Positions 1 through 64,000 of a DNA stretch of 64,000 bases are shown here, one piece after another; the first letter of the stretch is position 1, and every line of letters starts with the position of its first letter. The notes beneath the pieces are model-generated. The model searched no databases. It saw only the letters and a program-made list of their open reading frames with translations, and was not told the origin of the DNA. Location of the stretch: the NCBI GenBank assembly GCA_016934395.1, contig JAFGSZ010000145.1, forward strand, positions 1 to 64,000, given 5' to 3'. The translations under genes were made by a program, and so were the position numbers. The DNA comes from Bacteroidales bacterium (GTDB lineage Bacteria; Bacteroidota; Bacteroidia; Bacteroidales; UBA10428).

Positions 1-52
1 TAAAGAGTGTTTGTAGTTCACTCTTGCTCGCTACTCAAACGCTTTACTGTTT

Positions 53-71
53 TTGTGACCCCGGCGGGACT
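53..71. repeat. Direct repeat of the tRNA-Arg 3' end (distal copy; partner 178-196)
   Basis: Nineteen bases at 53-71 are identical to 178-196, which cover the 3' half of the T-arm and the 3' acceptor strand of the neighbouring tRNA-Arg. The copies are in the same orientation, 125 bp apart. No 5' half of a tRNA accompanies the distal copy, so it is not a second intact tRNA. Duplicated tRNA 3' ends are the usual scar of tyrosine-recombinase integration (attL/attR); here that is an inference, because no integrase lies in the window and the space between the copies is too small for an element. Confidence 0.6.
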
Positions 72-180
72 TCCCGATTGTTTTTTCTGTACATTTTCTC
101 ATACTTCAAAAATGTTACGAAAAATACATCGGGATAAACTTCTCGTCCCGCTAACATATTTTTAATAAAGATCACTGTTG

Positions 181-253
181 TGACCCCGGCGGGACTCGAA
201 CCCACAACCCTCAGAACCGGAATCTGATATTCTATCCATTGAACTACGGGGCC
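181..253 (-). tRNA. tRNA-Arg (anticodon CCG)
   Basis: The reverse complement folds as a cloverleaf. The 7-bp acceptor stem pairs GGCCCCG with CGGGGTC (one G-U pair), followed by discriminator A. The anticodon stem is TCAGA/TCTGA around the 7-base loop TTCCGGT, which places CCG at positions 34-36, reading CGG arginine codons. The T-arm contains GGTTCGAGTCC. No CCA is encoded. The gene ends at 181 on the side facing the left window edge, where a partial copy of its 3' end occurs. Confidence 0.95.
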
Positions 254-348
254 AAAAGACGACAAATATATAAAAATTAATAGTATCCAAACCAACAAAA
301 TTTGCTCTTTTGTTTTTTTACCAACCGTCTGCCGTTAAAAAATATTCC

Positions 349-377
349 TTTGTATTTGCCAAGTTTTGTTACTTTTG
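349..377 (+). promoter_or_regulatory. Putative Bacteroidota-type promoter of leuS
   Basis: TTTG at 349-352 and TACTTTTG at 370-377 match the Bacteroidota -33 TTTG and -7 TAnnTTTG elements with a 17-bp spacer. The -7 element ends 37 bases before the leuS ATG. This also argues that transcription starts inside the N-terminal extension of the longer open frame, supporting the start at 415. Confidence 0.5.
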
Positions 378-414
378 TTTTTTAAAATTCAAAAACATAA
401 AAATCTGGATTAGA

Positions 415-3075
415 ATGGAGTACAATTTCAGGGAAATTGAAAAAAAATGGCAGGATTACTGGGAAAAGAACAAATCATTTAAAGTTGAAGTAGATCGTTC
501 AAAACCAAAATATTATATTCTCGATATGTTTCCCTATCCTTCGGGAAGCGGTTTACATGTGGGGCATCCTGAGGGATACACAGCTACAGATATTGTATCG
601 CGATATAAACGAATGAAGGGTTTTAACGTATTGCACCCCATGGGCTGGGATGCGTTTGGCCTTCCGGCAGAACAATATGCTATCCAAACAGGCACACACC
701 CTTCAATTATTACCAATAAAAATTGCGATACCTTCCGCAGGCAGATTAAATCGCTGGGCTTGAGTTACGATTGGGACCGGGAAGTGAATACCACCGATCC
801 CGGATATTTTAAATGGACACAATGGATTTTTACCCAACTGTACAATACATGGTTTGATGCTGAAATACAGAAAGGCCGGCCGATTTCGGAGCTTGAAATT
901 CCGGAAGAAATAAAAACTGCAGGAAAAGAAGCCATTAGAAAATATGTTGACGACCGGCGATTGGCTTATTACGATGATGCCCAGGTATGGTGGTGCGACC
1001 ATTGTAAAATTGTATGCGCTAATGAGGAAGTATTAACCGACGGATCGCATGAAAAATGCGGCAACATTGTAAAACGTAAAAACCTTAAACAATGGATGCT
1101 CCGGATCTCACTGTATGCCGAACGTTTGTTAAAAGGTGTGGATGAATTAACCGACTGGCCCGATAGTGTGAAAGACATGCAGCGCAACTGGATCGGAAAA
1201 TCATCAGGTGCTGAGGTAGATTTTCAGCTTGAAGGACTAACTAATAAATTAAAAGTTTTTACCACTCGTCCCGATACGCTTTTTGGCGCAACATATATGG
1301 TAGTTGCCCCGGAACACCCTTTGCTTGAAAAAATCATGACCATTGAGCAGGCCCCAAAAGTAAGAAAGTATCTTACTTCGGCCTCTTTGAAATCTGACCT
1401 TGACAGAACGGATCTGGCAAAAGAAAAAACCGGAATTTTTACCGGGCGCCATGCTATTAATCCGGTATCGGGAAAAAGCATTCCTATCTGGGTTGCCGAT
1501 TATGTTTTAATGGGTTATGGAACAGGGGCCATTATGGCCGTTCCCGCTCATGATACCCGTGATTTTGAATTTGCCAGAAAGTTTGAACTGCCGGTTAACT
1601 GTATTTTAGATCCGGGCGAAGCAGCAGGAGATATTCGTGATAAAGTACTTGCCGGTGAAGCCTGCTGGACAGAAGATGGAATTTATATTAATTCAGAAAA
1701 TAGGGCAAAGGGAATTACTATAAATGGACTGAATAAAGAAGAAGGAATAAAAAACATAACAGCCTGGCTTGAACAAAAGAGATTGGGTAAAGAAACTGTA
1801 AATTACAAGCTCAGGGACTGGTTATTCAGCCGGCAGCGATACTGGGGAGAACCCTTTCCGGTAATCCACTGGGAAGATGGTGAAATTGAAGTGCTTGACA
1901 AATCGAAGCTTCCTCTGGAATTACCGGCGCTGGAAAAATACCTGCCGGGAGATAACGGAGAATCCCCGCTGGCCAATGCCAAAGACTGGCTTTTGGTTAA
2001 AGATAAAAACGGTCGCAAAGGGCGACGTGAAACCAACACCATGCCACAATGGGCCGGATCGTGCTGGTATTATCTACGGTACCTCGATCCAAAGAACCCT
2101 GATGTTGCTTTCGATAAAGAAACAGAAAAATACTGGATGCCGGTAGACCTGTATATCGGCGGGGCCGAACATGCTGTACTGCATTTATTATACAGCCGTT
2201 TCTGGCATAAGGTATTGTATGATCTGGGCATTGTTTCTACCAACGAACCTTTTAAAAAACTGTTTAACCAGGGAATGATACTTGCCTTTGCTTACGAAAC
2301 CGGTACCGGCGCTAAAGTAGCTTCCGACCTGGTGGAAGAGGTTGATGGTGAATATTATCACAAAGAAACCCGTGAAGAGCTCAACCAGATTGTGGCGAAA
2401 ATGTCAAAATCCTTAAAAAATGTGGTAAACCCCGATGATGTGGTTGAGCATTATGGCGCCGACTCACTGAGGTTATATGAAATGTTTATGGGACCGCTTG
2501 AAGCTACCAAACCCTGGACTGAAAATGGAGTGAAGGGTGTTTTCGGGTTTTTAGCCCGGGTTTTTAAATTCTTTTCGAATAATGACCATATTACAAATGA
2601 AGAAGAAGCTGCTGAAACATTAAAAGTGTTGCACCAGACCATAAAAAAAGTGGAACAGGATGTGGTTAACCTGCGCTTTAACACAGCCATTTCACAAATG
2701 ATGATCTTTACCAACCATTGTATTAAAGCAGGGAAAGTAACCAAAAATACAGCTGAAACCTTTATTAAAGTCCTGTCGCCTTTTGCTCCGCATCTTTGCG
2801 AGGAACTTTGGGAAGCTTACGGATACTCTGAGAGTATCGGAAAAGAATCTTTTCCTGATTATAATAATAAATATCTTAAAGAGAGTACCTTTGAATATCC
2901 GGTTTCATTTAACGGCAAAATGCGGTTTAAAATTGAATTGCCCGTGGATATGCAGGTTAGTGAAATTGAAAAAAATGTGTTGGCTCATGACCTTGCTCAA
3001 AAATGGACTATAGGAAAACAGATAAGGAAAATAATTATTGTTCCGAAAAAAATTGTAAATATTGTTGTAAGCTAA
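415..3075 (+). CDS. leuS: Leucyl-tRNA synthetase
   Basis: Class Ia cytosolic enzyme that charges tRNA-Leu with leucine. The 886-residue protein has the HIGH-type signature HVGH at residues 48-51 within a [16 protein letters not shown] context. The CP1 editing domain lies roughly at residues 230-440, the KMSKS loop is at 662-666, and an anticodon-binding helical domain follows. The frame is open upstream to 310, but the added 35 residues are hydrophobic and unlike the family; [16 protein letters not shown] at 415 is the expected N-terminus, and a promoter match lies inside the extension. A peptidase gene follows after 4 bp. Confidence 0.97.
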
Positions 3076-3079
3076 TTGT

Positions 3080-4330
3080 ATGAACTATAAAAAAATACTG
3101 ATACTGGTCTTCCCGTTGTTTCTTTTGGCTGTTGGAGCTTTTTATTATATAAGGAATCTTGCAGATAACTCAGGTGGAGAAATAATGATTTCTGCCGAAG
3201 CGGATTCTCTGGATGCCCAACTGCCGGTTACGCTGATGTATGGTATTCCTGTGGATTCTTTTATTGTACAAAAAGGAAAGATTAAAAGAAACCAGAACCT
3301 TTCTGATTTAATCCGTGAATTTAATCTTCCGGAAGGGGGATATAACCGCTTAGTGACCATGAAATCGGATGTGTTTGATCTTCGGAAAATCAGAGCGGGG
3401 AACGACTACACGGTATTTCTTACTAACGACAGTCTTCAGGTACTTAAGTATTTTGTATACGAACATAGTCCGGTGGAATATATACTCTTTGATTTTACCG
3501 ACAGCCTGGATGTTAGTCGTAATGAAAAACAGATAACAGTTGTTGAAAAAACCTTTACAGGTAAAATTGAAACTTCACTTTGGAATGCCATTATCAAGCA
3601 GAATGCTAATCCGATGCTGGCTATCGAACTGTCAGAAATTTATGCATGGAGCATTGATTTTTTTGGCTTGCAGCCTGAAGATAGCATATCTGTGATTTAT
3701 GATGAGCATTATGTGGATTCAATTCCCATAGATCTCGGGCGGATTAGTGTGGCCTATTTTAAACATGCCGGAGCCGAATTTTTTGCCATACCTTTTACTC
3801 AGGATAGTATTGAAAGTTATTTTGATATTGAAGGGAATAGTTTACGCAAGGCTTTTTTAAAGGCTCCCTTACGATTTTCCCGTATCAGCAGCAGATACTC
3901 ATATAGTCGCCTGCACCCCATTTTAAAGATTCGCAGGCCACATTTGGGTGTGGATTATGCAGCGCCGGCCGGAACCCCGGTACAGGCAATTGGCGATGGC
4001 AAAATAGTTAAAAAAGAATATACCAAGGGGGGCGGGTATATGTTAAAAATTAAACATAACAGCATATATACCACAGCGTACCTTCATTTAAGCGGATATG
4101 GAAAAGGAATATCGCTGGGATCGTATGTAAAACAGGGAGACGTTATCGGGTTTGTAGGCAGCACAGGTTTATCAACCGGTCCGCATCTTGATTTCAGGTT
4201 TTATAAAAACGGCAGCCCTGTTGACCCGTTAAAAGTTGAAGCGCCTCCGGTTGAACCGGTGTCTGAAACAAATTGGGCAGCATTTGATTCTATAAAGGCA
4301 GAAGCATTAAATCGTTTAAAGGCTATTTAG
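3080..4330 (+). CDS. M23 family metallopeptidase (LytM-type), membrane anchored
   Basis: The 416-residue protein has an N-terminal membrane segment or uncleaved signal (residues 5-23) and an extracytoplasmic middle part. A C-terminal LytM/M23 domain (about 270-385) probably acts on or regulates cleavage of peptidoglycan cross-links. Visible site residues are H288 and D292 (HLGVD), H336 (AYLHLSGYG) and H369 in STGPHLDFR. The usual HxH motif reads HLD, so Asp371 replaces the histidine that normally completes the zinc site. The protein could be active with an altered ligand or a degenerate regulator. The gene starts 4 bp after leuS; its end overlaps the convergent GPP34-like gene. Confidence 0.9.
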   Translation: MNYKKILILVFPLFLLAVGAFYYIRNLADNSGGEIMISAEADSLDAQLPVTLMYGIPVDSFIVQKGKIKRNQNLSDLIREFNLPEGGYNRLVTMKSDVFDLRKIRAGNDYTVFLTNDSLQVLKYFVYEHSPVEYILFDFTDSLDVSRNEKQITVVEKTFTGKIETSLWNAIIKQNANPMLAIELSEIYAWSIDFFGLQPEDSISVIYDEHYVDSIPIDLGRISVAYFKHAGAEFFAIPFTQDSIESYFDIEGNSLRKAFLKAPLRFSRISSRYSYSRLHPILKIRRPHLGVDYAAPAGTPVQAIGDGKIVKKEYTKGGGYMLKIKHNSIYTTAYLHLSGYGKGISLGSYVKQGDVIGFVGSTGLSTGPHLDFRFYKNGSPVDPLKVEAPPVEPVSETNWAAFDSIKAEALNRLKAI

Positions 4331-5208
4331 TCCATTAATCTGCCGTATTGTTTTACCTTATATTTTTTGGCATAGGGATCAAAAATAATATCGCCGGTAT
4401 TTTGCTCCTCTATATATCGCAACGTCTTTTTATACTGATCGGTACCTTTTTTCAACCAGTCGGGAAGGTCGTTTTCGTTTTCAATTTTCATTTTTACCTT
4501 CATTTTCTCTACGAGCTCAGTCAATTTTTCTTCCGGGGTAAGAACACCCAGTAACTCTTTGGCTTTCATAGCAATCATTACGGATAACGTAAGCTCTTTT
4601 AAAGAATTGGAAACGGCTTGTCCAACAAGGTCCATCTTTGCAAGCTGCTCAATACGATCGATATACTTTTCAATCTCTTCTTTTTGAAGGATTAATTCAA
4701 GCATATCTCCATTGTATGCCAGGCTGATAATAACAAGGTCGCGAAAATCGGGAATATTATTACCCATTATGCCTTCACGCACTCGTTCCTTCACTTCTTT
4801 AATTTCAGTATTATTTTCAGTGGGATATTTCCGGCTGCTGAAAAACCAGAGCACACGCTGGTTTTCAATTTTTATAACACCCTTACGGATGAGGTTAGTA
4901 ATCAGGGCATCAAGTAAAACCGGGGCCTTCTTTCTTATTTCAGCAAGCCAATAACTTATTTTTTTATTTTCATCACTTTTAGAAATTTCCATTAGCACCT
5001 GGTTAAGTATGTTATCGCCGGTAGATATTGTATTATCCGGGATTACATATTCCACATCGGTATCAATTCTGCGCTGAAGGGCGAGATCCATTAAAATTGC
5101 TCCTGCAAAGACAATATCCCAGGCCCTGTGCATAGATTTTAAATGTTCTCCTTCCTCATTTAGCGTGAGTAGAAAAATCTCTTCGGGTATAGTGAGAAAA
5201 TGTTTCAT
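4327..5208 (-). CDS. GPP34/GOLPH3-like family protein
   Basis: The 293-residue cytosolic protein shows the GPP34 (Golgi phosphoprotein 3-like) pattern. The N-terminus reads LTIPEEIFLLTLNEEG, followed by an AGAILMDLALQRRID stretch and a mostly helical remainder. Eukaryotic GOLPH3/Vps74 binds PI4P and Golgi enzymes; the bacterial role is unknown. There is no signal peptide or membrane span. It is the last gene of a minus-strand run behind a phosphatase, an RsbW-like kinase and a STAS protein, 103 bp downstream of the STAS gene. It could therefore be an output of that switch or merely a neighbour. Its stop overlaps the stop of the convergent M23 gene. Confidence 0.82.
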   Translation of the reverse strand: MKHFLTIPEEIFLLTLNEEGEHLKSMHRAWDIVFAGAILMDLALQRRIDTDVEYVIPDNTISTGDNILNQVLMEISKSDENKKISYWLAEIRKKAPVLLDALITNLIRKGVIKIENQRVLWFFSSRKYPTENNTEIKEVKERVREGIMGNNIPDFRDLVIISLAYNGDMLELILQKEEIEKYIDRIEQLAKMDLVGQAVSNSLKELTLSVMIAMKAKELLGVLTPEEKLTELVEKMKVKMKIENENDLPDWLKKGTDQYKKTLRYIEEQNTGDIIFDPYAKKYKVKQYGRLMD

Positions 5209-5311
5209 CTTTGTATAATTTAATGTTTTAGTTATGGCAAAACATGCGATATCAATGTTTTAATTGTGTTAAAGTATCGAATACAAGTTATAACGGTTTC
5301 AGTTTGTGTTA

Positions 5312-5644
5312 TTAGTCAAAATTTGTATATGCCTCCAACTGTGTGGTATAAATTTCAAACAATTTGGATACTCCTGAAATTTCAAAAATTTCTTTTGTGT
5401 CATTCCGAATTCCACACAGTTTTAGTTGCCCGTTTTTACTTTGCAGGGTTTTCAGCACCATAAGAAAAACCCGGATGCCGGCACTGCTGATATAGGTCAT
5501 GTCGGTACAGTCCAATAACACGTTCTTTTCGGTTTCAAGCACATCAAGCATAGTGTTTTCAAAATACCTGTAACTGGCAGTATCTACCTTCCCGGTAATT
5601 TTCACAATATAAGCATGTTCATTTCTGGTTTCTTCAATTTTCAT
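5312..5644 (-). CDS. STAS-domain anti-anti-sigma factor-like protein (RsbV/SpoIIAA family)
   Basis: A 110-residue single STAS domain. The conserved loop reads DMTYISSAGIRVFL, with the phosphorylatable serine at about residue 54 (second Ser of ISSAG, aligned with Ser of the RsbV DST motif). In this family the unphosphorylated form binds the HATPase kinase and releases its target. The kinase gene lies 12 bp upstream and a SpoIIE-type phosphatase before that, so a three-part partner switch is encoded in order. No sigma factor is adjacent, so the final target cannot be named. Confidence 0.88.
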   Translation of the reverse strand: MKIEETRNEHAYIVKITGKVDTASYRYFENTMLDVLETEKNVLLDCTDMTYISSAGIRVFLMVLKTLQSKNGQLKLCGIRNDTKEIFEISGVSKLFEIYTTQLEAYTNFD

Positions 5645-5656
5645 AACTTAAAATTT

Positions 5657-6067
5657 CTAAAAAGTTTTTTTTAAAGTTAGTATATTTCTCCCGTTTTTTC
5701 GCTGGTAATTAATTTCATTCATAACCGATTTAATGATATGAATTCCAATGCCTCCCGATTCTTTTTCTTCGATAGGTTTCTTTATTTCAGCTTCGGAATC
5801 AAATTGTAAAGGATTAAAAGGTTTTCCGTAATCCAACACCCGGATAGTGAGCATTTCGTTTTCAAATAAAAACTGCAGGTCGATAGGTTGTTCCCTGATA
5901 TCATAAGCATAATTTACTATGTTTGCAAATACTTCTTCCACGGCTAAAATCACCTTAAATTTGCTCTTAACCGGAAGTTCCCATTCCATAAAAAGAGCAT
6001 CAATTACCTGGTTGATCCGGTGAAGTTCACTTATTTTATTTTGTATTTGCAGGTTTTTAGTTTTCAT
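5657..6067 (-). CDS. RsbW-like serine kinase / anti-sigma factor (GHKL ATPase)
   Basis: About 136 residues forming one HATPase_c domain. The N-box is AVEEVFANIVNYAY, the G1-like motif is DYGKPFNP, and the G2-like motif is GGIGIHIIKSVM. Expected roles are phosphorylating the STAS partner and sequestering a regulator. I use ATG at 6067; an in-frame TTG at 6079 would add four residues. The ATG lies inside the end of the phosphatase gene, an 11-base overlap that includes the phosphatase stop, so translation is probably coupled. Order and overlap indicate one transcript with the phosphatase and STAS genes. Confidence 0.9.
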   Translation of the reverse strand: MKTKNLQIQNKISELHRINQVIDALFMEWELPVKSKFKVILAVEEVFANIVNYAYDIREQPIDLQFLFENEMLTIRVLDYGKPFNPLQFDSEAEIKKPIEEKESGGIGIHIIKSVMNEINYQRKNGRNILTLKKTF

Positions 6068-7988
6068 GGTTCGAACCAAAATATCGCAACATTAATACGG
6101 TAATATCATCGGTTTGGTTTACTTCGTACATAAAATCTTCTATACTTATGCGAATAATACGGGCAAGTTCGGTTAATTTATGGTCATTTTGATCTGATAA
6201 AAGATTTTTAAAACGTTCGGCAGAATACATTTCACCTTTAAGATTCGAAGCTTCAATAATGCCGTCTGTATAAAAAATAAGGGTGCTTCTTTTTTTCAGA
6301 GTAATTTCATTTTCGGCATACTGAGTATTTTCTTTTACACCAAGGGGTACATTTTTATTGAGGGTAATATACTCAAAGCTATTGTGGGTATTACTCAGCA
6401 ATGGATAGGTATGGCCGGCATCTGCGAGCCTTACTTTTCCGGTACGTATATTCAGGTAGCCGCAAATGGCAGTAACAAACATAGAGGTATCGTTATTTTT
6501 TGTAAGCAGGTTGTTTACATTAAATAATATTTCGTTAAGACTAACATCCGCAAGGGCCTCGCGTTTGAGAAGAGTTATTGCTTTAACCATAAACAGTGCT
6601 GCAGGTACGCCTTTTCCCGATACATCGCCGATAGTAAAAAAAAGGGTATCTGCATTTACAAAAAAATAGTCGTAAAAATCGCCGGCCACACCCTTTGCCG
6701 GAAACATTTTGCTATATAGCTCAAATTGCCTGTATTCCGGAAATGGGGGAAATTGATTCGGAATCATATTGGCCTGAATATGGGAAGCAATTTTTAATTC
6801 GTGTTCGAGGTTTCGTTTTTCTTCAAGGGTCAGTCGGAAATTTTTAATATATCGGTTCATGCGCTCCTGCATAGCCACAAAAGATTTTGTAAGTTGTGCA
6901 ACTTCATCGTTCCGGTTTGTTTCAGGTAACTCGGTACTGTAATTGCCTTTATAAATTAACCGTGAAGCATCTGTTAGTTCAGTAAGCGGGCGGGTTAGTC
7001 TGCGGGTAAGCAGGGCAATTAAAAATCCAAGCAAAGCAAAACCCAGGATACCGATGCCGAGGTTTAAAAAAAATAATTCTTTAATATCTGTAACAGCTTC
7101 ATTTACGGGAATAACCATCCCAATGTACCATGGCGCTGATTTTAGCGGTGCGATATAAGCCGCATTAATACCATCAAATTCTTTTTTGGGCAGAAACATA
7201 TTGGTGCCATTTAACATCTTAACCGCCATATTTTCCAAATGGCTGGAATCGTTATGGTTTTTCAACAAGTCTATAAGGTTATCGGAAACAGTTCCTTCTG
7301 CAGGGCGGGTTAACAATTCACCTTCGGATGAAAACAGGATACCGAAACCGCTTTCGAGGACCCTGATTTTGTTAATCATTTCGTTTAGCCAGTTATTATC
7401 GATATCTACTGTGATTACTCCGGTAAATTCAGAAGAATCGTCTGCAGTTTCGAAAAAGGGCACCGAGTATGTGATAAGATAATTTTCCTGATTTTCATCT
7501 TCGCATATTTCAGCCCATACCGGCTGATGAGTTTCTTTAGGGATTTTATACCATTCAAAATCAAAATACGGATATTCCGTTCCGTCAAAGTAGCGAAAGG
7601 CAAATTCGTTGCCCGAATGATAAGCATATAAAAAAAAGTAAAGTGAGTCTTTGTTATATTTATAGGGTTCAAAGGAGACTGAACATCCGTAAATATTTTT
7701 ATTGAGCCTGAGTATAGATTTTTGTACTGCGATGATTCCTTCTTCAGAATATTTTAAGGTAGATAACAGCTGAGAAAACGAACCGGCAATATTTTTTAAG
7801 GGAATAATTACTTTTTCGATATTATCTACAGCAATGGTAATTTTTTGTTCCACGTTCTCCGTGGTTTTTTGCAGCACAATTTTTCTTGAAGCCCTGTAAT
7901 TATAATATGTCACAAAAAAGTAGATTACAGCTACTCCGGTTAAGATATAAAGGTTAAGCCTGAAAGAAATGCTTGTACGCCACGACAT
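6057..7988 (-). CDS. Membrane sensor PP2C/SpoIIE phosphatase with Cache and HAMP domains (RsbU/RsbP-like)
   Basis: The 643-residue protein has TM1 at about 12-29 and a periplasmic sensor region 35-295, Cache-like in layout. TM2 is at 306-328, HAMP at 330-382, a short helical linker follows, and the SpoIIE-type PP2C phosphatase domain spans about 430-635. Metal-site motifs are visible: GDFYDYF (436-442), IGDVSGKGVPAALF (453-466), ADAGH (522-526), YTDGIIEA (573-580) and TDDITVL (626-632). It should dephosphorylate the STAS partner encoded two genes downstream when its extracytoplasmic ligand is sensed. The ligand is not predictable from sequence. It is the first gene of the minus-strand set. 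Confidence 0.92.
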   Translation of the reverse strand: MSWRTSISFRLNLYILTGVAVIYFFVTYYNYRASRKIVLQKTTENVEQKITIAVDNIEKVIIPLKNIAGSFSQLLSTLKYSEEGIIAVQKSILRLNKNIYGCSVSFEPYKYNKDSLYFFLYAYHSGNEFAFRYFDGTEYPYFDFEWYKIPKETHQPVWAEICEDENQENYLITYSVPFFETADDSSEFTGVITVDIDNNWLNEMINKIRVLESGFGILFSSEGELLTRPAEGTVSDNLIDLLKNHNDSSHLENMAVKMLNGTNMFLPKKEFDGINAAYIAPLKSAPWYIGMVIPVNEAVTDIKELFFLNLGIGILGFALLGFLIALLTRRLTRPLTELTDASRLIYKGNYSTELPETNRNDEVAQLTKSFVAMQERMNRYIKNFRLTLEEKRNLEHELKIASHIQANMIPNQFPPFPEYRQFELYSKMFPAKGVAGDFYDYFFVNADTLFFTIGDVSGKGVPAALFMVKAITLLKREALADVSLNEILFNVNNLLTKNNDTSMFVTAICGYLNIRTGKVRLADAGHTYPLLSNTHNSFEYITLNKNVPLGVKENTQYAENEITLKKRSTLIFYTDGIIEASNLKGEMYSAERFKNLLSDQNDHKLTELARIIRISIEDFMYEVNQTDDITVLMLRYFGSNHEN

Positions 7989-8122
7989 ATTTGATTATCG
8001 ATAGAATTTATTGAATAAATATACAAAAACAAATGCTTGGACATCCATTTCATCCGGTGAATTGAAATTTTTTGAACCGGAATGAAGTAATTTTTTTTCA
8101 GTATCCTGAGAATGTTTAAATA

Positions 8123-8701
8123 TTATCTGCTTTTTTTATTTAAAATCCAACTCTCAATTACTTTTGGAAAGTGGTTGTATTCCAACTGGTGAACTTTTCC
8201 GGCCAGCATTTCGGGAGTATCGCCCGGAAGTACGGGGCATTTTGCCTGAAAAATAATGCTGCCGTCATCATATTTCTCGTTTACATAATGGATGGTAATA
8301 CCCGATTCTTTTTCCCTGTTTTCTATTACAGCCTGGTGAACAGCCATTCCATACATTCCTTTCCCCCCGTATTTAGGCAATAGAGCAGGATGAATATTCA
8401 TAATACGTTCAGGGAATTCCTGAATCAGCAATTTGGGAACCAGCCATAAAAACCCGGCCAGCACGATATAATCTGTTTTTAATTGTATTAAATAATCAAG
8501 CACTATTTTTTTTTCATAAAATTCATCTTTGGAAAAAATAAAAACCGGGACATTAAATTTTTTTGCCCGTTCAATAACATAAGCATCTTTTTTATTAGAA
8601 AGTATGGTTGAAATCCTTATTGCCGGATGATCTTTGAAGAATTCCATAATTTTTTGGGCATTGGTACCCGAACCGGACGCAAAAATTGCTATATTGTTCA
8701 T
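8123..8701 (-). CDS. purN: Phosphoribosylglycinamide formyltransferase (GAR transformylase)
   Basis: Transfers a formyl group from 10-formyl-THF to GAR in de novo purine synthesis. The 192 residues match the usual PurN length. The N-terminal loop IFASGSGTN binds phosphate. The catalytic Asn and His sit in MNIHPALLPKYGGKGMYG, and the catalytic Asp in the NEKYDDGSII segment. It is monocistronic and divergent from acpP, with about 180 bp of AT-rich DNA between them. Confidence 0.95.
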   Translation of the reverse strand: MNNIAIFASGSGTNAQKIMEFFKDHPAIRISTILSNKKDAYVIERAKKFNVPVFIFSKDEFYEKKIVLDYLIQLKTDYIVLAGFLWLVPKLLIQEFPERIMNIHPALLPKYGGKGMYGMAVHQAVIENREKESGITIHYVNEKYDDGSIIFQAKCPVLPGDTPEMLAGKVHQLEYNHFPKVIESWILNKKSR

Positions 8702-8803
8702 ATTTAAAAAAATAGATTATCGTCCAAATTTTATATTAAATTTACATTAGAGCAAAAAAAAGTAAAAAAAGTCTAACTTTAAGTAAAGAAATAAAAATTT
8801 TTG

Positions 8804-8834
8804 TTTGATATTTTTTAATATTTGCATTTCTTTG
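8804..8834 (+). promoter_or_regulatory. Putative promoter of acpP
   Basis: TTTG at 8804-8807 is followed after 19 bp by TTTCTTTG (8827-8834), which keeps five of the six fixed positions of TAnnTTTG. An alternative -7 element, AATATTTG, lies at 8817-8824 but has no well-spaced -33 partner. The element sits about 45 bp upstream of the acpP start in a very AT-rich stretch. Confidence 0.35.
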
Positions 8835-8879
8835 CACAATTATTTTTTTAACCATATTTATTAATTAAAACTTTTAGTT

Positions 8880-9116
8880 ATGTCTGATATTGCATCTAGA
8901 GTAAAAGCTATTATAGTTGATAAGCTTGGAGTAGATGAAAATGAAGTAACACCTGAAGCTAGTTTTACAAATGATTTAGGTGCAGATTCATTAGACACGG
9001 TTGAATTGATCATGGAATTTGAAAAAGAGTTTAATATTGGTATTCCGGATGATCAGGCAGAAAACATTTCAACCGTAGGTGAAGCGATTAAGTACATTGA
9101 GGAGAACGTAAAGTAG
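8880..9116 (+). CDS. acpP: Acyl carrier protein
   Basis: A 78-residue acidic protein that carries acyl chains on 4'-phosphopantetheine. The modified serine lies in [10 protein letters not shown], with helix-II acidic residues EFEKEF following. Length and sequence are typical. It leads the cluster acpP-fabF-rnc, 28 bp before fabF, as in many bacteria. Confidence 0.98.
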
Positions 9117-9144
9117 AAACTCTGTCACAGCAATCTCAAACTTT

Positions 9145-10398
9145 ATGGAATTGAAACGAGTAGTAGTAAGTGGGCTTGGAGCAATAACTCCAATCGGGAA
9201 TACTGTTCCCGAATTTTGGAATAACCTTATAAAAGGTAAGAGTGGCGCCAACCTGATTACTCGGTTTGATGCTTCAAAGTTTAAAACCAAATTTGCCTGT
9301 GAGGTAAAAAATTATGATCCTAAAGATTACTTCGATCACAAAGAAGCGCGAAAACTGGATTTATTTTCCCAGTTTGCTTTGGTTGCAGCTGATGAAGCGG
9401 TTAAAGACTCCGGTTTAAACCTCGAAACTGTTGACTTAAATAAGGTCGGGGTAATCTTTGGTTCTGGTATTGGTGGTTTTGGTACTTTTTACAATGAGAT
9501 GAAGGATTTTCTGCAAAATGTGGATATCCCAAGGTTTAACCCGTTTTTTATACCCAAACTTATACCCGACATAGCTGCAGGGCAAATTTCGATTAAATAT
9601 GGTTTACGGGGACCAAATTTCGCCACTGTTTCTGCTTGTGCTACTTCTACCAATGCAATTATTGATGCATTCAATTATATTCGCCTGGGTAAAGCCATAG
9701 CTTTTTTAACAGGAGGCGCCGAAGCAGGAATTAACCAGCCCGGAGTTGGCGGATTTAATGCGATGCAGGCGATATCTACCAATAACGATGAATATGAAAC
9801 CGCTTCACGGCCTTTTGACAAAACCCGTGACGGGTTTGTAATTGGTGAAGGATCGGGTTGTTTAGTACTTGAAGAACTTGAACATGCCAAAAAAAGAGGG
9901 GCAAGAATTTATGCTGAAGTTGTCGGTGGCGGAATGTCTGCTGATGCCTATCACCTTACTGCCCCGCATCCTGAAGGCCTGGGAGCTCAACTGGTTATGA
10001 GAAACGCTTTGGAAGATGCTGAATTATCTCCCGAAGCAGTAGATTATATAAACGTTCACGGAACGGCAACCCCGCTGGGTGATATCGCAGAAACCAAAGC
10101 TATTGTTAATGTTTTTGGCGATCACGCCTATTCTTTAAATATAAGTTCAACAAAATCGATGACTGGTCATTTATTAGGCGCTGCAGGGGCTATAGAATCC
10201 ATTGCATCGATATTAGCCATTAGAGATGGTATTATTCCTCCTACCGTAAATTTCAAAGAGATCGATCCACAGATTGATGAAAAGCTCAATCTTACAGTGA
10301 ACAAAGCTCAGAAAAGAACAGTAAATGTTGCACTGAGTAATACCTTTGGATTCGGAGGACACAACATGTCAACTTTATTTAAGAAATATACAGAATAA
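9145..10398 (+). CDS. fabF: 3-oxoacyl-[acyl-carrier-protein] synthase II
   Basis: A cytosolic condensing enzyme that elongates acyl-ACP with malonyl-ACP. The 417-residue thiolase fold has the catalytic triad of the family: Cys165 (VSACATSTNA), His305 (NVHGTATPLGD) and His342 (STKSMTGHLLG). GVGGFNAMQA and the C-terminal SNTFGFGGHN glycine loop are also present. It lies between acpP and rnc, with a 3-bp gap to rnc. Confidence 0.97.
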   Translation: MELKRVVVSGLGAITPIGNTVPEFWNNLIKGKSGANLITRFDASKFKTKFACEVKNYDPKDYFDHKEARKLDLFSQFALVAADEAVKDSGLNLETVDLNKVGVIFGSGIGGFGTFYNEMKDFLQNVDIPRFNPFFIPKLIPDIAAGQISIKYGLRGPNFATVSACATSTNAIIDAFNYIRLGKAIAFLTGGAEAGINQPGVGGFNAMQAISTNNDEYETASRPFDKTRDGFVIGEGSGCLVLEELEHAKKRGARIYAEVVGGGMSADAYHLTAPHPEGLGAQLVMRNALEDAELSPEAVDYINVHGTATPLGDIAETKAIVNVFGDHAYSLNISSTKSMTGHLLGAAGAIESIASILAIRDGIIPPTVNFKEIDPQIDEKLNLTVNKAQKRTVNVALSNTFGFGGHNMSTLFKKYTE

Positions 10399-10401
10399 TT
10401 T

Positions 10402-11124
10402 GTGCCTAAAATTTTCGTAAATTCTGAAATAGAAACCATTCTTCCTGATAAAAAATTTAAAAAACTTCTTAAGGTTATTATTGGGTTTAATCCCAAAAAT
10501 CTAAAATTATACAGATTAGCTTTTGTTCATAAATCCGGAGCTTATCTGGTCTCAAAGAATTCATCGATCAATAATGAACGGTTGGAGTATTTAGGAGATT
10601 CTATCCTTGATGCGGTTGTGGCCGAGCACCTTTTTGTGAAATTTCCTAAGAATGATGAAGGTTTTCTTACCCAGATGCGTTCCAAAATTGTAAATAGAGA
10701 TAACCTCAATTATTTAGCTGTAAAATTGGGAATAACAAACCTGATACTATGCAACATTACGAACGATAATCACAAATCGATTTATGGTGATGCCCTGGAA
10801 GCATTAATCGGAGCCATTTATCTTGATAAAGGTTTTAAGAAAACTAAAAAATATATACTTGAACGAATTATTGAAAACCATATCAACCTCACCAAACTTC
10901 AGCAAACAGAAGTAGATTTTAAAAGCCGGCTTATCGAATGGGGACAAAAGAATAGAAAAAACATAAATTTTTCTAATTTTGAAGAACAAAATAAGGAAGA
11001 TAAATCCCCGGTATTTGTATCTTATATATTAATTGTTGATGAAATTATAGGCCGGGGAGTTGGGAGTTCAAAAAAGGAAGCTGAACAAAATGCAGCAAAA
11101 CAAGCTTTAGAAAATATTGATTAA
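10402..11124 (+). CDS. rnc: Ribonuclease III
   Basis: Double-strand-specific endonuclease for rRNA and mRNA processing, 240 residues. The N-terminal RNase III domain has the signature NNERLEYLGDSILDAVVAE, with E62 and D66, and SIYGDALEALIGAIYLD, with D130 and E133, completing the metal site. A C-terminal double-stranded RNA-binding domain lies at about 168-238. The start is GTG at 10402, three bases after the fabF stop; no ATG in the correct frame is nearer the family start. Confidence 0.96.
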   Translation: MPKIFVNSEIETILPDKKFKKLLKVIIGFNPKNLKLYRLAFVHKSGAYLVSKNSSINNERLEYLGDSILDAVVAEHLFVKFPKNDEGFLTQMRSKIVNRDNLNYLAVKLGITNLILCNITNDNHKSIYGDALEALIGAIYLDKGFKKTKKYILERIIENHINLTKLQQTEVDFKSRLIEWGQKNRKNINFSNFEEQNKEDKSPVFVSYILIVDEIIGRGVGSSKKEAEQNAAKQALENID

Positions 11125-11138
11125 TCCCGGGCTCTTTT

Positions 11139-11567
11139 ATGAAAAAAAAATCGCACAAACTTGATTATAATAATGATTTTGATTTTGGTTTAATTGGCAT
11201 TGTTACAGCAGAAAATGATTACCGGTGTTCATGGATTATTAACCAAAATCTGAAAACAAATTTTATGAGGTCGGATAACCTTGTGGTGTTGGGAAATAAA
11301 AACTCTGAGAAACAGGAATTTAGTTTATATACTTTTGAGGATGAGGAAAAAATCTTAAAACTTGTGCTTATAGCAAACCGTTGCGAGAATGGGTATCTAT
11401 TGCCTGAACTTAAAAATATTGATTTTCTACTTCAGATTTATGGCGAAATGCCGGAGAACTATATTTCTTCAATAATCTCAGATCTGCGAAATACCCCTTC
11501 CATAAATGCTGTTTTTTTATTAGAGCCGGGTAAACTTAAATCAGCCGGCCGGCTATCCCTTTTCTAG
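11139..11567 (+). CDS. IPExxxVDY family protein
   Basis: A 142-residue protein of unknown function. The family-defining motif appears as LPELKNIDF at residues 88-96. It starts 14 bp after rnc, a position conserved in Bacteroidota. There is no signal peptide or membrane span. Pyruvate kinase, which I recall often following this gene, is absent here; a terminator-like hairpin follows instead. Function is unassigned. Confidence 0.85.
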   Translation: MKKKSHKLDYNNDFDFGLIGIVTAENDYRCSWIINQNLKTNFMRSDNLVVLGNKNSEKQEFSLYTFEDEEKILKLVLIANRCENGYLLPELKNIDFLLQIYGEMPENYISSIISDLRNTPSINAVFLLEPGKLKSAGRLSLF

Positions 11568-11604
11568 AAATATGTTTTTGGGTTTTTTTAAAAAGAAGAC
11601 ACAA

Positions 11605-11636
11605 AAAAAGGGATGATGCTTATTCACCCCTTTTTC
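11605..11636. terminator. Rho-independent terminator after the fatty-acid/rnc operon
   Basis: AAAAAGGG at 11605-11612 pairs with CCCTTTTT at 11628-11635. An inner TGA/TCA extension follows after one mismatch, and the loop is about 7 bases. A-tract and T-tract on both sides could let it work in either direction. It closes the acpP-fabF-rnc-IPExxxVDY transcript. Confidence 0.7.
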
Positions 11637-11658
11637 TGCTAACCCTAACTATTAACCT

Positions 11659-11685
11659 ATGAAAAAACCTAATCCTAATTACTAA
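11659..11685 (+). other. Eight-codon ORF within CTAA-rich repeats
   Basis: ATG at 11659 opens a frame encoding MKKPNPNY and stops with TAA. It lies in a stretch (11638-11690) with repeated CTAACC/CTAATCC units on both sides of the ATG. It follows a terminator and precedes the sensor kinase by 134 bp. It could be a leader peptide, part of a dispersed repeat, or chance; sequence alone does not decide. Confidence 0.3.
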
Positions 11686-11804
11686 CCTGCTTTATATATT
11701 TTTTATGTTTTTTTCTGTAATCAAAGATATATCGAACTTTCGTTAACAAAATCAAACTAATGTTAAAGATTGTTAAATAATTCATAATTAATGGTTATGA
11801 AATA

Positions 11805-11812
11805 TATATTTG
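11805..11812 (+). promoter_or_regulatory. Perfect -7 element for the sensor-kinase operon
   Basis: TATATTTG matches TAnnTTTG exactly. No TTG is present 17-23 bp upstream, so the -33 half is weak or missing. The element ends only 7 bases before the kinase ATG, so a transcript from it would have almost no 5' untranslated region. Confidence 0.45.
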
Positions 11813-11819
11813 CATTGTT

Positions 11820-13415
11820 ATGAGTAAAAAGTGGATTTGGATATTAACCATATTTATGGGAATTGCGATGGTTGGATTAATTATAGTCCAGACCTATTGG
11901 ATCAAAAATGCCATTGAAGTAAAAGAAAAGCAATTTGATCAGCTGGTTAGTCGTACATTAGATGAGGTGGCTTTTAATGTACAGCAATATGAAACAGCTC
12001 ATTATATTTTTGATGAGTTTAATCAGTTTAACATGGACAGTCTGTATTTACAGCAATCCGGGAACATGTCATTCGATACAACCTTAAATTTTAGTCTTGA
12101 TTCAAACTCACAGGGATTTAATATTCAGCAGGATTTCTATTTTTATTCGGATGCATCAGGAGACAGGTTTAGCAGCAATATAAGAATCAATGGTAAAGAT
12201 ACAGTTCTCGAAGTTGCTCCTGATCAGCAGGCGGATTATCCAATTCCGGCAAATAATCAGATTCAGGATAACCTGATGCAACATCCCGAATTTCAAAAAA
12301 GGATTACAGACCGACGTAATTTTATAGACAATGTAATGAATCGTATGTTAGCCTATCCGCCGGAGGTTGAACGCCGGATCTCCCCTGATCAGCTTGAAAA
12401 AGTTTTAACCACTGCCCTGGCTTCAAAAGGTATAAATACAAAATTTGAATATGCTGTAAGTAAATGGAATTCAGCAGTTGCATTTAAATCCCAAAACTTT
12501 GATATTAATTATAAAGACGGGTATTATCAGGCACAGCTTTTTCCAAATGATTTTTTTTCAAGACCAAATTATCTTACCCTGTATTTTCCCGGCCGGCGTA
12601 ATTTAATTATGAAATCGTTGGGATTTATGGGATTTTCATCGGCGGCGCTTACTTTAATTATTGTATTTGCTTTTTCTTTAACAATTTTAATCATTTTCAG
12701 GCAAAAAAGATTATCTGAAATGAAGAACGATTTTGTGAATAATATGACCCATGAATTAAAAACGCCCATTTCCACTATTTCACTTGCATCACAAATGCTG
12801 GGTGATAACAGCATTCCTGAAAATGTTAAAAATATTGATCAGATTTCTTCGGTTATAGCCCAGGAGAGTAAGCGTTTAGGATACCAGGTAGAAAAAGTGC
12901 TTCAGATGGCCATTTTTGAGCAGGGAAAAATAAAATTAAAACTTAAGAAAACAGACCTGCATGAACTAATTGAAAGCATTGCCAATAATTTTAGTATCCA
13001 GGTAGAAAACAGAAACGGAATTATTATACCATCATTACATGCCGAAAAATATACAGCTATGGTGGATACCGTTCATTTTACAAACATATTATCGAACCTT
13101 ATCGATAATGCGATAAAATACTGCAACCGGGAGCCGGAGATCTTTATTGAAACCCGGAATGCAGGAGATAAAATTTGTATCTTTATTAAAGATAATGGTA
13201 TCGGAATCAGCAAGGAAAATCAGCAGAGGATATTTGAAAAATTTTTCAGGGTATCCACGGGCAATGTGCATAATGTAAAAGGATTTGGACTTGGGTTGAG
13301 CTATGTGAAAAAAATTGTTGAAGCGCATAAGGGAACAATCAGCCTTGAAAGTGAGGTGAATAAGGGTACAACATTTAAAATATGTCTACCACAACACATA
13401 AAAAATAATCAATGA
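11820..13415 (+). CDS. Sensor histidine kinase (RprX-like)
   Basis: A 531-residue membrane kinase. TM1 is at about 7-27, a periplasmic sensor region at 28-262 and TM2 at 266-293. HisKA carries the phospho-acceptor His311 in MTHELKTPIS. HATPase_c has N-box NLIDNAIKY (426-434), G1 KDNGIGIS (457-464) and G2 GFGLGLSYVKK (488-498). It should phosphorylate the response regulator whose ATG overlaps its stop by 4 bp. The architecture is that of Bacteroides RprX; the stimulus is unknown. The start follows a perfect TATATTTG by seven bases; a start at codon 13 would cut into TM1. Confidence 0.93.
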   Translation: MSKKWIWILTIFMGIAMVGLIIVQTYWIKNAIEVKEKQFDQLVSRTLDEVAFNVQQYETAHYIFDEFNQFNMDSLYLQQSGNMSFDTTLNFSLDSNSQGFNIQQDFYFYSDASGDRFSSNIRINGKDTVLEVAPDQQADYPIPANNQIQDNLMQHPEFQKRITDRRNFIDNVMNRMLAYPPEVERRISPDQLEKVLTTALASKGINTKFEYAVSKWNSAVAFKSQNFDINYKDGYYQAQLFPNDFFSRPNYLTLYFPGRRNLIMKSLGFMGFSSAALTLIIVFAFSLTILIIFRQKRLSEMKNDFVNNMTHELKTPISTISLASQMLGDNSIPENVKNIDQISSVIAQESKRLGYQVEKVLQMAIFEQGKIKLKLKKTDLHELIESIANNFSIQVENRNGIIIPSLHAEKYTAMVDTVHFTNILSNLIDNAIKYCNREPEIFIETRNAGDKICIFIKDNGIGISKENQQRIFEKFFRVSTGNVHNVKGFGLGLSYVKKIVEAHKGTISLESEVNKGTTFKICLPQHIKNNQ

Positions 13416-14095
13416 AAACAAAAGTGCTACTGGCAGAAGATGATGAAAATCTCGGCTCCCTGCTGAAAGAATATCTTAAAGCAAAGTCGTATGATACCGA
13501 TTGGCTTACCGATGGGGATAAAGCGTATAAGGCATTTATTAAAAACCACTACGATCTGTTGATTCTTGACGTGATGATGCCTGTGAAAGACGGATTTACA
13601 CTTGCCAAGGAAATCCGGTTAACCAACGCCCAAATACCAATTATTTTTCTCACGGCAAAATCCCTTAAAGATGATGTAATTGAAGGATTTAAATCCGGGG
13701 CTGACGATTATATTTCCAAACCCTTTAGCATGGAGGAGCTTATATTTCGGATGGAAGCCATTTTAAAACGCACAAAAAGCGACGGTTCTGCAGGATCACA
13801 GAATGAGTTTAGCATCGGGGAGTATACTTTTGATGCAAACAAACAATTGCTTTACCGCGGAGAGGAAATGCAAAAGCTTACTACCAAAGAATCCGAACTG
13901 CTGCGTTTACTTTGTAATAACAAAAACAGCATACTGGAACGTAATTTTGCATTAAAAACAATCTGGATCGATGATAACTATTTTAATGCCCGAAGTATGG
14001 ATGTTTATATCGCCAAACTTCGTAAATGTTTAAAAGATGATCCTAATGTCCAGATCATTAATATTCATGGCAAAGGATTTAAATTAATTGTATAA
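13412..14095 (+). CDS. OmpR-family response regulator (RprY-like)
   Basis: A 227-residue DNA-binding regulator. The receiver domain (1-120) has the acidic pair D10/D11, phospho-acceptor D53 in LLILDVMMPVKDG, a conserved Thr in IFLTAKS and Lys in YISKPF. The winged-helix output domain spans about 130-227. It overlaps the kinase gene by ATGA, giving translational coupling. Targets cannot be read from this window. Confidence 0.95.
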   Translation: MKTKVLLAEDDENLGSLLKEYLKAKSYDTDWLTDGDKAYKAFIKNHYDLLILDVMMPVKDGFTLAKEIRLTNAQIPIIFLTAKSLKDDVIEGFKSGADDYISKPFSMEELIFRMEAILKRTKSDGSAGSQNEFSIGEYTFDANKQLLYRGEEMQKLTTKESELLRLLCNNKNSILERNFALKTIWIDDNYFNARSMDVYIAKLRKCLKDDPNVQIINIHGKGFKLIV

Positions 14096-14258
14096 AACAA
14101 AACATATAGAATTATTTGGTCAATAAATAAAGAATGTTATCCGTAAGTTTTGTGTGAATAACTCGCTGTTTTTTGTTAATAAGTTCAACCCAATCTTTTT
14201 AAAATCTCTAATCTATCCTCCTAATTTCATCCGGTGTTTTTTCATTAAATAATTGTAT

Positions 14259-14606
14259 ATGTTTGATGTGGTAAGAATTAACAATTCGTCGGTAGTAATT
14301 AATGTGACGAGAACCAATCGGTTAAATTTTTTAAATATCGAAATGCTGCATTTGCAGGTTAAAAAACTGATGAATTCCTATTGCAGATCGGTTTTATTAA
14401 ACCTGGAAAATGTATCTTTTATCGATAGTAAAGCATTTGAAGGTCTTTTACGTATTAACGAAATTGCCCTGCAAAATGCAGTAAGGTTTAAGTGTTTTAA
14501 TGTTTCACAGGAACTAAAAGAATTGTTTGAACTGATCAATAACGACAATACTATAGAAATTGGAGACCGATCAGATATAGATATAAATTATTTTGTTGAA
14601 GTGTAA
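14259..14606 (+). CDS. STAS-domain protein (orphan anti-sigma antagonist-like)
   Basis: About 115 residues with a single STAS-like fold. LLNLENVSFIDSKAFEGLL places a phosphorylatable Ser at about residue 57 after Asp, as in RsbV; the usual S/T-G that follows is K-A. No kinase or phosphatase is next to it. It may share the HATPase kinase encoded at 5657-6067, about 8 kb away, or be a non-phosphorylated relative. I chose ATG at 14259; a TTG six bases upstream is also in frame. It lies 163 bp after the response regulator, so probably a separate transcript. Confidence 0.75.
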   Translation: MFDVVRINNSSVVINVTRTNRLNFLNIEMLHLQVKKLMNSYCRSVLLNLENVSFIDSKAFEGLLRINEIALQNAVRFKCFNVSQELKELFELINNDNTIEIGDRSDIDINYFVEV

Positions 14607-14617
14607 ACAGGTATTTG

Positions 14618-17059
14618 TTAGTGAACCTCTATTACCTGGTTAATACTACCTATTTTCCCGTCTGGCGAAATTCCTTCCACAATAACCCGGAGCAATTTAG
14701 TTTTTGGTGATTTGTTAAATGTTATGTTGGTTACCCCATCCTCGCTGGTTAAAAGATCTGGTTCCCAGAAAACCGTTGCATATTTTATTTCACCAGAGTT
14801 TTGATTTTCGGATGAATTAAATTTAGGTTGATAGAATTGCCTTGGTGTATGATATCCGAGCATTTGAAATTCTATCACACCTTTTTTCATAAACCGTCCG
14901 CGTTTGGTATATATGGCTATTACACCGTTTGCCCCTCTAATTCCATAAATTGCCGCACTGGGGCCTTTCAGGAATTCAATTCTTTCGATATCTGAAATGG
15001 GGATACTTTTTACAGCATTCCGGTCGGCAATTGGTATATTATCAAGAAGGTACAGTGGTTCATTGCTCCCTAAAAAGGAACTGGGACCACGGATCAGAAC
15101 TTTATCGCCCGTTACCTGTACTCCCGGAACCCTTCCCTGTATAGCATCAAAAACATTGGTGGCAGTTTGAGGAATATCTTTACTATACAAGACGTTATCG
15201 GGTGTATTATGCAATGAGCCTAAGAAATTTTCATCCTGCTCGGCTTTTATTTCTTCCTGCTCTTTATTGTATTCATTGTACCGGGCTATGCGGTATGCCT
15301 TATTATCCCGTTCCGATGTAGTGGTATAAAACTGATCACCCTGATATTTTACAATCTTATCGGCCGGGGGATTACCTACCACAATAAGCAGGTTTCTTCT
15401 TTTATTATTTCGTTTGGTAACGTTTATTCTTACATCTACTGTATCATAGTATTCCAAACCATCAAAAGCAAAAAAACCTTTTTCTCCCGATTGAGTTTCA
15501 AACTGGTCGTTGTACTGGTTAAGAATGGTCATGGTAACTGTAGCATCTTTGTATGAAATGTCAAAAAATTCACGGGTTATCCTGCCGGGAACTGTAATTT
15601 TATTTTCTATCGGATAACGAATTGCAGGATAGTCTTTGTTAGCCACCTCCCTCCACAAAAATCTTCTCCATCCCTGGGTAAGCATCAGATAATCCAGGGC
15701 TTGTTCAGTTTCTGCAGTTATATTGGTAAAATAATAAGAAGGATTATTAATATATCCTTTAATATCAGAATATAGAAGCAGGTCAGACAGAATGTTTTTA
15801 TTATATGTTTTATTTTCGAGTAAATTCTCATCCAATACGGTAATGGAAAAATTGCCAGTATAAGCATTGTCAAAATGATCTGTAACCCTGATCTTAAAAT
15901 TTACCTGGTTGCTGTTACTGATGGTATTCAGATTAATAGTTAACTGATCGTTATGGTTTATAAAAATCAGACGTTCATTTAATGGCTCCAGCCGGCTCGA
16001 AAGAGCAGTAAGCTGAAGAATTCCGGAAGGAAATAATGATTTATTGATGCGTATTTTTTCGTTATTATTGTCAGGATTAACAATAAACGAATAATATATT
16101 TTTCCCCGTACTTGTCCAACCAAAATAATTTCATTGGCATATCGGTCTGAGGATGGCAGCCAGTTAGTTTGAAAGTCTACAGTAAGATAATTATTTTGTG
16201 AGTTTTCCACATGCATCACTATACCATGATTAAGTGTTTCGGGCAGTTCAAATTTTTTCTGGATTTTTTCAGGAGAACTTAAAACAGCATAATATTTTTC
16301 AGTTTTTTCAGGAGTAAGTTTAAAGGCGCCCATGCCATCATGAAAACTAACGAATGAAGCCACCCGGTTATCTTTTGAATCATATACATCTCCCTGCACA
16401 TCCGCAATTTTGCCATTTTTATCTATTGCTTTAAAGGCAACAACACTCTCCAGGCCATTAACCAGATATCCACCTTCAGGCATAAATGAAAGATCAATTT
16501 TATCGTTTTCATCATTTATTTTTTCAATGGTGTTTTTGTTTTTTACAGCTACTTTTTTCGATATTAGAAATTTCTCATTCGGATTAAAAACGGAAATATT
16601 TTCGGTAAAAAAGTAATCAGAATCGAAGTTTTTCATCCAGTTGGTGTACGCCCTTATCTGGTATAAACCCTCAGTAATGGTATCGCTCAGGAACATTTCA
16701 CCATGTGCGGTTCCTTTTACCAGTTTTAACCGCAAGGTTTGAACTATAGACTGTTTGGCATTAATCAGTTCAACATATAAATTTGTACTCAGCTTGTCGG
16801 GAGTGTGGTCAATTGCATTTAAGGTATAAGCTTTAAACCAGATGTACTCGCCGGAATTATAGAACGTTTTATCCAACTGAAGATATACCTTTTGTTGCGG
16901 ATAATGTGTATTATAATAATCAAGAGCGGAATATAGCCTGGATAACCTGGGATCATCATCCAGGGGCGAAGCACTAAATGCTGAGTATAGTAAAGAAAAT
17001 ATTACTAATACTACAAAAGATGTTAATCGCTTAAAAACATTTCCGGATTCGATAATCAT
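14618..17059 (-). CDS. MG2-like / TonB-dependent receptor plug-domain protein without a barrel
   Basis: An 813-residue exported protein with an N-terminal signal segment (about residues 8-30, ending SAFSAS). The first half resembles the alpha-2-macroglobulin MG2-type surface proteins of Bacteroidota (QKVYLQLDKTFYNSGEYIWFKAY at about 55-77). The second half holds a plug-like domain (about 620-710: VLIRGPSSFLGSNEPLYLLD, then GPSAAIYGIRGANGVIAIYT). A 22-strand barrel is lacking, so it cannot be a classic TonB receptor. Function is unknown; it may be a surface or periplasmic assembly partner. The divergent upstream region holds a strong Fur-box match. Confidence 0.82.
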   Translation of the reverse strand: MIIESGNVFKRLTSFVVLVIFSLLYSAFSASPLDDDPRLSRLYSALDYYNTHYPQQKVYLQLDKTFYNSGEYIWFKAYTLNAIDHTPDKLSTNLYVELINAKQSIVQTLRLKLVKGTAHGEMFLSDTITEGLYQIRAYTNWMKNFDSDYFFTENISVFNPNEKFLISKKVAVKNKNTIEKINDENDKIDLSFMPEGGYLVNGLESVVAFKAIDKNGKIADVQGDVYDSKDNRVASFVSFHDGMGAFKLTPEKTEKYYAVLSSPEKIQKKFELPETLNHGIVMHVENSQNNYLTVDFQTNWLPSSDRYANEIILVGQVRGKIYYSFIVNPDNNNEKIRINKSLFPSGILQLTALSSRLEPLNERLIFINHNDQLTINLNTISNSNQVNFKIRVTDHFDNAYTGNFSITVLDENLLENKTYNKNILSDLLLYSDIKGYINNPSYYFTNITAETEQALDYLMLTQGWRRFLWREVANKDYPAIRYPIENKITVPGRITREFFDISYKDATVTMTILNQYNDQFETQSGEKGFFAFDGLEYYDTVDVRINVTKRNNKRRNLLIVVGNPPADKIVKYQGDQFYTTTSERDNKAYRIARYNEYNKEQEEIKAEQDENFLGSLHNTPDNVLYSKDIPQTATNVFDAIQGRVPGVQVTGDKVLIRGPSSFLGSNEPLYLLDNIPIADRNAVKSIPISDIERIEFLKGPSAAIYGIRGANGVIAIYTKRGRFMKKGVIEFQMLGYHTPRQFYQPKFNSSENQNSGEIKYATVFWEPDLLTSEDGVTNITFNKSPKTKLLRVIVEGISPDGKIGSINQVIEVH

Positions 17060-17171
17060 AGTCTGCTTGTTTTATCAGATTCCTTATCGAAGAACAATTT
17101 ACAGAAATTTCAGTTCAAAATCCCGCGCTTCGAAAAGTATCTTATATAATCTGATTTTATAGCGGGATTTA

Positions 17172-17190
17172 AATATAGATAATCATTATC
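17172..17190. promoter_or_regulatory. Fur box
   Basis: Matches 16 of 19 positions of the Fur consensus GATAATGATAATCATTATC. The last 13 bases (17178-17190) are identical and form a perfect 6-1-6 palindrome GATAAT-C-ATTATC. It lies 113 bp upstream of the plug-domain gene (minus) and 119 bp upstream of yebC (plus). Control of the plug-domain gene by iron is the simpler reading, but direction is not shown. Confidence 0.6.
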
Positions 17191-17308
17191 GTGTATTACC
17201 CTATATTTTTAACAAAGATTTAAATTACATGATATTCTGATTTTTTAAATTCGAAAGCAAATTTGTATTTTTACATGCATTTTTAAGAACAATTAAAACA
17301 AGTGTTTT

Positions 17309-18052
17309 ATGTCAGGACATAGTAAATGGTCAACAATTAAAAGAAAGAAAGGGGCTATTGATGCCAAAAAGGGGAAAATTTTTTCACGCATAGTAAAAGA
17401 AATACAAATAGCTGTACGTGAAGGTGGCCCGGAACCCGAAGCTAATCCAAGGTTACGGCTTGCCATTCAAAATGCAAAAGGAGCCAACATGCCTAAAGAT
17501 AATGTAGAAAGAGCTATCAGTAAGGCCAGCAGTGAGGGTGCAAATTTGCAGGAAATAACCTTTGAGGGATATGGTACCGGAGGTGTAGCAATTTTTGTTG
17601 AATGTTTATCAGACAACAACCTGAGAACAGTAAGCAATGTAAGGGCTGTTTTTAATAAGCGGGGAGGAAACCTGGGAACCAACGGATCATTAAGTTTCTT
17701 ATTCGAAAGAAAAGGCGTTTTTACAATTCCCAGGGGAGAACTTGATCCGGAAGAATTCCAGTTGGAAATAATTGACGCAGGAGTTGAAGAATTTGAAGAT
17801 GAAGGAGATGTATTCATTATAACCACAGCACTTGAAGATTTTGGTAACATGCAGAAAAAGCTGGATGATCTGGGTGTTCAGATAGAAAATGCAGAGTTAC
17901 AGCGCATTCCTAACGACAGGAAAGAACTGGATACGGACTCGGCCAAAAGGGTATTAAAGATGATCGAAGAATTTGAAGATTTGGAAGATGTTCAAAGCGT
18001 ATATCACAATCTTGAGGTTACCGAAGAGGTTATGGCTTCAATGGAAGAATAA
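17309..18052 (+). CDS. yebC: YebC/PmpR family protein
   Basis: A 247-residue cytosolic protein with the family N-terminus MSGHSKWSTIKRKKGAIDAKKGK. The motifs GGPEPEANPRLRLAIQNAKGANMPKDN and LEGYGxGG-like (FEGYGTGGVAIFVE) follow. Members are described as DNA-binding regulators, and more recently as translation-associated factors that relieve ribosome stalling. Length is normal. Monocistronic, followed by the leu leader region. Confidence 0.95.
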   Translation: MSGHSKWSTIKRKKGAIDAKKGKIFSRIVKEIQIAVREGGPEPEANPRLRLAIQNAKGANMPKDNVERAISKASSEGANLQEITFEGYGTGGVAIFVECLSDNNLRTVSNVRAVFNKRGGNLGTNGSLSFLFERKGVFTIPRGELDPEEFQLEIIDAGVEEFEDEGDVFIITTALEDFGNMQKKLDDLGVQIENAELQRIPNDRKELDTDSAKRVLKMIEEFEDLEDVQSVYHNLEVTEEVMASMEE

Positions 18053-18153
18053 AAATAATTTAGAAAATTCAGGATAAACATCAAATATTCAAATATTTGG
18101 ATAAAAGGTGGAGTATTTATTTTCTACGACTTGTGCATTTTTGTAATTTTTTT

Positions 18154-18186
18154 ATTGCAGAAATATGATTTTTATCAATATATTTG
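18154..18186 (+). promoter_or_regulatory. Promoter of the leu operon
   Basis: A perfect -7 element TATATTTG at 18179-18186 is preceded by ATTG at 18154-18157 with a 21-bp spacer. Transcription would start near 18192, about 14 bases before the leader-peptide ATG. Confidence 0.65.
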
Positions 18187-18205
18187 CATTCAGTTTAAAA
18201 TAAAG

Positions 18206-18271
18206 ATGAGTTTATTACAATCCATACTATCTATTATTCTTATTCTCGGTATTCTTAAAATACCTAAATGA
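18206..18271 (+). CDS. Leucine/isoleucine-rich leader peptide of the leu operon
   Basis: A 21-residue peptide, MSLLQSILSIILILGILKIPK. Six residues are Leu and six are Ile, with one run of near-continuous control codons from 18224 to 18256. It begins about 14 bases after the predicted transcript start and ends next to alternative RNA hairpins and a terminator, the arrangement of classic ribosome-mediated attenuators. Its role would be cis-acting: ribosome stalling at Leu or Ile codons reports scarcity of the charged tRNAs. It is too short for standard gene callers. Confidence 0.88.
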   Translation: MSLLQSILSIILILGILKIPK

Positions 18272-18334
18272 GGATGGTATGGAATTAAATGATACGTAAA
18301 AGCCATTCTCTAATTCGAGAGTGGCTTTTTTTTT
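18248..18334 (+). promoter_or_regulatory. Transcription attenuator of the leu operon (antiterminator and terminator)
   Basis: Terminator: 18298-18310 pairs with 18317-18329 over 13 bp (one G-U) around a 6-base loop, followed by a T-tract to about 18334. Antiterminator: GAGGATGGT at 18270-18278 pairs with GCCATTCTC at 18302-18310 over 9 bp (two G-U), consuming the terminator's left arm. Protector: ATACC at 18260-18264, inside the last leader codons, can pair with GGTAT at 18276-18280, blocking the antiterminator. A ribosome stalled at Leu/Ile codons covers the protector and allows antitermination; one at the stop codon (18269-18271) covers the antiterminator strand. Confidence 0.85.
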
Positions 18335-18364
18335 ATAGGATATTTACTAATTAAATATTTCAAG

Positions 18365-19861
18365 ATGAGCGAAAAAGTTTACGTTTTTGACACTACCTTA
18401 CGGGACGGCGAACAAGTGCCGGGCTGCCAGTTAAACACGGTTGAAAAGATTGAGGTAGCCAAGGCTCTCGAGGTTCTGGGTGTGGATATTATCGAGGCCG
18501 GATTCCCTATTTCCAGTCCGGGAGATTTTAATTCCGTAGTTGAAATTTCTAAAGTGGTTACCGAACCCACAATATGCGCCCTAACCCGTGCTGTTGAAAA
18601 AGATATTGATGTTGCTGCCGAATCGCTAAAATATGCCCGTAACAAGCGAATACATACAGGAATCGGAACATCCTATTACCATATTCATCTTAAGCTTAAA
18701 TCTAATCCCGAAGAAATTATTGAGCGGGCAATTGCAGCAGTAAAATATGCAAAAAAGTATGTTGATGATGTAGAGTTTTATGCTGAAGATGCCGGCAGGA
18801 CCGAGAACGAATACCTGGCCCGTGTTATCGAAGCAGTAATTAAAGCCGGGGCCACAGTATTAAATATTCCCGACACTACAGGGTATTGCCTTCCCCAGGA
18901 ATTTGGAGAAAAAATTAAATTTCTTAAAGAAAATGTTAAAAATATTGATAAAGCAATTATTTCCACACATTGTCATAACGACCTGGGAATGGCAACAGCC
19001 AATACCATCTCCGGAGTAATAAACGGGGCGCGTCAGGTAGAAGTTACCATTAACGGAATAGGCGAACGTGCAGGAAATACCAGCCTCGAAGAAGTGGCCA
19101 TGATTCTGAAGAGCAGAAAACATCTGGGCCTGGATACAGGAATAAATACAAAAAATATTTTTAGCACCAGCAAGCTGATTTCCGGACTTATGAATATGCC
19201 GGTACAGCCAAATAAAGCCATTGTGGGTCGAAATGCATTTGCCCATTCTTCAGGCATACATCAGGACGGTGTGTTAAAAAACCGGGAGAATTATGAAATT
19301 ATTGATCCTGCTGATGTAGGTATCAGTGAATCTTCAATCGACCTGACTGCCCGGAGCGGAAGGGCAGCATTAAAACACAGGCTTTCCAGACTGGGATACG
19401 ATTTGAAAAAGCAGGAACTGGATGCTGTATATGAAAAGTTTCTGTTGCTGGCCGATAAGAAAAAAGATATTAAAGATGAGGATTTGCAGGTTTTAATCGG
19501 GAAAGAAGAAAACAAAGTCAATCAGGCCATGAAGCTCGAAAAACTTCAGGTTCTTTGCGGAAAATCGGCGATCCCCACAGCAACAGTTACCCTGAATTTT
19601 AATGAAGAATTATTTACGGAAACCGCTTCCGGAAACGGACCTGTAGATGCAGCATTTAATGCCATTAAAAAATTAGTACATACACGGTTCAAATTAGAAG
19701 AGTTTTTAGTACAGGCCATAACCAGGGGAAGCAATGACCTGGGTAAGGTGCATGTACAGATTGAAAATAAGGGCAGGTATTATTACGGATTTGCCGGGAA
19801 TACAGATATTATTACGGCATCTGTTGAAGCATTGCTTGACGCAGTTAACAAAATTGTTTAA
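18365..19861 (+). CDS. leuA: 2-isopropylmalate synthase
   Basis: Condenses acetyl-CoA with 2-oxoisovalerate, the first committed step to leucine. The 498-residue protein has an N-terminal TIM barrel with signature [13 protein letters not shown] (residues 8-20) and metal ligands in [11 protein letters not shown] (about 200-210). [14 protein letters not shown] follows, and the C-terminal LeuA dimerisation/allosteric domain spans about 365-498, implying leucine feedback. It starts about 30 bp after the attenuator terminator, so its transcription depends on read-through. Confidence 0.95.
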
Positions 19862-19880
19862 TCTTTAAAATTTAATAAAA

Positions 19881-21287
19881 TTGGGAAAAACATTATTCGA
19901 CAAAGTATGGGATTCGCATGTAGTTACTCAGATCGAAGGCGGTCCCAGTGTGTTGTATATCGATAGACATTTAATACATGAAGTAACCAGCCCGCAGGCC
20001 TTTGCAGGACTCGATCAGCGTGGAATTCAGGTTTTCCGTCCACAAAATACGGTTGCCACCCCCGACCACAATGTACCTACACTCGATCAGCACCTTTCGA
20101 TAAAAGATCAGTTATCACGAATTCAGGTAAATAAATTAACCGAAAACACAAAAAAACATGGTATTCAGCTTTTTGGATTAACCCATAAATACCAGGGGAT
20201 AGTGCATGTTATCGGACCCGAACTGGGACTTACACAGCCCGGGATGACTATTGTATGCGGTGACAGCCATACCTCTACACATGGAGCATTTGGCAGCGTG
20301 GCTTTTGGAATTGGGACCAGCGAGGTTGAAATGGTTCTTGCCACCCAGTGCATTTTACAGCCAAAACCTAAAAAGATGCGGATTACAATAAATGGAAAAC
20401 TGGGAAAAGGAGTCACTTCAAAAGATATTATCCTGTACATTATTTCAAAAATATCTACCAGCGGCGCTACCGGTTATTTTGTTGAATATGCAGGTTCGGC
20501 GTTTACCGGTTTAAGCATGGAAGGCCGCATGACTGTTTGTAACATGACCATTGAAATGGGAGCCCGCGGAGGATTAATTGCTCCCGATGAAGTTACCTTT
20601 GAATATATAAAGGGCAGAGAATATGCTCCAAAAGGTAAAGACTGGGATAAAAAGCTGGAATACTGGAAATCATTAAAAACTGATAAGGATGCAGTTTTTG
20701 ATAAAGAACTGGTATACGATGCCGCTGATATTGAACCTATGATTACTTACGGTACCAATCCCGGCATGGGGAAAGGGATTACAGGATCTATTCCCTCACT
20801 ATCGGAATTGCAGGAAACCGAACGTCCTACTTTCCAGAAATCCATGAAATACATGAATTTTGAGCCGGGAAGCAAACTTATTGGGAAACCGGTGGATTAT
20901 GTGTTTTTAGGAAGTTGTACTAACGGAAGAATAGAAGATCTAAGGGCTTTTGCCAATTTTGTAAAAGGGAAAAAGAAAGCGGATTCTATTACTGCCTGGA
21001 TTGTCCCTGGTTCAAAACAGGTTGAAAAACAAGCTAAAGAAGAAGGAATTGACAAAATACTTGAAGAGGCAGGATTTGAATTCAGACAACCCGGTTGTTC
21101 TGCATGCCTGGCTATGAATGAGGATAAAATTCCGGAAGGGAAATATGCCGTTTCAACAACCAATCGCAATTTTGAAGGCCGGCAGGGCCCCGGTGCCAGA
21201 ACAATGCTGGCCAGCCCGTTAACTGCTGCTGCTGTGGCGATAACCGGTAAAATTACAGATCCTCGGGAATTTTTAGCGGAGGTTTAG
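19881..21287 (+). CDS. leuC: 3-isopropylmalate dehydratase, large subunit
   Basis: Isomerises 2- to 3-isopropylmalate with LeuD, and citramalate to 3-methylmalate if the isoleucine branch operates. The 468-residue aconitase-fold protein has 4Fe-4S cysteines in FLGSCTNGR and [12 protein letters not shown]. The start is TTG at 19881, giving the family N-terminus [15 protein letters not shown] 19 bp after leuA. No alternative ATG preserves this conserved beginning. Confidence 0.96.
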
Positions 21288-21325
21288 TTTTTTAATTTAT
21301 GTATAGTCTAAAAAAATAATATAAA

Positions 21326-21922
21326 ATGTCGATAGAAAAATTTATAACATTAAAATCGCCATGTGTGCCTTTGCCCATTGAGAATGTGGATACCGACCAG
21401 ATAATTCCGGCAAGGTTTTTAAAGGCCACTACCCGCGATGGATTTGGTGAAAACCTGTTTCGCGACTGGAGATATGATAAGCAAAACCAGCCGGTATCGG
21501 ATTTTGTGCTGAATAATTCTTTATATAGCGGAAAAATTCTTGTTGCCGGAAAAAACTTTGGAAGCGGTTCAAGTCGGGAACATGCTGCCTGGGCCATTCA
21601 CGATTATGGATTTAAAGTGGTCGTTTCAAGCTTTTTTGCCGATATATTCAAGAACAATGCATTAAATAACGGATTGCTGCCTGTGCAGGTCTCTGAAGGT
21701 TTCCTGAAAAAGATTTTTAATGAAATACAGAAGGATACCAAGGTTTTGGTGGAGGTGAACCTCGAAAATCAAACCATAACTATACTGTCAACAGGCGAAA
21801 AAGAAAGTTTTGAAATTAATAATTATAAAAAAGAATGCCTGCTTAATGGATATGATGATATTGATTATTTATTAAGTATCAAGGATAAAATTGTTGAGTT
21901 TGAACAATCGCGGACAGTATAG
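21326..21922 (+). CDS. leuD: 3-isopropylmalate dehydratase, small subunit
   Basis: A 198-residue swivel-domain subunit that completes the LeuCD active site. Visible motifs are [13 protein letters not shown] (residues 20-32) and [17 protein letters not shown] (about 74-90). Same strand, 38 bp after leuC. Normal length. Confidence 0.96.
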
Positions 21923-22089
21923 GTTTTTACAGCTATAAATGAATTGTTTTCTGCAGGTTGGGAAAGGTAAAAATTAAACATAAATTGAATTCAAATGAAA
22001 ACTTCGTGGTTTGTGAGTATAGTCAATCATTAGACTATTTTCAACGGCACAGTGGATCCATCAAACCATAAAATTAAAATTATATACTG

Positions 22090-23622
22090 ATGAAAATCGC
22101 CATAATGGATACAACCCTCAGGGATGGGGAGCAGACTTCGGGAGTATCATTTACTGATGAAGAAAAGCTGAGTATTGCCCAACTCTTACTTGAAGAACTT
22201 AAGGTTGACCGCATTGAAGTGGCTTCTGCCAGGGTATCCGAAGGTGAGTTTGATGCCGTAAAAAATATTACTGCATGGGCCAAAACCCGCCGGTTACTTG
22301 ATAAAGTTGAAGTACTTGGATTTGTAGATGATAATGTTTCTGTTGATTGGATTATTGATGCCGGAGCAAAAGTATTAAATCTTCTTACTAAAGGATCTTT
22401 GCGCCATGTGCAGGAACAGCTGAGAAAAACTCCTGAACAACACATCGGGGATATTAAAAAAGTAGTGGCATATGCCAAAAGCAAAGGGCTGAATGTTAAT
22501 ATTTACCTGGAAGACTGGTCGAATGGCATGAGAAATTCTCCCGAATATGTATTTAATATGATTTCGGCCCTGAAAGATGAAAAGATAGATCATTTTATGC
22601 TTCCGGATACCCTGGGTATTTTAAATCCTGATGAAACCTATAAATTTTGTAAAACTATACTGGACAAGTATCCAACATTAAATTTCGATTTTCATGCGCA
22701 TAACGATTACGATCTGGGTATGGCCGATGTATTTGCAGCTTTAAAAGCCGGAATTAGTTGTATCCATACCACAGTGAACGGAATGGGTGAACGTGCAGGG
22801 AACGTTCCTATATCAAGTGTGATTGCTGTGGTTAAGGATCATTTCGGTTACGAAATGGCAGTGGATGAAACTCGATTGAATCTGGTAAGTAAGATGGTGG
22901 AAACATTTTCAGGTATGCGGATACCACATAATAAACCTTTAATCGGCGAAAGTGTATTTACCCAAACCAGCGGTGTGCATGCTGATGGTGATAACAAAAA
23001 TAATTTGTATTATAACGATCTGTTACCGGAACGTTTTGGGAGAAAAAGGGTATATGCCCTGGGTAAATTATCGGGGAAGGCCAATATTCAGAAAAACCTC
23101 GAAGAAATGGGTATTGCGCTTGATATAAAATCTATGAAAAAAGTTACGCAACGCATTATTGAATTGGGCGATAAAAAAGAAACCGTTACACCCGAAGACC
23201 TGCCTTACATTATTTCTGATGTGTTGAGAAGCAAAGAAATAGATGAAAAAATCAAGATTATGAATTTTTCACTTTCTACGGCAAACGGATTAAAACCCGT
23301 GGCTACACTGAAGATTAAAATAAAAGATAAAGTATATGAAGAAACTTCAGTGGGTGATGGACAATACGATGCCTTTATGAAAGCCCTGAGAAAAATATAC
23401 AGTAAGCTTGACCAGAGCCTGCCCAGATTAATAGATTATGTAGTTTCAATACCTCCCGGCGGTAAAACAGATGCCCTGGTACAAACGATCATTACCTGGA
23501 AGTTAAACAGAGAATTTAAAACCCGGGGACTTGATTCGGATCAAACCGTTGCAGCTATAAAAGCTACCATAAAAATGTTGAACATACTTGAAGACAGCGC
23601 CCTTAAACAGCACTCAGTATAA
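22090..23622 (+). CDS. cimA: LeuA-like synthase, probable (R)-citramalate synthase
   Basis: A 510-residue member of the isopropylmalate/citramalate/homocitrate synthase family. It has [14 protein letters not shown] (6-19), the metal motif DFHAHNDYDLGMAD, VNGMGERAGN and a C-terminal regulatory domain (from about 390). It is clearly different from the leuA in the same operon. A citramalate synthase (pyruvate plus acetyl-CoA) would start threonine-independent isoleucine synthesis using LeuCD and a LeuB. That assignment is inferred from context and paralogy; a second isopropylmalate synthase is the alternative. It follows leuD after 167 bp with no clear terminator. Confidence 0.75.
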   Translation: MKIAIMDTTLRDGEQTSGVSFTDEEKLSIAQLLLEELKVDRIEVASARVSEGEFDAVKNITAWAKTRRLLDKVEVLGFVDDNVSVDWIIDAGAKVLNLLTKGSLRHVQEQLRKTPEQHIGDIKKVVAYAKSKGLNVNIYLEDWSNGMRNSPEYVFNMISALKDEKIDHFMLPDTLGILNPDETYKFCKTILDKYPTLNFDFHAHNDYDLGMADVFAALKAGISCIHTTVNGMGERAGNVPISSVIAVVKDHFGYEMAVDETRLNLVSKMVETFSGMRIPHNKPLIGESVFTQTSGVHADGDNKNNLYYNDLLPERFGRKRVYALGKLSGKANIQKNLEEMGIALDIKSMKKVTQRIIELGDKKETVTPEDLPYIISDVLRSKEIDEKIKIMNFSLSTANGLKPVATLKIKIKDKVYEETSVGDGQYDAFMKALRKIYSKLDQSLPRLIDYVVSIPPGGKTDALVQTIITWKLNREFKTRGLDSDQTVAAIKATIKMLNILEDSALKQHSV

Positions 23623-23780
23623 TATAACAGGCGGAAAAATTTAAAATATAAAAAGCCGTATTCAGCAGGAATATTGTATTTTTAAAAATTGATGTTATTT
23701 TGTTGCCCCAAAAGAATGTTTATTTATTCATTCAGTACAAAATGGAATTAACCTATATACTAATCATAAAAAATTATTAA

Positions 23781-24842
23781 ATGAGCAAAGCTTATAACAT
23801 TGCAGTATTACCTGGTGATGGTACCGGGCCCGAAGTAGTAGCTGAAGGTATTAAGGTGCTGAAAGCCGTTGCCGGGAAATTTAATTTCTCATTACATTTT
23901 GAAACATTTGACTGGGGTGGTGACAGATACCTTAAAACCGGTGAGGTTTTGCCGGAATCAGCGCCGGACCAATTGCGTAAATTTGATGCAATTTATCTGG
24001 GGGCAATTGGTCACCCGGATGTAAAACCCGGTATTCTGGAAAAAGGGATCTTATTAAAGCTTCGATTTGAACTCGATCAATATATTAACCTTCGTCCTGT
24101 TAAGCTTTATCCCGGTGTTCCTACACCCTTAAAAGATAAAGGACCCGAACATATTGATTATGTTGTAGTACGCGAAAATACAGGTGGACTATATACCGGT
24201 ATAGGCGGGATATCGATGAAAGGAACACCCGATGAGGTAGCAGTTCAAAGCATGGTATATAATAGAAAACAGGTAGAACGTTGTTTACGTTATGCTTTTG
24301 ATTATACCAAAAAACGCAATAAAAAGAATACCCTGGCTTTATCAGGGAAAACCAACGTGCTAACCTATGTTTATGATCTATGGGAACGTGCATTTCATGA
24401 AGTGGGAGAAAAAGATTATAAGGAAATAAAACGCGAATATTATCATGTGGATGCTACCTGTATGTGGATGGTAAAAAATCCGGAATGGTTTGATGTAATT
24501 GTAACCGGCAATATGTTTGGAGATATAATTACCGATCTTGGAGCCATTACACAGGGTGGTATGGGCATTGCAGCCGGAGGAAACATAAATCCTGAAGGCG
24601 TATCAATGTTCGAACCTATTGGTGGTTCAGCACCTAAATATACAGGAAAAAATATTATTAATCCGTTAGCTGCCATTGCCAGTGCGCAGATGATGCTGGA
24701 GCATCTTGGTGAAGATAAAGCCGCCAGGGCAATCGAGTCATCAATAATGAATGTTACTGCCAATAAGCTAAAAAGTATGGGGGCAGGACAAATGGGTTAT
24801 TCTACTTCTGAAGTAGGCGATTTGATCGCAAAAGGAATATAA
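23781..24842 (+). CDS. Isopropylmalate/isocitrate dehydrogenase family protein (LeuB paralogue)
   Basis: A 353-residue decarboxylating beta-hydroxyacid dehydrogenase. PGDGTGPEVV opens the fold, LRFELDQYINLRPVKLYPG carries substrate arginines, and NMFGDIITDLGA holds metal-binding aspartates. The specificity loop reads VVRENTGGLYTG, unlike the canonical LeuB loop [11 protein letters not shown] of the next gene and closer to the ICDH/tartrate-type RENTxG pattern. It may handle 3-methylmalate, 3-isopropylmalate or another substrate. Located 158 bp after the citramalate-synthase-like gene and directly followed by a terminator, so it probably ends the leu transcript. Confidence 0.8.
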   Translation: MSKAYNIAVLPGDGTGPEVVAEGIKVLKAVAGKFNFSLHFETFDWGGDRYLKTGEVLPESAPDQLRKFDAIYLGAIGHPDVKPGILEKGILLKLRFELDQYINLRPVKLYPGVPTPLKDKGPEHIDYVVVRENTGGLYTGIGGISMKGTPDEVAVQSMVYNRKQVERCLRYAFDYTKKRNKKNTLALSGKTNVLTYVYDLWERAFHEVGEKDYKEIKREYYHVDATCMWMVKNPEWFDVIVTGNMFGDIITDLGAITQGGMGIAAGGNINPEGVSMFEPIGGSAPKYTGKNIINPLAAIASAQMMLEHLGEDKAARAIESSIMNVTANKLKSMGAGQMGYSTSEVGDLIAKGI

Positions 24843-24861
24843 AATATATTAAAATATCCAG

Positions 24862-24903
24862 AAACAACCTTGATTGAATACATACTTTCAAGGTTGTTTT
24901 TTT
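24862..24903 (+). terminator. Rho-independent terminator between the two LeuB-family genes
   Basis: A perfect 12-bp stem, AAACAACCTTGA (24862-24873) with TCAAGGTTGTTT (24888-24899), has a 14-base loop and a run of T residues. It lies inside the apparent operon, 36 bp before the start of the canonical leuB, so leuB needs read-through or its own promoter. Confidence 0.8.
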
Positions 24904-24938
24904 ATAACTTTAAATCTATTATTATAAATTTAAAACCG

Positions 24939-26009
24939 ATGAGAGAATTTAAGATTGCTTTATTGCCCGGAGATGGCATTGGGGGAGAGATAGTAAACGA
25001 GGCAGTAAAAGTATTGAAAGCCATTGAAGAGAAATTTAATCACAGGTTTAAATTTAACGATGCTTTGGTAGGAGCTGCAGCTATTGAAGAAACCGGAAAT
25101 CCATTTCCCGAAGAAACCTATTTGTTGTGCAAAAACTCCGATGCCGTTTTATTTGGGGCTATTGGTGATCCAAAGTACGATAACGACCCCAAGGCAAAAA
25201 TACGCCCGGAACAGGGCTTACTGGCTATGAGGAAAAAGCTGGGGCTTTTCGCCAATATCAGGCCGGTAACTACATTTCCTTCGCTGCTGGATAAATCGCC
25301 ACTTCGCCGTGATATTATTGAAGGCGCCGATTTTGTTATGATTCGCGAACTTACCGGAGGAATTTATTTTGGTGAGCTCAGAGGCCGTACCGAAGACGGA
25401 ACAAAAGCCTATGACACCAACGTGTATTCAAAAGATGAAATTTCCCGTGTAACCCGGCTTGCTTTTGATTATGCATCCAGAAGAAAAAAGAGATTAACAG
25501 CCGTAGATAAAGCAAATGTACTGGCAACATCCAGGTTATGGAGAGAAACCATCCAGGAAATGGAAAAAGATTATCCGGACATTACGGTAGATTATATGTT
25601 TGTAGATAATGCGGCCATGCAAATAATACAATGGCCCAAACGGTTCGATGTGATTGTTACTGAAAACATGTTTGGAGATATTCTTTCTGATGAAGCTTCT
25701 GTTATTACCGGTTCGCTGGGTATGTTACCCTCTGCCTCTGTTGGTACCCAGACATCTGTATATGAACCCATTCACGGTTCATATCCACAGGCAGCCGGAA
25801 AAAATATTGCCAATCCACTGGCTACGGTATTATCGGCAGCTATGCTTCTTGAAGATTCTTTACAACTAATCAAGGAAGCGGAATTGATCAGAAAGGCTGT
25901 TAATGTATCGATTGAAAAAGGTATATTAACGGAAGACATTGCCACAGGTAAACACTATAAGACTTCTGAAGTAGGTGACTGGCTGGCAAACTACATCCTA
26001 AAATCGTAA
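24939..26009 (+). CDS. leuB: 3-isopropylmalate dehydrogenase
   Basis: Oxidatively decarboxylates 3-isopropylmalate to 4-methyl-2-oxopentanoate using NAD+. A 356-residue protein with [13 protein letters not shown], the LeuB-specific loop [13 protein letters not shown], the magnesium-binding segment [13 protein letters not shown] and [14 protein letters not shown] start at ATG 24939 ([15 protein letters not shown]); the frame is open further upstream through the terminator hairpin, which is not coding. A weak -7-like TAACTTTA at 24905-24912 could drive it separately. Confidence 0.95.
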
Positions 26010-26035
26010 TAAATTATTTTTTGGTGTAATCACTT

Positions 26036-26073
26036 AAAAGGTATGACGTAATTTTCGCGCATACCTTTTTTTC
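26036..26073. terminator. Bidirectional terminator between convergent genes
   Basis: AAAAGGTATG (26036-26045) pairs perfectly with CATACCTTTT (26060-26069) around a 14-base loop, followed by T residues on the plus strand. It closes leuB, and on the other strand could serve the CoA-binding gene. Confidence 0.75.
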
Positions 26074-26096
26074 TTTTTTAAAAGTGAGATAGTATT

Positions 26097-26549
26097 TTAT
26101 TTTGGCAATCTGCCAAACAGCTTAAGCAATGTTCGGTGAAATTTATGAAATCCGGTAACGGGCTCGGCAAACATGTAAATGCATTTGTTATGAATAAGTT
26201 CAACCTGATATTCTTCGGCGATTTTTATAGTTTCGCTGGTTTCAGACATTTGCTGTACCCAGATATTTTTTATTCCATGATTTATTGCTTCTCTCAGAAT
26301 TGCATCAGTTTCAGATTTTGGAGTAAGAATAACCAATTGTTTAATATGCCCAGGTAAGGCAGACACATTTTTATAACAATTTACCCCGTCAATTTTTTCT
26401 GTATTTGGATTAATGGGGAATATTTCATAACCCTTATCACGCAACTCTTTAAATACCTGATTTCCGAATTTTTTTGGATCTCTGGATACTCCAGCAATAG
26501 CAAGTTTTTTAGGTGCTAAAAATTTTTCAATCGTTTCTTTTTTAACCAT
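26097..26549 (-). CDS. CoA-binding domain protein (YccU-like)
   Basis: A 150-residue Rossmann-fold CoA_binding_2 protein. LAIAGVSRDPKKFGNQVFKEL (residues 15-35) forms the nucleotide loop. YEIFPINPNTEKIDGV and GIKNIWVQQMSETS are further family motifs. The fold matches the CoA-binding domain of succinyl-CoA ligase, but no ligase domain is attached. Function unknown; cytosolic. It is transcribed divergently from the LEA_2 gene. Confidence 0.88.
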   Translation of the reverse strand: MVKKETIEKFLAPKKLAIAGVSRDPKKFGNQVFKELRDKGYEIFPINPNTEKIDGVNCYKNVSALPGHIKQLVILTPKSETDAILREAINHGIKNIWVQQMSETSETIKIAEEYQVELIHNKCIYMFAEPVTGFHKFHRTLLKLFGRLPK

Positions 26550-26651
26550 AAATGTTTTTCTTTACAAGTTAAAGAATTAGAATGAAATTTTATTCAGACT
26601 TTTGGAATATTTTTCAGTATAATACGTTGTAGAAATTATATTTACAGACTA

Positions 26652-27113
26652 ATGATAATGGATAAAATTAAAAAAGCCATCTTTTTACTTTTGCTTATGA
26701 TGTTTTCTGCCTGTGCAGAATTCGAAAATATTGAAGTAGGAGATATTCGTGAGGTAAAATTTAAAGGTTTTGTGGATAATACCATTGCTTTTACTGTAGT
26801 GGTGCCTGTTACTAATCCTACAAATGTAAAATTCAGGATAAAAGAGGTAAACGTTAAAACTACTGTAAATGGCGAATACATTGGCAGAATTATTAGTGAT
26901 GAAGTGGTTATTATTCCGGCCAAATCGGATGATGAACATACCTTTCTGGTGAAAATTCACCTATCGAATATTCTCAAAGGAGCATCCACCGTAATCAGGG
27001 CTTCGAGAAATGAAAGTATGAATGTTGAAATCAACGGATACATCATAGCAAAATCTTATCTGATGAATAAAAAAATACCGATAAATGAGTCTAGGATAGT
27101 TAAAGGAATTTGA
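26652..27113 (+). CDS. LEA_2-like lipoprotein
   Basis: A 153-residue protein with an N-terminal hydrophobic stretch ending in the lipobox MMFSAC, so Cys21 would be lipidated. A single LEA type-2-like beta-sandwich follows: FVDNTIAFTVVVPVTNPTNVKFRIKEV, with the characteristic NPT, then VNGEYIGRI. The fold is linked to desiccation proteins in plants; the bacterial role is unknown. Two ATGs (26652 and 26658) are possible. Expected to be anchored to a membrane facing the periplasm. Confidence 0.8.
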   Translation: MIMDKIKKAIFLLLLMMFSACAEFENIEVGDIREVKFKGFVDNTIAFTVVVPVTNPTNVKFRIKEVNVKTTVNGEYIGRIISDEVVIIPAKSDDEHTFLVKIHLSNILKGASTVIRASRNESMNVEINGYIIAKSYLMNKKIPINESRIVKGI

Positions 27114-27195
27114 TTTTTTATTTGTAGTGAATAAATCGGGAAGTAAAAAAAAATAGTTAATTTTACGGCATAACATAAATCCATATTTTGCAGGC

Positions 27196-27651
27196 GTGAA
27201 AAAAGTCTTAATTTTTCAATCATATTTTTTTCTGAGTTTTTTCCTATACCCTCTGTCTGCGCAAACTTCTGATGTTTTTAATAAAATTCAAAATAAAGAA
27301 AGCCGTGTAGCCGGAGAGGTTAAAATTGTTCAGGAAACTAATATCCGCGACCTTGTATTAAAACATCTGGCAACCGAACAAAACAGTAAAGGAATTCCCG
27401 GTTACCGGATAGCTATTTTGTTTGCCACCGGTGAAGAAGCTATGGATAAAATTTTCAAAACCCGGTCTGATCTAAAAAGCAGATATCCTGAACTTATAGT
27501 GCATACCTTACACGATAATGTGTATTATAGGATTTACCTGGGTGATTTCAGAACCTATTCAGAAGCTCTTAAATATTTAAAAAAAGTAGAGAATATTTAT
27601 AGTGGTGCATATATTGTGGAAAGCACAATTGATTTTCCACCATTGAATTAA
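27196..27651 (+). CDS. Secreted SPOR-like domain protein
   Basis: A 151-residue protein with a signal peptide (residues 1-22, ending PLSAQ) and a C-terminal SPOR-type repeat. It reads YRIAILFATGEEAMDKIFKTRSDLKSRYPEL followed by YYRIYLGDFRTYSEALKYLKK. SPOR domains bind denuded peptidoglycan glycans, so a periplasmic wall role is likely. The start is GTG at 27196. Only 13 bp separate it from the PurF-like gene, so the two may be cotranscribed although no functional link is obvious. Confidence 0.78.
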   Translation: MKKVLIFQSYFFLSFFLYPLSAQTSDVFNKIQNKESRVAGEVKIVQETNIRDLVLKHLATEQNSKGIPGYRIAILFATGEEAMDKIFKTRSDLKSRYPELIVHTLHDNVYYRIYLGDFRTYSEALKYLKKVENIYSGAYIVESTIDFPPLN

Positions 27652-27664
27652 AATTGAAAGAGTA

Positions 27665-29566
27665 ATGAGCGAAGAGATTAAACATGAGTGTGGAATTGCC
27701 CTTATTAGACTTTTAAAACCCCTCGAATATTATCAGCTTAAATACGGCTCCTGGCGTTATGGGCTAAATAAGCTCTACCTATTAATGGAAAAGCAGCACA
27801 ACAGGGGGCAGGATGGAGCAGGCATCGTTAGTGTAAAGCTCAATCTTCCTCCCGGTAAGGATTATATTCATAGAGTCCGTTCAATTAAGCCATCTGCCAT
27901 AAATGATGTTTTTAAGAAAATTAATGCGCCCTTATTAAAAGCAGAAAAAAAATCACCAAAATCAATCGATGATCCGAATTGGGCAAAATTAAATCTTCCT
28001 TTTGCTGGTGAAGTGCTGCTGGGACATTTGCGATATGGCACCTACGGGAAAAACAATATTGAACATGTGCATCCTGTAATGCGCCAGAATAACTGGAGAT
28101 CGAGAAATCTTGTACTTGCAGGAAATTTTAACCTTACAAATGTCGAGGAACTTTTTCAAATTCTTGTCGATCTGGGTCAGCATCCAACAGATTTTACCGA
28201 TACTGTAACCATCCTTGAAAATGTAGGTCACTTTTTAGATACTGAAAATCAGAAAGAATTTAATAAATATAAAAAGCTCGATTATTCAAATGCAGAAATT
28301 TCCAGGCAGATCGCAGATAATATTTCCATAGCAAATATATTAGCCGAATCGAGTAAAAAATGGGACGGCGGATATGTTATTGCCGGAATGATTGGTCATG
28401 GGGATGCGTTTGTTTTACGCGATCCATGGGGGATACGCCCGGCATTTTACTATATAAACGATGAAATTGCCGTAGTTACTTCCGAGCGGCCTGTTATTCA
28501 AACTGTGCTTAATGTAACAGCAGATAATATTCATGAATTGGATCCGGGACATGCAATAATTATTAAGAAACACGGAGAAATTTCCATCGATAAAATACGT
28601 GAGCCTTTTGAAAAAAAGTCTTGTTCTTTTGAGCGTATTTATTTCTCGCGTGGAGGCGATAAGGAAATTTATAAAGAGCGAAAAAAACTGGGTGAACTGT
28701 TAACCCCCCAGATCGTTCGAGCTGTTGATAATGATCTTGAAAATACAGTTTTTTCTTTTATTCCAAATACTGCAGAAACCGCTTTTTATGGTATGATCAG
28801 GGGTGTGGAGTATTACATGCAGAACGAGGGTAAAAAGAAAATCGTGAAACTGGGGAAAGATATAACTGAAGAACAGCTCGATCAAATTATTGCCCTGCGG
28901 CCACGTGTGGAAAAAGTGGCTATTAAAGATATTAAACTGCGTACATTTATTTCGCAGGATAAAGGCCGTGATGATCTGGTAGGCCATGTATACGACGTGT
29001 CTTACGATACCATCAGGAAAGGATTGGATAACCTGGTAATTATTGATGATTCAATAGTACGTGGAACGACATTAAAATATAGTATTATAAAAATTTTAGA
29101 CCGTTTGGGACCAAAACGTATTGTTGTTGTTTCTTCATCCCCACAAATAAGGTATCCCGATTGTTATGGAATTGATATGGCAAAGCTTGGTGATTTTATT
29201 GCTTTTAAAGCTGCCATTGAATTGCTAAAAGAAACCGGCAGGGAAAACATAATTAATGATGTGTATAATAAATCAAAAGCACAAATCGGCCTGCCGAAAG
29301 AAAATTATATTAACCACGTAAAAGAAATTTATGCTCCCTTTTCGAATGAAGAAATATCGGATAAAATAGCGCAAATGTTGTGTACATCAGAAATAAATGC
29401 TGAGATAAAAATTGTATATCAAACAATAGAAAACCTTCATATTGCGTGCCCTAATGACCTGGGCGACTGGTATTTCTCCGGGGATTATCCTACTCCGGGT
29501 GGGAATAAAGTGGTTACTAAAGCTTTTGTAAATTTTATTGAAGGAAAAAATATAAGGGCGTATTAA
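27665..29566 (+). CDS. Long PurF-like glutamine amidotransferase/phosphoribosyltransferase
   Basis: A 633-residue class II amidotransferase fused to a PRTase domain, longer than typical PurF (about 470-500). The nucleophile candidate is Cys9 (HECGIALI), which would need removal of an eight-residue propeptide. NRGQDGAGI and GHLRYGTYG belong to the glutaminase domain. VIIDDSIVRGTTLKYS (about 458-473) is the PRPP loop. It may be amidophosphoribosyltransferase or a Bacteroidota-specific paralogue; a standard purF is not in the window, so this cannot be settled here. Its stop overlaps that of the convergent acyltransferase gene. Confidence 0.8.
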   Translation: MSEEIKHECGIALIRLLKPLEYYQLKYGSWRYGLNKLYLLMEKQHNRGQDGAGIVSVKLNLPPGKDYIHRVRSIKPSAINDVFKKINAPLLKAEKKSPKSIDDPNWAKLNLPFAGEVLLGHLRYGTYGKNNIEHVHPVMRQNNWRSRNLVLAGNFNLTNVEELFQILVDLGQHPTDFTDTVTILENVGHFLDTENQKEFNKYKKLDYSNAEISRQIADNISIANILAESSKKWDGGYVIAGMIGHGDAFVLRDPWGIRPAFYYINDEIAVVTSERPVIQTVLNVTADNIHELDPGHAIIIKKHGEISIDKIREPFEKKSCSFERIYFSRGGDKEIYKERKKLGELLTPQIVRAVDNDLENTVFSFIPNTAETAFYGMIRGVEYYMQNEGKKKIVKLGKDITEEQLDQIIALRPRVEKVAIKDIKLRTFISQDKGRDDLVGHVYDVSYDTIRKGLDNLVIIDDSIVRGTTLKYSIIKILDRLGPKRIVVVSSSPQIRYPDCYGIDMAKLGDFIAFKAAIELLKETGRENIINDVYNKSKAQIGLPKENYINHVKEIYAPFSNEEISDKIAQMLCTSEINAEIKIVYQTIENLHIACPNDLGDWYFSGDYPTPGGNKVVTKAFVNFIEGKNIRAY

Positions 29567-30510
29567 TTATTAGTGAAGTCCTTATTTGGAATGTAAGTGT
29601 TGATATGCCTTTCAACTTTTGAACTATAAATATCCTTCAAAGTTACCATAATAGCAGTTTCTTCAACTTCGCCAAAATGATGGTTTATGGCTGTTCCAAA
29701 ACTCCGTAATGTAGGAGAAAGATTACAGTAGGCATTTATTAGAGGAGGTATCATTTCACCCAGTGTTCGCACTTTCTGACTTAAAATTTTTAAATCTTCC
29801 TGAAAATCATTTCCATTGAGTATGGCGGCAAGTTTTTTCTTATCTGAATCAATTATAAGCGGATCTATAGGTACCAGCAGGTTTTCAGTATCGAAGAAGT
29901 TTTTTTCGAAAAAATATAAAATAAGATCGCGGGCATCGCGGTTGTAATCGGTATACATAGTTACTTTTCCAAAAAAGTACTTCATGTTTTTATTATTCAT
30001 CCAGATAGCACCCAGCCCGTCCCATAGATTATCCAGGGCAAATAATCCTTTACTGTTACGGTTTGTGTTCTGGTAGGCAGGTTGCACAAACGATCGTCCC
30101 AGTTCGATAGTATAGGGCAGGTAATCTTTAATAAATTTTTCTGAAAAGTTAAACAGCCTTGAGGTGGCCAGGTTATACTCTCCGTTATTCTTCTTTTGAG
30201 CATTACAGCACATGTAATACCGATATCCCCCAAGGATGTCTTTTTTTGCCGGGTCCCATACAATTAATTGTTTATAGGGATCGTCTGAAATATCGTATGC
30301 GTCAATATCAGTTTCTTTGCCTGTTCCTCCTCCTGCTGCTCTGAAGGTAAGTTCCCGCAACCTGCCGATTTCCTGCATGATATTAGGAGAATCTTTGTGT
30401 GTAATAATGTATAACTTGTTGTTACCATTATTGGTTTCCCGCAGGAATTTTTCTTTTGTTAATTCCTTTTCAATTAATTCTCTGTCTACTGGAGGAATAA
30501 TGGCTTTCAT
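29563..30510 (-). CDS. glsB: GNAT-fold N-acyltransferase, probable glycine-lipid GlsB
   Basis: A 315-residue protein resembling the hemolysin/OlsB-type N-acyltransferases. Typical segments are ELTFRAAGGGTGKETDIDAYD and LGGYRYYMC near the start, then LPYTIELGRSFVQPAYQ, LDNLWDGLGAIWM and YFFGKVTMYTDYNRDARDL. In Bacteroides, GlsB acylates glycine and the adjacent GlsA adds the second acyl chain, making glycine lipids. The neighbouring gene here is a PlsC-type O-acyltransferase, supporting the same role. The gene name rests on architecture and adjacency. An ornithine-lipid enzyme is the main alternative. Confidence 0.72.
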   Translation of the reverse strand: MKAIIPPVDRELIEKELTKEKFLRETNNGNNKLYIITHKDSPNIMQEIGRLRELTFRAAGGGTGKETDIDAYDISDDPYKQLIVWDPAKKDILGGYRYYMCCNAQKKNNGEYNLATSRLFNFSEKFIKDYLPYTIELGRSFVQPAYQNTNRNSKGLFALDNLWDGLGAIWMNNKNMKYFFGKVTMYTDYNRDARDLILYFFEKNFFDTENLLVPIDPLIIDSDKKKLAAILNGNDFQEDLKILSQKVRTLGEMIPPLINAYCNLSPTLRSFGTAINHHFGEVEETAIMVTLKDIYSSKVERHINTYIPNKDFTNN

Positions 30511-30575
30511 CGGGTATTCAATTTTATATGGGAGGCAAAGTTATGAAATTATTTCGATAAATATGACAAACATCA

Positions 30576-31427
30576 TTATAGCGGAATACTTTTTATACCA
30601 TCTAATTCATAAACTTTTTGTTTTACATATTTCGCCCATTCAATTGGCTTTTTAGACCGGTCAAAAGTTTCCCATGGAATGATGGGGCCAATAATCATTT
30701 CAAAGCTTTTGTTTTTGTGCTTGTATGTTTCATCGACAAGATACAACATTTCAATATTTGATTTTATTCCCAGAAATTTCCTGAACTTCGATAAGTTATA
30801 AAAAAAATTCGTGTTTCTTCCGCTCATATGGATTGGAATAACATCCCGCTTATACTGAACAGCTTTGCTGATAAAGTTTTTGTGCCACACCGGATCAACA
30901 ATCTGGCCTTTTATACGGCGGGATACTAAACCTGCCGGGAACGTAATAATCTGGATATCCGACTGAAAGGTTTCATCTATTTTTCTGGCAGCTTCAAATC
31001 CCTGCTTTCCGTGCTTATTGATTGGAATAAACAGACCATGTAGTGGTGTTAAATTCATTAAAATGTCGTTAACCAGAAATTTAAAATTTTTATAGTACCT
31101 GCTCAAAACATCCATGATAATAAGTCCGTCAAATCCACCCAGTGTGTGATTGGAGACAAAAACATATCTACCGGATGATGGCAGGTTGTTTTCTCCTATC
31201 AGTCTTACATTCACGTTAAAATCCTCAATGGCTGCACGCACAAAATCTAAATTTTTTTTATGTCCGTGTCTAGAAAGAAAATCATTCACCTCGTCTTCGT
31301 GCGCTATCTTTTTCAGGTACCTGAAAATAAAGCCGGGAATCATAGCAGCAAGCTTCGGATTTTTATTCTTAAAAACCTCTTTTATATCAACTTTAAGTGC
31401 GGGGGGTTGTATATTTTCCTTTGTCAT
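30576..31427 (-). CDS. glsA: PlsC-type O-acyltransferase, probable glycine-lipid GlsA
   Basis: A 283-residue membrane-associated acyltransferase. The active-site motif reads VSNHTLGGFDGLI: five residues separate His and Asp, versus four in the common NHx4D. PINKHGKQGFEAARKI and ITFPAGLVSRRIKG are further acyltransferase blocks. It lies 65 bp upstream of the GNAT-like gene on the same strand, and the pair matches the two-step N-acyl then O-acyl scheme of glycine lipids. A lysophosphatidic-acid acyltransferase is possible but the motif spacing argues for this separate subfamily. Confidence 0.72.
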   Translation of the reverse strand: MTKENIQPPALKVDIKEVFKNKNPKLAAMIPGFIFRYLKKIAHEDEVNDFLSRHGHKKNLDFVRAAIEDFNVNVRLIGENNLPSSGRYVFVSNHTLGGFDGLIIMDVLSRYYKNFKFLVNDILMNLTPLHGLFIPINKHGKQGFEAARKIDETFQSDIQIITFPAGLVSRRIKGQIVDPVWHKNFISKAVQYKRDVIPIHMSGRNTNFFYNLSKFRKFLGIKSNIEMLYLVDETYKHKNKSFEMIIGPIIPWETFDRSKKPIEWAKYVKQKVYELDGIKSIPL

Positions 31428-31563
31428 GTTATTTAGTATAATCCCAATCAGACAAAAGTATTAAAATACCCTTTATTTTCCTCTTTAAATCCATATTTAC
31501 AATCAGGCTTCCTTGGTTTAAAATCCCTCAAATGGAAAAAGTTATCAACAAAGTGTCAAAAAA

Positions 31564-31588
31564 TGGGGAAAAGTGGTAAAAAATGGTG
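31564..31588 (+). promoter_or_regulatory. MraZ-box operator upstream of the division cluster
   Basis: Three TGG-type boxes occur at an exact 10-bp period: TGGGG (31564-31568), TGGTA (31574-31578) and TGGTG (31584-31588), separated by A-rich 5-base spacers. A weaker TGTCA continues the period at 31554. This is the layout of the TGGGN repeats bound by MraZ, encoded 38 bp downstream, and suggests autoregulation. Confidence 0.65.
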
Positions 31589-31625
31589 ATTTTTCTTTAT
31601 TTTTACCTAATTATTAATAAAGAAC

Positions 31626-32093
31626 ATGACAAACTTTATCGGAGAATATACCTGTAAGCTTGATTCCAAGGGCAGGATACTTTTTCCATCTACCTTTAAA
31701 AAGCAGATGGATCAAGGGGCTCAGGATAAGTTTGTGATTAAAAAAGACATTTTTGTTCATTGCCTTACTCTTTATACAATGCAGGAATGGGAGAAGCAGA
31801 TTGAAATTCTAAATGGGAAAATAAATCGCTATAATGGTGAACATAACGAGTTTGTAAGGAGATTTTATAAAGGTGCAGCTGAAGTTACGCTTGATGGAAA
31901 TAACCGTCTGTTGTTACCGAAACGTTTACTCGATAATATAGGGGCAGAGAAAGAGATTGTTTTGGCGGGACAAAACGCACGAATTGAAATCTGGACCAAA
32001 GAAGCCTATGAGAAACTGGACAGCGATGGAGATAACTATTCTGCCCTGGCAGAAAGAATTATGGGTGACAAAACCAATGAATTGAATGAATAA
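31626..32093 (+). CDS. mraZ: Transcriptional regulator MraZ
   Basis: A 155-residue regulator with two SpoVT/AbrB-like halves. The first contains FIGEYTCKLDSKGRILFPSTFKK (about 4-26) and the second EVTLDGNNRLLLPKRLLDNIG (about 86-106). It binds repeats ahead of the cluster it heads and represses it in the species studied. The stop and the rsmH start share a base (TAATG), coupling translation. Confidence 0.95.
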   Translation: MTNFIGEYTCKLDSKGRILFPSTFKKQMDQGAQDKFVIKKDIFVHCLTLYTMQEWEKQIEILNGKINRYNGEHNEFVRRFYKGAAEVTLDGNNRLLLPKRLLDNIGAEKEIVLAGQNARIEIWTKEAYEKLDSDGDNYSALAERIMGDKTNELNE

Positions 32094-32989
32094 TGCCCTA
32101 CCATCAACCGGTATTATTAAAAGAAAGTGTTGAAGGATTAAACATTAAACCGAACGGAATCTATGTTGATGCAACGTTTGGCGGTGGAGGGCATTCGAAA
32201 GAAATATTAACATATTTAAATAAAGGCAGGCTTATAGGTTTTGATCAGGATGAAGATGCCGAAATTAATGTGCCGGAAGATCCAAGATTTCTTTTTGTAA
32301 AACACAATTTCAGGTTCTTAAAGAATTTTCTCAGGTATTATAAAATATCCCATGTAGATGGAATATTAGCCGATCTGGGAGTCTCATCACATCATTTTAA
32401 TGTAGCTGAACGAGGATTTTCATTCAGGTTCGAAGGAATACTTGACATGCGCATGAATAAACATTCAAAATTTTCAGCAAAGGAGATGGTTCGTATCTAT
32501 TCAGAACAACAACTTTTCGAAGTATTTCGAAACTATGGTGAGTTAAACCAGGCGAAAAAAGTAGCTTCTTTAATCGTTAAGAAAAGAGAAGAATCTTCGC
32601 TTGAGCGCATAGAGCAACTGGTTGAAATATTATCGCCTTTAGTCCCTCAAAATAAATTAAACCAGTTTCTGGCTAAAGTTTTCCAGGCAATAAGAATAGA
32701 AGTGAATAAAGAAATGGACGCATTAAAAGGCCTGTTATTACAGTCAGGTGATGTGATGAATCAAAAAGGAAGGCTTGTAATAATCAGCTATCATTCGCTT
32801 GAAGACAGACTGGTTAAAAATTATATAAGAGGCGGAAATTTTTCCGGTGTAGCAGATAAAGATATTTACGGAAATTTTAAGGTGCCTTTTTTAGCAATTA
32901 ACAGAAAAGTTATCCAACCCTCGGAAATTGAAATAAAGGATAATCCGAGAGCTCGCAGTGCACGTTTACGAATCGCTGAAAAAATGTAA
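32093..32989 (+). CDS. rsmH: 16S rRNA (cytosine(1402)-N4)-methyltransferase
   Basis: A 298-residue SAM-dependent enzyme. VDATFGGGGHSKEIL (residues 25-39) is the SAM-binding loop. GILADLGVSSHHFN and the RGFSFRFEGILDMRMN segment are family markers. IISYHSLEDRLVKN and NPRARSARLRIAEK close the C-terminal region. Starts at the last base of the mraZ stop. Confidence 0.96.
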   Translation: MPYHQPVLLKESVEGLNIKPNGIYVDATFGGGGHSKEILTYLNKGRLIGFDQDEDAEINVPEDPRFLFVKHNFRFLKNFLRYYKISHVDGILADLGVSSHHFNVAERGFSFRFEGILDMRMNKHSKFSAKEMVRIYSEQQLFEVFRNYGELNQAKKVASLIVKKREESSLERIEQLVEILSPLVPQNKLNQFLAKVFQAIRIEVNKEMDALKGLLLQSGDVMNQKGRLVIISYHSLEDRLVKNYIRGGNFSGVADKDIYGNFKVPFLAINRKVIQPSEIEIKDNPRARSARLRIAEKM

Positions 32990-32995
32990 TTCTAT

Positions 32996-33376
32996 ATGGC
33001 TAAAGATGAAGAGAACATAGAATTTATTGACCGGGATCAGGAAGTAAAGGAAATTAATCCGTTTACACTAAAAAACATTCTGAGCGGGAGCCTGCTAACC
33101 ATTGACGGTTTGCTTAAACAGTTGCCGTTTATTCTTTTTTTAACCATGCTGGCAATTTTTTATATAGCCAACCGCTATCATGCGGAACGTCTGGTAAGAA
33201 AGTCAGATAGCATGCGTACTGAAGTAATCAATTTACGTGCAGAACAGATAACTACAGCTTCGGAACTAATGCGGATCAGTAAACCTTCGGAAGTTGAAAA
33301 ACTTGTGAGAGAACAACAACTTGGATTAACAGAAGCTGTTGACCCTCCTGTGAAACTTATTAAAAAAAGGAAATAG
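32996..33376 (+). CDS. FtsL-like cell division protein
   Basis: A 126-residue bitopic protein with a cytoplasmic N-terminus of about 40 residues, one membrane span (about 42-60, LPFILFLTMLAIFYIANRY) and a short periplasmic helical segment rich in charged residues. Size, topology and position between rsmH and ftsI fit FtsL, which bridges FtsQ and FtsW/FtsI. Sequence similarity in this family is low, so the call rests on topology and order. Confidence 0.8.
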   Translation: MAKDEENIEFIDRDQEVKEINPFTLKNILSGSLLTIDGLLKQLPFILFLTMLAIFYIANRYHAERLVRKSDSMRTEVINLRAEQITTASELMRISKPSEVEKLVREQQLGLTEAVDPPVKLIKKRK

Positions 33377-33379
33377 AGC

Positions 33380-35500
33380 ATGTCTTTAAAGAAGGACATA
33401 TTATGGCGCGTTGCTATTGTTTACCTGGGGGTATTTTTACTGGGACTGATAGTTCTTGGGAAAATTCTTTATCTGCAGTTTGTAGAAAAGCAAAAATGGG
33501 AAGAAAGGATTTATAACACCACCATTCGTAATGTAAAACTTCCAGCCAACAGGGGAGATATCTATTCATCGGATAAAAAGTTACTGGCCAGTTCTATTCC
33601 CTATTATGAAATTAGAATGGATATGCGTTGCCCCGGATTATCAGACAAGGAATTTTATGCCAACGTTGATTCACTGGCAATTTGCCTCTCCGGTATATTT
33701 AAAGACAAGCCCAGGGAGTATTACAAAAAAAATTTAATTCAGGCACGAAAGAGGGGTAACCGGTTTTATCTTGTAAAACAACGTGTAAATTATATCCAGC
33801 TAAAGCAACTGAAAACATTTCCGATATTCAGGCTGGGAAGGTATAATGGCGGATTTATTTACATTCAGGAATATAAACGAATAAAGCCCAATGGAAATCT
33901 TGCGTCAAGAACAGTAGGATATACCACAGAAAGCCCCGGTGGCAATGTGGTGGGTATTGAAGGCGCATATGAACCTTACCTGGCAGGAACAGAGGGTATA
34001 AGGCTTGAACAGCGTCTTTCGGGAAATGTTTGGATGCCGGTAAATGAAAGAAATGAAATTGAGCCGCGCGATGGCAAAAGCGTTATAACCACAATTGATG
34101 TCACTCTTCAGGATGTAGCGGAGCAGGCGTTGTTAAAACAGCTTAGTAATCATAAAGCACATCATGGTTCGGTAGTGCTTATGGAAGTAAAAACAGGTGA
34201 AATAAAGGCTATTGCCAATCTCACAGATACTTTCGGTCGGTACATGGAATTTTATAATTATGCTGTAGGTGAAAGTACAGAGCCTGGATCAACATTTAAA
34301 TTACCTGCATTAATTGCCCTTCTGGAAGATACCCGCGTGGATATTCAGGATTCAGTAGATACGGGCAATGGAATAATCTATTATTATGATAAACGTATTC
34401 GTGACGACAGTTATGAAAAAGGCGGATACGGAAAAATATCGCTTCAGGATGTTTTTGAATTGTCTTCGAATGTTGGAATGGCAAAAGTAATTACAGATGC
34501 TTATAAAGACCGCCCCCATCATTTTATAGACCGGTTATATAGCATGAACCTTAATGAGAAACTTGAGCTTGAGATAAAAGGTGAAGGAATTCCTGAAATC
34601 AAATACCCGGGTGATAATTACTGGTCGGGAGTTTCTTTAGCAATGATGTCACACGGATATGAAGTAAGACTTACCCCATTACAAATCCTCGCCTTTTATA
34701 ATGCCGTGGCAAACAACGGGAAACTGGTGAAACCAAGATTTGTTAAGGAATTACAATATCGGGGCAAAACAGTTAAAAGATTTCCTGCAGAAGTTATCAA
34801 CCCTTCGATCTGTTCACGATCAACACTTGAAAAGGCAAAAATAATGCTCGAAGGTGTAGTAGAGAAAGGTACAGCAAGCAATCTTAAAAATCCGAATTTT
34901 AAAATTGCCGGAAAAACAGGAACTACCCAGATATACAATAAAAAATACGGTTACAAAACCGGGACACAGGTAAGTTATCAGGCTTCTTTTGTGGGATATT
35001 TCCCTGCTGATAAACCCAAATATTCCTGTATTGTGGTCATTAATTCTCCAAGCCAGGATGTATACTATGGCAACAGGGTAGCCGGGCCGGTATTTCTTGA
35101 AATTGCCAATAAAGTTTATTCGATTGATATCGAAATGCAGCAATCACGTGATAATAAAAATCTTGTGGCTGACCTGCCCTATTCAAAAAATGGAGATAAA
35201 ACTGAATTAAAGGAGGTTTTGAACGAACTAGGGATTAAAATAAACGATAAAGCATCCGGATCAGACTGGGTAGTAACCAATAAAGCGGATAAAGAAATAA
35301 ACTTTGAGCCCCGGGCAATCAGGAAAAACCTGGTTCCTGATGTTACCCTTATGGGAGCAAAAGATGCATTGTATTTATTAGAAAATGCAGGCCTCAAAGT
35401 TGAAATAAAAGGACGAGGCAGTGTCAGAAGCCAGTCAATTGCACCGGGAACCCGGGTAAATAAAGGACAAAAAATAGTATTGGAAATGAGTTTTATGTAG
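33380..35500 (+). CDS. ftsI: Division-specific peptidoglycan transpeptidase with PASTA domain
   Basis: A 706-residue class B PBP. It has a membrane anchor (about 10-33), a dimerisation/pedestal domain (about 55-220) and a transpeptidase domain with S304-T-F-K307, S362-S-N364 and K-T-G near 512-514. A C-terminal PASTA domain follows (about 655-706: VPDVTLMGAKDALYLLENAG). Cross-links septal peptidoglycan with FtsW. PASTA at the end is common in Bacteroidota and Firmicutes homologues but absent from E. coli FtsI. Gaps of 3 bp on both sides. Confidence 0.93.
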   Translation: MSLKKDILWRVAIVYLGVFLLGLIVLGKILYLQFVEKQKWEERIYNTTIRNVKLPANRGDIYSSDKKLLASSIPYYEIRMDMRCPGLSDKEFYANVDSLAICLSGIFKDKPREYYKKNLIQARKRGNRFYLVKQRVNYIQLKQLKTFPIFRLGRYNGGFIYIQEYKRIKPNGNLASRTVGYTTESPGGNVVGIEGAYEPYLAGTEGIRLEQRLSGNVWMPVNERNEIEPRDGKSVITTIDVTLQDVAEQALLKQLSNHKAHHGSVVLMEVKTGEIKAIANLTDTFGRYMEFYNYAVGESTEPGSTFKLPALIALLEDTRVDIQDSVDTGNGIIYYYDKRIRDDSYEKGGYGKISLQDVFELSSNVGMAKVITDAYKDRPHHFIDRLYSMNLNEKLELEIKGEGIPEIKYPGDNYWSGVSLAMMSHGYEVRLTPLQILAFYNAVANNGKLVKPRFVKELQYRGKTVKRFPAEVINPSICSRSTLEKAKIMLEGVVEKGTASNLKNPNFKIAGKTGTTQIYNKKYGYKTGTQVSYQASFVGYFPADKPKYSCIVVINSPSQDVYYGNRVAGPVFLEIANKVYSIDIEMQQSRDNKNLVADLPYSKNGDKTELKEVLNELGIKINDKASGSDWVVTNKADKEINFEPRAIRKNLVPDVTLMGAKDALYLLENAGLKVEIKGRGSVRSQSIAPGTRVNKGQKIVLEMSFM

Positions 35501-35503
35501 AAG

Positions 35504-36979
35504 ATGGTGAAAACATTATCGCAAATAGTAAAGAATGTTGAGGTGTTGAAGATATACGGCAACAGCAAAATAACCATAAACCAGGTAGTCTTCGATTCGC
35601 GGAAGATTGCCGGCGGTGACCTTTTTGTTGCAGTAAAAGGTACGCAGACAGATGGCCATGAATATATAAACCAGGTAATAGAAAAAAAAGCAGGTTGTAT
35701 TGTTTGTGAAAAAATTCCTGATGAACTGACTGAATCCGTAACATACATCACAGTAAAAAATTCTGCTAAAGCGCTTGGGGTTATTGCCTCGAATTATTAC
35801 GACAATCCTTCTGAGAGACTCAAATTAATTGGAGTAACCGGAACCAATGGCAAAACCACAATAGCCACCTTATTGTATAATGTATTTCAAAAGCTGGGCT
35901 ATAAAACCGGCTTATTTTCTACAGTTCAGAATTATATCGACCAGCTGCCGGTTGAAGCAACGCACACTACTCCCGATCCGCTACAGTTGAATGAGGTATT
36001 GAATAAAATGATAAGTGCTGGTTGTGAGTATGCTTTTATGGAGGTGAGTTCGCATGCTCTGGCACAGTACAGGGTTAGTGGCCTGCACTTTTCCGGGGGA
36101 ATATTTACAAATATTACTCACGATCACCTGGATTACCATAAAACATTCGATGAGTACTTAAAGGCCAAAAAATTGTTCTTCGATTTTTTACCAAAAAACG
36201 CTTTTGCCCTGGTCAATATAGACGATAAAAATGGAAGGGTAATGGTACAAAACTGTAAATCTCATCTTCACACATATGCCCTCAAATCCGTAAGCGATTT
36301 TAAAGCCCGGGTTTTAGAAAGCCATTTCGACGGGATGCTCCTTTCTATTGATAATATTGAGGTGTGGAGTAATCTAATCGGCGATTTTAATGCCTATAAT
36401 ATCCTGGCTGTATATGCCGCTGCATTACTGTTGCAGCAGGATAAGGACGAGATTCTTAAAATTATCAGTTCCCTCGAAACTGTAAACGGCCGGTTTGAAT
36501 ACGTTCGGTCGAATACAGGTATTACAGCCATTGTCGACTATGCCCATACCCCCGATGCCCTGAAGAATGTGTTAAATACCATCAGTAAAATACGAACAGG
36601 AAATGAACAATTGATTACCGTGGTAGGGGCGGGAGGAAACCGGGATAAGACAAAACGTCCTGTAATGGCCCGTGTAGCCATTGAAAACAGTGATAAAGTT
36701 ATTCTTACTTCTGATAATCCGAGGAATGAAGATCCCGAAACTATTGTTCAAGATATGAAAGCAGGGATAGACCCATCCAGGAGTCGAAATGTGCTGATTA
36801 TTACCGATCGACGTGAAGCCATAAAAACTGCCTGTTTGCTGGCTAAAACAGGTGATATCATACTAATTGCCGGTAAGGGGCACGAAACTTACCAGGAAAT
36901 AAAGGGTGTGAAATACCATTTTAGCGATAAGGAAATGGTTACCGAACAATTTATGTTGAACAAACTGAATTTGCAATAA
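35504..36979 (+). CDS. murE: UDP-MurNAc-L-Ala-D-Glu ligase (meso-diaminopimelate adding)
   Basis: Adds the third residue of the stem peptide in the cytosol. A 491-residue Mur ligase with ATP loop GVTGTNGKTTIATLL (about 110-124), substrate segment THTTPDP and VSSHALAQ. The motif SDNPRNEDP is the DNPR signature of meso-DAP-specific MurE rather than lysine-specific enzymes. This implies a Gram-negative-type DAP peptidoglycan. Confidence 0.95.
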   Translation: MVKTLSQIVKNVEVLKIYGNSKITINQVVFDSRKIAGGDLFVAVKGTQTDGHEYINQVIEKKAGCIVCEKIPDELTESVTYITVKNSAKALGVIASNYYDNPSERLKLIGVTGTNGKTTIATLLYNVFQKLGYKTGLFSTVQNYIDQLPVEATHTTPDPLQLNEVLNKMISAGCEYAFMEVSSHALAQYRVSGLHFSGGIFTNITHDHLDYHKTFDEYLKAKKLFFDFLPKNAFALVNIDDKNGRVMVQNCKSHLHTYALKSVSDFKARVLESHFDGMLLSIDNIEVWSNLIGDFNAYNILAVYAAALLLQQDKDEILKIISSLETVNGRFEYVRSNTGITAIVDYAHTPDALKNVLNTISKIRTGNEQLITVVGAGGNRDKTKRPVMARVAIENSDKVILTSDNPRNEDPETIVQDMKAGIDPSRSRNVLIITDRREAIKTACLLAKTGDIILIAGKGHETYQEIKGVKYHFSDKEMVTEQFMLNKLNLQ

Positions 36980-36982
36980 AAT

Positions 36983-38233
36983 ATGTTGTATTATTTATTT
37001 AAATATTTAGAAACGTTTGATATACCGGGAGCCGGGCTGTTTCGCTATATCTCTTTCCGCTCCGGGATGGCCGTAATCACCTCCCTCATTATTTCGATGA
37101 TTTTCGGCAAGCGGATTATCCGGTATCTTCAAAAAAAGCAAATTGGTGAAATAATCAGGGATCTGGGATTAGAAGGACAAATGAAAAAAACCGGTACTCC
37201 TACCATGGGAGGTATAATTATTCTGGCATCCATCCTTATTCCTGTAATATTATTTGGCGATATTCTTAATGTATATGTGGTTCTTATGCTTATAACCACT
37301 GTCTGGCTTGGGTTTGTGGGTTTTTTGGACGATTATATTAAAGTGTTTAAAAAAAATAAAGCTGGGCTGCGTGGTAAATTTAAAATTGCCGGACAGATAA
37401 TTTTAGGAATAGTAATCGGTCTTACCATGTATTTTAATAATGGCATTGTAGTGCGCGAAAAAATACTTACCGAAAGCGGAGTGCCGGAAATGAGAATAAT
37501 CGAAGGAAACGATGATGAAATTGCCCGGGAAATATATGTTACCCGGGATATTAAATCGACAAAAGTTAACATTCCGTTTTTCAAAAATAATGAGTTTGAT
37601 TATGCCAGGTTAATTGCCTTTATGGGAGATAAGGCCGGCAACTGGACTTGGCTGGTTATTGTACTGGCATTTATCTTTATAGTAACCTTTGTTTCCAATG
37701 GAGCTAACCTTACTGATGGATTGGATGGACTGGCTGCAGGATCATCGGCAATAATTGGCACCACATTGGGAATACTGGCATATGTATCGGGTAATATGAT
37801 TTTTGCCGATTACCTGAATATCTTTTATATCCCTTACACCGGTGAACTGGTTGTATTTATGAGCGCATTTATAGGGGCTATGGTTGGCTTTTTATGGTAC
37901 AATTCATACCCGGCACAGGTGTTTATGGGCGATACAGGCAGCCTTGCTATTGGCGGTATTATTGCCGCGTTTGCGATACTTATCCGAAAAGAACTACTCA
38001 TTCCCATATTATGCGGGGTATTTCTTGTTGAAAGCATTTCGGTAATCATGCAGGTGGCTTATTTTAAATTCACAAAAAAAAGGTTTGGAGAAGGAAGAAG
38101 GATTTTTAAGATGGCCCCATTACATCATCATTATCAGATTAAAGGATATCCCGAGCCTAAAATAGTTACCAGGTTCTGGATTGTAGGAATATTATTAGCT
38201 GTAATAACCATTGTCACATTAAAAATAAGATAA
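36983..38233 (+). CDS. mraY: Phospho-N-acetylmuramoyl-pentapeptide transferase
   Basis: An integral inner-membrane enzyme making lipid I from UDP-MurNAc-pentapeptide and undecaprenyl phosphate. 416 residues with about ten spans. Motifs are [32 protein letters not shown] and [12 protein letters not shown] (catalytic aspartates). [11 protein letters not shown] and [19 protein letters not shown] are also present. It is longer than the E. coli protein (360) owing to a loop of about 50 residues near 155-205, typical of Bacteroidota. Confidence 0.96.
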
Positions 38234-38236
38234 ATA

Positions 38237-39574
38237 ATGGAAGAACGTATTGTAATTCTGGGTGCTGGTGAAAGCGGAACAGGCGCTGCCGTACTTGCAA
38301 AAAAGCAAGGCTATGATGTTTTTGTTTCTGACATCGGTAAAATTAAAAATCACTATAAGGAAATTTTGTATACCTACGAAATTGACTGGGAAGAAGAAAA
38401 GCACACAGAGAGGTTAATCCTGAATGCGGATGAGGTTATTAAAAGCCCCGGTATCTCAGAAAAATCTGAAATAATATTAGAAATCAGGAAAAAAGACATA
38501 CGAATTATTTCCGAAATTGAATTCGCCGGCAGGTTTACCAATGCAAAAAAGATTTGTATTACAGGCAGCAACGGTAAAACAACAACAACTTCCCTCCTTC
38601 ATCATATGATGAAAAAAGCAAACCTGAATTGTGGTATAGCAGGTAATATCGGCCGTAGTTTTGCTTTATCTGTAGCTATGGACCATTATGATTATTATGT
38701 GTTGGAAGTTAGTAGTTTTCAGCTCGACGGATTGTATGAATTTAAACCCGATATAGCCATTCTGCTTAATATTACCCCGGACCATCTTGATCGGTATGAT
38801 TACAATCTACAGCAGTACGTGGATTCCAAATTGAAACTTACCCAGAATTTATCTGAAGATGATTATTTTATTTATTGTTCCGACGATGAGATAACAATAC
38901 GTGAGTTAGAAAGGATTGTGCTAAAAGCAAAACAGCTTGGTTTTACGCTTAAAAGTACCAAACAGCAGGGGGCATATATTACCGAAGGAAAAATGAACCT
39001 TGAAATCGGGAAAGATATTATGACCATGTCGCTGAATGAATTATCGCTTCGCGGCAAACATAATATTTATAATTCTATGGCGGCAGGACTGGCAGGAAGA
39101 GTGCTTGAAATAAGAAAAGAAACAATACGTCAGAGCCTGATGGATTTTAAGGGAGTGGAACACCGTCTGGAACGCTTTATAAAGGTGCATGGTATTGAAT
39201 TTATTAACGATTCAAAAGCCACTAATGTAAATTCTACCTGGTATGCGCTCGAAAGTATGACCACACCAGTGATATGGATTGCAGGAGGTATCGACAAAGG
39301 AAATGATTATTCCGAAATTATGGAACTGGTAAAAGAAAAAGTGAAAGTGCTGATTTGCCTTGGAAAAGACAATACAAAGCTCCATAAAGCATTCGATGGC
39401 ATTGTTGAAACTATTAAAGATGCATCATCGATGAAAGAAGCTGTAATGCAGGCTTATAAAACGGGCGCTAAAGGGGATACAGTTTTATTGTCTCCGGCAT
39501 GTGCAAGTTTTGATCTTTTTGAGAATTATGAAGAACGGGGATGGCAATTTAAAAAGTACGTGAGAGAACTTTAA
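38237..39574 (+). CDS. murD: UDP-N-acetylmuramoyl-L-alanine--D-glutamate ligase
   Basis: Adds D-Glu to UDP-MurNAc-L-Ala. A 445-residue Mur ligase with N-terminal Rossmann motif ILGAGESGTGAA (6-17), ATP loop ITGSNGKTTTTSLL (112-125) and VSSFQLDG. The catalytic/central block is LLNITPDHLDRY, and HRLERF with NDSKATNVNSTW lies in the C-terminal domain. It starts 3 bp after mraY. Confidence 0.96.
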   Translation: MEERIVILGAGESGTGAAVLAKKQGYDVFVSDIGKIKNHYKEILYTYEIDWEEEKHTERLILNADEVIKSPGISEKSEIILEIRKKDIRIISEIEFAGRFTNAKKICITGSNGKTTTTSLLHHMMKKANLNCGIAGNIGRSFALSVAMDHYDYYVLEVSSFQLDGLYEFKPDIAILLNITPDHLDRYDYNLQQYVDSKLKLTQNLSEDDYFIYCSDDEITIRELERIVLKAKQLGFTLKSTKQQGAYITEGKMNLEIGKDIMTMSLNELSLRGKHNIYNSMAAGLAGRVLEIRKETIRQSLMDFKGVEHRLERFIKVHGIEFINDSKATNVNSTWYALESMTTPVIWIAGGIDKGNDYSEIMELVKEKVKVLICLGKDNTKLHKAFDGIVETIKDASSMKEAVMQAYKTGAKGDTVLLSPACASFDLFENYEERGWQFKKYVREL

Positions 39575-39579
39575 TAATC

Positions 39580-40743
39580 ATGGCAGAAGTAGTAAATAAA
39601 TATTTTAAGGGTGACCGTATAATATGGGGAGTAATCCTTATTTTCTCCATTTTTTCGCTGCTGGCGGTTTACAGCTCCACTGGCAGTCTGGCGTACAAAT
39701 ACCAGGGCGGAAATACCAGTTATTATATCTTAAAACATGCTACTTTTTTGGTTATAGGACTTATATTAATTTTTATCATTCATTTAATCCCCTACAAATA
39801 TTTTTCAAGGTTCTCTCAGTTTCTGTTACTAATTGCCATTCCGCTGCTTGTTATAACGTTAATTTTAGGAACACGCTTAAACGAAGCCAGCCGGTGGCTT
39901 ACATTACCCGGTCTCGGCTTTACGTTCCAGACATCCGACCTGGCGAAACTGGCCCTTGTAATGTACCTGGCACGCGGATTATCATTAAAGCAAAATAATA
40001 TTAAAGAATTTGAGGGCGCCTTTTTACCATTATTTATTCCGGTGGTAATTGTATGTATGTTGATTTTACCCGAAAATCTGTCAACTGCTGTAATTCTTTT
40101 CGGAACCTCATTAACAATAATGTTTATAGGCAGGGTAAGTATTAAATATATACTTGCTGCCATAATGCTGATCGTTCTTATCATCAGTATTTTTATACTG
40201 ATTACTTTAAAAAGCGAAAAAGAAGGCCGGATTTCAACATGGAAACACCGGATTGAAAATTATATGGATAAAGACAGTGAAGGCAATTTTCAGGTGGACC
40301 AGTCAAAAATTGCAATATCAACAGGTGGCCTGTTTGGAAAAGGCCCGGGAAATAGTGTGCAAAGAAATTTTCTTCCCCATCCGTATTCCGATTTTATTTA
40401 TGCAATTATAATTGAAGAGTATGGATTTTTTCTGGGAGGACTGGTTATTGTATTTCTGTACCTCTTTTTACTTTTCAGGGCCGGGGTAATTGTACGCAAG
40501 AGTACCCGCACTTTTCCTGCATTTCTTGCTATTGGATTGTCTATGCTTTTGGTTTCACAGGCTTTTGTAAATATGGCGGTTGCTGTTGATTTAATACCGG
40601 TTACCGGGCAACCGCTACCCATGGTTAGCATGGGGGGGTCTTCAATGTTATTTACCTGCACGGCACTTGGTATAATACTTAGTGTAAGTCGCGGCATTCG
40701 TAATGAAAAAACAGAAAACGATGAAGGATCAGAAACGATATAA
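39580..40743 (+). CDS. ftsW: SEDS peptidoglycan glycosyltransferase FtsW
   Basis: A 387-residue polytopic membrane protein that polymerises lipid II at the septum with FtsI. About ten spans. Signatures are YSSTGSLAYK near the start, LTLPGLGFTFQTSDLAKLALV, and the C-terminal SEDS block DLIPVTGQPLPMVSMGGSSML (about 338-358). It overlaps the start of murG. Confidence 0.94.
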   Translation: MAEVVNKYFKGDRIIWGVILIFSIFSLLAVYSSTGSLAYKYQGGNTSYYILKHATFLVIGLILIFIIHLIPYKYFSRFSQFLLLIAIPLLVITLILGTRLNEASRWLTLPGLGFTFQTSDLAKLALVMYLARGLSLKQNNIKEFEGAFLPLFIPVVIVCMLILPENLSTAVILFGTSLTIMFIGRVSIKYILAAIMLIVLIISIFILITLKSEKEGRISTWKHRIENYMDKDSEGNFQVDQSKIAISTGGLFGKGPGNSVQRNFLPHPYSDFIYAIIIEEYGFFLGGLVIVFLYLFLLFRAGVIVRKSTRTFPAFLAIGLSMLLVSQAFVNMAVAVDLIPVTGQPLPMVSMGGSSMLFTCTALGIILSVSRGIRNEKTENDEGSETI

Positions 40744-41839
40744 GGTTATTATAAGTGGTGGCGGTACAGGGGGGCATATCTTTCCGGCTATTTCCATTGC
40801 AAATGAAATACGTAAGCGTGAACCGGAAACAGAAATCCTGTTTGTTGGTGCTGAAGGAAGGATGGAAATGGAAAAAGTGCCGGCTGCGGGATATAAAATT
40901 GTAGGCTTACCGGTGCTCGGTTTTAAGCGAAAGCTTATATATAAAAACCTGAATGTGTTGTTTCAGCTGCGAAAAAGTTTAAAAAAGGCAAATCAGCTGA
41001 TTGAAGATTTTAAACCTGATGTGGTAGTGGGCGTGGGAGGGTATGCCAGCGGACCTATACTGCGCGAAGCAGCACGCAAGGGGATACCTACATTAATCCA
41101 GGAACAAAATTCGTATGCGGGCATTACCAATCGTTTGCTGGCAAAACGGGCAAGAAAAATTTGTGTGGCATACGAGGGCATGGATAAGTATTTCCCTAAA
41201 GAAAAGATAGTTCTTACCGGAAACCCGGTTCGGGAAATTCTTTTGGACACTGCAAAGCTTACATTAAAGGGGAAAGAAACATTTGAGATGGACCCGGATT
41301 TACCGGTGTTGTTAATACTTGGGGGAAGCCTCGGTGCAGGAACAATTAACCAGAGTGTTACAGAAAGCCTTGAACTTTTACTTCGTCCGGGTATTCAGGT
41401 AATATGGCAAACAGGTTCAAATTATTATAAAGAAGCAAAAAATGCAATAGCTCGCTTAGATGTTAAAAATATCAGGGTATTTGATTTTATCGGAAAAATG
41501 GAGCTGGCTTATGCTGCAGCAGATGTAATTGTATCAAGGGCCGGTGCGGGAACTATTTCTGAAATTTGTCTGGTTGGAAAACCGGTCATATTGGTGCCAT
41601 CGCCAAATGTTGCAGAAGACCACCAGACTAAAAATGCGCAGGCCCTGGTTTCAAAAAATGCCGCGATCCTTATCCCGGATTCGGAAGCTGTTGAAAAACT
41701 TATTGCAAAGGCGGTTATGTTATTGTATGACGATGAGGCAAAAAATCAACTGGCAAAAAATTGCAATAAGATGGCGATAAAAGATTCAGCCACAAGAATA
41801 GTAAACGAAGTATTCACAATAATAAAAGCAGGAAATTGA
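40721..41839 (+). CDS. murG: UDP-GlcNAc:lipid I N-acetylglucosamine transferase
   Basis: Converts lipid I to lipid II at the inner face of the membrane. About 372 residues, GT-B fold. IISGGGTGGHIFPAISIA is the first glycine-rich loop, GVGGYASGPILREA the second. ILGGSLGAGTINQS and SRAGAGTISEI lie in the UDP-GlcNAc domain. Two in-frame ATGs fall inside the ftsW end; I use 40721, which leaves a family-like eight-residue lead to the glycine loop. The earlier ATG at 40703 would add six residues. Confidence 0.94.
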   Translation: MKDQKRYKVIISGGGTGGHIFPAISIANEIRKREPETEILFVGAEGRMEMEKVPAAGYKIVGLPVLGFKRKLIYKNLNVLFQLRKSLKKANQLIEDFKPDVVVGVGGYASGPILREAARKGIPTLIQEQNSYAGITNRLLAKRARKICVAYEGMDKYFPKEKIVLTGNPVREILLDTAKLTLKGKETFEMDPDLPVLLILGGSLGAGTINQSVTESLELLLRPGIQVIWQTGSNYYKEAKNAIARLDVKNIRVFDFIGKMELAYAAADVIVSRAGAGTISEICLVGKPVILVPSPNVAEDHQTKNAQALVSKNAAILIPDSEAVEKLIAKAVMLLYDDEAKNQLAKNCNKMAIKDSATRIVNEVFTIIKAGN

Positions 41840-43233
41840 AATTAGAAAATATAAACAGGGTATATTTTATAGGAATCGGAGGCATTGGTATGAGCGCCCT
41901 GGCCAGATTTTTTAATATGCTGGGTAAGGCGGTGGCCGGATACGACAAAACACCCTCAAGATTATCACAATCGCTTGAGGAGGAGGGAATATCTGTGCAT
42001 TACGAAGACCAGGTTGATTTAATACCTGCTGAATTTAAAGAACCGGGTTCGACTCTGATTGTGTATACCCCTGCCATACCTTCCGATCATCAGGAGTGGA
42101 ATTTTTTCAGGAAAAACAATTTTGTTATTTATAAAAGAGCCCAGGTACTGGGTTTTCTTACGCAGGAAAAAAAGACAATTGCAGTAGCGGGCACTCATGG
42201 CAAAACCACGATTTCTACCATGATTGCCTATATATTAAAAAACACAACCATCAGATGCAGTGCATTTCTGGGAGGGATATCGAAAAATTTTAACTCAAAT
42301 CTCATGTTATCCAAATCCAGTGAATTTGTGGTTACTGAAGCTGATGAATTTGACCGGTCGTTTCTAAACCTGTTTCCTTATATAGCAGTTATTACTGCTA
42401 TAGATGCCGATCATCTGGATATTTATAAGAATAAAAAGGATATTGAAGGTTCGTTTAATTTGTTTGCCGGACAGATAAAGAAAAAAGGGTATTTAATTTA
42501 CAAATCCGGGCTTCCGGTTGAAGTGCCGGAACATATTAATGAAGCCTATACCTATTCATTACGTGGCAAGTCAGATTTTTATGCTGAAAATATCAGGATT
42601 GACGGAGTGAATCATCATTTTAATGTAGTTACACCTTTTGGTACCATTAACGATCTTTCCTTAGGTTCTCCAGGAATTACAAATGTTGAAAATGCCGTTG
42701 CAGCTGTAGCTGTGGCATCGATTTTAAAAATTCATCCTGAAACTATTAAATATTCACTAAATAATTTCAGGGGCGTAGTACGAAGGTTCGATTTTCATCT
42801 TAAAACCGAAAAGGTAGTGTATGTAGACGATTATGCCCATCATCCGAAAGAAATTGAAGCATTTGTTAACTCCATCAAAGAAATTTATCAAACCAGAAAG
42901 ATTACCGGGATATTTCAGCCTCATTTGTTTTCGCGTACCCGTGATTTTATAGATGAATTTGCTGAAAGCCTTGGTTTGCTTGATGAAATTATATTGCTAG
43001 ACATTTATCCTGCGCGGGAAAATCCGATCCCGGGGGTCACCTCAGAGTTGCTTTTTGATAAGATAAAGCTGAAATCAAAAACCTATTGTGAAAAAAAAGA
43101 TCTCATGAATATCTTATCAGATCGTAAATTTGATGTATTACTTACAATGGGGGCTGGAGATATAGACAAGTTTATAGAACCAATTACCACCATGTTAAAA
43201 AAGAGATTTAAAATTACAGAAGAAACAACATGA
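41836..43233 (+). CDS. murC: UDP-N-acetylmuramate--L-alanine ligase
   Basis: First Mur ligase of the pathway. 465 residues with the N-terminal motif VYFIGIGGIGMSALARFF (about 9-26), ATP loop AVAGTHGKTTISTMI and EADEFDRSFL. VYVDDYAHHPKEIEAF and FQPHLFSRTRDF belong to the C-terminal domain. The start is TTG at 41836, overlapping the murG stop as TTGA. The first in-frame ATG would delete the glycine loop, so TTG is the credible start. Confidence 0.94.
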   Translation: MKLENINRVYFIGIGGIGMSALARFFNMLGKAVAGYDKTPSRLSQSLEEEGISVHYEDQVDLIPAEFKEPGSTLIVYTPAIPSDHQEWNFFRKNNFVIYKRAQVLGFLTQEKKTIAVAGTHGKTTISTMIAYILKNTTIRCSAFLGGISKNFNSNLMLSKSSEFVVTEADEFDRSFLNLFPYIAVITAIDADHLDIYKNKKDIEGSFNLFAGQIKKKGYLIYKSGLPVEVPEHINEAYTYSLRGKSDFYAENIRIDGVNHHFNVVTPFGTINDLSLGSPGITNVENAVAAVAVASILKIHPETIKYSLNNFRGVVRRFDFHLKTEKVVYVDDYAHHPKEIEAFVNSIKEIYQTRKITGIFQPHLFSRTRDFIDEFAESLGLLDEIILLDIYPARENPIPGVTSELLFDKIKLKSKTYCEKKDLMNILSDRKFDVLLTMGAGDIDKFIEPITTMLKKRFKITEETT

Positions 43234-44024
43234 GGAAAATGCGGACCATATTGCTTTGGATCAGCATAATAATCTATTTTATTGTGATGCTTGGATTTGT
43301 TTCTGAAAAGCATTCAAAAACATTGTGTAATCGCCTTGATATTATCCTTACAGATAGTTTGGAAGGGAAATATATAAATGAAGAAGATATTTTAAAGATA
43401 CTTGAAAAGCAAAAAGTACAAATACTTGGGACTTCTCTTGAAAGTATCAATTTAAAAGAACTTGAGGATATTTTCAAAACAATTAATATTATAGAGCGTG
43501 TGGCGCTGTACATTACAGAAGATGGCACACTGCATATAAAAATTTCACAGAAAAATCCCCTGGTAAGGATACGGGATGGCCGGAGACGTGATTATTTTCT
43601 GGATGAGTACGGAAATATCATCAATGTTTCAAATCGATACAGTCCGCATATTTTGCTGGCTAACGGTTCTATTAAAGTTCCTTTTGATCCTGATAAAGAT
43701 TTGAATATCTGGAGTGTGCCAAAGGATGAGATTAAAGCAGATAAAAAAGTAATTTATGATCTGCTGAAGTTATCAAAATTTATAAATCAGAACGAATTCT
43801 GGAAGGCGCAGATTGTCCAGATTTATGTAACCGATAAACAGGAATTTGAATTAATTCCAAGGGTTGGGGCGCATATTATAGAGTTTGGCGATATTACTGA
43901 TTATAAGATAAAATTTGAAAACCTGCATTTACTATATAAAGATGGATTAAGCAGGGAGGGATGGAATAATTTTCTGGTAATTAATTTAAAATATAAGAAT
44001 CAAATCGTTTGTACTAAAATATAA
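43230..44024 (+). CDS. ftsQ: Cell division protein FtsQ
   Basis: A 264-residue bitopic protein with one membrane span (residues 7-24) and a periplasmic part. The POTRA-like region is weakly conserved (about 40-110, YINEEDILKIL then INIIERVALYIT), followed by a beta domain with LVRIRDGRRRDYFLDEYGNII. It links FtsL and FtsB-like proteins in the divisome. The ATG overlaps the murC stop (ATGA), and it ends 4 bp before ftsA. Assignment is by order, topology and partial motifs. Confidence 0.88.
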   Translation: MRKMRTILLWISIIIYFIVMLGFVSEKHSKTLCNRLDIILTDSLEGKYINEEDILKILEKQKVQILGTSLESINLKELEDIFKTINIIERVALYITEDGTLHIKISQKNPLVRIRDGRRRDYFLDEYGNIINVSNRYSPHILLANGSIKVPFDPDKDLNIWSVPKDEIKADKKVIYDLLKLSKFINQNEFWKAQIVQIYVTDKQEFELIPRVGAHIIEFGDITDYKIKFENLHLLYKDGLSREGWNNFLVINLKYKNQIVCTKI

Positions 44025-44028
44025 CACT

Positions 44029-45342
44029 ATGAGGCAAAAAACTAATTATGTGGCAGCTATCGATATCGGTACGACAAAAATTGTTTCAATAGTCGGCCGG
44101 AGGAATGATAACGGGAAACTTGAAGTATTGGGCATGGGTAAAACTCCTTCTAAAGGGGTAAAGAGGGGAGTGGTATTGAATATCGAAGAAACTGTGAATG
44201 CCATTAAGCATACTATAGAAGAAGCGCAGAAACAATCGGGGATGATATTTTCTGATGTTTTTGTGGGAATTGCCGGACAACACATTAAAAGTGTAAGAAA
44301 CAGAGGATATATTAACCGGGATTCATATGAAAATGAAATTACCCGTCAGGATATCGATGCATTAATCAATGATATGCAAAAAATTCCGATTGATGTAGGA
44401 GAGGAAATTATTCACGTACTTCCACAAAATTTTATAGTGGATAATGAAACCGGAGTAAAAAATCCTGTAGGGATGTCGGGGAAACGTCTTGAAGCTAATT
44501 TTCATATTGTAATCGGTCAGGTAGCATCTGCAAAGAACATAGAAAAATGTATTAATCGTGTAGGTTGCCATGTAAACCATCTTATTCTTGAACCCCTGGC
44601 TTCATCAGAGGCTGTATTAACCGAAGATGAGAAAGAAGCCGGAGTGGCATTGGTTGATATTGGAGGAGGAACAACAGATGTTGCCGTGTATTATGATGAT
44701 GTGATCCGTCATACGGCGGTTATTCCTTTTGGCGGTAATGTTGTTACAAAAGATATTAAAGAAGGTTGTTCCATTCTGAGCCGTCAGGCCGAAGCCTTAA
44801 AAATACAGTTTGGATCGGCGCTGGGGGACCTTGCCAACGAAGATAAGGTAGTAACTATTCCGGGTATTAGCGGACGCGAGCCTAAAGAAATTTCTTTTAA
44901 AAGCCTGGCTTATATTATACAATCGCGCATGGAGGAAATTATTGATGCGGTACTTTTTGAAATTGAGAATTCGGATTGTATGGACAAACTGAGTGCAGGC
45001 ATTGTGCTGACCGGTGGTGGAGCTTTATTACGTCACCTGCCACAATTGGTGAAGTTCAGAACCGGCATGGATGTAAGAATCGGTTATCCGAATGAACAAC
45101 TGGCCGTGGATACATTAAAAGAAATTAATCATCCCATGTATTCAACAAGTATCGGACTATTATTAAAAGGTTTCCAGATTTTTGACAGCCAGAACAGAAA
45201 AGAAGACGCGAAAGCCGAAGAAAAGGAGCCGGAAAATGAAGAAGTTGAAAAGCCGGAGAAACGAAGGAATAAAGTGGGGCTTCTTGATTCGCTCAAGCAG
45301 ACCATAACTGATATTTTTGAAGAAAACGATGCCAAATTTTAA
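44029..45342 (+). CDS. ftsA: Cell division protein FtsA
   Basis: An actin-like ATPase that tethers FtsZ to the membrane. 437 residues. ATP-site blocks are VAAIDIGTTKIVSIVGR (8-24), VALVDIGGGTTDVAVY (about 208-223) and GIVLTGGGALLRHLP. The C-terminus has an acidic/basic linker (EAKEEKEPENEE-like, about 390-415) and an amphipathic end (GLLDSLKQTITDIF) that fits the membrane-targeting helix. Confidence 0.95.
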   Translation: MRQKTNYVAAIDIGTTKIVSIVGRRNDNGKLEVLGMGKTPSKGVKRGVVLNIEETVNAIKHTIEEAQKQSGMIFSDVFVGIAGQHIKSVRNRGYINRDSYENEITRQDIDALINDMQKIPIDVGEEIIHVLPQNFIVDNETGVKNPVGMSGKRLEANFHIVIGQVASAKNIEKCINRVGCHVNHLILEPLASSEAVLTEDEKEAGVALVDIGGGTTDVAVYYDDVIRHTAVIPFGGNVVTKDIKEGCSILSRQAEALKIQFGSALGDLANEDKVVTIPGISGREPKEISFKSLAYIIQSRMEEIIDAVLFEIENSDCMDKLSAGIVLTGGGALLRHLPQLVKFRTGMDVRIGYPNEQLAVDTLKEINHPMYSTSIGLLLKGFQIFDSQNRKEDAKAEEKEPENEEVEKPEKRRNKVGLLDSLKQTITDIFEENDAKF

Positions 45343-45389
45343 TGGTGAACAAACGAAAATATAATGCCTCATAGTAAATATATCAGAAA

Positions 45390-46841
45390 ATGAAAGATGA
45401 AATATTAAATTTTGATTTACCCGTAAACCAGTCATCGATTATTAAAGTTATCGGGTTAGGAGGTGGAGGTAGCAATGCGGTAAATCATATGTTCCGCAAA
45501 GGAATAAAAGATGTGGATTTTGTGGTTTGTAATACCGATGCCCAGGCGCTGGTTAACAGTCAGGTACCGGTTAAAATCCAGCTGGGTTCTTCCCTTACAG
45601 AAGGAAGGGGAGCAGGAAATAAACCTGAAATTGGCCGACAGGCAGCCATCGAGAGCCTGGATGATGTAGTGGATGTATTAAGTACCAATACAAAAATGGT
45701 ATTTATTACATCGGGAATGGGGGGTGGCACAGGTACCGGAGCAACTCCTGTTATTGCTAAAAAAGCCAAAGAACTTGGTATTTTAACTGTTGCAATTGTA
45801 ACCATTCCTTTTAGAAATGAAGGTCAGCGAAGAGTTAATCAGGCCATGGAAGGAATTGCAGAACTTGAGAAACATGTGGATTCATTGCTTATTATTAATA
45901 ACGAGAAAATACGTGAAATTTACGGAGACCTCAGGGTTTCGGAAGCTTTTTCCAAAGCCGACGATGTTTTAGCCATTGCCGCCAAAGGAATTGCCGAGAT
46001 TATTACGGTACATGGTTATATTAATGTTGACTTTGCCGATGTGGAAACTGTAATGACAGACAGTGGCGTTGCCATTATGGGTTCGGCTTACGCCGAAGGT
46101 GAAGACCGGGCCATACGGGCTGTTAGCGGGGCATTAGACTCTCCATTGCTAAACGATAATGATATTAAAGGGGCAAGAAATATTCTAATAAATATTACTT
46201 CAGGCACCGAAGAGGTTACCATGGATGAAATTGGGCAGATTACCGATTATATTCAGGAATGTGCCGGTGAAGAAGCTGACCTGATTTGGGGAAACGGCAC
46301 TGATGAAAATCTTGGGAAAAAGTTGAGTGTTACCGTTATTGCTACAGGTTTTAATACCAACAGTATCCCCGAATTGTATGCACGTAAACGGCAATTGGAT
46401 AAAATTCCCCTGGCAGACAATATGGTTCATCACAATGTTGAAGAAACAAGGTTTGAGATAAAAAACCGGCTTGATATGGATTCCGACAATTCACAGCGAA
46501 TAATAGAATTTGACATAAAACACGAGATGGATCAGTCATTGTTTTCAAATGACGAACTTTTTGAAGCTCCGTCTATTGATAAACGAAAAGCAGCAGATCG
46601 GGTAAGAAGTATTAAACGAACTCATGAAAAACTGAAAGAGTTGAAATTTAACAGGCCCGAACATAAAGAAAATATTGATTTCCTCGAAAATGAACCGGCC
46701 TATAAAAGAAAAAAGATAAATATTGAAGAATCAAAATTTTCTGATGAGTCAAAGGTTTCAAAATACTCATTGTCTGATGATGATGAGATGAAAATTAAAC
46801 TCAGTACAGATAATCCTTATTTGCATGATAATGTAGATTAA
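45390..46841 (+). CDS. ftsZ: Cell division protein FtsZ
   Basis: Tubulin-like GTPase forming the Z ring. 483 residues. GTP-binding motifs are VIGLGGGGSNAVNHM (about 20-34) and ITSGMGGGTGTGATP (about 108-122). The T7/synergy region includes NVDFADVETVM. A long charged C-terminal linker (about 340-470) precedes the end peptide TDNPYLHDNVD, which fits a Bacteroidota FtsZ tail. It is the last division gene of the cluster. Confidence 0.97.
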   Translation: MKDEILNFDLPVNQSSIIKVIGLGGGGSNAVNHMFRKGIKDVDFVVCNTDAQALVNSQVPVKIQLGSSLTEGRGAGNKPEIGRQAAIESLDDVVDVLSTNTKMVFITSGMGGGTGTGATPVIAKKAKELGILTVAIVTIPFRNEGQRRVNQAMEGIAELEKHVDSLLIINNEKIREIYGDLRVSEAFSKADDVLAIAAKGIAEIITVHGYINVDFADVETVMTDSGVAIMGSAYAEGEDRAIRAVSGALDSPLLNDNDIKGARNILINITSGTEEVTMDEIGQITDYIQECAGEEADLIWGNGTDENLGKKLSVTVIATGFNTNSIPELYARKRQLDKIPLADNMVHHNVEETRFEIKNRLDMDSDNSQRIIEFDIKHEMDQSLFSNDELFEAPSIDKRKAADRVRSIKRTHEKLKELKFNRPEHKENIDFLENEPAYKRKKINIEESKFSDESKVSKYSLSDDDEMKIKLSTDNPYLHDNVD

Positions 46842-46865
46842 TCATGAATTAATATATGTAATGAA

Positions 46866-47321
46866 ATGAGTTTATTTGAACAAATTAGTGAAGATTTAAA
46901 GGCAGCAATGCTTGCCAGAGATAAAAACAAACTGGAACCCTTACGGGCTATAAAAACTGCATTCCTCCTAGCTAAGTCAGAAAAAGGCGCTTCTGATATT
47001 ATGTCTGCCGAAGATGAATTAAAAATTATTCAAAAGCTTGTGAAACAGCGGAAAGATTCTGCAGAAATATATAAATCACAAAACAGAACTGATTTATTTG
47101 AGAAAGAAATTAGTGAAGCGGAGGTTATAGAGCAGTATTTACCAAAACAACTCAGCGAAGAGGAATTGAAGATAAAACTAAAAGAAATTATAAAAAAATT
47201 GGGAGCAGATTCACCGAAAGATATGGGCAAGGTAATGGGCGCAGCAACAAAGGAACTTACCGGACAAGCCGATGGGAAGGCCATATCGGCGCTGGTAAAA
47301 ATTTTACTTTCAGGTGGATAG
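46866..47321 (+). CDS. GatB/YqeY domain-containing protein
   Basis: A 151-residue protein of the YqeY family, related to the tail domain of GatB. LFEQISEDLKAAMLARDKNKLEPLRAIKTA opens the protein. VEKQLP-like VIEQYLPKQLSEEEL and DMGKVMGAATKELTGQADGK follow. Proposed to have a tRNA-linked role; not proven. It lies 24 bp after ftsZ and is followed by a strong terminator, so it closes the transcript. Confidence 0.9.
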   Translation: MSLFEQISEDLKAAMLARDKNKLEPLRAIKTAFLLAKSEKGASDIMSAEDELKIIQKLVKQRKDSAEIYKSQNRTDLFEKEISEAEVIEQYLPKQLSEEELKIKLKEIIKKLGADSPKDMGKVMGAATKELTGQADGKAISALVKILLSGG

Positions 47322-47354
47322 ATTTTGTCATATTTCTGGTTAGGAGGGTTAATA

Positions 47355-47390
47355 AAAAAGGAGCCGTGTTTTTTACGGCTCCTTTTTATA
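47355..47390. terminator. Bidirectional terminator between the division cluster and the ppiD-like gene
   Basis: A 13-bp perfect stem, AAAAAGGAGCCGT (47355-47367) with ACGGCTCCTTTTT (47375-47387), has a 7-base loop. A residues on the left and T residues on the right allow termination from both sides. It separates convergent transcripts. Confidence 0.88.
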
Positions 47391-47408
47391 TTTAGTATTT
47401 TATTCAGA

Positions 47409-49514
47409 CTAGAAAAATTTCTCGCGGTGGTCTTCTATTTTTGCTGTTTCCTTTAATGCCTCATATGCAGCATAATTGGCTCTTGCAGCATAATTTCTGT
47501 TTAATACGGATTTTTCAAAAGCCAGGTTTGGTTCTTCCGGAACATCAGTTGCAGAAGTTACATTGATCACAAATACGCCGTTGTTTCCGGCTATTGGTTT
47601 TGAAAGTTTATCAACTTCCAGATAAGTGGCAGCCGCAATAACCTTTGGTTCCAACCCCATACCGGTCAGATTTCTTGAGTTAAAACTAACTCCTGTTGCT
47701 GATAATACAGTAGTGTTTAGTGAAGCGCCAATATCTTCGAGTGAGGAACCTGAATTTAATAGTTTATTAATATTTTCTGCAATTTGGGCTCCCTTTTTCT
47801 CTTTAATAACTTCAATTTCAATCTCAGTTTGTTTTTCTTTTAATGTGGCATATCCCTTTTCGCGAACTGCGGCAACTGCAGCTATAACATATTTATTTCC
47901 AAGTTTAAATACTTCAGAAACATCCTGTAGGTCGGCATTATATGCCCATTTTATTAATGCTCTTGGTGATTCTAACCCCGGAATAGCTTTATCAAGCGGG
48001 GCAAGGCCGTTTTGTTCTAAGACCGGTAACTTTTGTTCGGCAGCAGCAGCATTAAATTTGTCCCAGGTATTATTTAATCCGGCAAACTCACTTGCTTTAG
48101 CGTAATAAACCTGATCAGTTTCATCGCTTGGATCAACTCTTCGGGCAAGGATTCCTACCTGCATTTTTTTAACCGGTCGGGATTGGTCAAGTATCTGGAT
48201 AATATGAATGCCAAACTGTGTTCCAACAATTTTCAAGTCACCTTTTTTACCATAAAAACAACTGTCGCTGAATTGTTTTACCATATCTCCTTCTTTAAAC
48301 CATCCCAGGTCACCTCCGTCTTGTGCGCTGCCGTCTGTAGAATGGGTCATGGCAAGTGCAGCAAAATTGGCTCCATTGTTTATCATGGTTTTAAGACTGT
48401 CAGCCAGCGCATACATTTGGTTTACGTTGTTCTGATTGGCCTGTAAGAGGATATGGCGTGCGTGTACGGAATCGGGTAAAAAATTAATAGCAGCCAGTTT
48501 AGCAAGCTTATACGATCCGTTTTCAAAATACGGGCCATATACATCACCCGGTGTAGCGGCATTCATAAATTCGCTGATAATCTCCGGCAATTCCTCTTTC
48601 TTATAATTCCTGTCATCATAAGGAAAGTCGGAATTAAGATTAATATATTGTCTTGTATCTTCAGCTTTAATTGTTGTAAAATCAGGCAGAATATCGCTTA
48701 TCCATTTTTGTGCTGCCTGATCATCAGCTTCAGAAGGAACAACCTCAAAGTACACATATTTAATATCTCTTGATTCCTCCTGTTCATACTCATGTTTATG
48801 TTCCTTATAATATTTCTTAAGGTCTTCTTCAGAAAAACTAATCAAAGAATCCGGCACGGTATTGTAACGCTGGACCACATAATCGAAATTTACTTTTTTG
48901 TTATTATTTATAAAAGCGTATTTAGCTTCAAGGCTGTTGGCATACAAACCTTGTTTGACTAAATTGATGTACTTTGTGAACATACGTTGCCGGATAAATT
49001 CATTTTCGAGATACAGCCAGTAGGTTTTTTGTTCACTTGACTGATCTTGTTGAATCTGTCTTAGGAATGAAAGCAGAACCGAACGGTTTAGTATCCCGGT
49101 TTCCGGATTGGTAAACATTTGTTTGATCAATGGATGAGGGTCATCTCCCTGAATCATATCAAACAATTCGTCACTATGCACGCCGATACCTAATTTTTTC
49201 ATCTCTCCATCCATTACCAGTTCCTGGATAAGATTTTCCCATGATGCTGTTCGAATATTATCAATGGTCTGTTCATCAAGATTATTGCGTTGCAGCTGAA
49301 TTTTGTTTATTTCTGCAAGATCATCTACTTTTCTCTGATATACATTATAGGAAATTGATTTTCCTGCAACTTTTGCAATTTCAAATTGCGAATTTGTAAA
49401 AAGTGAGTTTCCTGAACTTAACAGGTCGCCTAATATAAAAGCAAATAACGCCATTCCGATAATGATCGCCACTAATAATCCGGCACGATTTCTAATTTTC
49501 TCTAAGGTTGCCAT
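47409..49514 (-). CDS. PpiD/SurA-like peptidyl-prolyl isomerase chaperone
   Basis: A 701-residue protein anchored by one membrane span (about 11-31, GLLVAIIIGMALFAFILGDLL), facing the periplasm. The N-terminal SurA_N-like chaperone region spans about 35-250. A parvulin domain lies at about 345-440 (HARHILLQANQNNVNQ, AMTHSTDGSAQDGGDLGWF, FGIHIIQILD). A second, less conserved rotamase-like half follows. It probably assists folding of outer-membrane proteins. Layout matches PpiD more than SurA because of the N-terminal anchor. Last gene of the minus-strand block but with its own promoter match. Confidence 0.9.
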   Translation of the reverse strand: MATLEKIRNRAGLLVAIIIGMALFAFILGDLLSSGNSLFTNSQFEIAKVAGKSISYNVYQRKVDDLAEINKIQLQRNNLDEQTIDNIRTASWENLIQELVMDGEMKKLGIGVHSDELFDMIQGDDPHPLIKQMFTNPETGILNRSVLLSFLRQIQQDQSSEQKTYWLYLENEFIRQRMFTKYINLVKQGLYANSLEAKYAFINNNKKVNFDYVVQRYNTVPDSLISFSEEDLKKYYKEHKHEYEQEESRDIKYVYFEVVPSEADDQAAQKWISDILPDFTTIKAEDTRQYINLNSDFPYDDRNYKKEELPEIISEFMNAATPGDVYGPYFENGSYKLAKLAAINFLPDSVHARHILLQANQNNVNQMYALADSLKTMINNGANFAALAMTHSTDGSAQDGGDLGWFKEGDMVKQFSDSCFYGKKGDLKIVGTQFGIHIIQILDQSRPVKKMQVGILARRVDPSDETDQVYYAKASEFAGLNNTWDKFNAAAAEQKLPVLEQNGLAPLDKAIPGLESPRALIKWAYNADLQDVSEVFKLGNKYVIAAVAAVREKGYATLKEKQTEIEIEVIKEKKGAQIAENINKLLNSGSSLEDIGASLNTTVLSATGVSFNSRNLTGMGLEPKVIAAATYLEVDKLSKPIAGNNGVFVINVTSATDVPEEPNLAFEKSVLNRNYAARANYAAYEALKETAKIEDHREKFF

Positions 49515-49550
49515 TTATTTAACAGATTTATACATTCAAAATTAAGGCTA

Positions 49551-49580
49551 CGAATATAGTAAATTCTAATTTTTTACAAG
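49551..49580 (-). promoter_or_regulatory. Putative promoter of the ppiD-like gene
   Basis: On the minus strand, TTG at 49577-49579 is followed after 18 bp by TATATTCG (49551-49558), one base from TAnnTTTG. It lies 37 bp upstream of the ATG at 49514, in a 203-bp gap after the CorC/GldE-like gene. Confidence 0.45.
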
Positions 49581-49717
49581 AACTAATTTAAAAAAATAAA
49601 ATTGTGTACATCGTAATTTCAATTGGTGAAAAAAATATTGGTAATCAGAGTCTAGGAATATTCTTAGGGTAATTTAATAGAGGAGTAAAATAAGATCCTC
49701 CCGGATGGTGAAATTTA

Positions 49718-50974
49718 TTAAATTACTTTCAGTGAAACCAGCTCAATTTTTGTTTTACTAACTTTCAAAATTTTTATTTCGTACCGGCCAATTTTAATAT
49801 TTTCGTTGAGTTTGGGAATGTTTTCATACGAATCGAAAATAAAACCGGCCAGTGTTTCGTATTCATCCGATTCAGGAAACTTTAAAGAATATTTCTCATT
49901 TAAATAATCAATTTCCATTCGTCCGGAGAATATAAATTCATTTTCACTCACTTGTTTGTCTATAAGTTCAGAAGTATCATGTTCGTCTTCAATTTCTCCG
50001 ATAATTTCTTCAATAAGATCTTCAATAGTAATCATACCTGCAATTCCGCCAAATTCATCCACAATCACGGCCAGGTTTTTATGTTCCTGAATAAATCTGC
50101 GCAACAGTTTGTTTGCAGGCATCGATTCCGGATAAAAGGATACATTCAGAAGTCTGGATTCAATATTTTCAGGATTTTTGAAAAGTTCTTTAGATGTTAC
50201 ATAACCAACAATATTGTCGATACTTTCTTTGTAAATGAGTATTTTAGAAAACCCGGTTTCTATAAATTTTTGCCTTAGATCTTCAATAGAACTCTGAATT
50301 TCGAGAGCAACAATTTCAGTTCTCGGAATCAGGCAATCCCGTAATTTAATATTTGAAAATTCAAGGGCGTTCTGGAAAAGTTTTATTTCATTCTGTTCCG
50401 ATTGGTATTCATCAGGTAAATCCTGTGCTTCCTGAATCAGAAAATTAAGATCTATGGTCCCGAAGATTCTGGAGCGCTGAGATTTGGCTGGTTCTGCTTT
50501 TAATACTCCTTTAAGAAAAAGCTGTGAAATAAAAATAATAAATTGGGATATCGGGTAAAATAAACTGTAAAATAACAGGATAGGTACTGCAAAAATAGAT
50601 AATGCCCCGTTGGGATTAATCCGAACCAGGGTTTTTGGTAAAAATTCAGCAATAAAGAGAATTAATAAAGTAGATATAACAGTTTGTAAAATTAATATAG
50701 CCACCGGAGATTCAGTAAAAGAAAAAATATAGGGTTCCAGAATTACAGCCATAAAGTATCCGTAAAGTACCAGGGCAATATTATTGCCAACCAGCATAGT
50801 GGTAATAAAATTGCTGGGATGATTTGTAAAAACCGATATAATTTTTGAGGAGAATGAACCGTGTTTTTTATTTATTTCCAGCCGCAACCTATTGGATGAA
50901 ATAAAGGCAATCTCCATTCCGGAAAAAAATGCGCTAAAAATAAGGGTTAATATTATTATAATTGTCAGGTTCAT
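49718..50974 (-). CDS. CNNM/CorC-HlyC family membrane protein (GldE-like)
   Basis: A 418-residue protein with an N-terminal CNNM/DUF21 membrane domain (about 1-190, several spans), a CBS pair (about 205-320) and a CorC_HlyC C-terminal domain (about 335-415, SGRMEIDYLNEKYSLKFPESDEYETLAGFI). VIVDEFGGIAGMITIEDLIEEIIGEIEDEHD is the family signature. Relatives are implicated in Mg/Co homeostasis, and GldE in Bacteroidota gliding motility. No gliding genes are adjacent. One base separates it from the small membrane protein upstream. Confidence 0.9.
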   Translation of the reverse strand: MNLTIIIILTLIFSAFFSGMEIAFISSNRLRLEINKKHGSFSSKIISVFTNHPSNFITTMLVGNNIALVLYGYFMAVILEPYIFSFTESPVAILILQTVISTLLILFIAEFLPKTLVRINPNGALSIFAVPILLFYSLFYPISQFIIFISQLFLKGVLKAEPAKSQRSRIFGTIDLNFLIQEAQDLPDEYQSEQNEIKLFQNALEFSNIKLRDCLIPRTEIVALEIQSSIEDLRQKFIETGFSKILIYKESIDNIVGYVTSKELFKNPENIESRLLNVSFYPESMPANKLLRRFIQEHKNLAVIVDEFGGIAGMITIEDLIEEIIGEIEDEHDTSELIDKQVSENEFIFSGRMEIDYLNEKYSLKFPESDEYETLAGFIFDSYENIPKLNENIKIGRYEIKILKVSKTKIELVSLKVI

Positions 50975-50975
50975 G

Positions 50976-51164
50976 TTATTGGTTTTTTTTCTCTTCGGAT
51001 CTCCGTATTGTTTTTCGAAGAAAATACAAACCTAAAGAAAGAGCAGATAAAATATAAAAAACATAATTATTGGGAAAATCCGTCCATATAGAATTTCTTA
51101 CAGCTATTAACAAACATATGGCTGCAAGCATCAACCAGAATATTTCTAATGCTTTATGAATCAC
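50976..51164 (-). CDS. Small two-span membrane protein
   Basis: A 62-residue protein with two hydrophobic segments (about 8-24 and 33-50) and a basic, polar tail RKTIRRSEEKKNQ. I do not recognise a named family. It overlaps lptC by 11 bp at its start and precedes the CorC-like gene by one base, so it is almost certainly translated as part of this operon. Function unknown; a chance ORF is unlikely given the tight packing. Confidence 0.7.
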   Translation of the reverse strand: MIHKALEIFWLMLAAICLLIAVRNSIWTDFPNNYVFYILSALSLGLYFLRKTIRRSEEKKNQ

Positions 51165-51753
51165 CCTGATCTTCTTTAACAGTAACCGTGCCCTTTGAGC
51201 CTATAAGTTTCCATTTTGTCATATCCTGATCGGCTTCGAAACCATTCTCGCCATAAAAAACGCCATCCTCGTTTACAATTTTAGAGAATTTTTCAGAGTA
51301 TATTTTTCTGCTTTCCGTATCCCAAAACAAATGTTCCGTATCCAGTCTGTCTCCATTCTGAACATTTTTTGCAATAACATTGTTTCGGGCTTCCCATAAA
51401 CCTTTTTCAAAATAATAGATGGCATATTTTGCTTCTATTGTAGATTCAAGCTTTTCTGAATTATCGTAAAGTTTTACAAAAATACCTGAAGGAAACTCAT
51501 AATAAGGTTCTTCGGCTTTTGAATACTTAAAAAGTTCGGGAGTACTAAATTCTGATTTTAACTTACCCGAATCCGAATAGGCCACTTCAACATCAATACC
51601 CGTTTGGTCTGCCAACTGCGGGATATTTGTAAGAGCGTTAATTTTTTCAATATCTGTTTCACACGAAAATAAAAAGATCATCCCCAAAAAAACGGGGACA
51701 ATACTTTTAAACAGTAAAGATTTATCGATTAAGAATAGTAATATTTTATTCAT
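51154..51753 (-). CDS. lptC: LPS export ABC transporter periplasmic protein LptC
   Basis: About 199 residues. From the ATG at 51753, the N-terminus has a hydrophobic stretch ending in lipobox FLFSC (Cys31). An LptC beta-jellyroll follows: GIDVEVAYSDSGKLKSEF, then TIEAKYAIYYFEKGLWEARNNVIAKNVQNGDRLDTEHLFWD. Works in the bridge moving LPS to the outer membrane. The frame extends upstream to 51819 into the TPR gene, but that extension is not LptC-like. It shares ATGAATAA with the TPR gene stop (8-base overlap). Confidence 0.88.
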   Translation of the reverse strand: MNKILLFLIDKSLLFKSIVPVFLGMIFLFSCETDIEKINALTNIPQLADQTGIDVEVAYSDSGKLKSEFSTPELFKYSKAEEPYYEFPSGIFVKLYDNSEKLESTIEAKYAIYYFEKGLWEARNNVIAKNVQNGDRLDTEHLFWDTESRKIYSEKFSKIVNEDGVFYGENGFEADQDMTKWKLIGSKGTVTVKEDQGDS

Positions 51754-53092
51754 TGAATCGTACAGTTGTTCTCTCGTTAATCCAGCAGCCAACCTGAAAG
51801 CTATTTCCCGAAAGCACATTATGGAAAAATGCAGTTTCTTTATTTGGGAAATAATTGGAATATGTTAGTATCAGTTTATCAGCCTTTGCGGTTACTCCTG
51901 AATCAACCTTTTTAGCTTCTATAAATTTATCTACAGCAACCCAGTAAATGGAATTGGGCAGTTCTAAATTAGAGCATTCATCTTTGCTGTCGGCATACAT
52001 TTGTCCTATAAGAATATAAGGTTCTCCCCAGGAGGGATTCAGCTCTATAGATTTTTTTGCGTAATCCCTGGCTTCTGATTTTTTGTTCATGCGGTTTGTA
52101 ATTGCTGCCAGGCCAAAATATAATTCGGCTTTTTTCTTATTATCCGTTTCCATTTGAATTGCCTGTTTATAATACTGGCTGGCTTCTTCCCACTGATTCT
52201 TATTATAAGCAAGAGCTGCAATATTCTGGGCCGATTCAGAAGAAGGCTCTAGCTTATACAATTTTTTTGAAGCGGTAAAAAACAGATCCGATTCAACGCA
52301 ATTCCTGGCTTTTAGCAGTGAAGTCAACATGCTCAGGAAATTGGCATTTTCAGATTTTTTTTCAAGTTCTTTTTCGAAATATTTAACCAGAATGTCACAA
52401 TTACTCGGACCATCAGAAACAAAATTAGCATCAATACTGGCAAGTAGATTATTCAGGTTGGGATCATTCGGTCTGGCTTTTAATTTATGCTGAATGATTT
52501 CATATACTTCCAGGTAATCTTCAATAACTTTATTTTCGTTGGCCATTTTATTCTGATACAAGGTTATTAAAGCTGAAATAAAGGTAGCCAATACAGGATT
52601 TGAAGTTTTGGTTTTACCGGCTTTCATAGATTCTTCAAGATATTTATATGCCTGTTCAATGTATATAAGATCTTCACTTCTGCGGTACCTTAACAAATCC
52701 ACACCCTGGCGGCCCCGTACATTTGCCACATCATCAAAATATTTTATTCGCTGATCATAAATAAGCATCAGCGTATCGATAAGCGCAGACTGTGTGGTTT
52801 TGTCTTTTTCTTTTTCTATATAATATTTATAGATTTTTATTCCATCTATATATATATTTTCATTGGATGCCGGGCACTCATTAAATGCAATTTTCCAGTA
52901 AGGTTTAGCTGAAACATAATCCTTTTGTCTTGCATATTCACGATACAACGATAAATTTTTTATGCATCGTATACTATCCTCCCCGTGACCATATTTTGAA
53001 CCGTCTTCCACACCCTTTTGTGCAATACCTTCCAGGGCAAAAAAAGCTATCAGCAGTGTGATTAAGATACGGTTTGTAATTCTTGTTTTCAT
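51746..53092 (-). CDS. Secreted tetratricopeptide-repeat protein
   Basis: A 448-residue protein with signal peptide (1-24, ending EGIAQ). TPR helices are clear at about 295-365 (NIAALAYNKNQWEEASQYYKQAIQ, then LYFGLAAITNRMNKKSEARDYAKKSIELNP). More degenerate repeats occur earlier. Probably a periplasmic scaffold. The order coaX, OMP, TPR, lptC suggests an envelope role, but no specific partner can be named. Confidence 0.85.
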   Translation of the reverse strand: MKTRITNRILITLLIAFFALEGIAQKGVEDGSKYGHGEDSIRCIKNLSLYREYARQKDYVSAKPYWKIAFNECPASNENIYIDGIKIYKYYIEKEKDKTTQSALIDTLMLIYDQRIKYFDDVANVRGRQGVDLLRYRRSEDLIYIEQAYKYLEESMKAGKTKTSNPVLATFISALITLYQNKMANENKVIEDYLEVYEIIQHKLKARPNDPNLNNLLASIDANFVSDGPSNCDILVKYFEKELEKKSENANFLSMLTSLLKARNCVESDLFFTASKKLYKLEPSSESAQNIAALAYNKNQWEEASQYYKQAIQMETDNKKKAELYFGLAAITNRMNKKSEARDYAKKSIELNPSWGEPYILIGQMYADSKDECSNLELPNSIYWVAVDKFIEAKKVDSGVTAKADKLILTYSNYFPNKETAFFHNVLSGNSFQVGCWINERTTVRFNE

Positions 53093-53103
53093 ATACTTAA
53101 AAA

Positions 53104-54393
53104 TTAATCGTACTTAGATTTAATAAACCAAAAATCATAAAGTGTAATACCAACTGAGAAATAATGATATTTTTCTTTCACAGAATTATTGGTACTTAAA
53201 CTTCTTTGGCCAAGCTCGTATGATACGTTAAAAGTAGTTTTAGTAAATAATTTGTTTGTGTTTCTCCATGGTAAGCCTATTCCAAAACTCATGCCACTAT
53301 CAGTCATGTCTTCTCCATTGATCTTAATATATGAGTTTGTAATATGTCCGCCCATTCGGTAATGAATATATTTCCAGTAAGTAGCCCGAATTCTCTGAGA
53401 AATTGGTACGAGTGTGTATTCGAGCCCGAAATGAAGCGAATTACTTTTATTCAGGTTATCATTTGTTCCGAATATTAAGCCTTTCGTCCAATCCTGAATA
53501 ACGTAATCGGCTCCCAGTAGTAATTGTTCATTAAATTCATATGAAAATCCAAATCCGTATCGTTGTGGAATTTTTACATCTGTTCCGGATTGATCAGTAT
53601 AACTTAAAGTATCGGCACTGAAAGATGAAGACCGTATAACAGACAATTCGCGTTCTCTTCCGATATTAGATTGATTATCATAGGTAAAACCTAAAATTAA
53701 AGTGTGTTTCTCATTAAAAGTATTATATACCTGGATGCCTCCCCGAAAAAGGATACCGCCTGCAACAAATTTTTCATTGAACCTGGCAGATGCAGTAAAA
53801 ATATCTTCAGGAATAAGTACTTGTCTTTCCTGATTAAGACTGCCAAATAAGTAGGAAATATTAAAACCAACAGAAATATGATGAAACAAATCAACGGAAT
53901 TACCGATATAAAAATCATTTATTCCACCGCTTCCCTTATAACCGATATTTATTGTTTCATCCAAACCATCAAGAGCTACAACCTGACTAAAGCTGTATCC
54001 CATACGGCTGAATGGGGCTATACCGATGCTGGTTTTCCACCATTTAGTGATTGGGAAACCGATGGATATATGGTTCATATTTATATTCTTGCTTGTTGCA
54101 TATTCAGTTCCTGACTCAAATTTGTTAAATTGTCCAAGAATGCCGGCATTAAAAATAAATGAAAGTGTATCCTGGGCGCTGTAGGAAGCAGGATTTAAAG
54201 GATTTAAATAATTTGAAGTCCGAATACCAATGGAAATACCCCCCATCGCACGGTTTTGAACAAATCCATTTTCGATAATATTTCCAATTCCAAACCTTGA
54301 AAATGGAGAATTTAGATAATTTTGAGCATCTACATTGGAAATAACAAATGTAGATAACAGAAAAATGAGAATAATGCTATTTTTTTTTATCAT
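53104..54393 (-). CDS. Outer-membrane beta-barrel protein
   Basis: A 429-residue protein with signal peptide (about 1-23, ending NVDAQ). Its alternating aromatic/polar strands run throughout, and it ends in a short tail. The N-terminus YLNSPFSRFGIGNIIENGF and RAMGGISIGIR resemble the FadL/PorV-like barrels of Bacteroidota. No plug or TonB box. Substrate unknown. The start overlaps the end of coaX by 17 bp, so translation is linked. Confidence 0.78.
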   Translation of the reverse strand: MIKKNSIILIFLLSTFVISNVDAQNYLNSPFSRFGIGNIIENGFVQNRAMGGISIGIRTSNYLNPLNPASYSAQDTLSFIFNAGILGQFNKFESGTEYATSKNINMNHISIGFPITKWWKTSIGIAPFSRMGYSFSQVVALDGLDETINIGYKGSGGINDFYIGNSVDLFHHISVGFNISYLFGSLNQERQVLIPEDIFTASARFNEKFVAGGILFRGGIQVYNTFNEKHTLILGFTYDNQSNIGRERELSVIRSSSFSADTLSYTDQSGTDVKIPQRYGFGFSYEFNEQLLLGADYVIQDWTKGLIFGTNDNLNKSNSLHFGLEYTLVPISQRIRATYWKYIHYRMGGHITNSYIKINGEDMTDSGMSFGIGLPWRNTNKLFTKTTFNVSYELGQRSLSTNNSVKEKYHYFSVGITLYDFWFIKSKYD

Positions 54394-55111
54394 TATATTT
54401 TAAAATAAAGTTCAAACCGATACTGAGTAAATTTGAAAACACAAAGATGGGTTTTTTTAATTTCCTGTCAAAAAAATTAGCATCTCCACCAGTAAGAATT
54501 ATTCTTAAATTTTCATAATTCCCCGATAACTTGTCAATATAAGCCAGCATTTCCATTATCAGTCCATTTTGCACACCTGCATGAATAGCATTAATGGTAT
54601 CATCTCCGATAAATGGCGGATCTTTTTCAGCTTGTAGCAAGGGCAACTGACCTGTAAAGGTATATAGCGCCTTATATCGCATATTAAGTCCGGGTGAGAT
54701 ATTTCCCCCGATGTATTCACCTTTACTGGTTAGCACATCAAAAGTAACCGCAGTTCCGGCATCAATGATTAAAATATTTTCACCGGGATACATCGAATAT
54801 GCCCCCACCACATCAGCAATCCGGTCCATGCCGAGGGTGGTCTTACTTTTATAGGAATTTTTTACAGGTATAGGAGTATTTAGATCCAAATAAATAATAT
54901 AGGGTATATCTTTTTGTAAAACTCTGATAAACGGGCTCTGTAATTCTGTTACTGAAGAAATAATGGATTTATTAATTGCTCCCCATTCACCGATAATACT
55001 TTTTATATCTACTGATTGTTCCTGATCTAGAACGTAAGTATTAATTAAATTATTATCATCGAATACTGCTGCTTTAATTCTTGAATTACCAATGTCTATA
55101 GTGAGATTCAC
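54377..55111 (-). CDS. coaX: Type III pantothenate kinase
   Basis: Phosphorylates pantothenate in CoA synthesis; the type III enzyme is not inhibited by CoA. 244 residues, acetate/sugar-kinase fold. LTIDIGNSRIKAAVFD (3-18) is the phosphate-1 motif, TLGMDRIADVVGA and ILIIDAGTAVTFDVL follow, and IILTGGDANFF is the adenosine motif. Overlaps the following outer-membrane protein gene. Confidence 0.95.
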   Translation of the reverse strand: MNLTIDIGNSRIKAAVFDDNNLINTYVLDQEQSVDIKSIIGEWGAINKSIISSVTELQSPFIRVLQKDIPYIIYLDLNTPIPVKNSYKSKTTLGMDRIADVVGAYSMYPGENILIIDAGTAVTFDVLTSKGEYIGGNISPGLNMRYKALYTFTGQLPLLQAEKDPPFIGDDTINAIHAGVQNGLIMEMLAYIDKLSGNYENLRIILTGGDANFFDRKLKKPIFVFSNLLSIGLNFILKYNDKKK

Positions 55112-55212
55112 AAATTTTATATACTAAGGTATGTATGTTTAAATATAAATTACGCGCAAAAATAAATAATAAGTGGCTGGTATGCAAATCAATAGGGAAA
55201 TTTGTTTTTATA

Positions 55213-58200
55213 TTATTCTTTTTGAATCATTTTCTCAAGCAAATCAAGTGCATTTTGGATGGAACGGATTCCTTCAACGGTTAAGGATAATCTGTTTTTG
55301 CTTTCTTTCATTTTAAATTTTCCGGGTTGTGACTGCACAAAATTTAATACTTTTGAAAAAACCGGTGATTGATAATATAAAGATTCCTGGTTAGAAATAA
55401 AATGTCCGATAAAAGTGTTGTTTTTTAAAATTATTTTTTCAAAACCCAGCTTAATGGCCATCCATCGAAGTTTAACTACGAGTAATAGTTCAATTGTAGG
55501 TTGGGGCAGACGGCCGAACCGGTCGATAAGATTGGCCTCAAACAGATCGAGATCTTTCTGTGAAGAAATATTATCCAATTCCCTGTAAAGAAAAATTCGT
55601 TCAGATGAAGTATTTACATATTCATCAGGAAACATCAGTTCCATATCTGTATCAATATAGCAATCCTGAACAAATTTTATATCTTCTGAAATTTTAGTCT
55701 GTTCCGGTTCTTTATCATAAAATTCTTTGTATTCAGATTCCTTTAATTCCCGGAGGGCTTCATCAAGTATTCTGTTATAGGTTTCAAAACCGATATCTGC
55801 AATAAATCCACTTTGTTCGCTGCCCAGCAGGTTGCCGGCGCCCCGGATATCGAGATCCTGCAGGGCTATATTAAAGCCGCTACCCAGATCAGAAAACTCT
55901 TCAATAGCATGTAAACGTCTTCTGGCTTCAGGTGTAACCGATGTAAGCGGAGGCGCCATTAAAAAGCAAAATGCACGGCGGTTTGAACGTCCCACCCTGC
56001 CGCGTAACTGATGAAGGTCACTCAATCCAAAATTTTGTGCATTATTAATAAAGATGGTATTAACATTGGGTATATCCAGTCCCGATTCAATGATAGTGGT
56101 TGCAATAAGTACATCATAATCACCGCTAATAAAATCGAGCATAATTTTTTCCAGTTTTTTGCCTTCCATCTGGCCATGGGCCACGACGGTTTTTACTTTA
56201 GGGCAAACCCTCCGGATTAAATTTTCGATCTCTGAAATATTCTGAATCCTGTTATGAATAAAATATACCTGTCCACCCCGGGAAACTTCGTAATCAATTC
56301 CTTCCTGGATAATATCTGCGTTGAAGGTATGCAGTTCGGTGATTATCGGATGACGGTTAGGGGGCGGGGTATTAATAATTGATAAATCCCGTGCACCCAT
56401 CATTGAAAATTGCAGGGTACGTGGGATAGGAGTTGCCGAAAGGGTAAGCGTATCGACATTTAATTTCAGTTTTTTTAATTTTTCTTTTATCGCTACACCG
56501 AATTTCTGTTCTTCATCAATAATTAAAAGACCAAGGTCTTTAAAGATCACATCTTTGCCAACCAACCGGTGTGTCCCGATGATGATATCCAGCTTACCTG
56601 CAGCTAAATTTTCCAGAGTGCCTTTTTGATATCTTGCGCTTTTAAGCCGGCTGATATAGTCAACCGAGCAGGGAAAATCTTTTAATCGTTCCCGAAAGGT
56701 ATTATAATGCTGAAGGGCCAGAATGGTAGTGGGAACTAACAGCGCCACCTGTTTACTGTCGGCCACGGCTTTAAAGGCTGCACGTATAGCAATTTCAGTT
56801 TTTCCGAATCCTACATCACCACAAATCAGCCGGTCCATGGGAACATTGGATTCCATATCTGATTTAACATCTATGGTCGACTTTATCTGATCCGGAGTAT
56901 CCTCAAAAAGAAAAGAAGCCTCCAGTTCGTCCTGAAGATAGGTATCGGCGGAATACCGGAATCCCTGCTGGGATTTTCGTTTGGCATATAAGGCGATCAG
57001 ATCTTTGGCAATATCTTTAACTTTTTTCTTTGTCGACTGCTTTAGTTTTTGCCAGGCCCCGGTGCCCAGTTTATAGACTTTTGGCGGAGAATCATCCTTT
57101 CCTTTATATTTGGAAATGCGATGTAATGCATGAATACTCACCAGCAACACGTCGTTGTCTTTATACACCAGTTTGATTACTTCCTGAAATTTTCCGTTAT
57201 CTTCTACTTTAATGAGGCCTCCAAACTGGCCGATACCATGATCAATATGCACCACATAGTCGCCGGGCTGAAGCCCTTTAATTTCTTTCAGGCTTAACGA
57301 AGCTTTATTAGAGAAATAAGAACTTATGCGGAATTTATGAAACCGCTCAAAAATCTGGTGATCGGTATAAAAACAAGTCAGGGTATCATGGTCAATATAT
57401 CCTTCGTGAAGCGTGGGTATTATCCCTGTAAATTTAATGGGTTGTCCGGTATCATGAAAAATAGATAACAACCGGTCTATCTGTTTCTGATTGTCGGAAA
57501 AAATGTAAATAGTATACCCTTTATTCAGATAATCGTTCAGGTTATCGCTGAGCAGGGCAAAATTTTTATTAAACGATGGTTGTGGTGAGGTATTAAAAAG
57601 TTTTTTATTTCCATTCGGAAAAATACTATTATGCCCCATTTCGATTACCGTGCCGGAAACCATTTGTTCCATAAGTTGGTTTCCTGTGGTTAACAGCAGG
57701 CTTTTATCCTTTGTGAGCGGAAGATCTTCATTATTTTTTAAAATTACATCTTCGTACAGCTGGGTTATTTTATTGCAAATGTACCGTGCATCAGTTGTCC
57801 AGATAATTGCGTCAGTAAGGTAATTCCAGAATGGTTCCCGCACATCGTCAAGAGAAAGATCCTGGATATTTGGGATTATGGATATTTTATCGAAAGGCGC
57901 TTTTGAGGTTTGATTTTCTATGTCGAATGAACGGATGGATTCCACCTCGTCGCCAAAAAAATCAATACGAAACGGGAAATCACAGGAATAAGAAAATATA
58001 TCTACAATACCGCCACGAATAGAATATTGCCCGGGTTCGTAAACAAAATCCACACGTTTAAAACCGTATTCTTCCAGTACTTCATGAATAAATTCAATCG
58101 AGATTTTTTCTCCTTTAATTAACTGCAGCGTGCTTTTTGATAATTTTTTGTGCGTAATCACCTTTTCTATTAATCCCTCGGGATATGAGATAATATTCAG

Positions 58201-58569
58201 ACAACCGGCGCCATCTGTTTTAAAATCGGCAATTTGTTTCAGGGCATGGGTGCGAAGAATTACATTGCCGTTATCTACCTGGTTGTATTGTACTGAGCGT
58301 TTGTAAGAAGACGGCAAAAAAATACAAGAATCGTTATCCAGCAAATTTGTCAGGTCGTTATAAAAATAGGCAGCTTCTTCTTTTTCTGAAAAAAGGAATA
58401 GATGGAATCCTCCTATTTTTTTTACAACAGCAGAAGCCAGCAATGATTTGGAGGAACCGGAAAGTCCGCTAAGAAAAAATTTACTTCCCTTTTTCCCTCC
58501 GATTTCTTCTATAAGACTTCCAATTTCCGGGCGATGGTAATATTCTTTTACAATATCTTTAGTATCCAA
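55213..58569 (-). CDS. mfd: Transcription-repair coupling factor
   Basis: A 1118-residue translocase that removes stalled RNA polymerase and recruits UvrA. N-terminal UvrB-like region (about 1-390), RNA-polymerase interaction (CarD-like) domain (about 430-510, GDYVVHIDHGIGQFGGL). The helicase/translocase core has CGDVGFGKTEIAIRAAF (Walker A), IIDEEQKFG (DEEQ box) and TATPIPRTLQFSM, then ATTIIESGLDIPN and QLRGRVGRS. The TRCF C-terminal domain follows. Monocistronic by spacing. Confidence 0.96.
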   Translation of the reverse strand: MDTKDIVKEYYHRPEIGSLIEEIGGKKGSKFFLSGLSGSSKSLLASAVVKKIGGFHLFLFSEKEEAAYFYNDLTNLLDNDSCIFLPSSYKRSVQYNQVDNGNVILRTHALKQIADFKTDGAGCLNIISYPEGLIEKVITHKKLSKSTLQLIKGEKISIEFIHEVLEEYGFKRVDFVYEPGQYSIRGGIVDIFSYSCDFPFRIDFFGDEVESIRSFDIENQTSKAPFDKISIIPNIQDLSLDDVREPFWNYLTDAIIWTTDARYICNKITQLYEDVILKNNEDLPLTKDKSLLLTTGNQLMEQMVSGTVIEMGHNSIFPNGNKKLFNTSPQPSFNKNFALLSDNLNDYLNKGYTIYIFSDNQKQIDRLLSIFHDTGQPIKFTGIIPTLHEGYIDHDTLTCFYTDHQIFERFHKFRISSYFSNKASLSLKEIKGLQPGDYVVHIDHGIGQFGGLIKVEDNGKFQEVIKLVYKDNDVLLVSIHALHRISKYKGKDDSPPKVYKLGTGAWQKLKQSTKKKVKDIAKDLIALYAKRKSQQGFRYSADTYLQDELEASFLFEDTPDQIKSTIDVKSDMESNVPMDRLICGDVGFGKTEIAIRAAFKAVADSKQVALLVPTTILALQHYNTFRERLKDFPCSVDYISRLKSARYQKGTLENLAAGKLDIIIGTHRLVGKDVIFKDLGLLIIDEEQKFGVAIKEKLKKLKLNVDTLTLSATPIPRTLQFSMMGARDLSIINTPPPNRHPIITELHTFNADIIQEGIDYEVSRGGQVYFIHNRIQNISEIENLIRRVCPKVKTVVAHGQMEGKKLEKIMLDFISGDYDVLIATTIIESGLDIPNVNTIFINNAQNFGLSDLHQLRGRVGRSNRRAFCFLMAPPLTSVTPEARRRLHAIEEFSDLGSGFNIALQDLDIRGAGNLLGSEQSGFIADIGFETYNRILDEALRELKESEYKEFYDKEPEQTKISEDIKFVQDCYIDTDMELMFPDEYVNTSSERIFLYRELDNISSQKDLDLFEANLIDRFGRLPQPTIELLLVVKLRWMAIKLGFEKIILKNNTFIGHFISNQESLYYQSPVFSKVLNFVQSQPGKFKMKESKNRLSLTVEGIRSIQNALDLLEKMIQKE

Positions 58570-58783
58570 AGCAACAATTAAAAATCAATGGGAAAATTCG
58601 CACATTCAGGTAATTCGCGGCAAAGTAAAGAATAAATTATCCAAATGGGGCATTTTCGCAAAAGATTTTTTCAGTAAAATTTGTTTATATAATTATCTGA
58701 ATTTCGTACTGTATTTTATTCGATTCAATTTAAATTTACTAAAATTACAAGCTGTTGTAATAATTTTAAATTTATAATATATT

Positions 58784-60052
58784 ATGCTGGTTTATAAGTT
58801 TGGCGGGGCATCGGTTAAAAATGCAGAAGCGGTTAAAAATCTTTATAATATTGTTAAAAACAGTACCCAAAACCTGGTGGTGGTAATCTCTGCTATGGGG
58901 AAAACCACCAACTCCCTTGAACGCTTGGTTACTTTATATTTTAAAAAAAACAGTAAATGGAAAGATTCATTTAAAGAAATCAAATCCTTTCATTTCGAAA
59001 TTGTTGGTGAATTATTCGCGGATAAAGATGATGCCGGTATACAAGATATTCAACACCGGTTTGATCAGTTGGAGGAAAGACTTTCACAAGACCCTTCTTT
59101 AAATTTTAATTTTGAATATGATCAGATTGTTTCCTATGGCGAAATATTTTCCACAGTTATTGTAAATGCTTATTTGAATAAAGTTGGACTGGCTTCCAAG
59201 TGGATTGATATTCGCCGTTGTTTAAAAACGGATAATCATTACCGGGAAGCCCAAATAAATTTTGAGTTATCCCAGCAGCTTGTGAAGGACAGTTTTTCTT
59301 TTAAGGATTCTAAAATTTATGTTACCCAGGGATTTATTGGTTCTAATGAGAATAATCTGACTACCACACTGGGCCGTGAAGGATCGGACTATACAGCAGC
59401 GGTGCTGGCATTTCTGCTGAATTTAAAACATGTTACCATCTGGAAAGATGTTCCCGGAGTGCTGAATGCCGACCCCAAATGGTTTGATGATACCATAAAA
59501 CTGGATAAAATATCGTACCTCGATGCTATAGAACTGGCTTATTATGGAACAAGTGTTATCCATCCGAAAACCATACAGCCTTTGCAGCATAAAGGAATAA
59601 AACTCAACGTGCGTTCTTTTCTGAACCCCGATGATCCGGGAACTGTTATCGGTGACAGCTCTTACAGCAAACTGATACCTTCGTTTATATTTAAAATGGA
59701 CCAGGTACTGATGCAGATTTTTCCACGCGACTTTTCTTTTATTGCTGAAGATAACCTGGTGAAGATCTTTGGATACTTTGTCAGGCATGCATTAAAAATT
59801 AATTTGATGCAAAATTCAGCAGTGAGTTTTAAAGTATGTTTAAATAATGACCAGTCAAGAATTCCCAATGTTATTGATGATTTAAACGAACATTTTGATG
59901 TGTCGTATGAAAACGGACTGGAGCTCATAACCATCCGGTATTACGATAATGCCACCATAGAAAGGGTACTTGTAAATAAAGACCTGCTGCTGGAACAGCG
60001 AAACAAACAAACCATACAAATGGTGGTGAAGGATTTGGGAAGTAATACTTAA
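58784..60052 (+). CDS. Aspartate kinase (monofunctional, first copy)
   Basis: Phosphorylates aspartate for the lysine, threonine and methionine pathways. 422 residues. VYKFGGASVKN (3-13) and the substrate/ATP block TTLGREGSDYTAAVLAFLL (about 194-212) are present; WKDVPGVLNADPKWF and ELAYYGTSVIHPKTIQPL also fit. The C-terminal 130 residues occupy the ACT-regulatory position but show only a weak ACT pattern, so feedback type cannot be stated. No homoserine dehydrogenase domain. About 215 bp from divergent mfd. Confidence 0.92.
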   Translation: MLVYKFGGASVKNAEAVKNLYNIVKNSTQNLVVVISAMGKTTNSLERLVTLYFKKNSKWKDSFKEIKSFHFEIVGELFADKDDAGIQDIQHRFDQLEERLSQDPSLNFNFEYDQIVSYGEIFSTVIVNAYLNKVGLASKWIDIRRCLKTDNHYREAQINFELSQQLVKDSFSFKDSKIYVTQGFIGSNENNLTTTLGREGSDYTAAVLAFLLNLKHVTIWKDVPGVLNADPKWFDDTIKLDKISYLDAIELAYYGTSVIHPKTIQPLQHKGIKLNVRSFLNPDDPGTVIGDSSYSKLIPSFIFKMDQVLMQIFPRDFSFIAEDNLVKIFGYFVRHALKINLMQNSAVSFKVCLNNDQSRIPNVIDDLNEHFDVSYENGLELITIRYYDNATIERVLVNKDLLLEQRNKQTIQMVVKDLGSNT

Positions 60053-60479
60053 GTTATTGGGAAAAGAATTTACTAATTATTTTAATGCTTCTTTCATTGG
60101 TTTTCTTTTTTGCTTTGTTGAAGCGGTTTTATAAAGGCGATTATCCTGTTTTTAATGGCGGGACTATGGTTTATAGTAACCGTTTGTTAATTTGCGGATA
60201 CTATTCCGTGCCTGACACGGAATCCATAAAACCTATACTGGATTAGCTTTGCTGAGCACTGCGAGGTTCCTGTTTTCGCAGGAATGGTATCTGCAATATA
60301 ATTTATTGTAAGGTTAAAACTTAAAATATTCAATATTTTATTATTTTTGATCCATCAAACAGTTTACCCATCAACTAATTCCTGTCAGACAATTTAAATA
60401 TAATTACTTTTAAAGTTAGGCCATTTTGGCTTTTTAATAGTTTGGCAAAAATTTCACATGTTCTCAAAATTCTTATTCT
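60053..60479. other. 427-bp intergenic region with palindromic, REP-like units
   Basis: No gene is seen. Two GC-richer palindromes stand out of AT-rich DNA: ATTCCGTG-CCTGA-CACGGAAT at 60203-60223 (8-bp stem) and TTCCTG-TTTTCG-CAGGAA at 60267-60284 (6-bp stem). A weaker ACTAT/ATAGT pair sits at 60163-60177. The spacing and palindromic form resemble dispersed REP-type units. No well-spaced TTG/TAnnTTTG promoter for the downstream cellulase gene is convincing. Confidence 0.5.
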
Positions 60480-62459
60480 ATGAAAAGCAAATTTTTATTA
60501 TTCGCTGTAATATGTTTTTTTTCTTTCAGCTTCGTAAACGCCCAGGTACCCTTCAGCAGGGGGGTAAATATTACCAATTGGTTTCAGACTTCATCGGCCA
60601 GGCAAATTCAATTTACAAAATACACTAAACAGGATTTTATAAATATTAAAAGTCTGGGGTGCGATGTAGTGCGGTTGCCTATAAATTTACATTATATGAC
60701 AAATGGCGCCCCAAATTATGTTCTCGATACCATTTTCCTTCAATTTCTCGACAGTGCGGTATTTTGGGCCGGAGAGCAGGAAATCTACCTGATACTTGAT
60801 AATCATACATTCGATCCAAACGAAGATACCGATCCGAATATTGGCATTATTCTGAATAAAGTATGGCTGCAAATGGCAGATCATTACAAAAACAGTTCCG
60901 GATACATATTGTATGAGGTGCTGAATGAGCCGCACGGGATTACAACGGCAGCATGGTCAGACATACAGCAGGATGTGATCGATGTTATCCGTTCTGTGGA
61001 TACCGAACATACCATAATTGTGGGGCCATCATCGTATAACAGTTATAACGAACTGGCCAATCTGCCGGTATATGATGACGATAATCTTATTTATACTTTT
61101 CATTTTTACGATCCTTTTTTGTTTACCCACCAGGGAGCAAGCTGGACTGGCGTATCTATGGAACCGGTCAACGGCATACCTTTTCCGTATAATGCGGGAA
61201 CTATGCCTGCCTGCCCTGCAAGTCTTGTAGGGACCTGGGTAGGAGATTTGTACAATAATTATCCGAATGACGGACTGGTTAGTAAGGTAAAATCCTGGAT
61301 TGATATCGCCGTAAATTTTAAGAACACCCATAATGTTGATATTTTTTGCGGGGAATTTGGAGTGTATATTCCAAACAGTGATAATGCCGAAAGAGTAAAC
61401 TGGTATGGGGTTGTGCGGGAATATTTTGAAGAGAAGGGTATTCCCTGGACCATCTGGGACTATAAAGGAGGATTTGGAATCTTTGAAAAAAACACCAATG
61501 AATTATTTGATTACGATCTGAATGTTCCCCTTCTTCAGCAACTAGGATTCACCGTACCCGATCAGCAGGAATTTGTGATGAAACCGGATAGTGTCGGATT
61601 TTTAATCTATACAGATGCAATTGCACAGAATATAAATGAAGCAAGCAGTTCAACGGGCACAATCGATTTTTATAGCGCTGCAAAACCAAATAATGAAAAA
61701 TACTGCCTGTATTGGACCGAGGGCGCTCAATACAATCAGATTGGTTTTGATTTTTCGCCCAATAAAGATTTATCCCGACTTGTGAATGAAAATTACGCGT
61801 TGGATTTTATAGTCCGTGGCGATGCACCGGGAACCTCATTTGATGTGCGTTTTCTGGATTCAAAAACAGACGAGCCTGACGACCATCCCTGGCGTATGCG
61901 CTATACTATTGATGAAACTGAGGCCGGCTGGGACGGATACTGGCACCATTTATTTATTCCCCTATCTTCCTTTACCGAACAAGGCGCCTGGGATGGTACG
62001 TGGTACAATCCTATCGGGGCTTTTGACTGGTCTGCCATAGACCGTTTTCAGATTGTAGCTGAACATGAGTCCCTGGAGGGGAAAAAATTCTGGTTCGATA
62101 ATATTCATATCACCAATATGGATACGGCAACGATACATGAAACCTCGTTTTATACAAGCATTCATCCGGTAATTGAGGATTATAGTATACTGTTAGAGGT
62201 ATACCCGAATCCGATGCAAAATTTTACAACCCTCTCTTATAACCTGCGAGAAAAAAGCAACATATCAATATGTATTTATTCGGTTACAGGTGAAAAAATT
62301 ATTGAGTTGATGAATGGAACACAGCAGGCAGGAAATCATAGTATTCTTTGGAATGGCACAAACAGCATAGGAATTCCGGTCCCGGCCGGGATTTATTTTT
62401 GTACGGTAAAATTTTCCGGTTTTCAAATAACAAAAAAAATACTGGTGACAGGCACCTGA
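60480..62459 (+). CDS. Secreted GH5 family cellulase with type IX secretion tail
   Basis: A 659-residue extracellular beta-glucanase. Signal peptide (1-22, ending VNAQ). The GH5 barrel spans about 25-358, with acid/base Glu150 (YEVLNEPHG), nucleophile Glu292 (FCGEFGVY), His208/Tyr210 and Trp326 at expected positions. A carbohydrate-binding-like beta domain follows (about 365-548). A C-terminal sorting domain (about 572-657, starting VYPNPMQNFTTLSYNL, ending ITKKILV) is the Por_secre_tail type, sending it through the T9SS. No polysaccharide-utilisation neighbours are present; it stands between two aspartate kinases. Confidence 0.9.
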   Translation: MKSKFLLFAVICFFSFSFVNAQVPFSRGVNITNWFQTSSARQIQFTKYTKQDFINIKSLGCDVVRLPINLHYMTNGAPNYVLDTIFLQFLDSAVFWAGEQEIYLILDNHTFDPNEDTDPNIGIILNKVWLQMADHYKNSSGYILYEVLNEPHGITTAAWSDIQQDVIDVIRSVDTEHTIIVGPSSYNSYNELANLPVYDDDNLIYTFHFYDPFLFTHQGASWTGVSMEPVNGIPFPYNAGTMPACPASLVGTWVGDLYNNYPNDGLVSKVKSWIDIAVNFKNTHNVDIFCGEFGVYIPNSDNAERVNWYGVVREYFEEKGIPWTIWDYKGGFGIFEKNTNELFDYDLNVPLLQQLGFTVPDQQEFVMKPDSVGFLIYTDAIAQNINEASSSTGTIDFYSAAKPNNEKYCLYWTEGAQYNQIGFDFSPNKDLSRLVNENYALDFIVRGDAPGTSFDVRFLDSKTDEPDDHPWRMRYTIDETEAGWDGYWHHLFIPLSSFTEQGAWDGTWYNPIGAFDWSAIDRFQIVAEHESLEGKKFWFDNIHITNMDTATIHETSFYTSIHPVIEDYSILLEVYPNPMQNFTTLSYNLREKSNISICIYSVTGEKIIELMNGTQQAGNHSILWNGTNSIGIPVPAGIYFCTVKFSGFQITKKILVTGT

Positions 62460-62516
62460 TCGCGGGATAGATTGATTTTTAGATTTTAATTGTTCAATAA
62501 TCCAATAGTTAAATAA

Positions 62517-63902
62517 CTACTTCGTTACGCACAAAGCATCATTCAGTGCAATAATCCCTTTTTTATAGTTTTCACGTGCAATAACAAACTGCATATTTAC
62601 CTGCTTAAGCGATTGGGAAAACGATTCAATATTAATGTTGTTATCTGCCAGGGCTTTTGTGGCTTTTGCCAGAATTCCGGGTTTGGCAATATTAGTACCA
62701 AGTGCACAAACAAGGGCAACGGGTTTTACTGTAATTTCTTCGTAACGGGTATTTAATTCTCTAAGCAGCATTTCACTTTTGTCGTTTTCCCATATTACCT
62801 GGGTAATACTATTGGCATTGGTAGCCTTTAAAATATAACTTACCTGGTATTTCTGGAAAATCTGCATAATGCCCAGATCAAATCCAACTTCACCCACCAT
62901 TAGCGGATCGTGAATTTCGATAGCAATAACTTTGTCGGTTCCTGAAATGATCTCCACCTTTGATTCATTTCCCACATAATCCTTGGTTATGAGTGTTCCG
63001 GGATGTTCCGGTTCAAATGTGTTTTTAATCCTTATATTGATACCGGCAACTTCAAGGGGTTTAGATGCTTTCGGATGTATGGCTTCCATTCCCACATCAG
63101 CCAACTGGTCGGCAACATTGTAATTGGTAAATCCAACCGGAATTGATTTCTCCACTCCTACAATATTCGGATCGGCAGAAGATAAATGAAATTCCTTATG
63201 GATCACCGCTTCATCGGCTTTAACTTCAACAGCAACTTTACAGAATGTGACTTCACTGTAGCCTCGGTCAAATTCACGCATTATACCTTCGGTGCCTTTT
63301 GTGTAACCGGTTACAATGGGGAGCGTGGTTTTAAAATCAATATGGTCAAAGGATTTATGTATCCGTTCATCAATAGTCAGATATTCTGAATCGCTGAACC
63401 CGCAGAGGTCAACAAATAGCGCATTAATACCGTGATTGCGTATAATATTTACAGAATTGAATGCCGAATGCGCTTCGCCTATTGAAGAAAGAATTTCGCG
63501 GGCTGCCAGTAAAATATTTGGTTTATTTACATATCCTGAAGCCAAAACTGCCGACATATTGTGTAAATAATCTTTTGCCTGAATTATCCTTTTAGTAATA
63601 AATTCATCGGCAACAGACAGGTCGAGCTTTATATCAATAAAATCTTTATTTATATCCAGGAGCTTTTCCAAAAGTTCATCGAGGCTTTTTTCATAATTTT
63701 TATTATTCAAAAACTGTTGATATACTCCCGGTTCTTTTGTTTTTTTATGTTCAAGCAGCCAGTTGGTAACATTATTATATGCCGACACCACAAAAATTCT
63801 GTTATAAACTTCCTGATTTTTCCGGTTTCCTATAATAATATTTTGAAGTACCTCATGAAATTTAGACATTGAAGTGCCGCCAATCTTTTCTACAGTGAGC
63901 AT
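62517..63902 (-). CDS. Aspartate kinase (second, distinct type, with ACT domains)
   Basis: A 461-residue aspartokinase unlike the first copy. It begins TVEKIGGTSMSKFHEVLQNI and contains GEAHSAFNSVNI, FDRGYSEVTF and KEFHLSSADPNIVG, then NVADQLADVGMEAIHPKASKPL. ACT domains lie at about 325-455 (VALVCALGTNIAKPGILAKATKALADNNINIES). From memory these segments resemble the specialised aspartokinases found with ectoine genes, but no ectABC is here, so biosynthetic role is open. Convergent with the GH5 gene. Regulation by an end-product is plausible from the ACT pair. Confidence 0.9.
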   Translation of the reverse strand: MLTVEKIGGTSMSKFHEVLQNIIIGNRKNQEVYNRIFVVSAYNNVTNWLLEHKKTKEPGVYQQFLNNKNYEKSLDELLEKLLDINKDFIDIKLDLSVADEFITKRIIQAKDYLHNMSAVLASGYVNKPNILLAAREILSSIGEAHSAFNSVNIIRNHGINALFVDLCGFSDSEYLTIDERIHKSFDHIDFKTTLPIVTGYTKGTEGIMREFDRGYSEVTFCKVAVEVKADEAVIHKEFHLSSADPNIVGVEKSIPVGFTNYNVADQLADVGMEAIHPKASKPLEVAGINIRIKNTFEPEHPGTLITKDYVGNESKVEIISGTDKVIAIEIHDPLMVGEVGFDLGIMQIFQKYQVSYILKATNANSITQVIWENDKSEMLLRELNTRYEEITVKPVALVCALGTNIAKPGILAKATKALADNNINIESFSQSLKQVNMQFVIARENYKKGIIALNDALCVTK

Positions 63903-64000
63903 GTTTTGAATAATTATTAATTGATAATTTATAAATATAACATTAATCGGTTGGCAAAAATAAGATTTTTTTTAAAACACAAGTAGTTAATATTCGTGGA

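Follow-up and report, generated by a model that had tools for sequence, protein, structure and literature searches.

A predicted leader-peptide attenuator with leucine and isoleucine codons ahead of a leu operon carrying a citramalate synthase-like gene in Bacteroidales

The leu operon in the 64,000-nucleotide stretch of Bacteroidales DNA analyzed here (the window) is preceded by a predicted leader ORF, MSLLQSILSIILILGILKIPK, in which Leu and Ile account for 12 of the 21 codons (six each) and Val for none; the Leu/Ile enrichment is conserved in relatives. The question raised by this locus is why the leader of a leucine operon should be as rich in isoleucine as in leucine codons, and what such a leader would sense. 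Based on the sequence and its comparison with relatives, we consider it highly probable that the region is a classical ribosome-mediated transcription attenuator, which reads charged tRNA-Leu together with charged tRNA-Ile and controls an operon for leucine and a citramalate-derived isoleucine precursor.

Anatomy, alternative pairings and conservation of the leader

An earlier note on this DNA had described a promoter match, a 21-codon leader with six Leu and six Ile codons, a 9-bp antiterminator and a 13-bp terminator ahead of the leu operon, and all of these elements were read in the window (Table 1). The putative promoter was recognized by the Bacteroidota consensus (TTG / TAnnTTTG); its TTG and TATATTTG elements are separated by 21 nt, and the TAnnTTTG-like -7 box is aligned in 14 family members. 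The TGA of the leader ORF sits inside the 5' arm of the antiterminator, and the end of the terminator stem lies 36 nt from leuA, a distance that reaches up to 300 nt in family relatives. The leader fold is much more stable than that of shuffled sequences (z -5.4), none of 200 shuffles being as stable.

Table 1. Predicted features of the leader region and the leu operon (positions in the window)
Feature	Positions	Strand	Basis
Predicted Bacteroidota-type promoter	18155..18186	+	-33 TTG 18155-18157; -7 TATATTTG (TAnnTTTG) 18179-18186; read from sequence
Leader peptide ORF MSLLQSILSIILILGILKIPK	18206..18271	+	ATG 18206, TGA 18269-18271; shared by 14 family members, with homologues across Bacteroidales
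Region 1, likely protector 5' arm TCCATACTATCT	18221..18232	+	over codons 6-9; pairs with 18272-18283 GGATGGTATGGA
Region 2, antiterminator 5' arm GAGGATGGT	18270..18278	+	GAGAATGGT in most relatives
Region 3, antiterminator 3' arm GCCATTCTC	18302..18310	+	common to terminator 5' arm
Intrinsic terminator	18298..18334	+	13-bp stem 18298-18329, then T-tract ending near 18334
leuA, 2-isopropylmalate synthase	18365..19861	+	NF002086 741 bits, TIGR00973 692 bits, both over cut-off
leuC	19881..21287	+	TIGR00170 690 bits
leuD	21326..21922	+	TIGR00171 205 bits
cimA-like, predicted (R)-citramalate synthase of Leptospira type	22090..23622	+	NF042433 679 bits; LeuA models at most 359
leuB paralogue 1, possible 3-methylmalate dehydrogenase (substrate inferred)	23781..24842	+	NF002898 494 bits, over cut-off
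leuB, 3-isopropylmalate dehydrogenase	24939..26009	+	TIGR00169 479 bits

The antiterminator consists of 9 bp, two of which are G-U, and is mutually exclusive with the terminator, since region 3 belongs to both. No other terminator-like site within 10 kb has a stem as long as that of the terminator. A protector pairing between ATACC (18260-18264) and GGTAT (18276-18280), also put forward in the earlier note, is possible, but only 73% of its cells are paired in the 14 relatives, which is no better than shuffled. We rejected this pairing; in the minimum-energy fold of the window ATACC pairs upstream, and a 12-bp helix between TCCATACTATCT and GGATGGTATGGA forms instead. The exact region 1 helix is not conserved; in each relative a pairing of Leu/Ile codons with region 2 is possible, and different codons may serve this purpose.

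These pairings suggest how the switch might operate. If either charged tRNA-Leu or charged tRNA-Ile were short, the ribosome would stall in the run of Leu/Ile codons and region 2 would be left free to pair with region 3; no terminator stem would form, and RNA polymerase would continue into the operon, whose order is leuA-leuC-leuD-cimA-leuB-leuB. If both charged tRNAs were abundant, the ribosome would reach the stop codon and cover region 2, and the terminator would form. In an untranslated leader, region 1 would sequester region 2 in most relatives. The 14 family sequences were folded with a ribosome footprint placed at each Leu/Ile codon. A simulated stall at nearly any of these codons gave an antiterminator probability of about 1.0, as opposed to 0.0 with the ribosome at the stop codon; because pairing of the RNA behind the ribosome was disallowed, a constraint in favor of the antiterminator, the stalled simulation is informative only as to the footprint geometry. 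The Leu/Ile codons of these sequences cluster 5-15 codons before the stop. With no ribosome, the antiterminator probability averaged 0.28 over the 14 sequences, i.e., masking is partial, and was 0.00 for the window's own sequence; the value differs between relatives because region 1 can sequester region 2.

All 14 members of the family (the window included) share the leader, an overlap of its stop codon with the antiterminator arm (TGAGAATGG), and a CCATTCTC-type terminator. Across them, 94% of terminator cells are paired and six pairs show changes on both sides, a level reached by none of 500 shuffles. For the antiterminator 99% of cells are paired and the arm is almost invariant, too much so for covariation to be visible within the family. 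Across the order, the antiterminator arms vary by lineage (CCATTCTC, CCTTTCTC, CTTCTTGC and others), and pairing with the own terminator arm was stronger than with arms of other classes (mean -15.4 versus -10.9 kcal/mol; shuffled -8.8), the own arm being better in 73 of 79 cases. The leader frame is likewise conserved, while the peptide sequence drifts freely between relatives except for its Leu/Ile content. The mixed Leu/Ile attenuator proposed in the earlier note was thus borne out in its core. Of the three stems in which it had proposed to look for compensatory changes, the terminator shows them, the antiterminator arms co-vary between lineages, and ATACC/GGTAT is not conserved.

A strict joint scan for leader, antiterminator and terminator recovered 43 of 100 leuA upstream regions, mostly from Bacteroidales, and none of 300 dinucleotide shuffles. 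Relatives of Phocaeicola and Draconibacterium also have this architecture (L102, L110, L084 and L088). More than half of the leuA upstream regions surveyed contain no recognizable attenuator, in some cases because leuA comes after ilvC as part of a larger operon; leuA genes inside such ilv operons are mostly without a leader of their own.

The operon genes, the citramalate route and the ilvD leaders

The fourth gene of the operon offers a reason for the isoleucine codons. NF042433 is by far the best model for its product, although the score of 679 bits lies below the curated NCBIfam cut-off of 950. The best PDB match is the Leptospira citramalate synthase 3ble (408 bits; homocitrate synthase reaches 200 and isopropylmalate synthase, IPMS, 158), with which the VLNLLTKGS and YLEDWSNG stretches are identical. 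Of these three enzymes, citramalate synthase is the nearest to the protein, and citramalate synthase activity is predicted. LeuCD and LeuB convert citramalate to 2-oxobutyrate, a precursor of isoleucine. The best IlvA-like protein found in the same genome is matched better by beta-hydroxyaspartate dehydratase/hydroxyaspartate ammonia-lyase models than by threonine deaminase. Because a CimA-type enzyme is encoded, LeuCD and LeuB process citramalate and the IlvA-like protein fits other models, the operon should make both leucine and the isoleucine precursor. The presence of CimA in the operon likely explains a leader with Leu and Ile codons and no Val, an explanation absent from the earlier note. 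On the + strand, no strong terminator-like site was found within the leuA-leuB operon, whose transcription as a single unit we infer.

The LeuB paralogue between cimA and leuB is nearer to the PRK03437/tartrate dehydrogenase branch and is the best match after cimA in a few relatives (L256, L268, L269); it may act in the citramalate route as the 3-methylmalate dehydrogenase. A second leuC-leuD-cimA set occurs in the same genome on a 3.4-kb contig (L202, G000:C97), with a CimA 67% identical, and is possibly contamination (the bin is 4.3% contaminated).

The ilvD leaders served as a control of specificity. The ilvD-ilvB-ilvH-ilvC operon of the same genome has an attenuator of its own (L122:1874-1999, G000:C146), with its own antiterminator and terminator and conserved across the family, whose leader MRNIIVIVSIVLISVLRMLR contains 5 Ile, 4 Val and 3 Leu codons. 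Mean codon numbers were 3.8 Leu, 3.8 Ile and 5.5 Val for 26 ilvD leaders, compared with 5.1 Leu, 5.4 Ile and 0.6 Val for 18 leuA leaders. When the two leaders of the same genome were compared, the ilvD leader had more Val in all 15 pairs (Wilcoxon p 0.0006).

Isoleucine codons and CimA across leuA leaders

Across the leuA leaders, all 71 that head an operon with CimA contain at least 2 Ile codons, compared with 3 of 11 without CimA in the operon, the other eight having 0-1 Ile. In the first sample the figures were 49 of 49 leaders with CimA versus 2 of 7 without it; some of these leaders had been chosen by their Leu+Ile content, and six loci were read by eye. For a held-out, order-wide set, leaders were picked by Leu only and the Ile prediction was written beforehand. 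At least 2 Ile codons were found in 23 of its 24 leaders with CimA; in the remaining one the ORF had been called wrongly, and correction by eye to the true leader, MKLTSLILGIFIISIIFRC with 6 Ile, brings the count to 24 of 24. Leaders without CimA had 0-1 Ile in 3 of 4 cases. With both samples pooled, the association gave a Fisher p of 3e-8, kinship being ignored. On the LeuA tree we counted six changes in Ile state and 4-5 well-supported independent pairs, none contrary; the phylogenetic sign test falls short of significance (median p 0.125-0.25) because the independent pairs are too few. Many of the genomes are incomplete metagenome bins, and contigs ending before a possible CimA were set aside.

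Two CimA-less genomes with Leu-only leaders (G047 and G260) carry a true IlvA, at 488.8 and 473.8 bits, over the cut-off; in G258 (L058), whose genome may be incomplete, neither CimA nor IlvA was found. Ile codons are kept without CimA in the operon at L033, L063 and L322. In two of these, L033 and L322 of family f5, the operon is leuA-leuC-leuD, cimA lies elsewhere or was not seen, and 4-5 Ile are retained. In a third f5 genome (L326) leuA is separate from leuCD and the leader has 1 Ile. The f5 cases hint that the rule concerns whether the operon supplies LeuCD to the isoleucine route; L063 and L089 do not fit this refinement cleanly. The leuA leader of G030 (L247) was left out of the counts because two overlapping frames, the Thr/Ile-rich MKNGTGTFTIATTIAGFQQ... 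and the Leu-rich MAQVRSLSLRLLQDFSR, are equally possible before the terminator; its reading as a Thr/Ile-rich leader was dropped for the same reason.

Several arrangements were observed besides. At L040 and L253, leuA and leuCD are separated. The L040 genome has its cimA in a cluster of the order ilvC-leuC-leuD-cimA-leuB (L243), and the leader of its solitary leuA is Leu-only (9 Leu, 0 Ile). No attenuator with a recognizable terminator was found at the CimA-less leu operons L275, L282 and L297 of family f127, which are perhaps under a different mode of control; L275 has a Leu-rich ORF of about 43 codons upstream of leuA, and a similar stretch occurs in L282. Where cimA lies outside leuA operons in other Bacteroidota, no attenuator was found immediately ahead of it; in most of the cases checked, cimA follows leuD.

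It is possible to read the isoleucine codons differently, with tRNA-Leu as the sole effective signal and Ile kept either as a protector (ATT-CTC being complementary to the GAGAAT arm) or for a hydrophobic peptide. Pairing of the Ile-Leu dicodons (ATTCTC, ATTCTT, CATACT) with GAGAATGG is indeed possible across the 14 family members; however, Ile persists in lineages whose arms are quite different, CCTTTCTC and CTTCTTGC among them, and leaders of CimA-less operons retain the attenuator yet mostly have 0-1 Ile. A merely hydrophobic peptide would also not avoid Val, whereas leuA leaders with CimA average 0.49 Val per leader against the 5.5 of ilvD leaders. We regard sensing of leucine alone as unlikely; the comparison strongly suggests dual sensing of tRNA-Leu and tRNA-Ile.

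Less probable still, and in our estimation quite implausible, is that the leader encodes a small protein that is expressed as such, that the terminator behind it is an ordinary one, and that another factor controls the operon. In favor of this, stalling is a prediction, and the upstream neighbor of the leader region is a gene of the YebC/PmpR family, which NCBIfam names a DNA-binding regulator. Against it, the freedom with which the peptide drifts save for Leu/Ile content, the coincidence of the stop codon with the antiterminator arm, and the fact that one pairing partner changes in step with the other all argue for an attenuator driven by the ribosome.

It seems on balance probable that the leuA attenuator acts throughout Bacteroidales as a modular sensor with an amino-acid specificity that evolves with the operon, in which Ile codons are present together with an operon-borne citramalate route and are lost when CimA leaves or a threonine deaminase supplies isoleucine, the ilv leader adding Val. 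Such retuning would have proceeded by codon substitution, several times independently. The family permits a direct test of how a sensor is retuned when its operon gains or loses a pathway gene.

Relation to known attenuators

Mixed control codons are known from the enterobacterial ilvGMEDA (Ile, Val, Leu) and thr (Thr, Ile) leaders. The present leader resembles the enterobacterial leu (Rfam Leu_leader) and ilvGMEDA attenuators in being rich in codons of the end products and in its alternative antiterminator and terminator; it differs from them in combining Leu and Ile without Val on a leu operon, which CimA would explain. A survey by Lopatovskaya et al. 2010 reportedly may list Bacteroidota attenuators; priority for leuA attenuators of this phylum cannot be claimed.

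In Rfam, no family matched the leader at gathering score, and the matches below it were weak and chance-like, the best amino-acid leader being Phe_leader at 21.6 bits (cut-off 55); since there is no Rfam match, the leader has no detectable relation to curated leader families. The same result, together with the scant space left beside the coding region for a structured aptamer, makes a protein- or ligand-binding riboswitch or a T-box that overlaps the short ORF by chance, for which we found no supporting point, exceedingly improbable.

In Staphylococcus aureus, a Leu-rich ilvD leader peptide with three Ile codons precedes the ilv-leu operon, and its terminator/antiterminator model is backed by mutations (PMC5794164). 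That leader belongs to another phylum and another operon, isoleucine regulation in S. aureus is mainly via CodY, and the available text of the report draws no link to a citramalate pathway (PMC5794164). Within the same phylum as the window, leader-peptide attenuation has been proposed for Flavobacterium psychrophilum, ahead of amino-acid operons (PMC9723704), and for Bacteroides thetaiotaomicron, where it concerns short ORFs within long 5' UTRs (PMC7366714). The main texts on both species, as far as available, name no leuA or ilv attenuator and do not relate codon content to citramalate synthase or gene content (PMC9723704, PMC7366714). The actinobacterial LEU element also places a Leu-rich leader ORF upstream of leuA; there, a run of Leu codons and a proposed pseudoknot with the Shine-Dalgarno region are described, in contrast to the terminator found here (PMC1262725).

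The mechanism proposed for the present leader is of a known kind, classical leader-peptide attenuation; what appears to be new is a Bacteroidota family absent from Rfam, and a specificity that follows the gene content of the operon. This order-wide family has a biochemical rationale and occurs in a phylum where leader-peptide attenuation is little documented. Its codon content would serve as a readable marker of the end products of an operon, and supports citramalate-based isoleucine synthesis in genomes in which no biosynthetic threonine deaminase was found.

Farther along the window, positions 27665-29566 encode a 633-aa PurF-like amidophosphoribosyltransferase, which scores 115 bits against the PurF equivalog cut-off of 350 and is a divergent paralogue.
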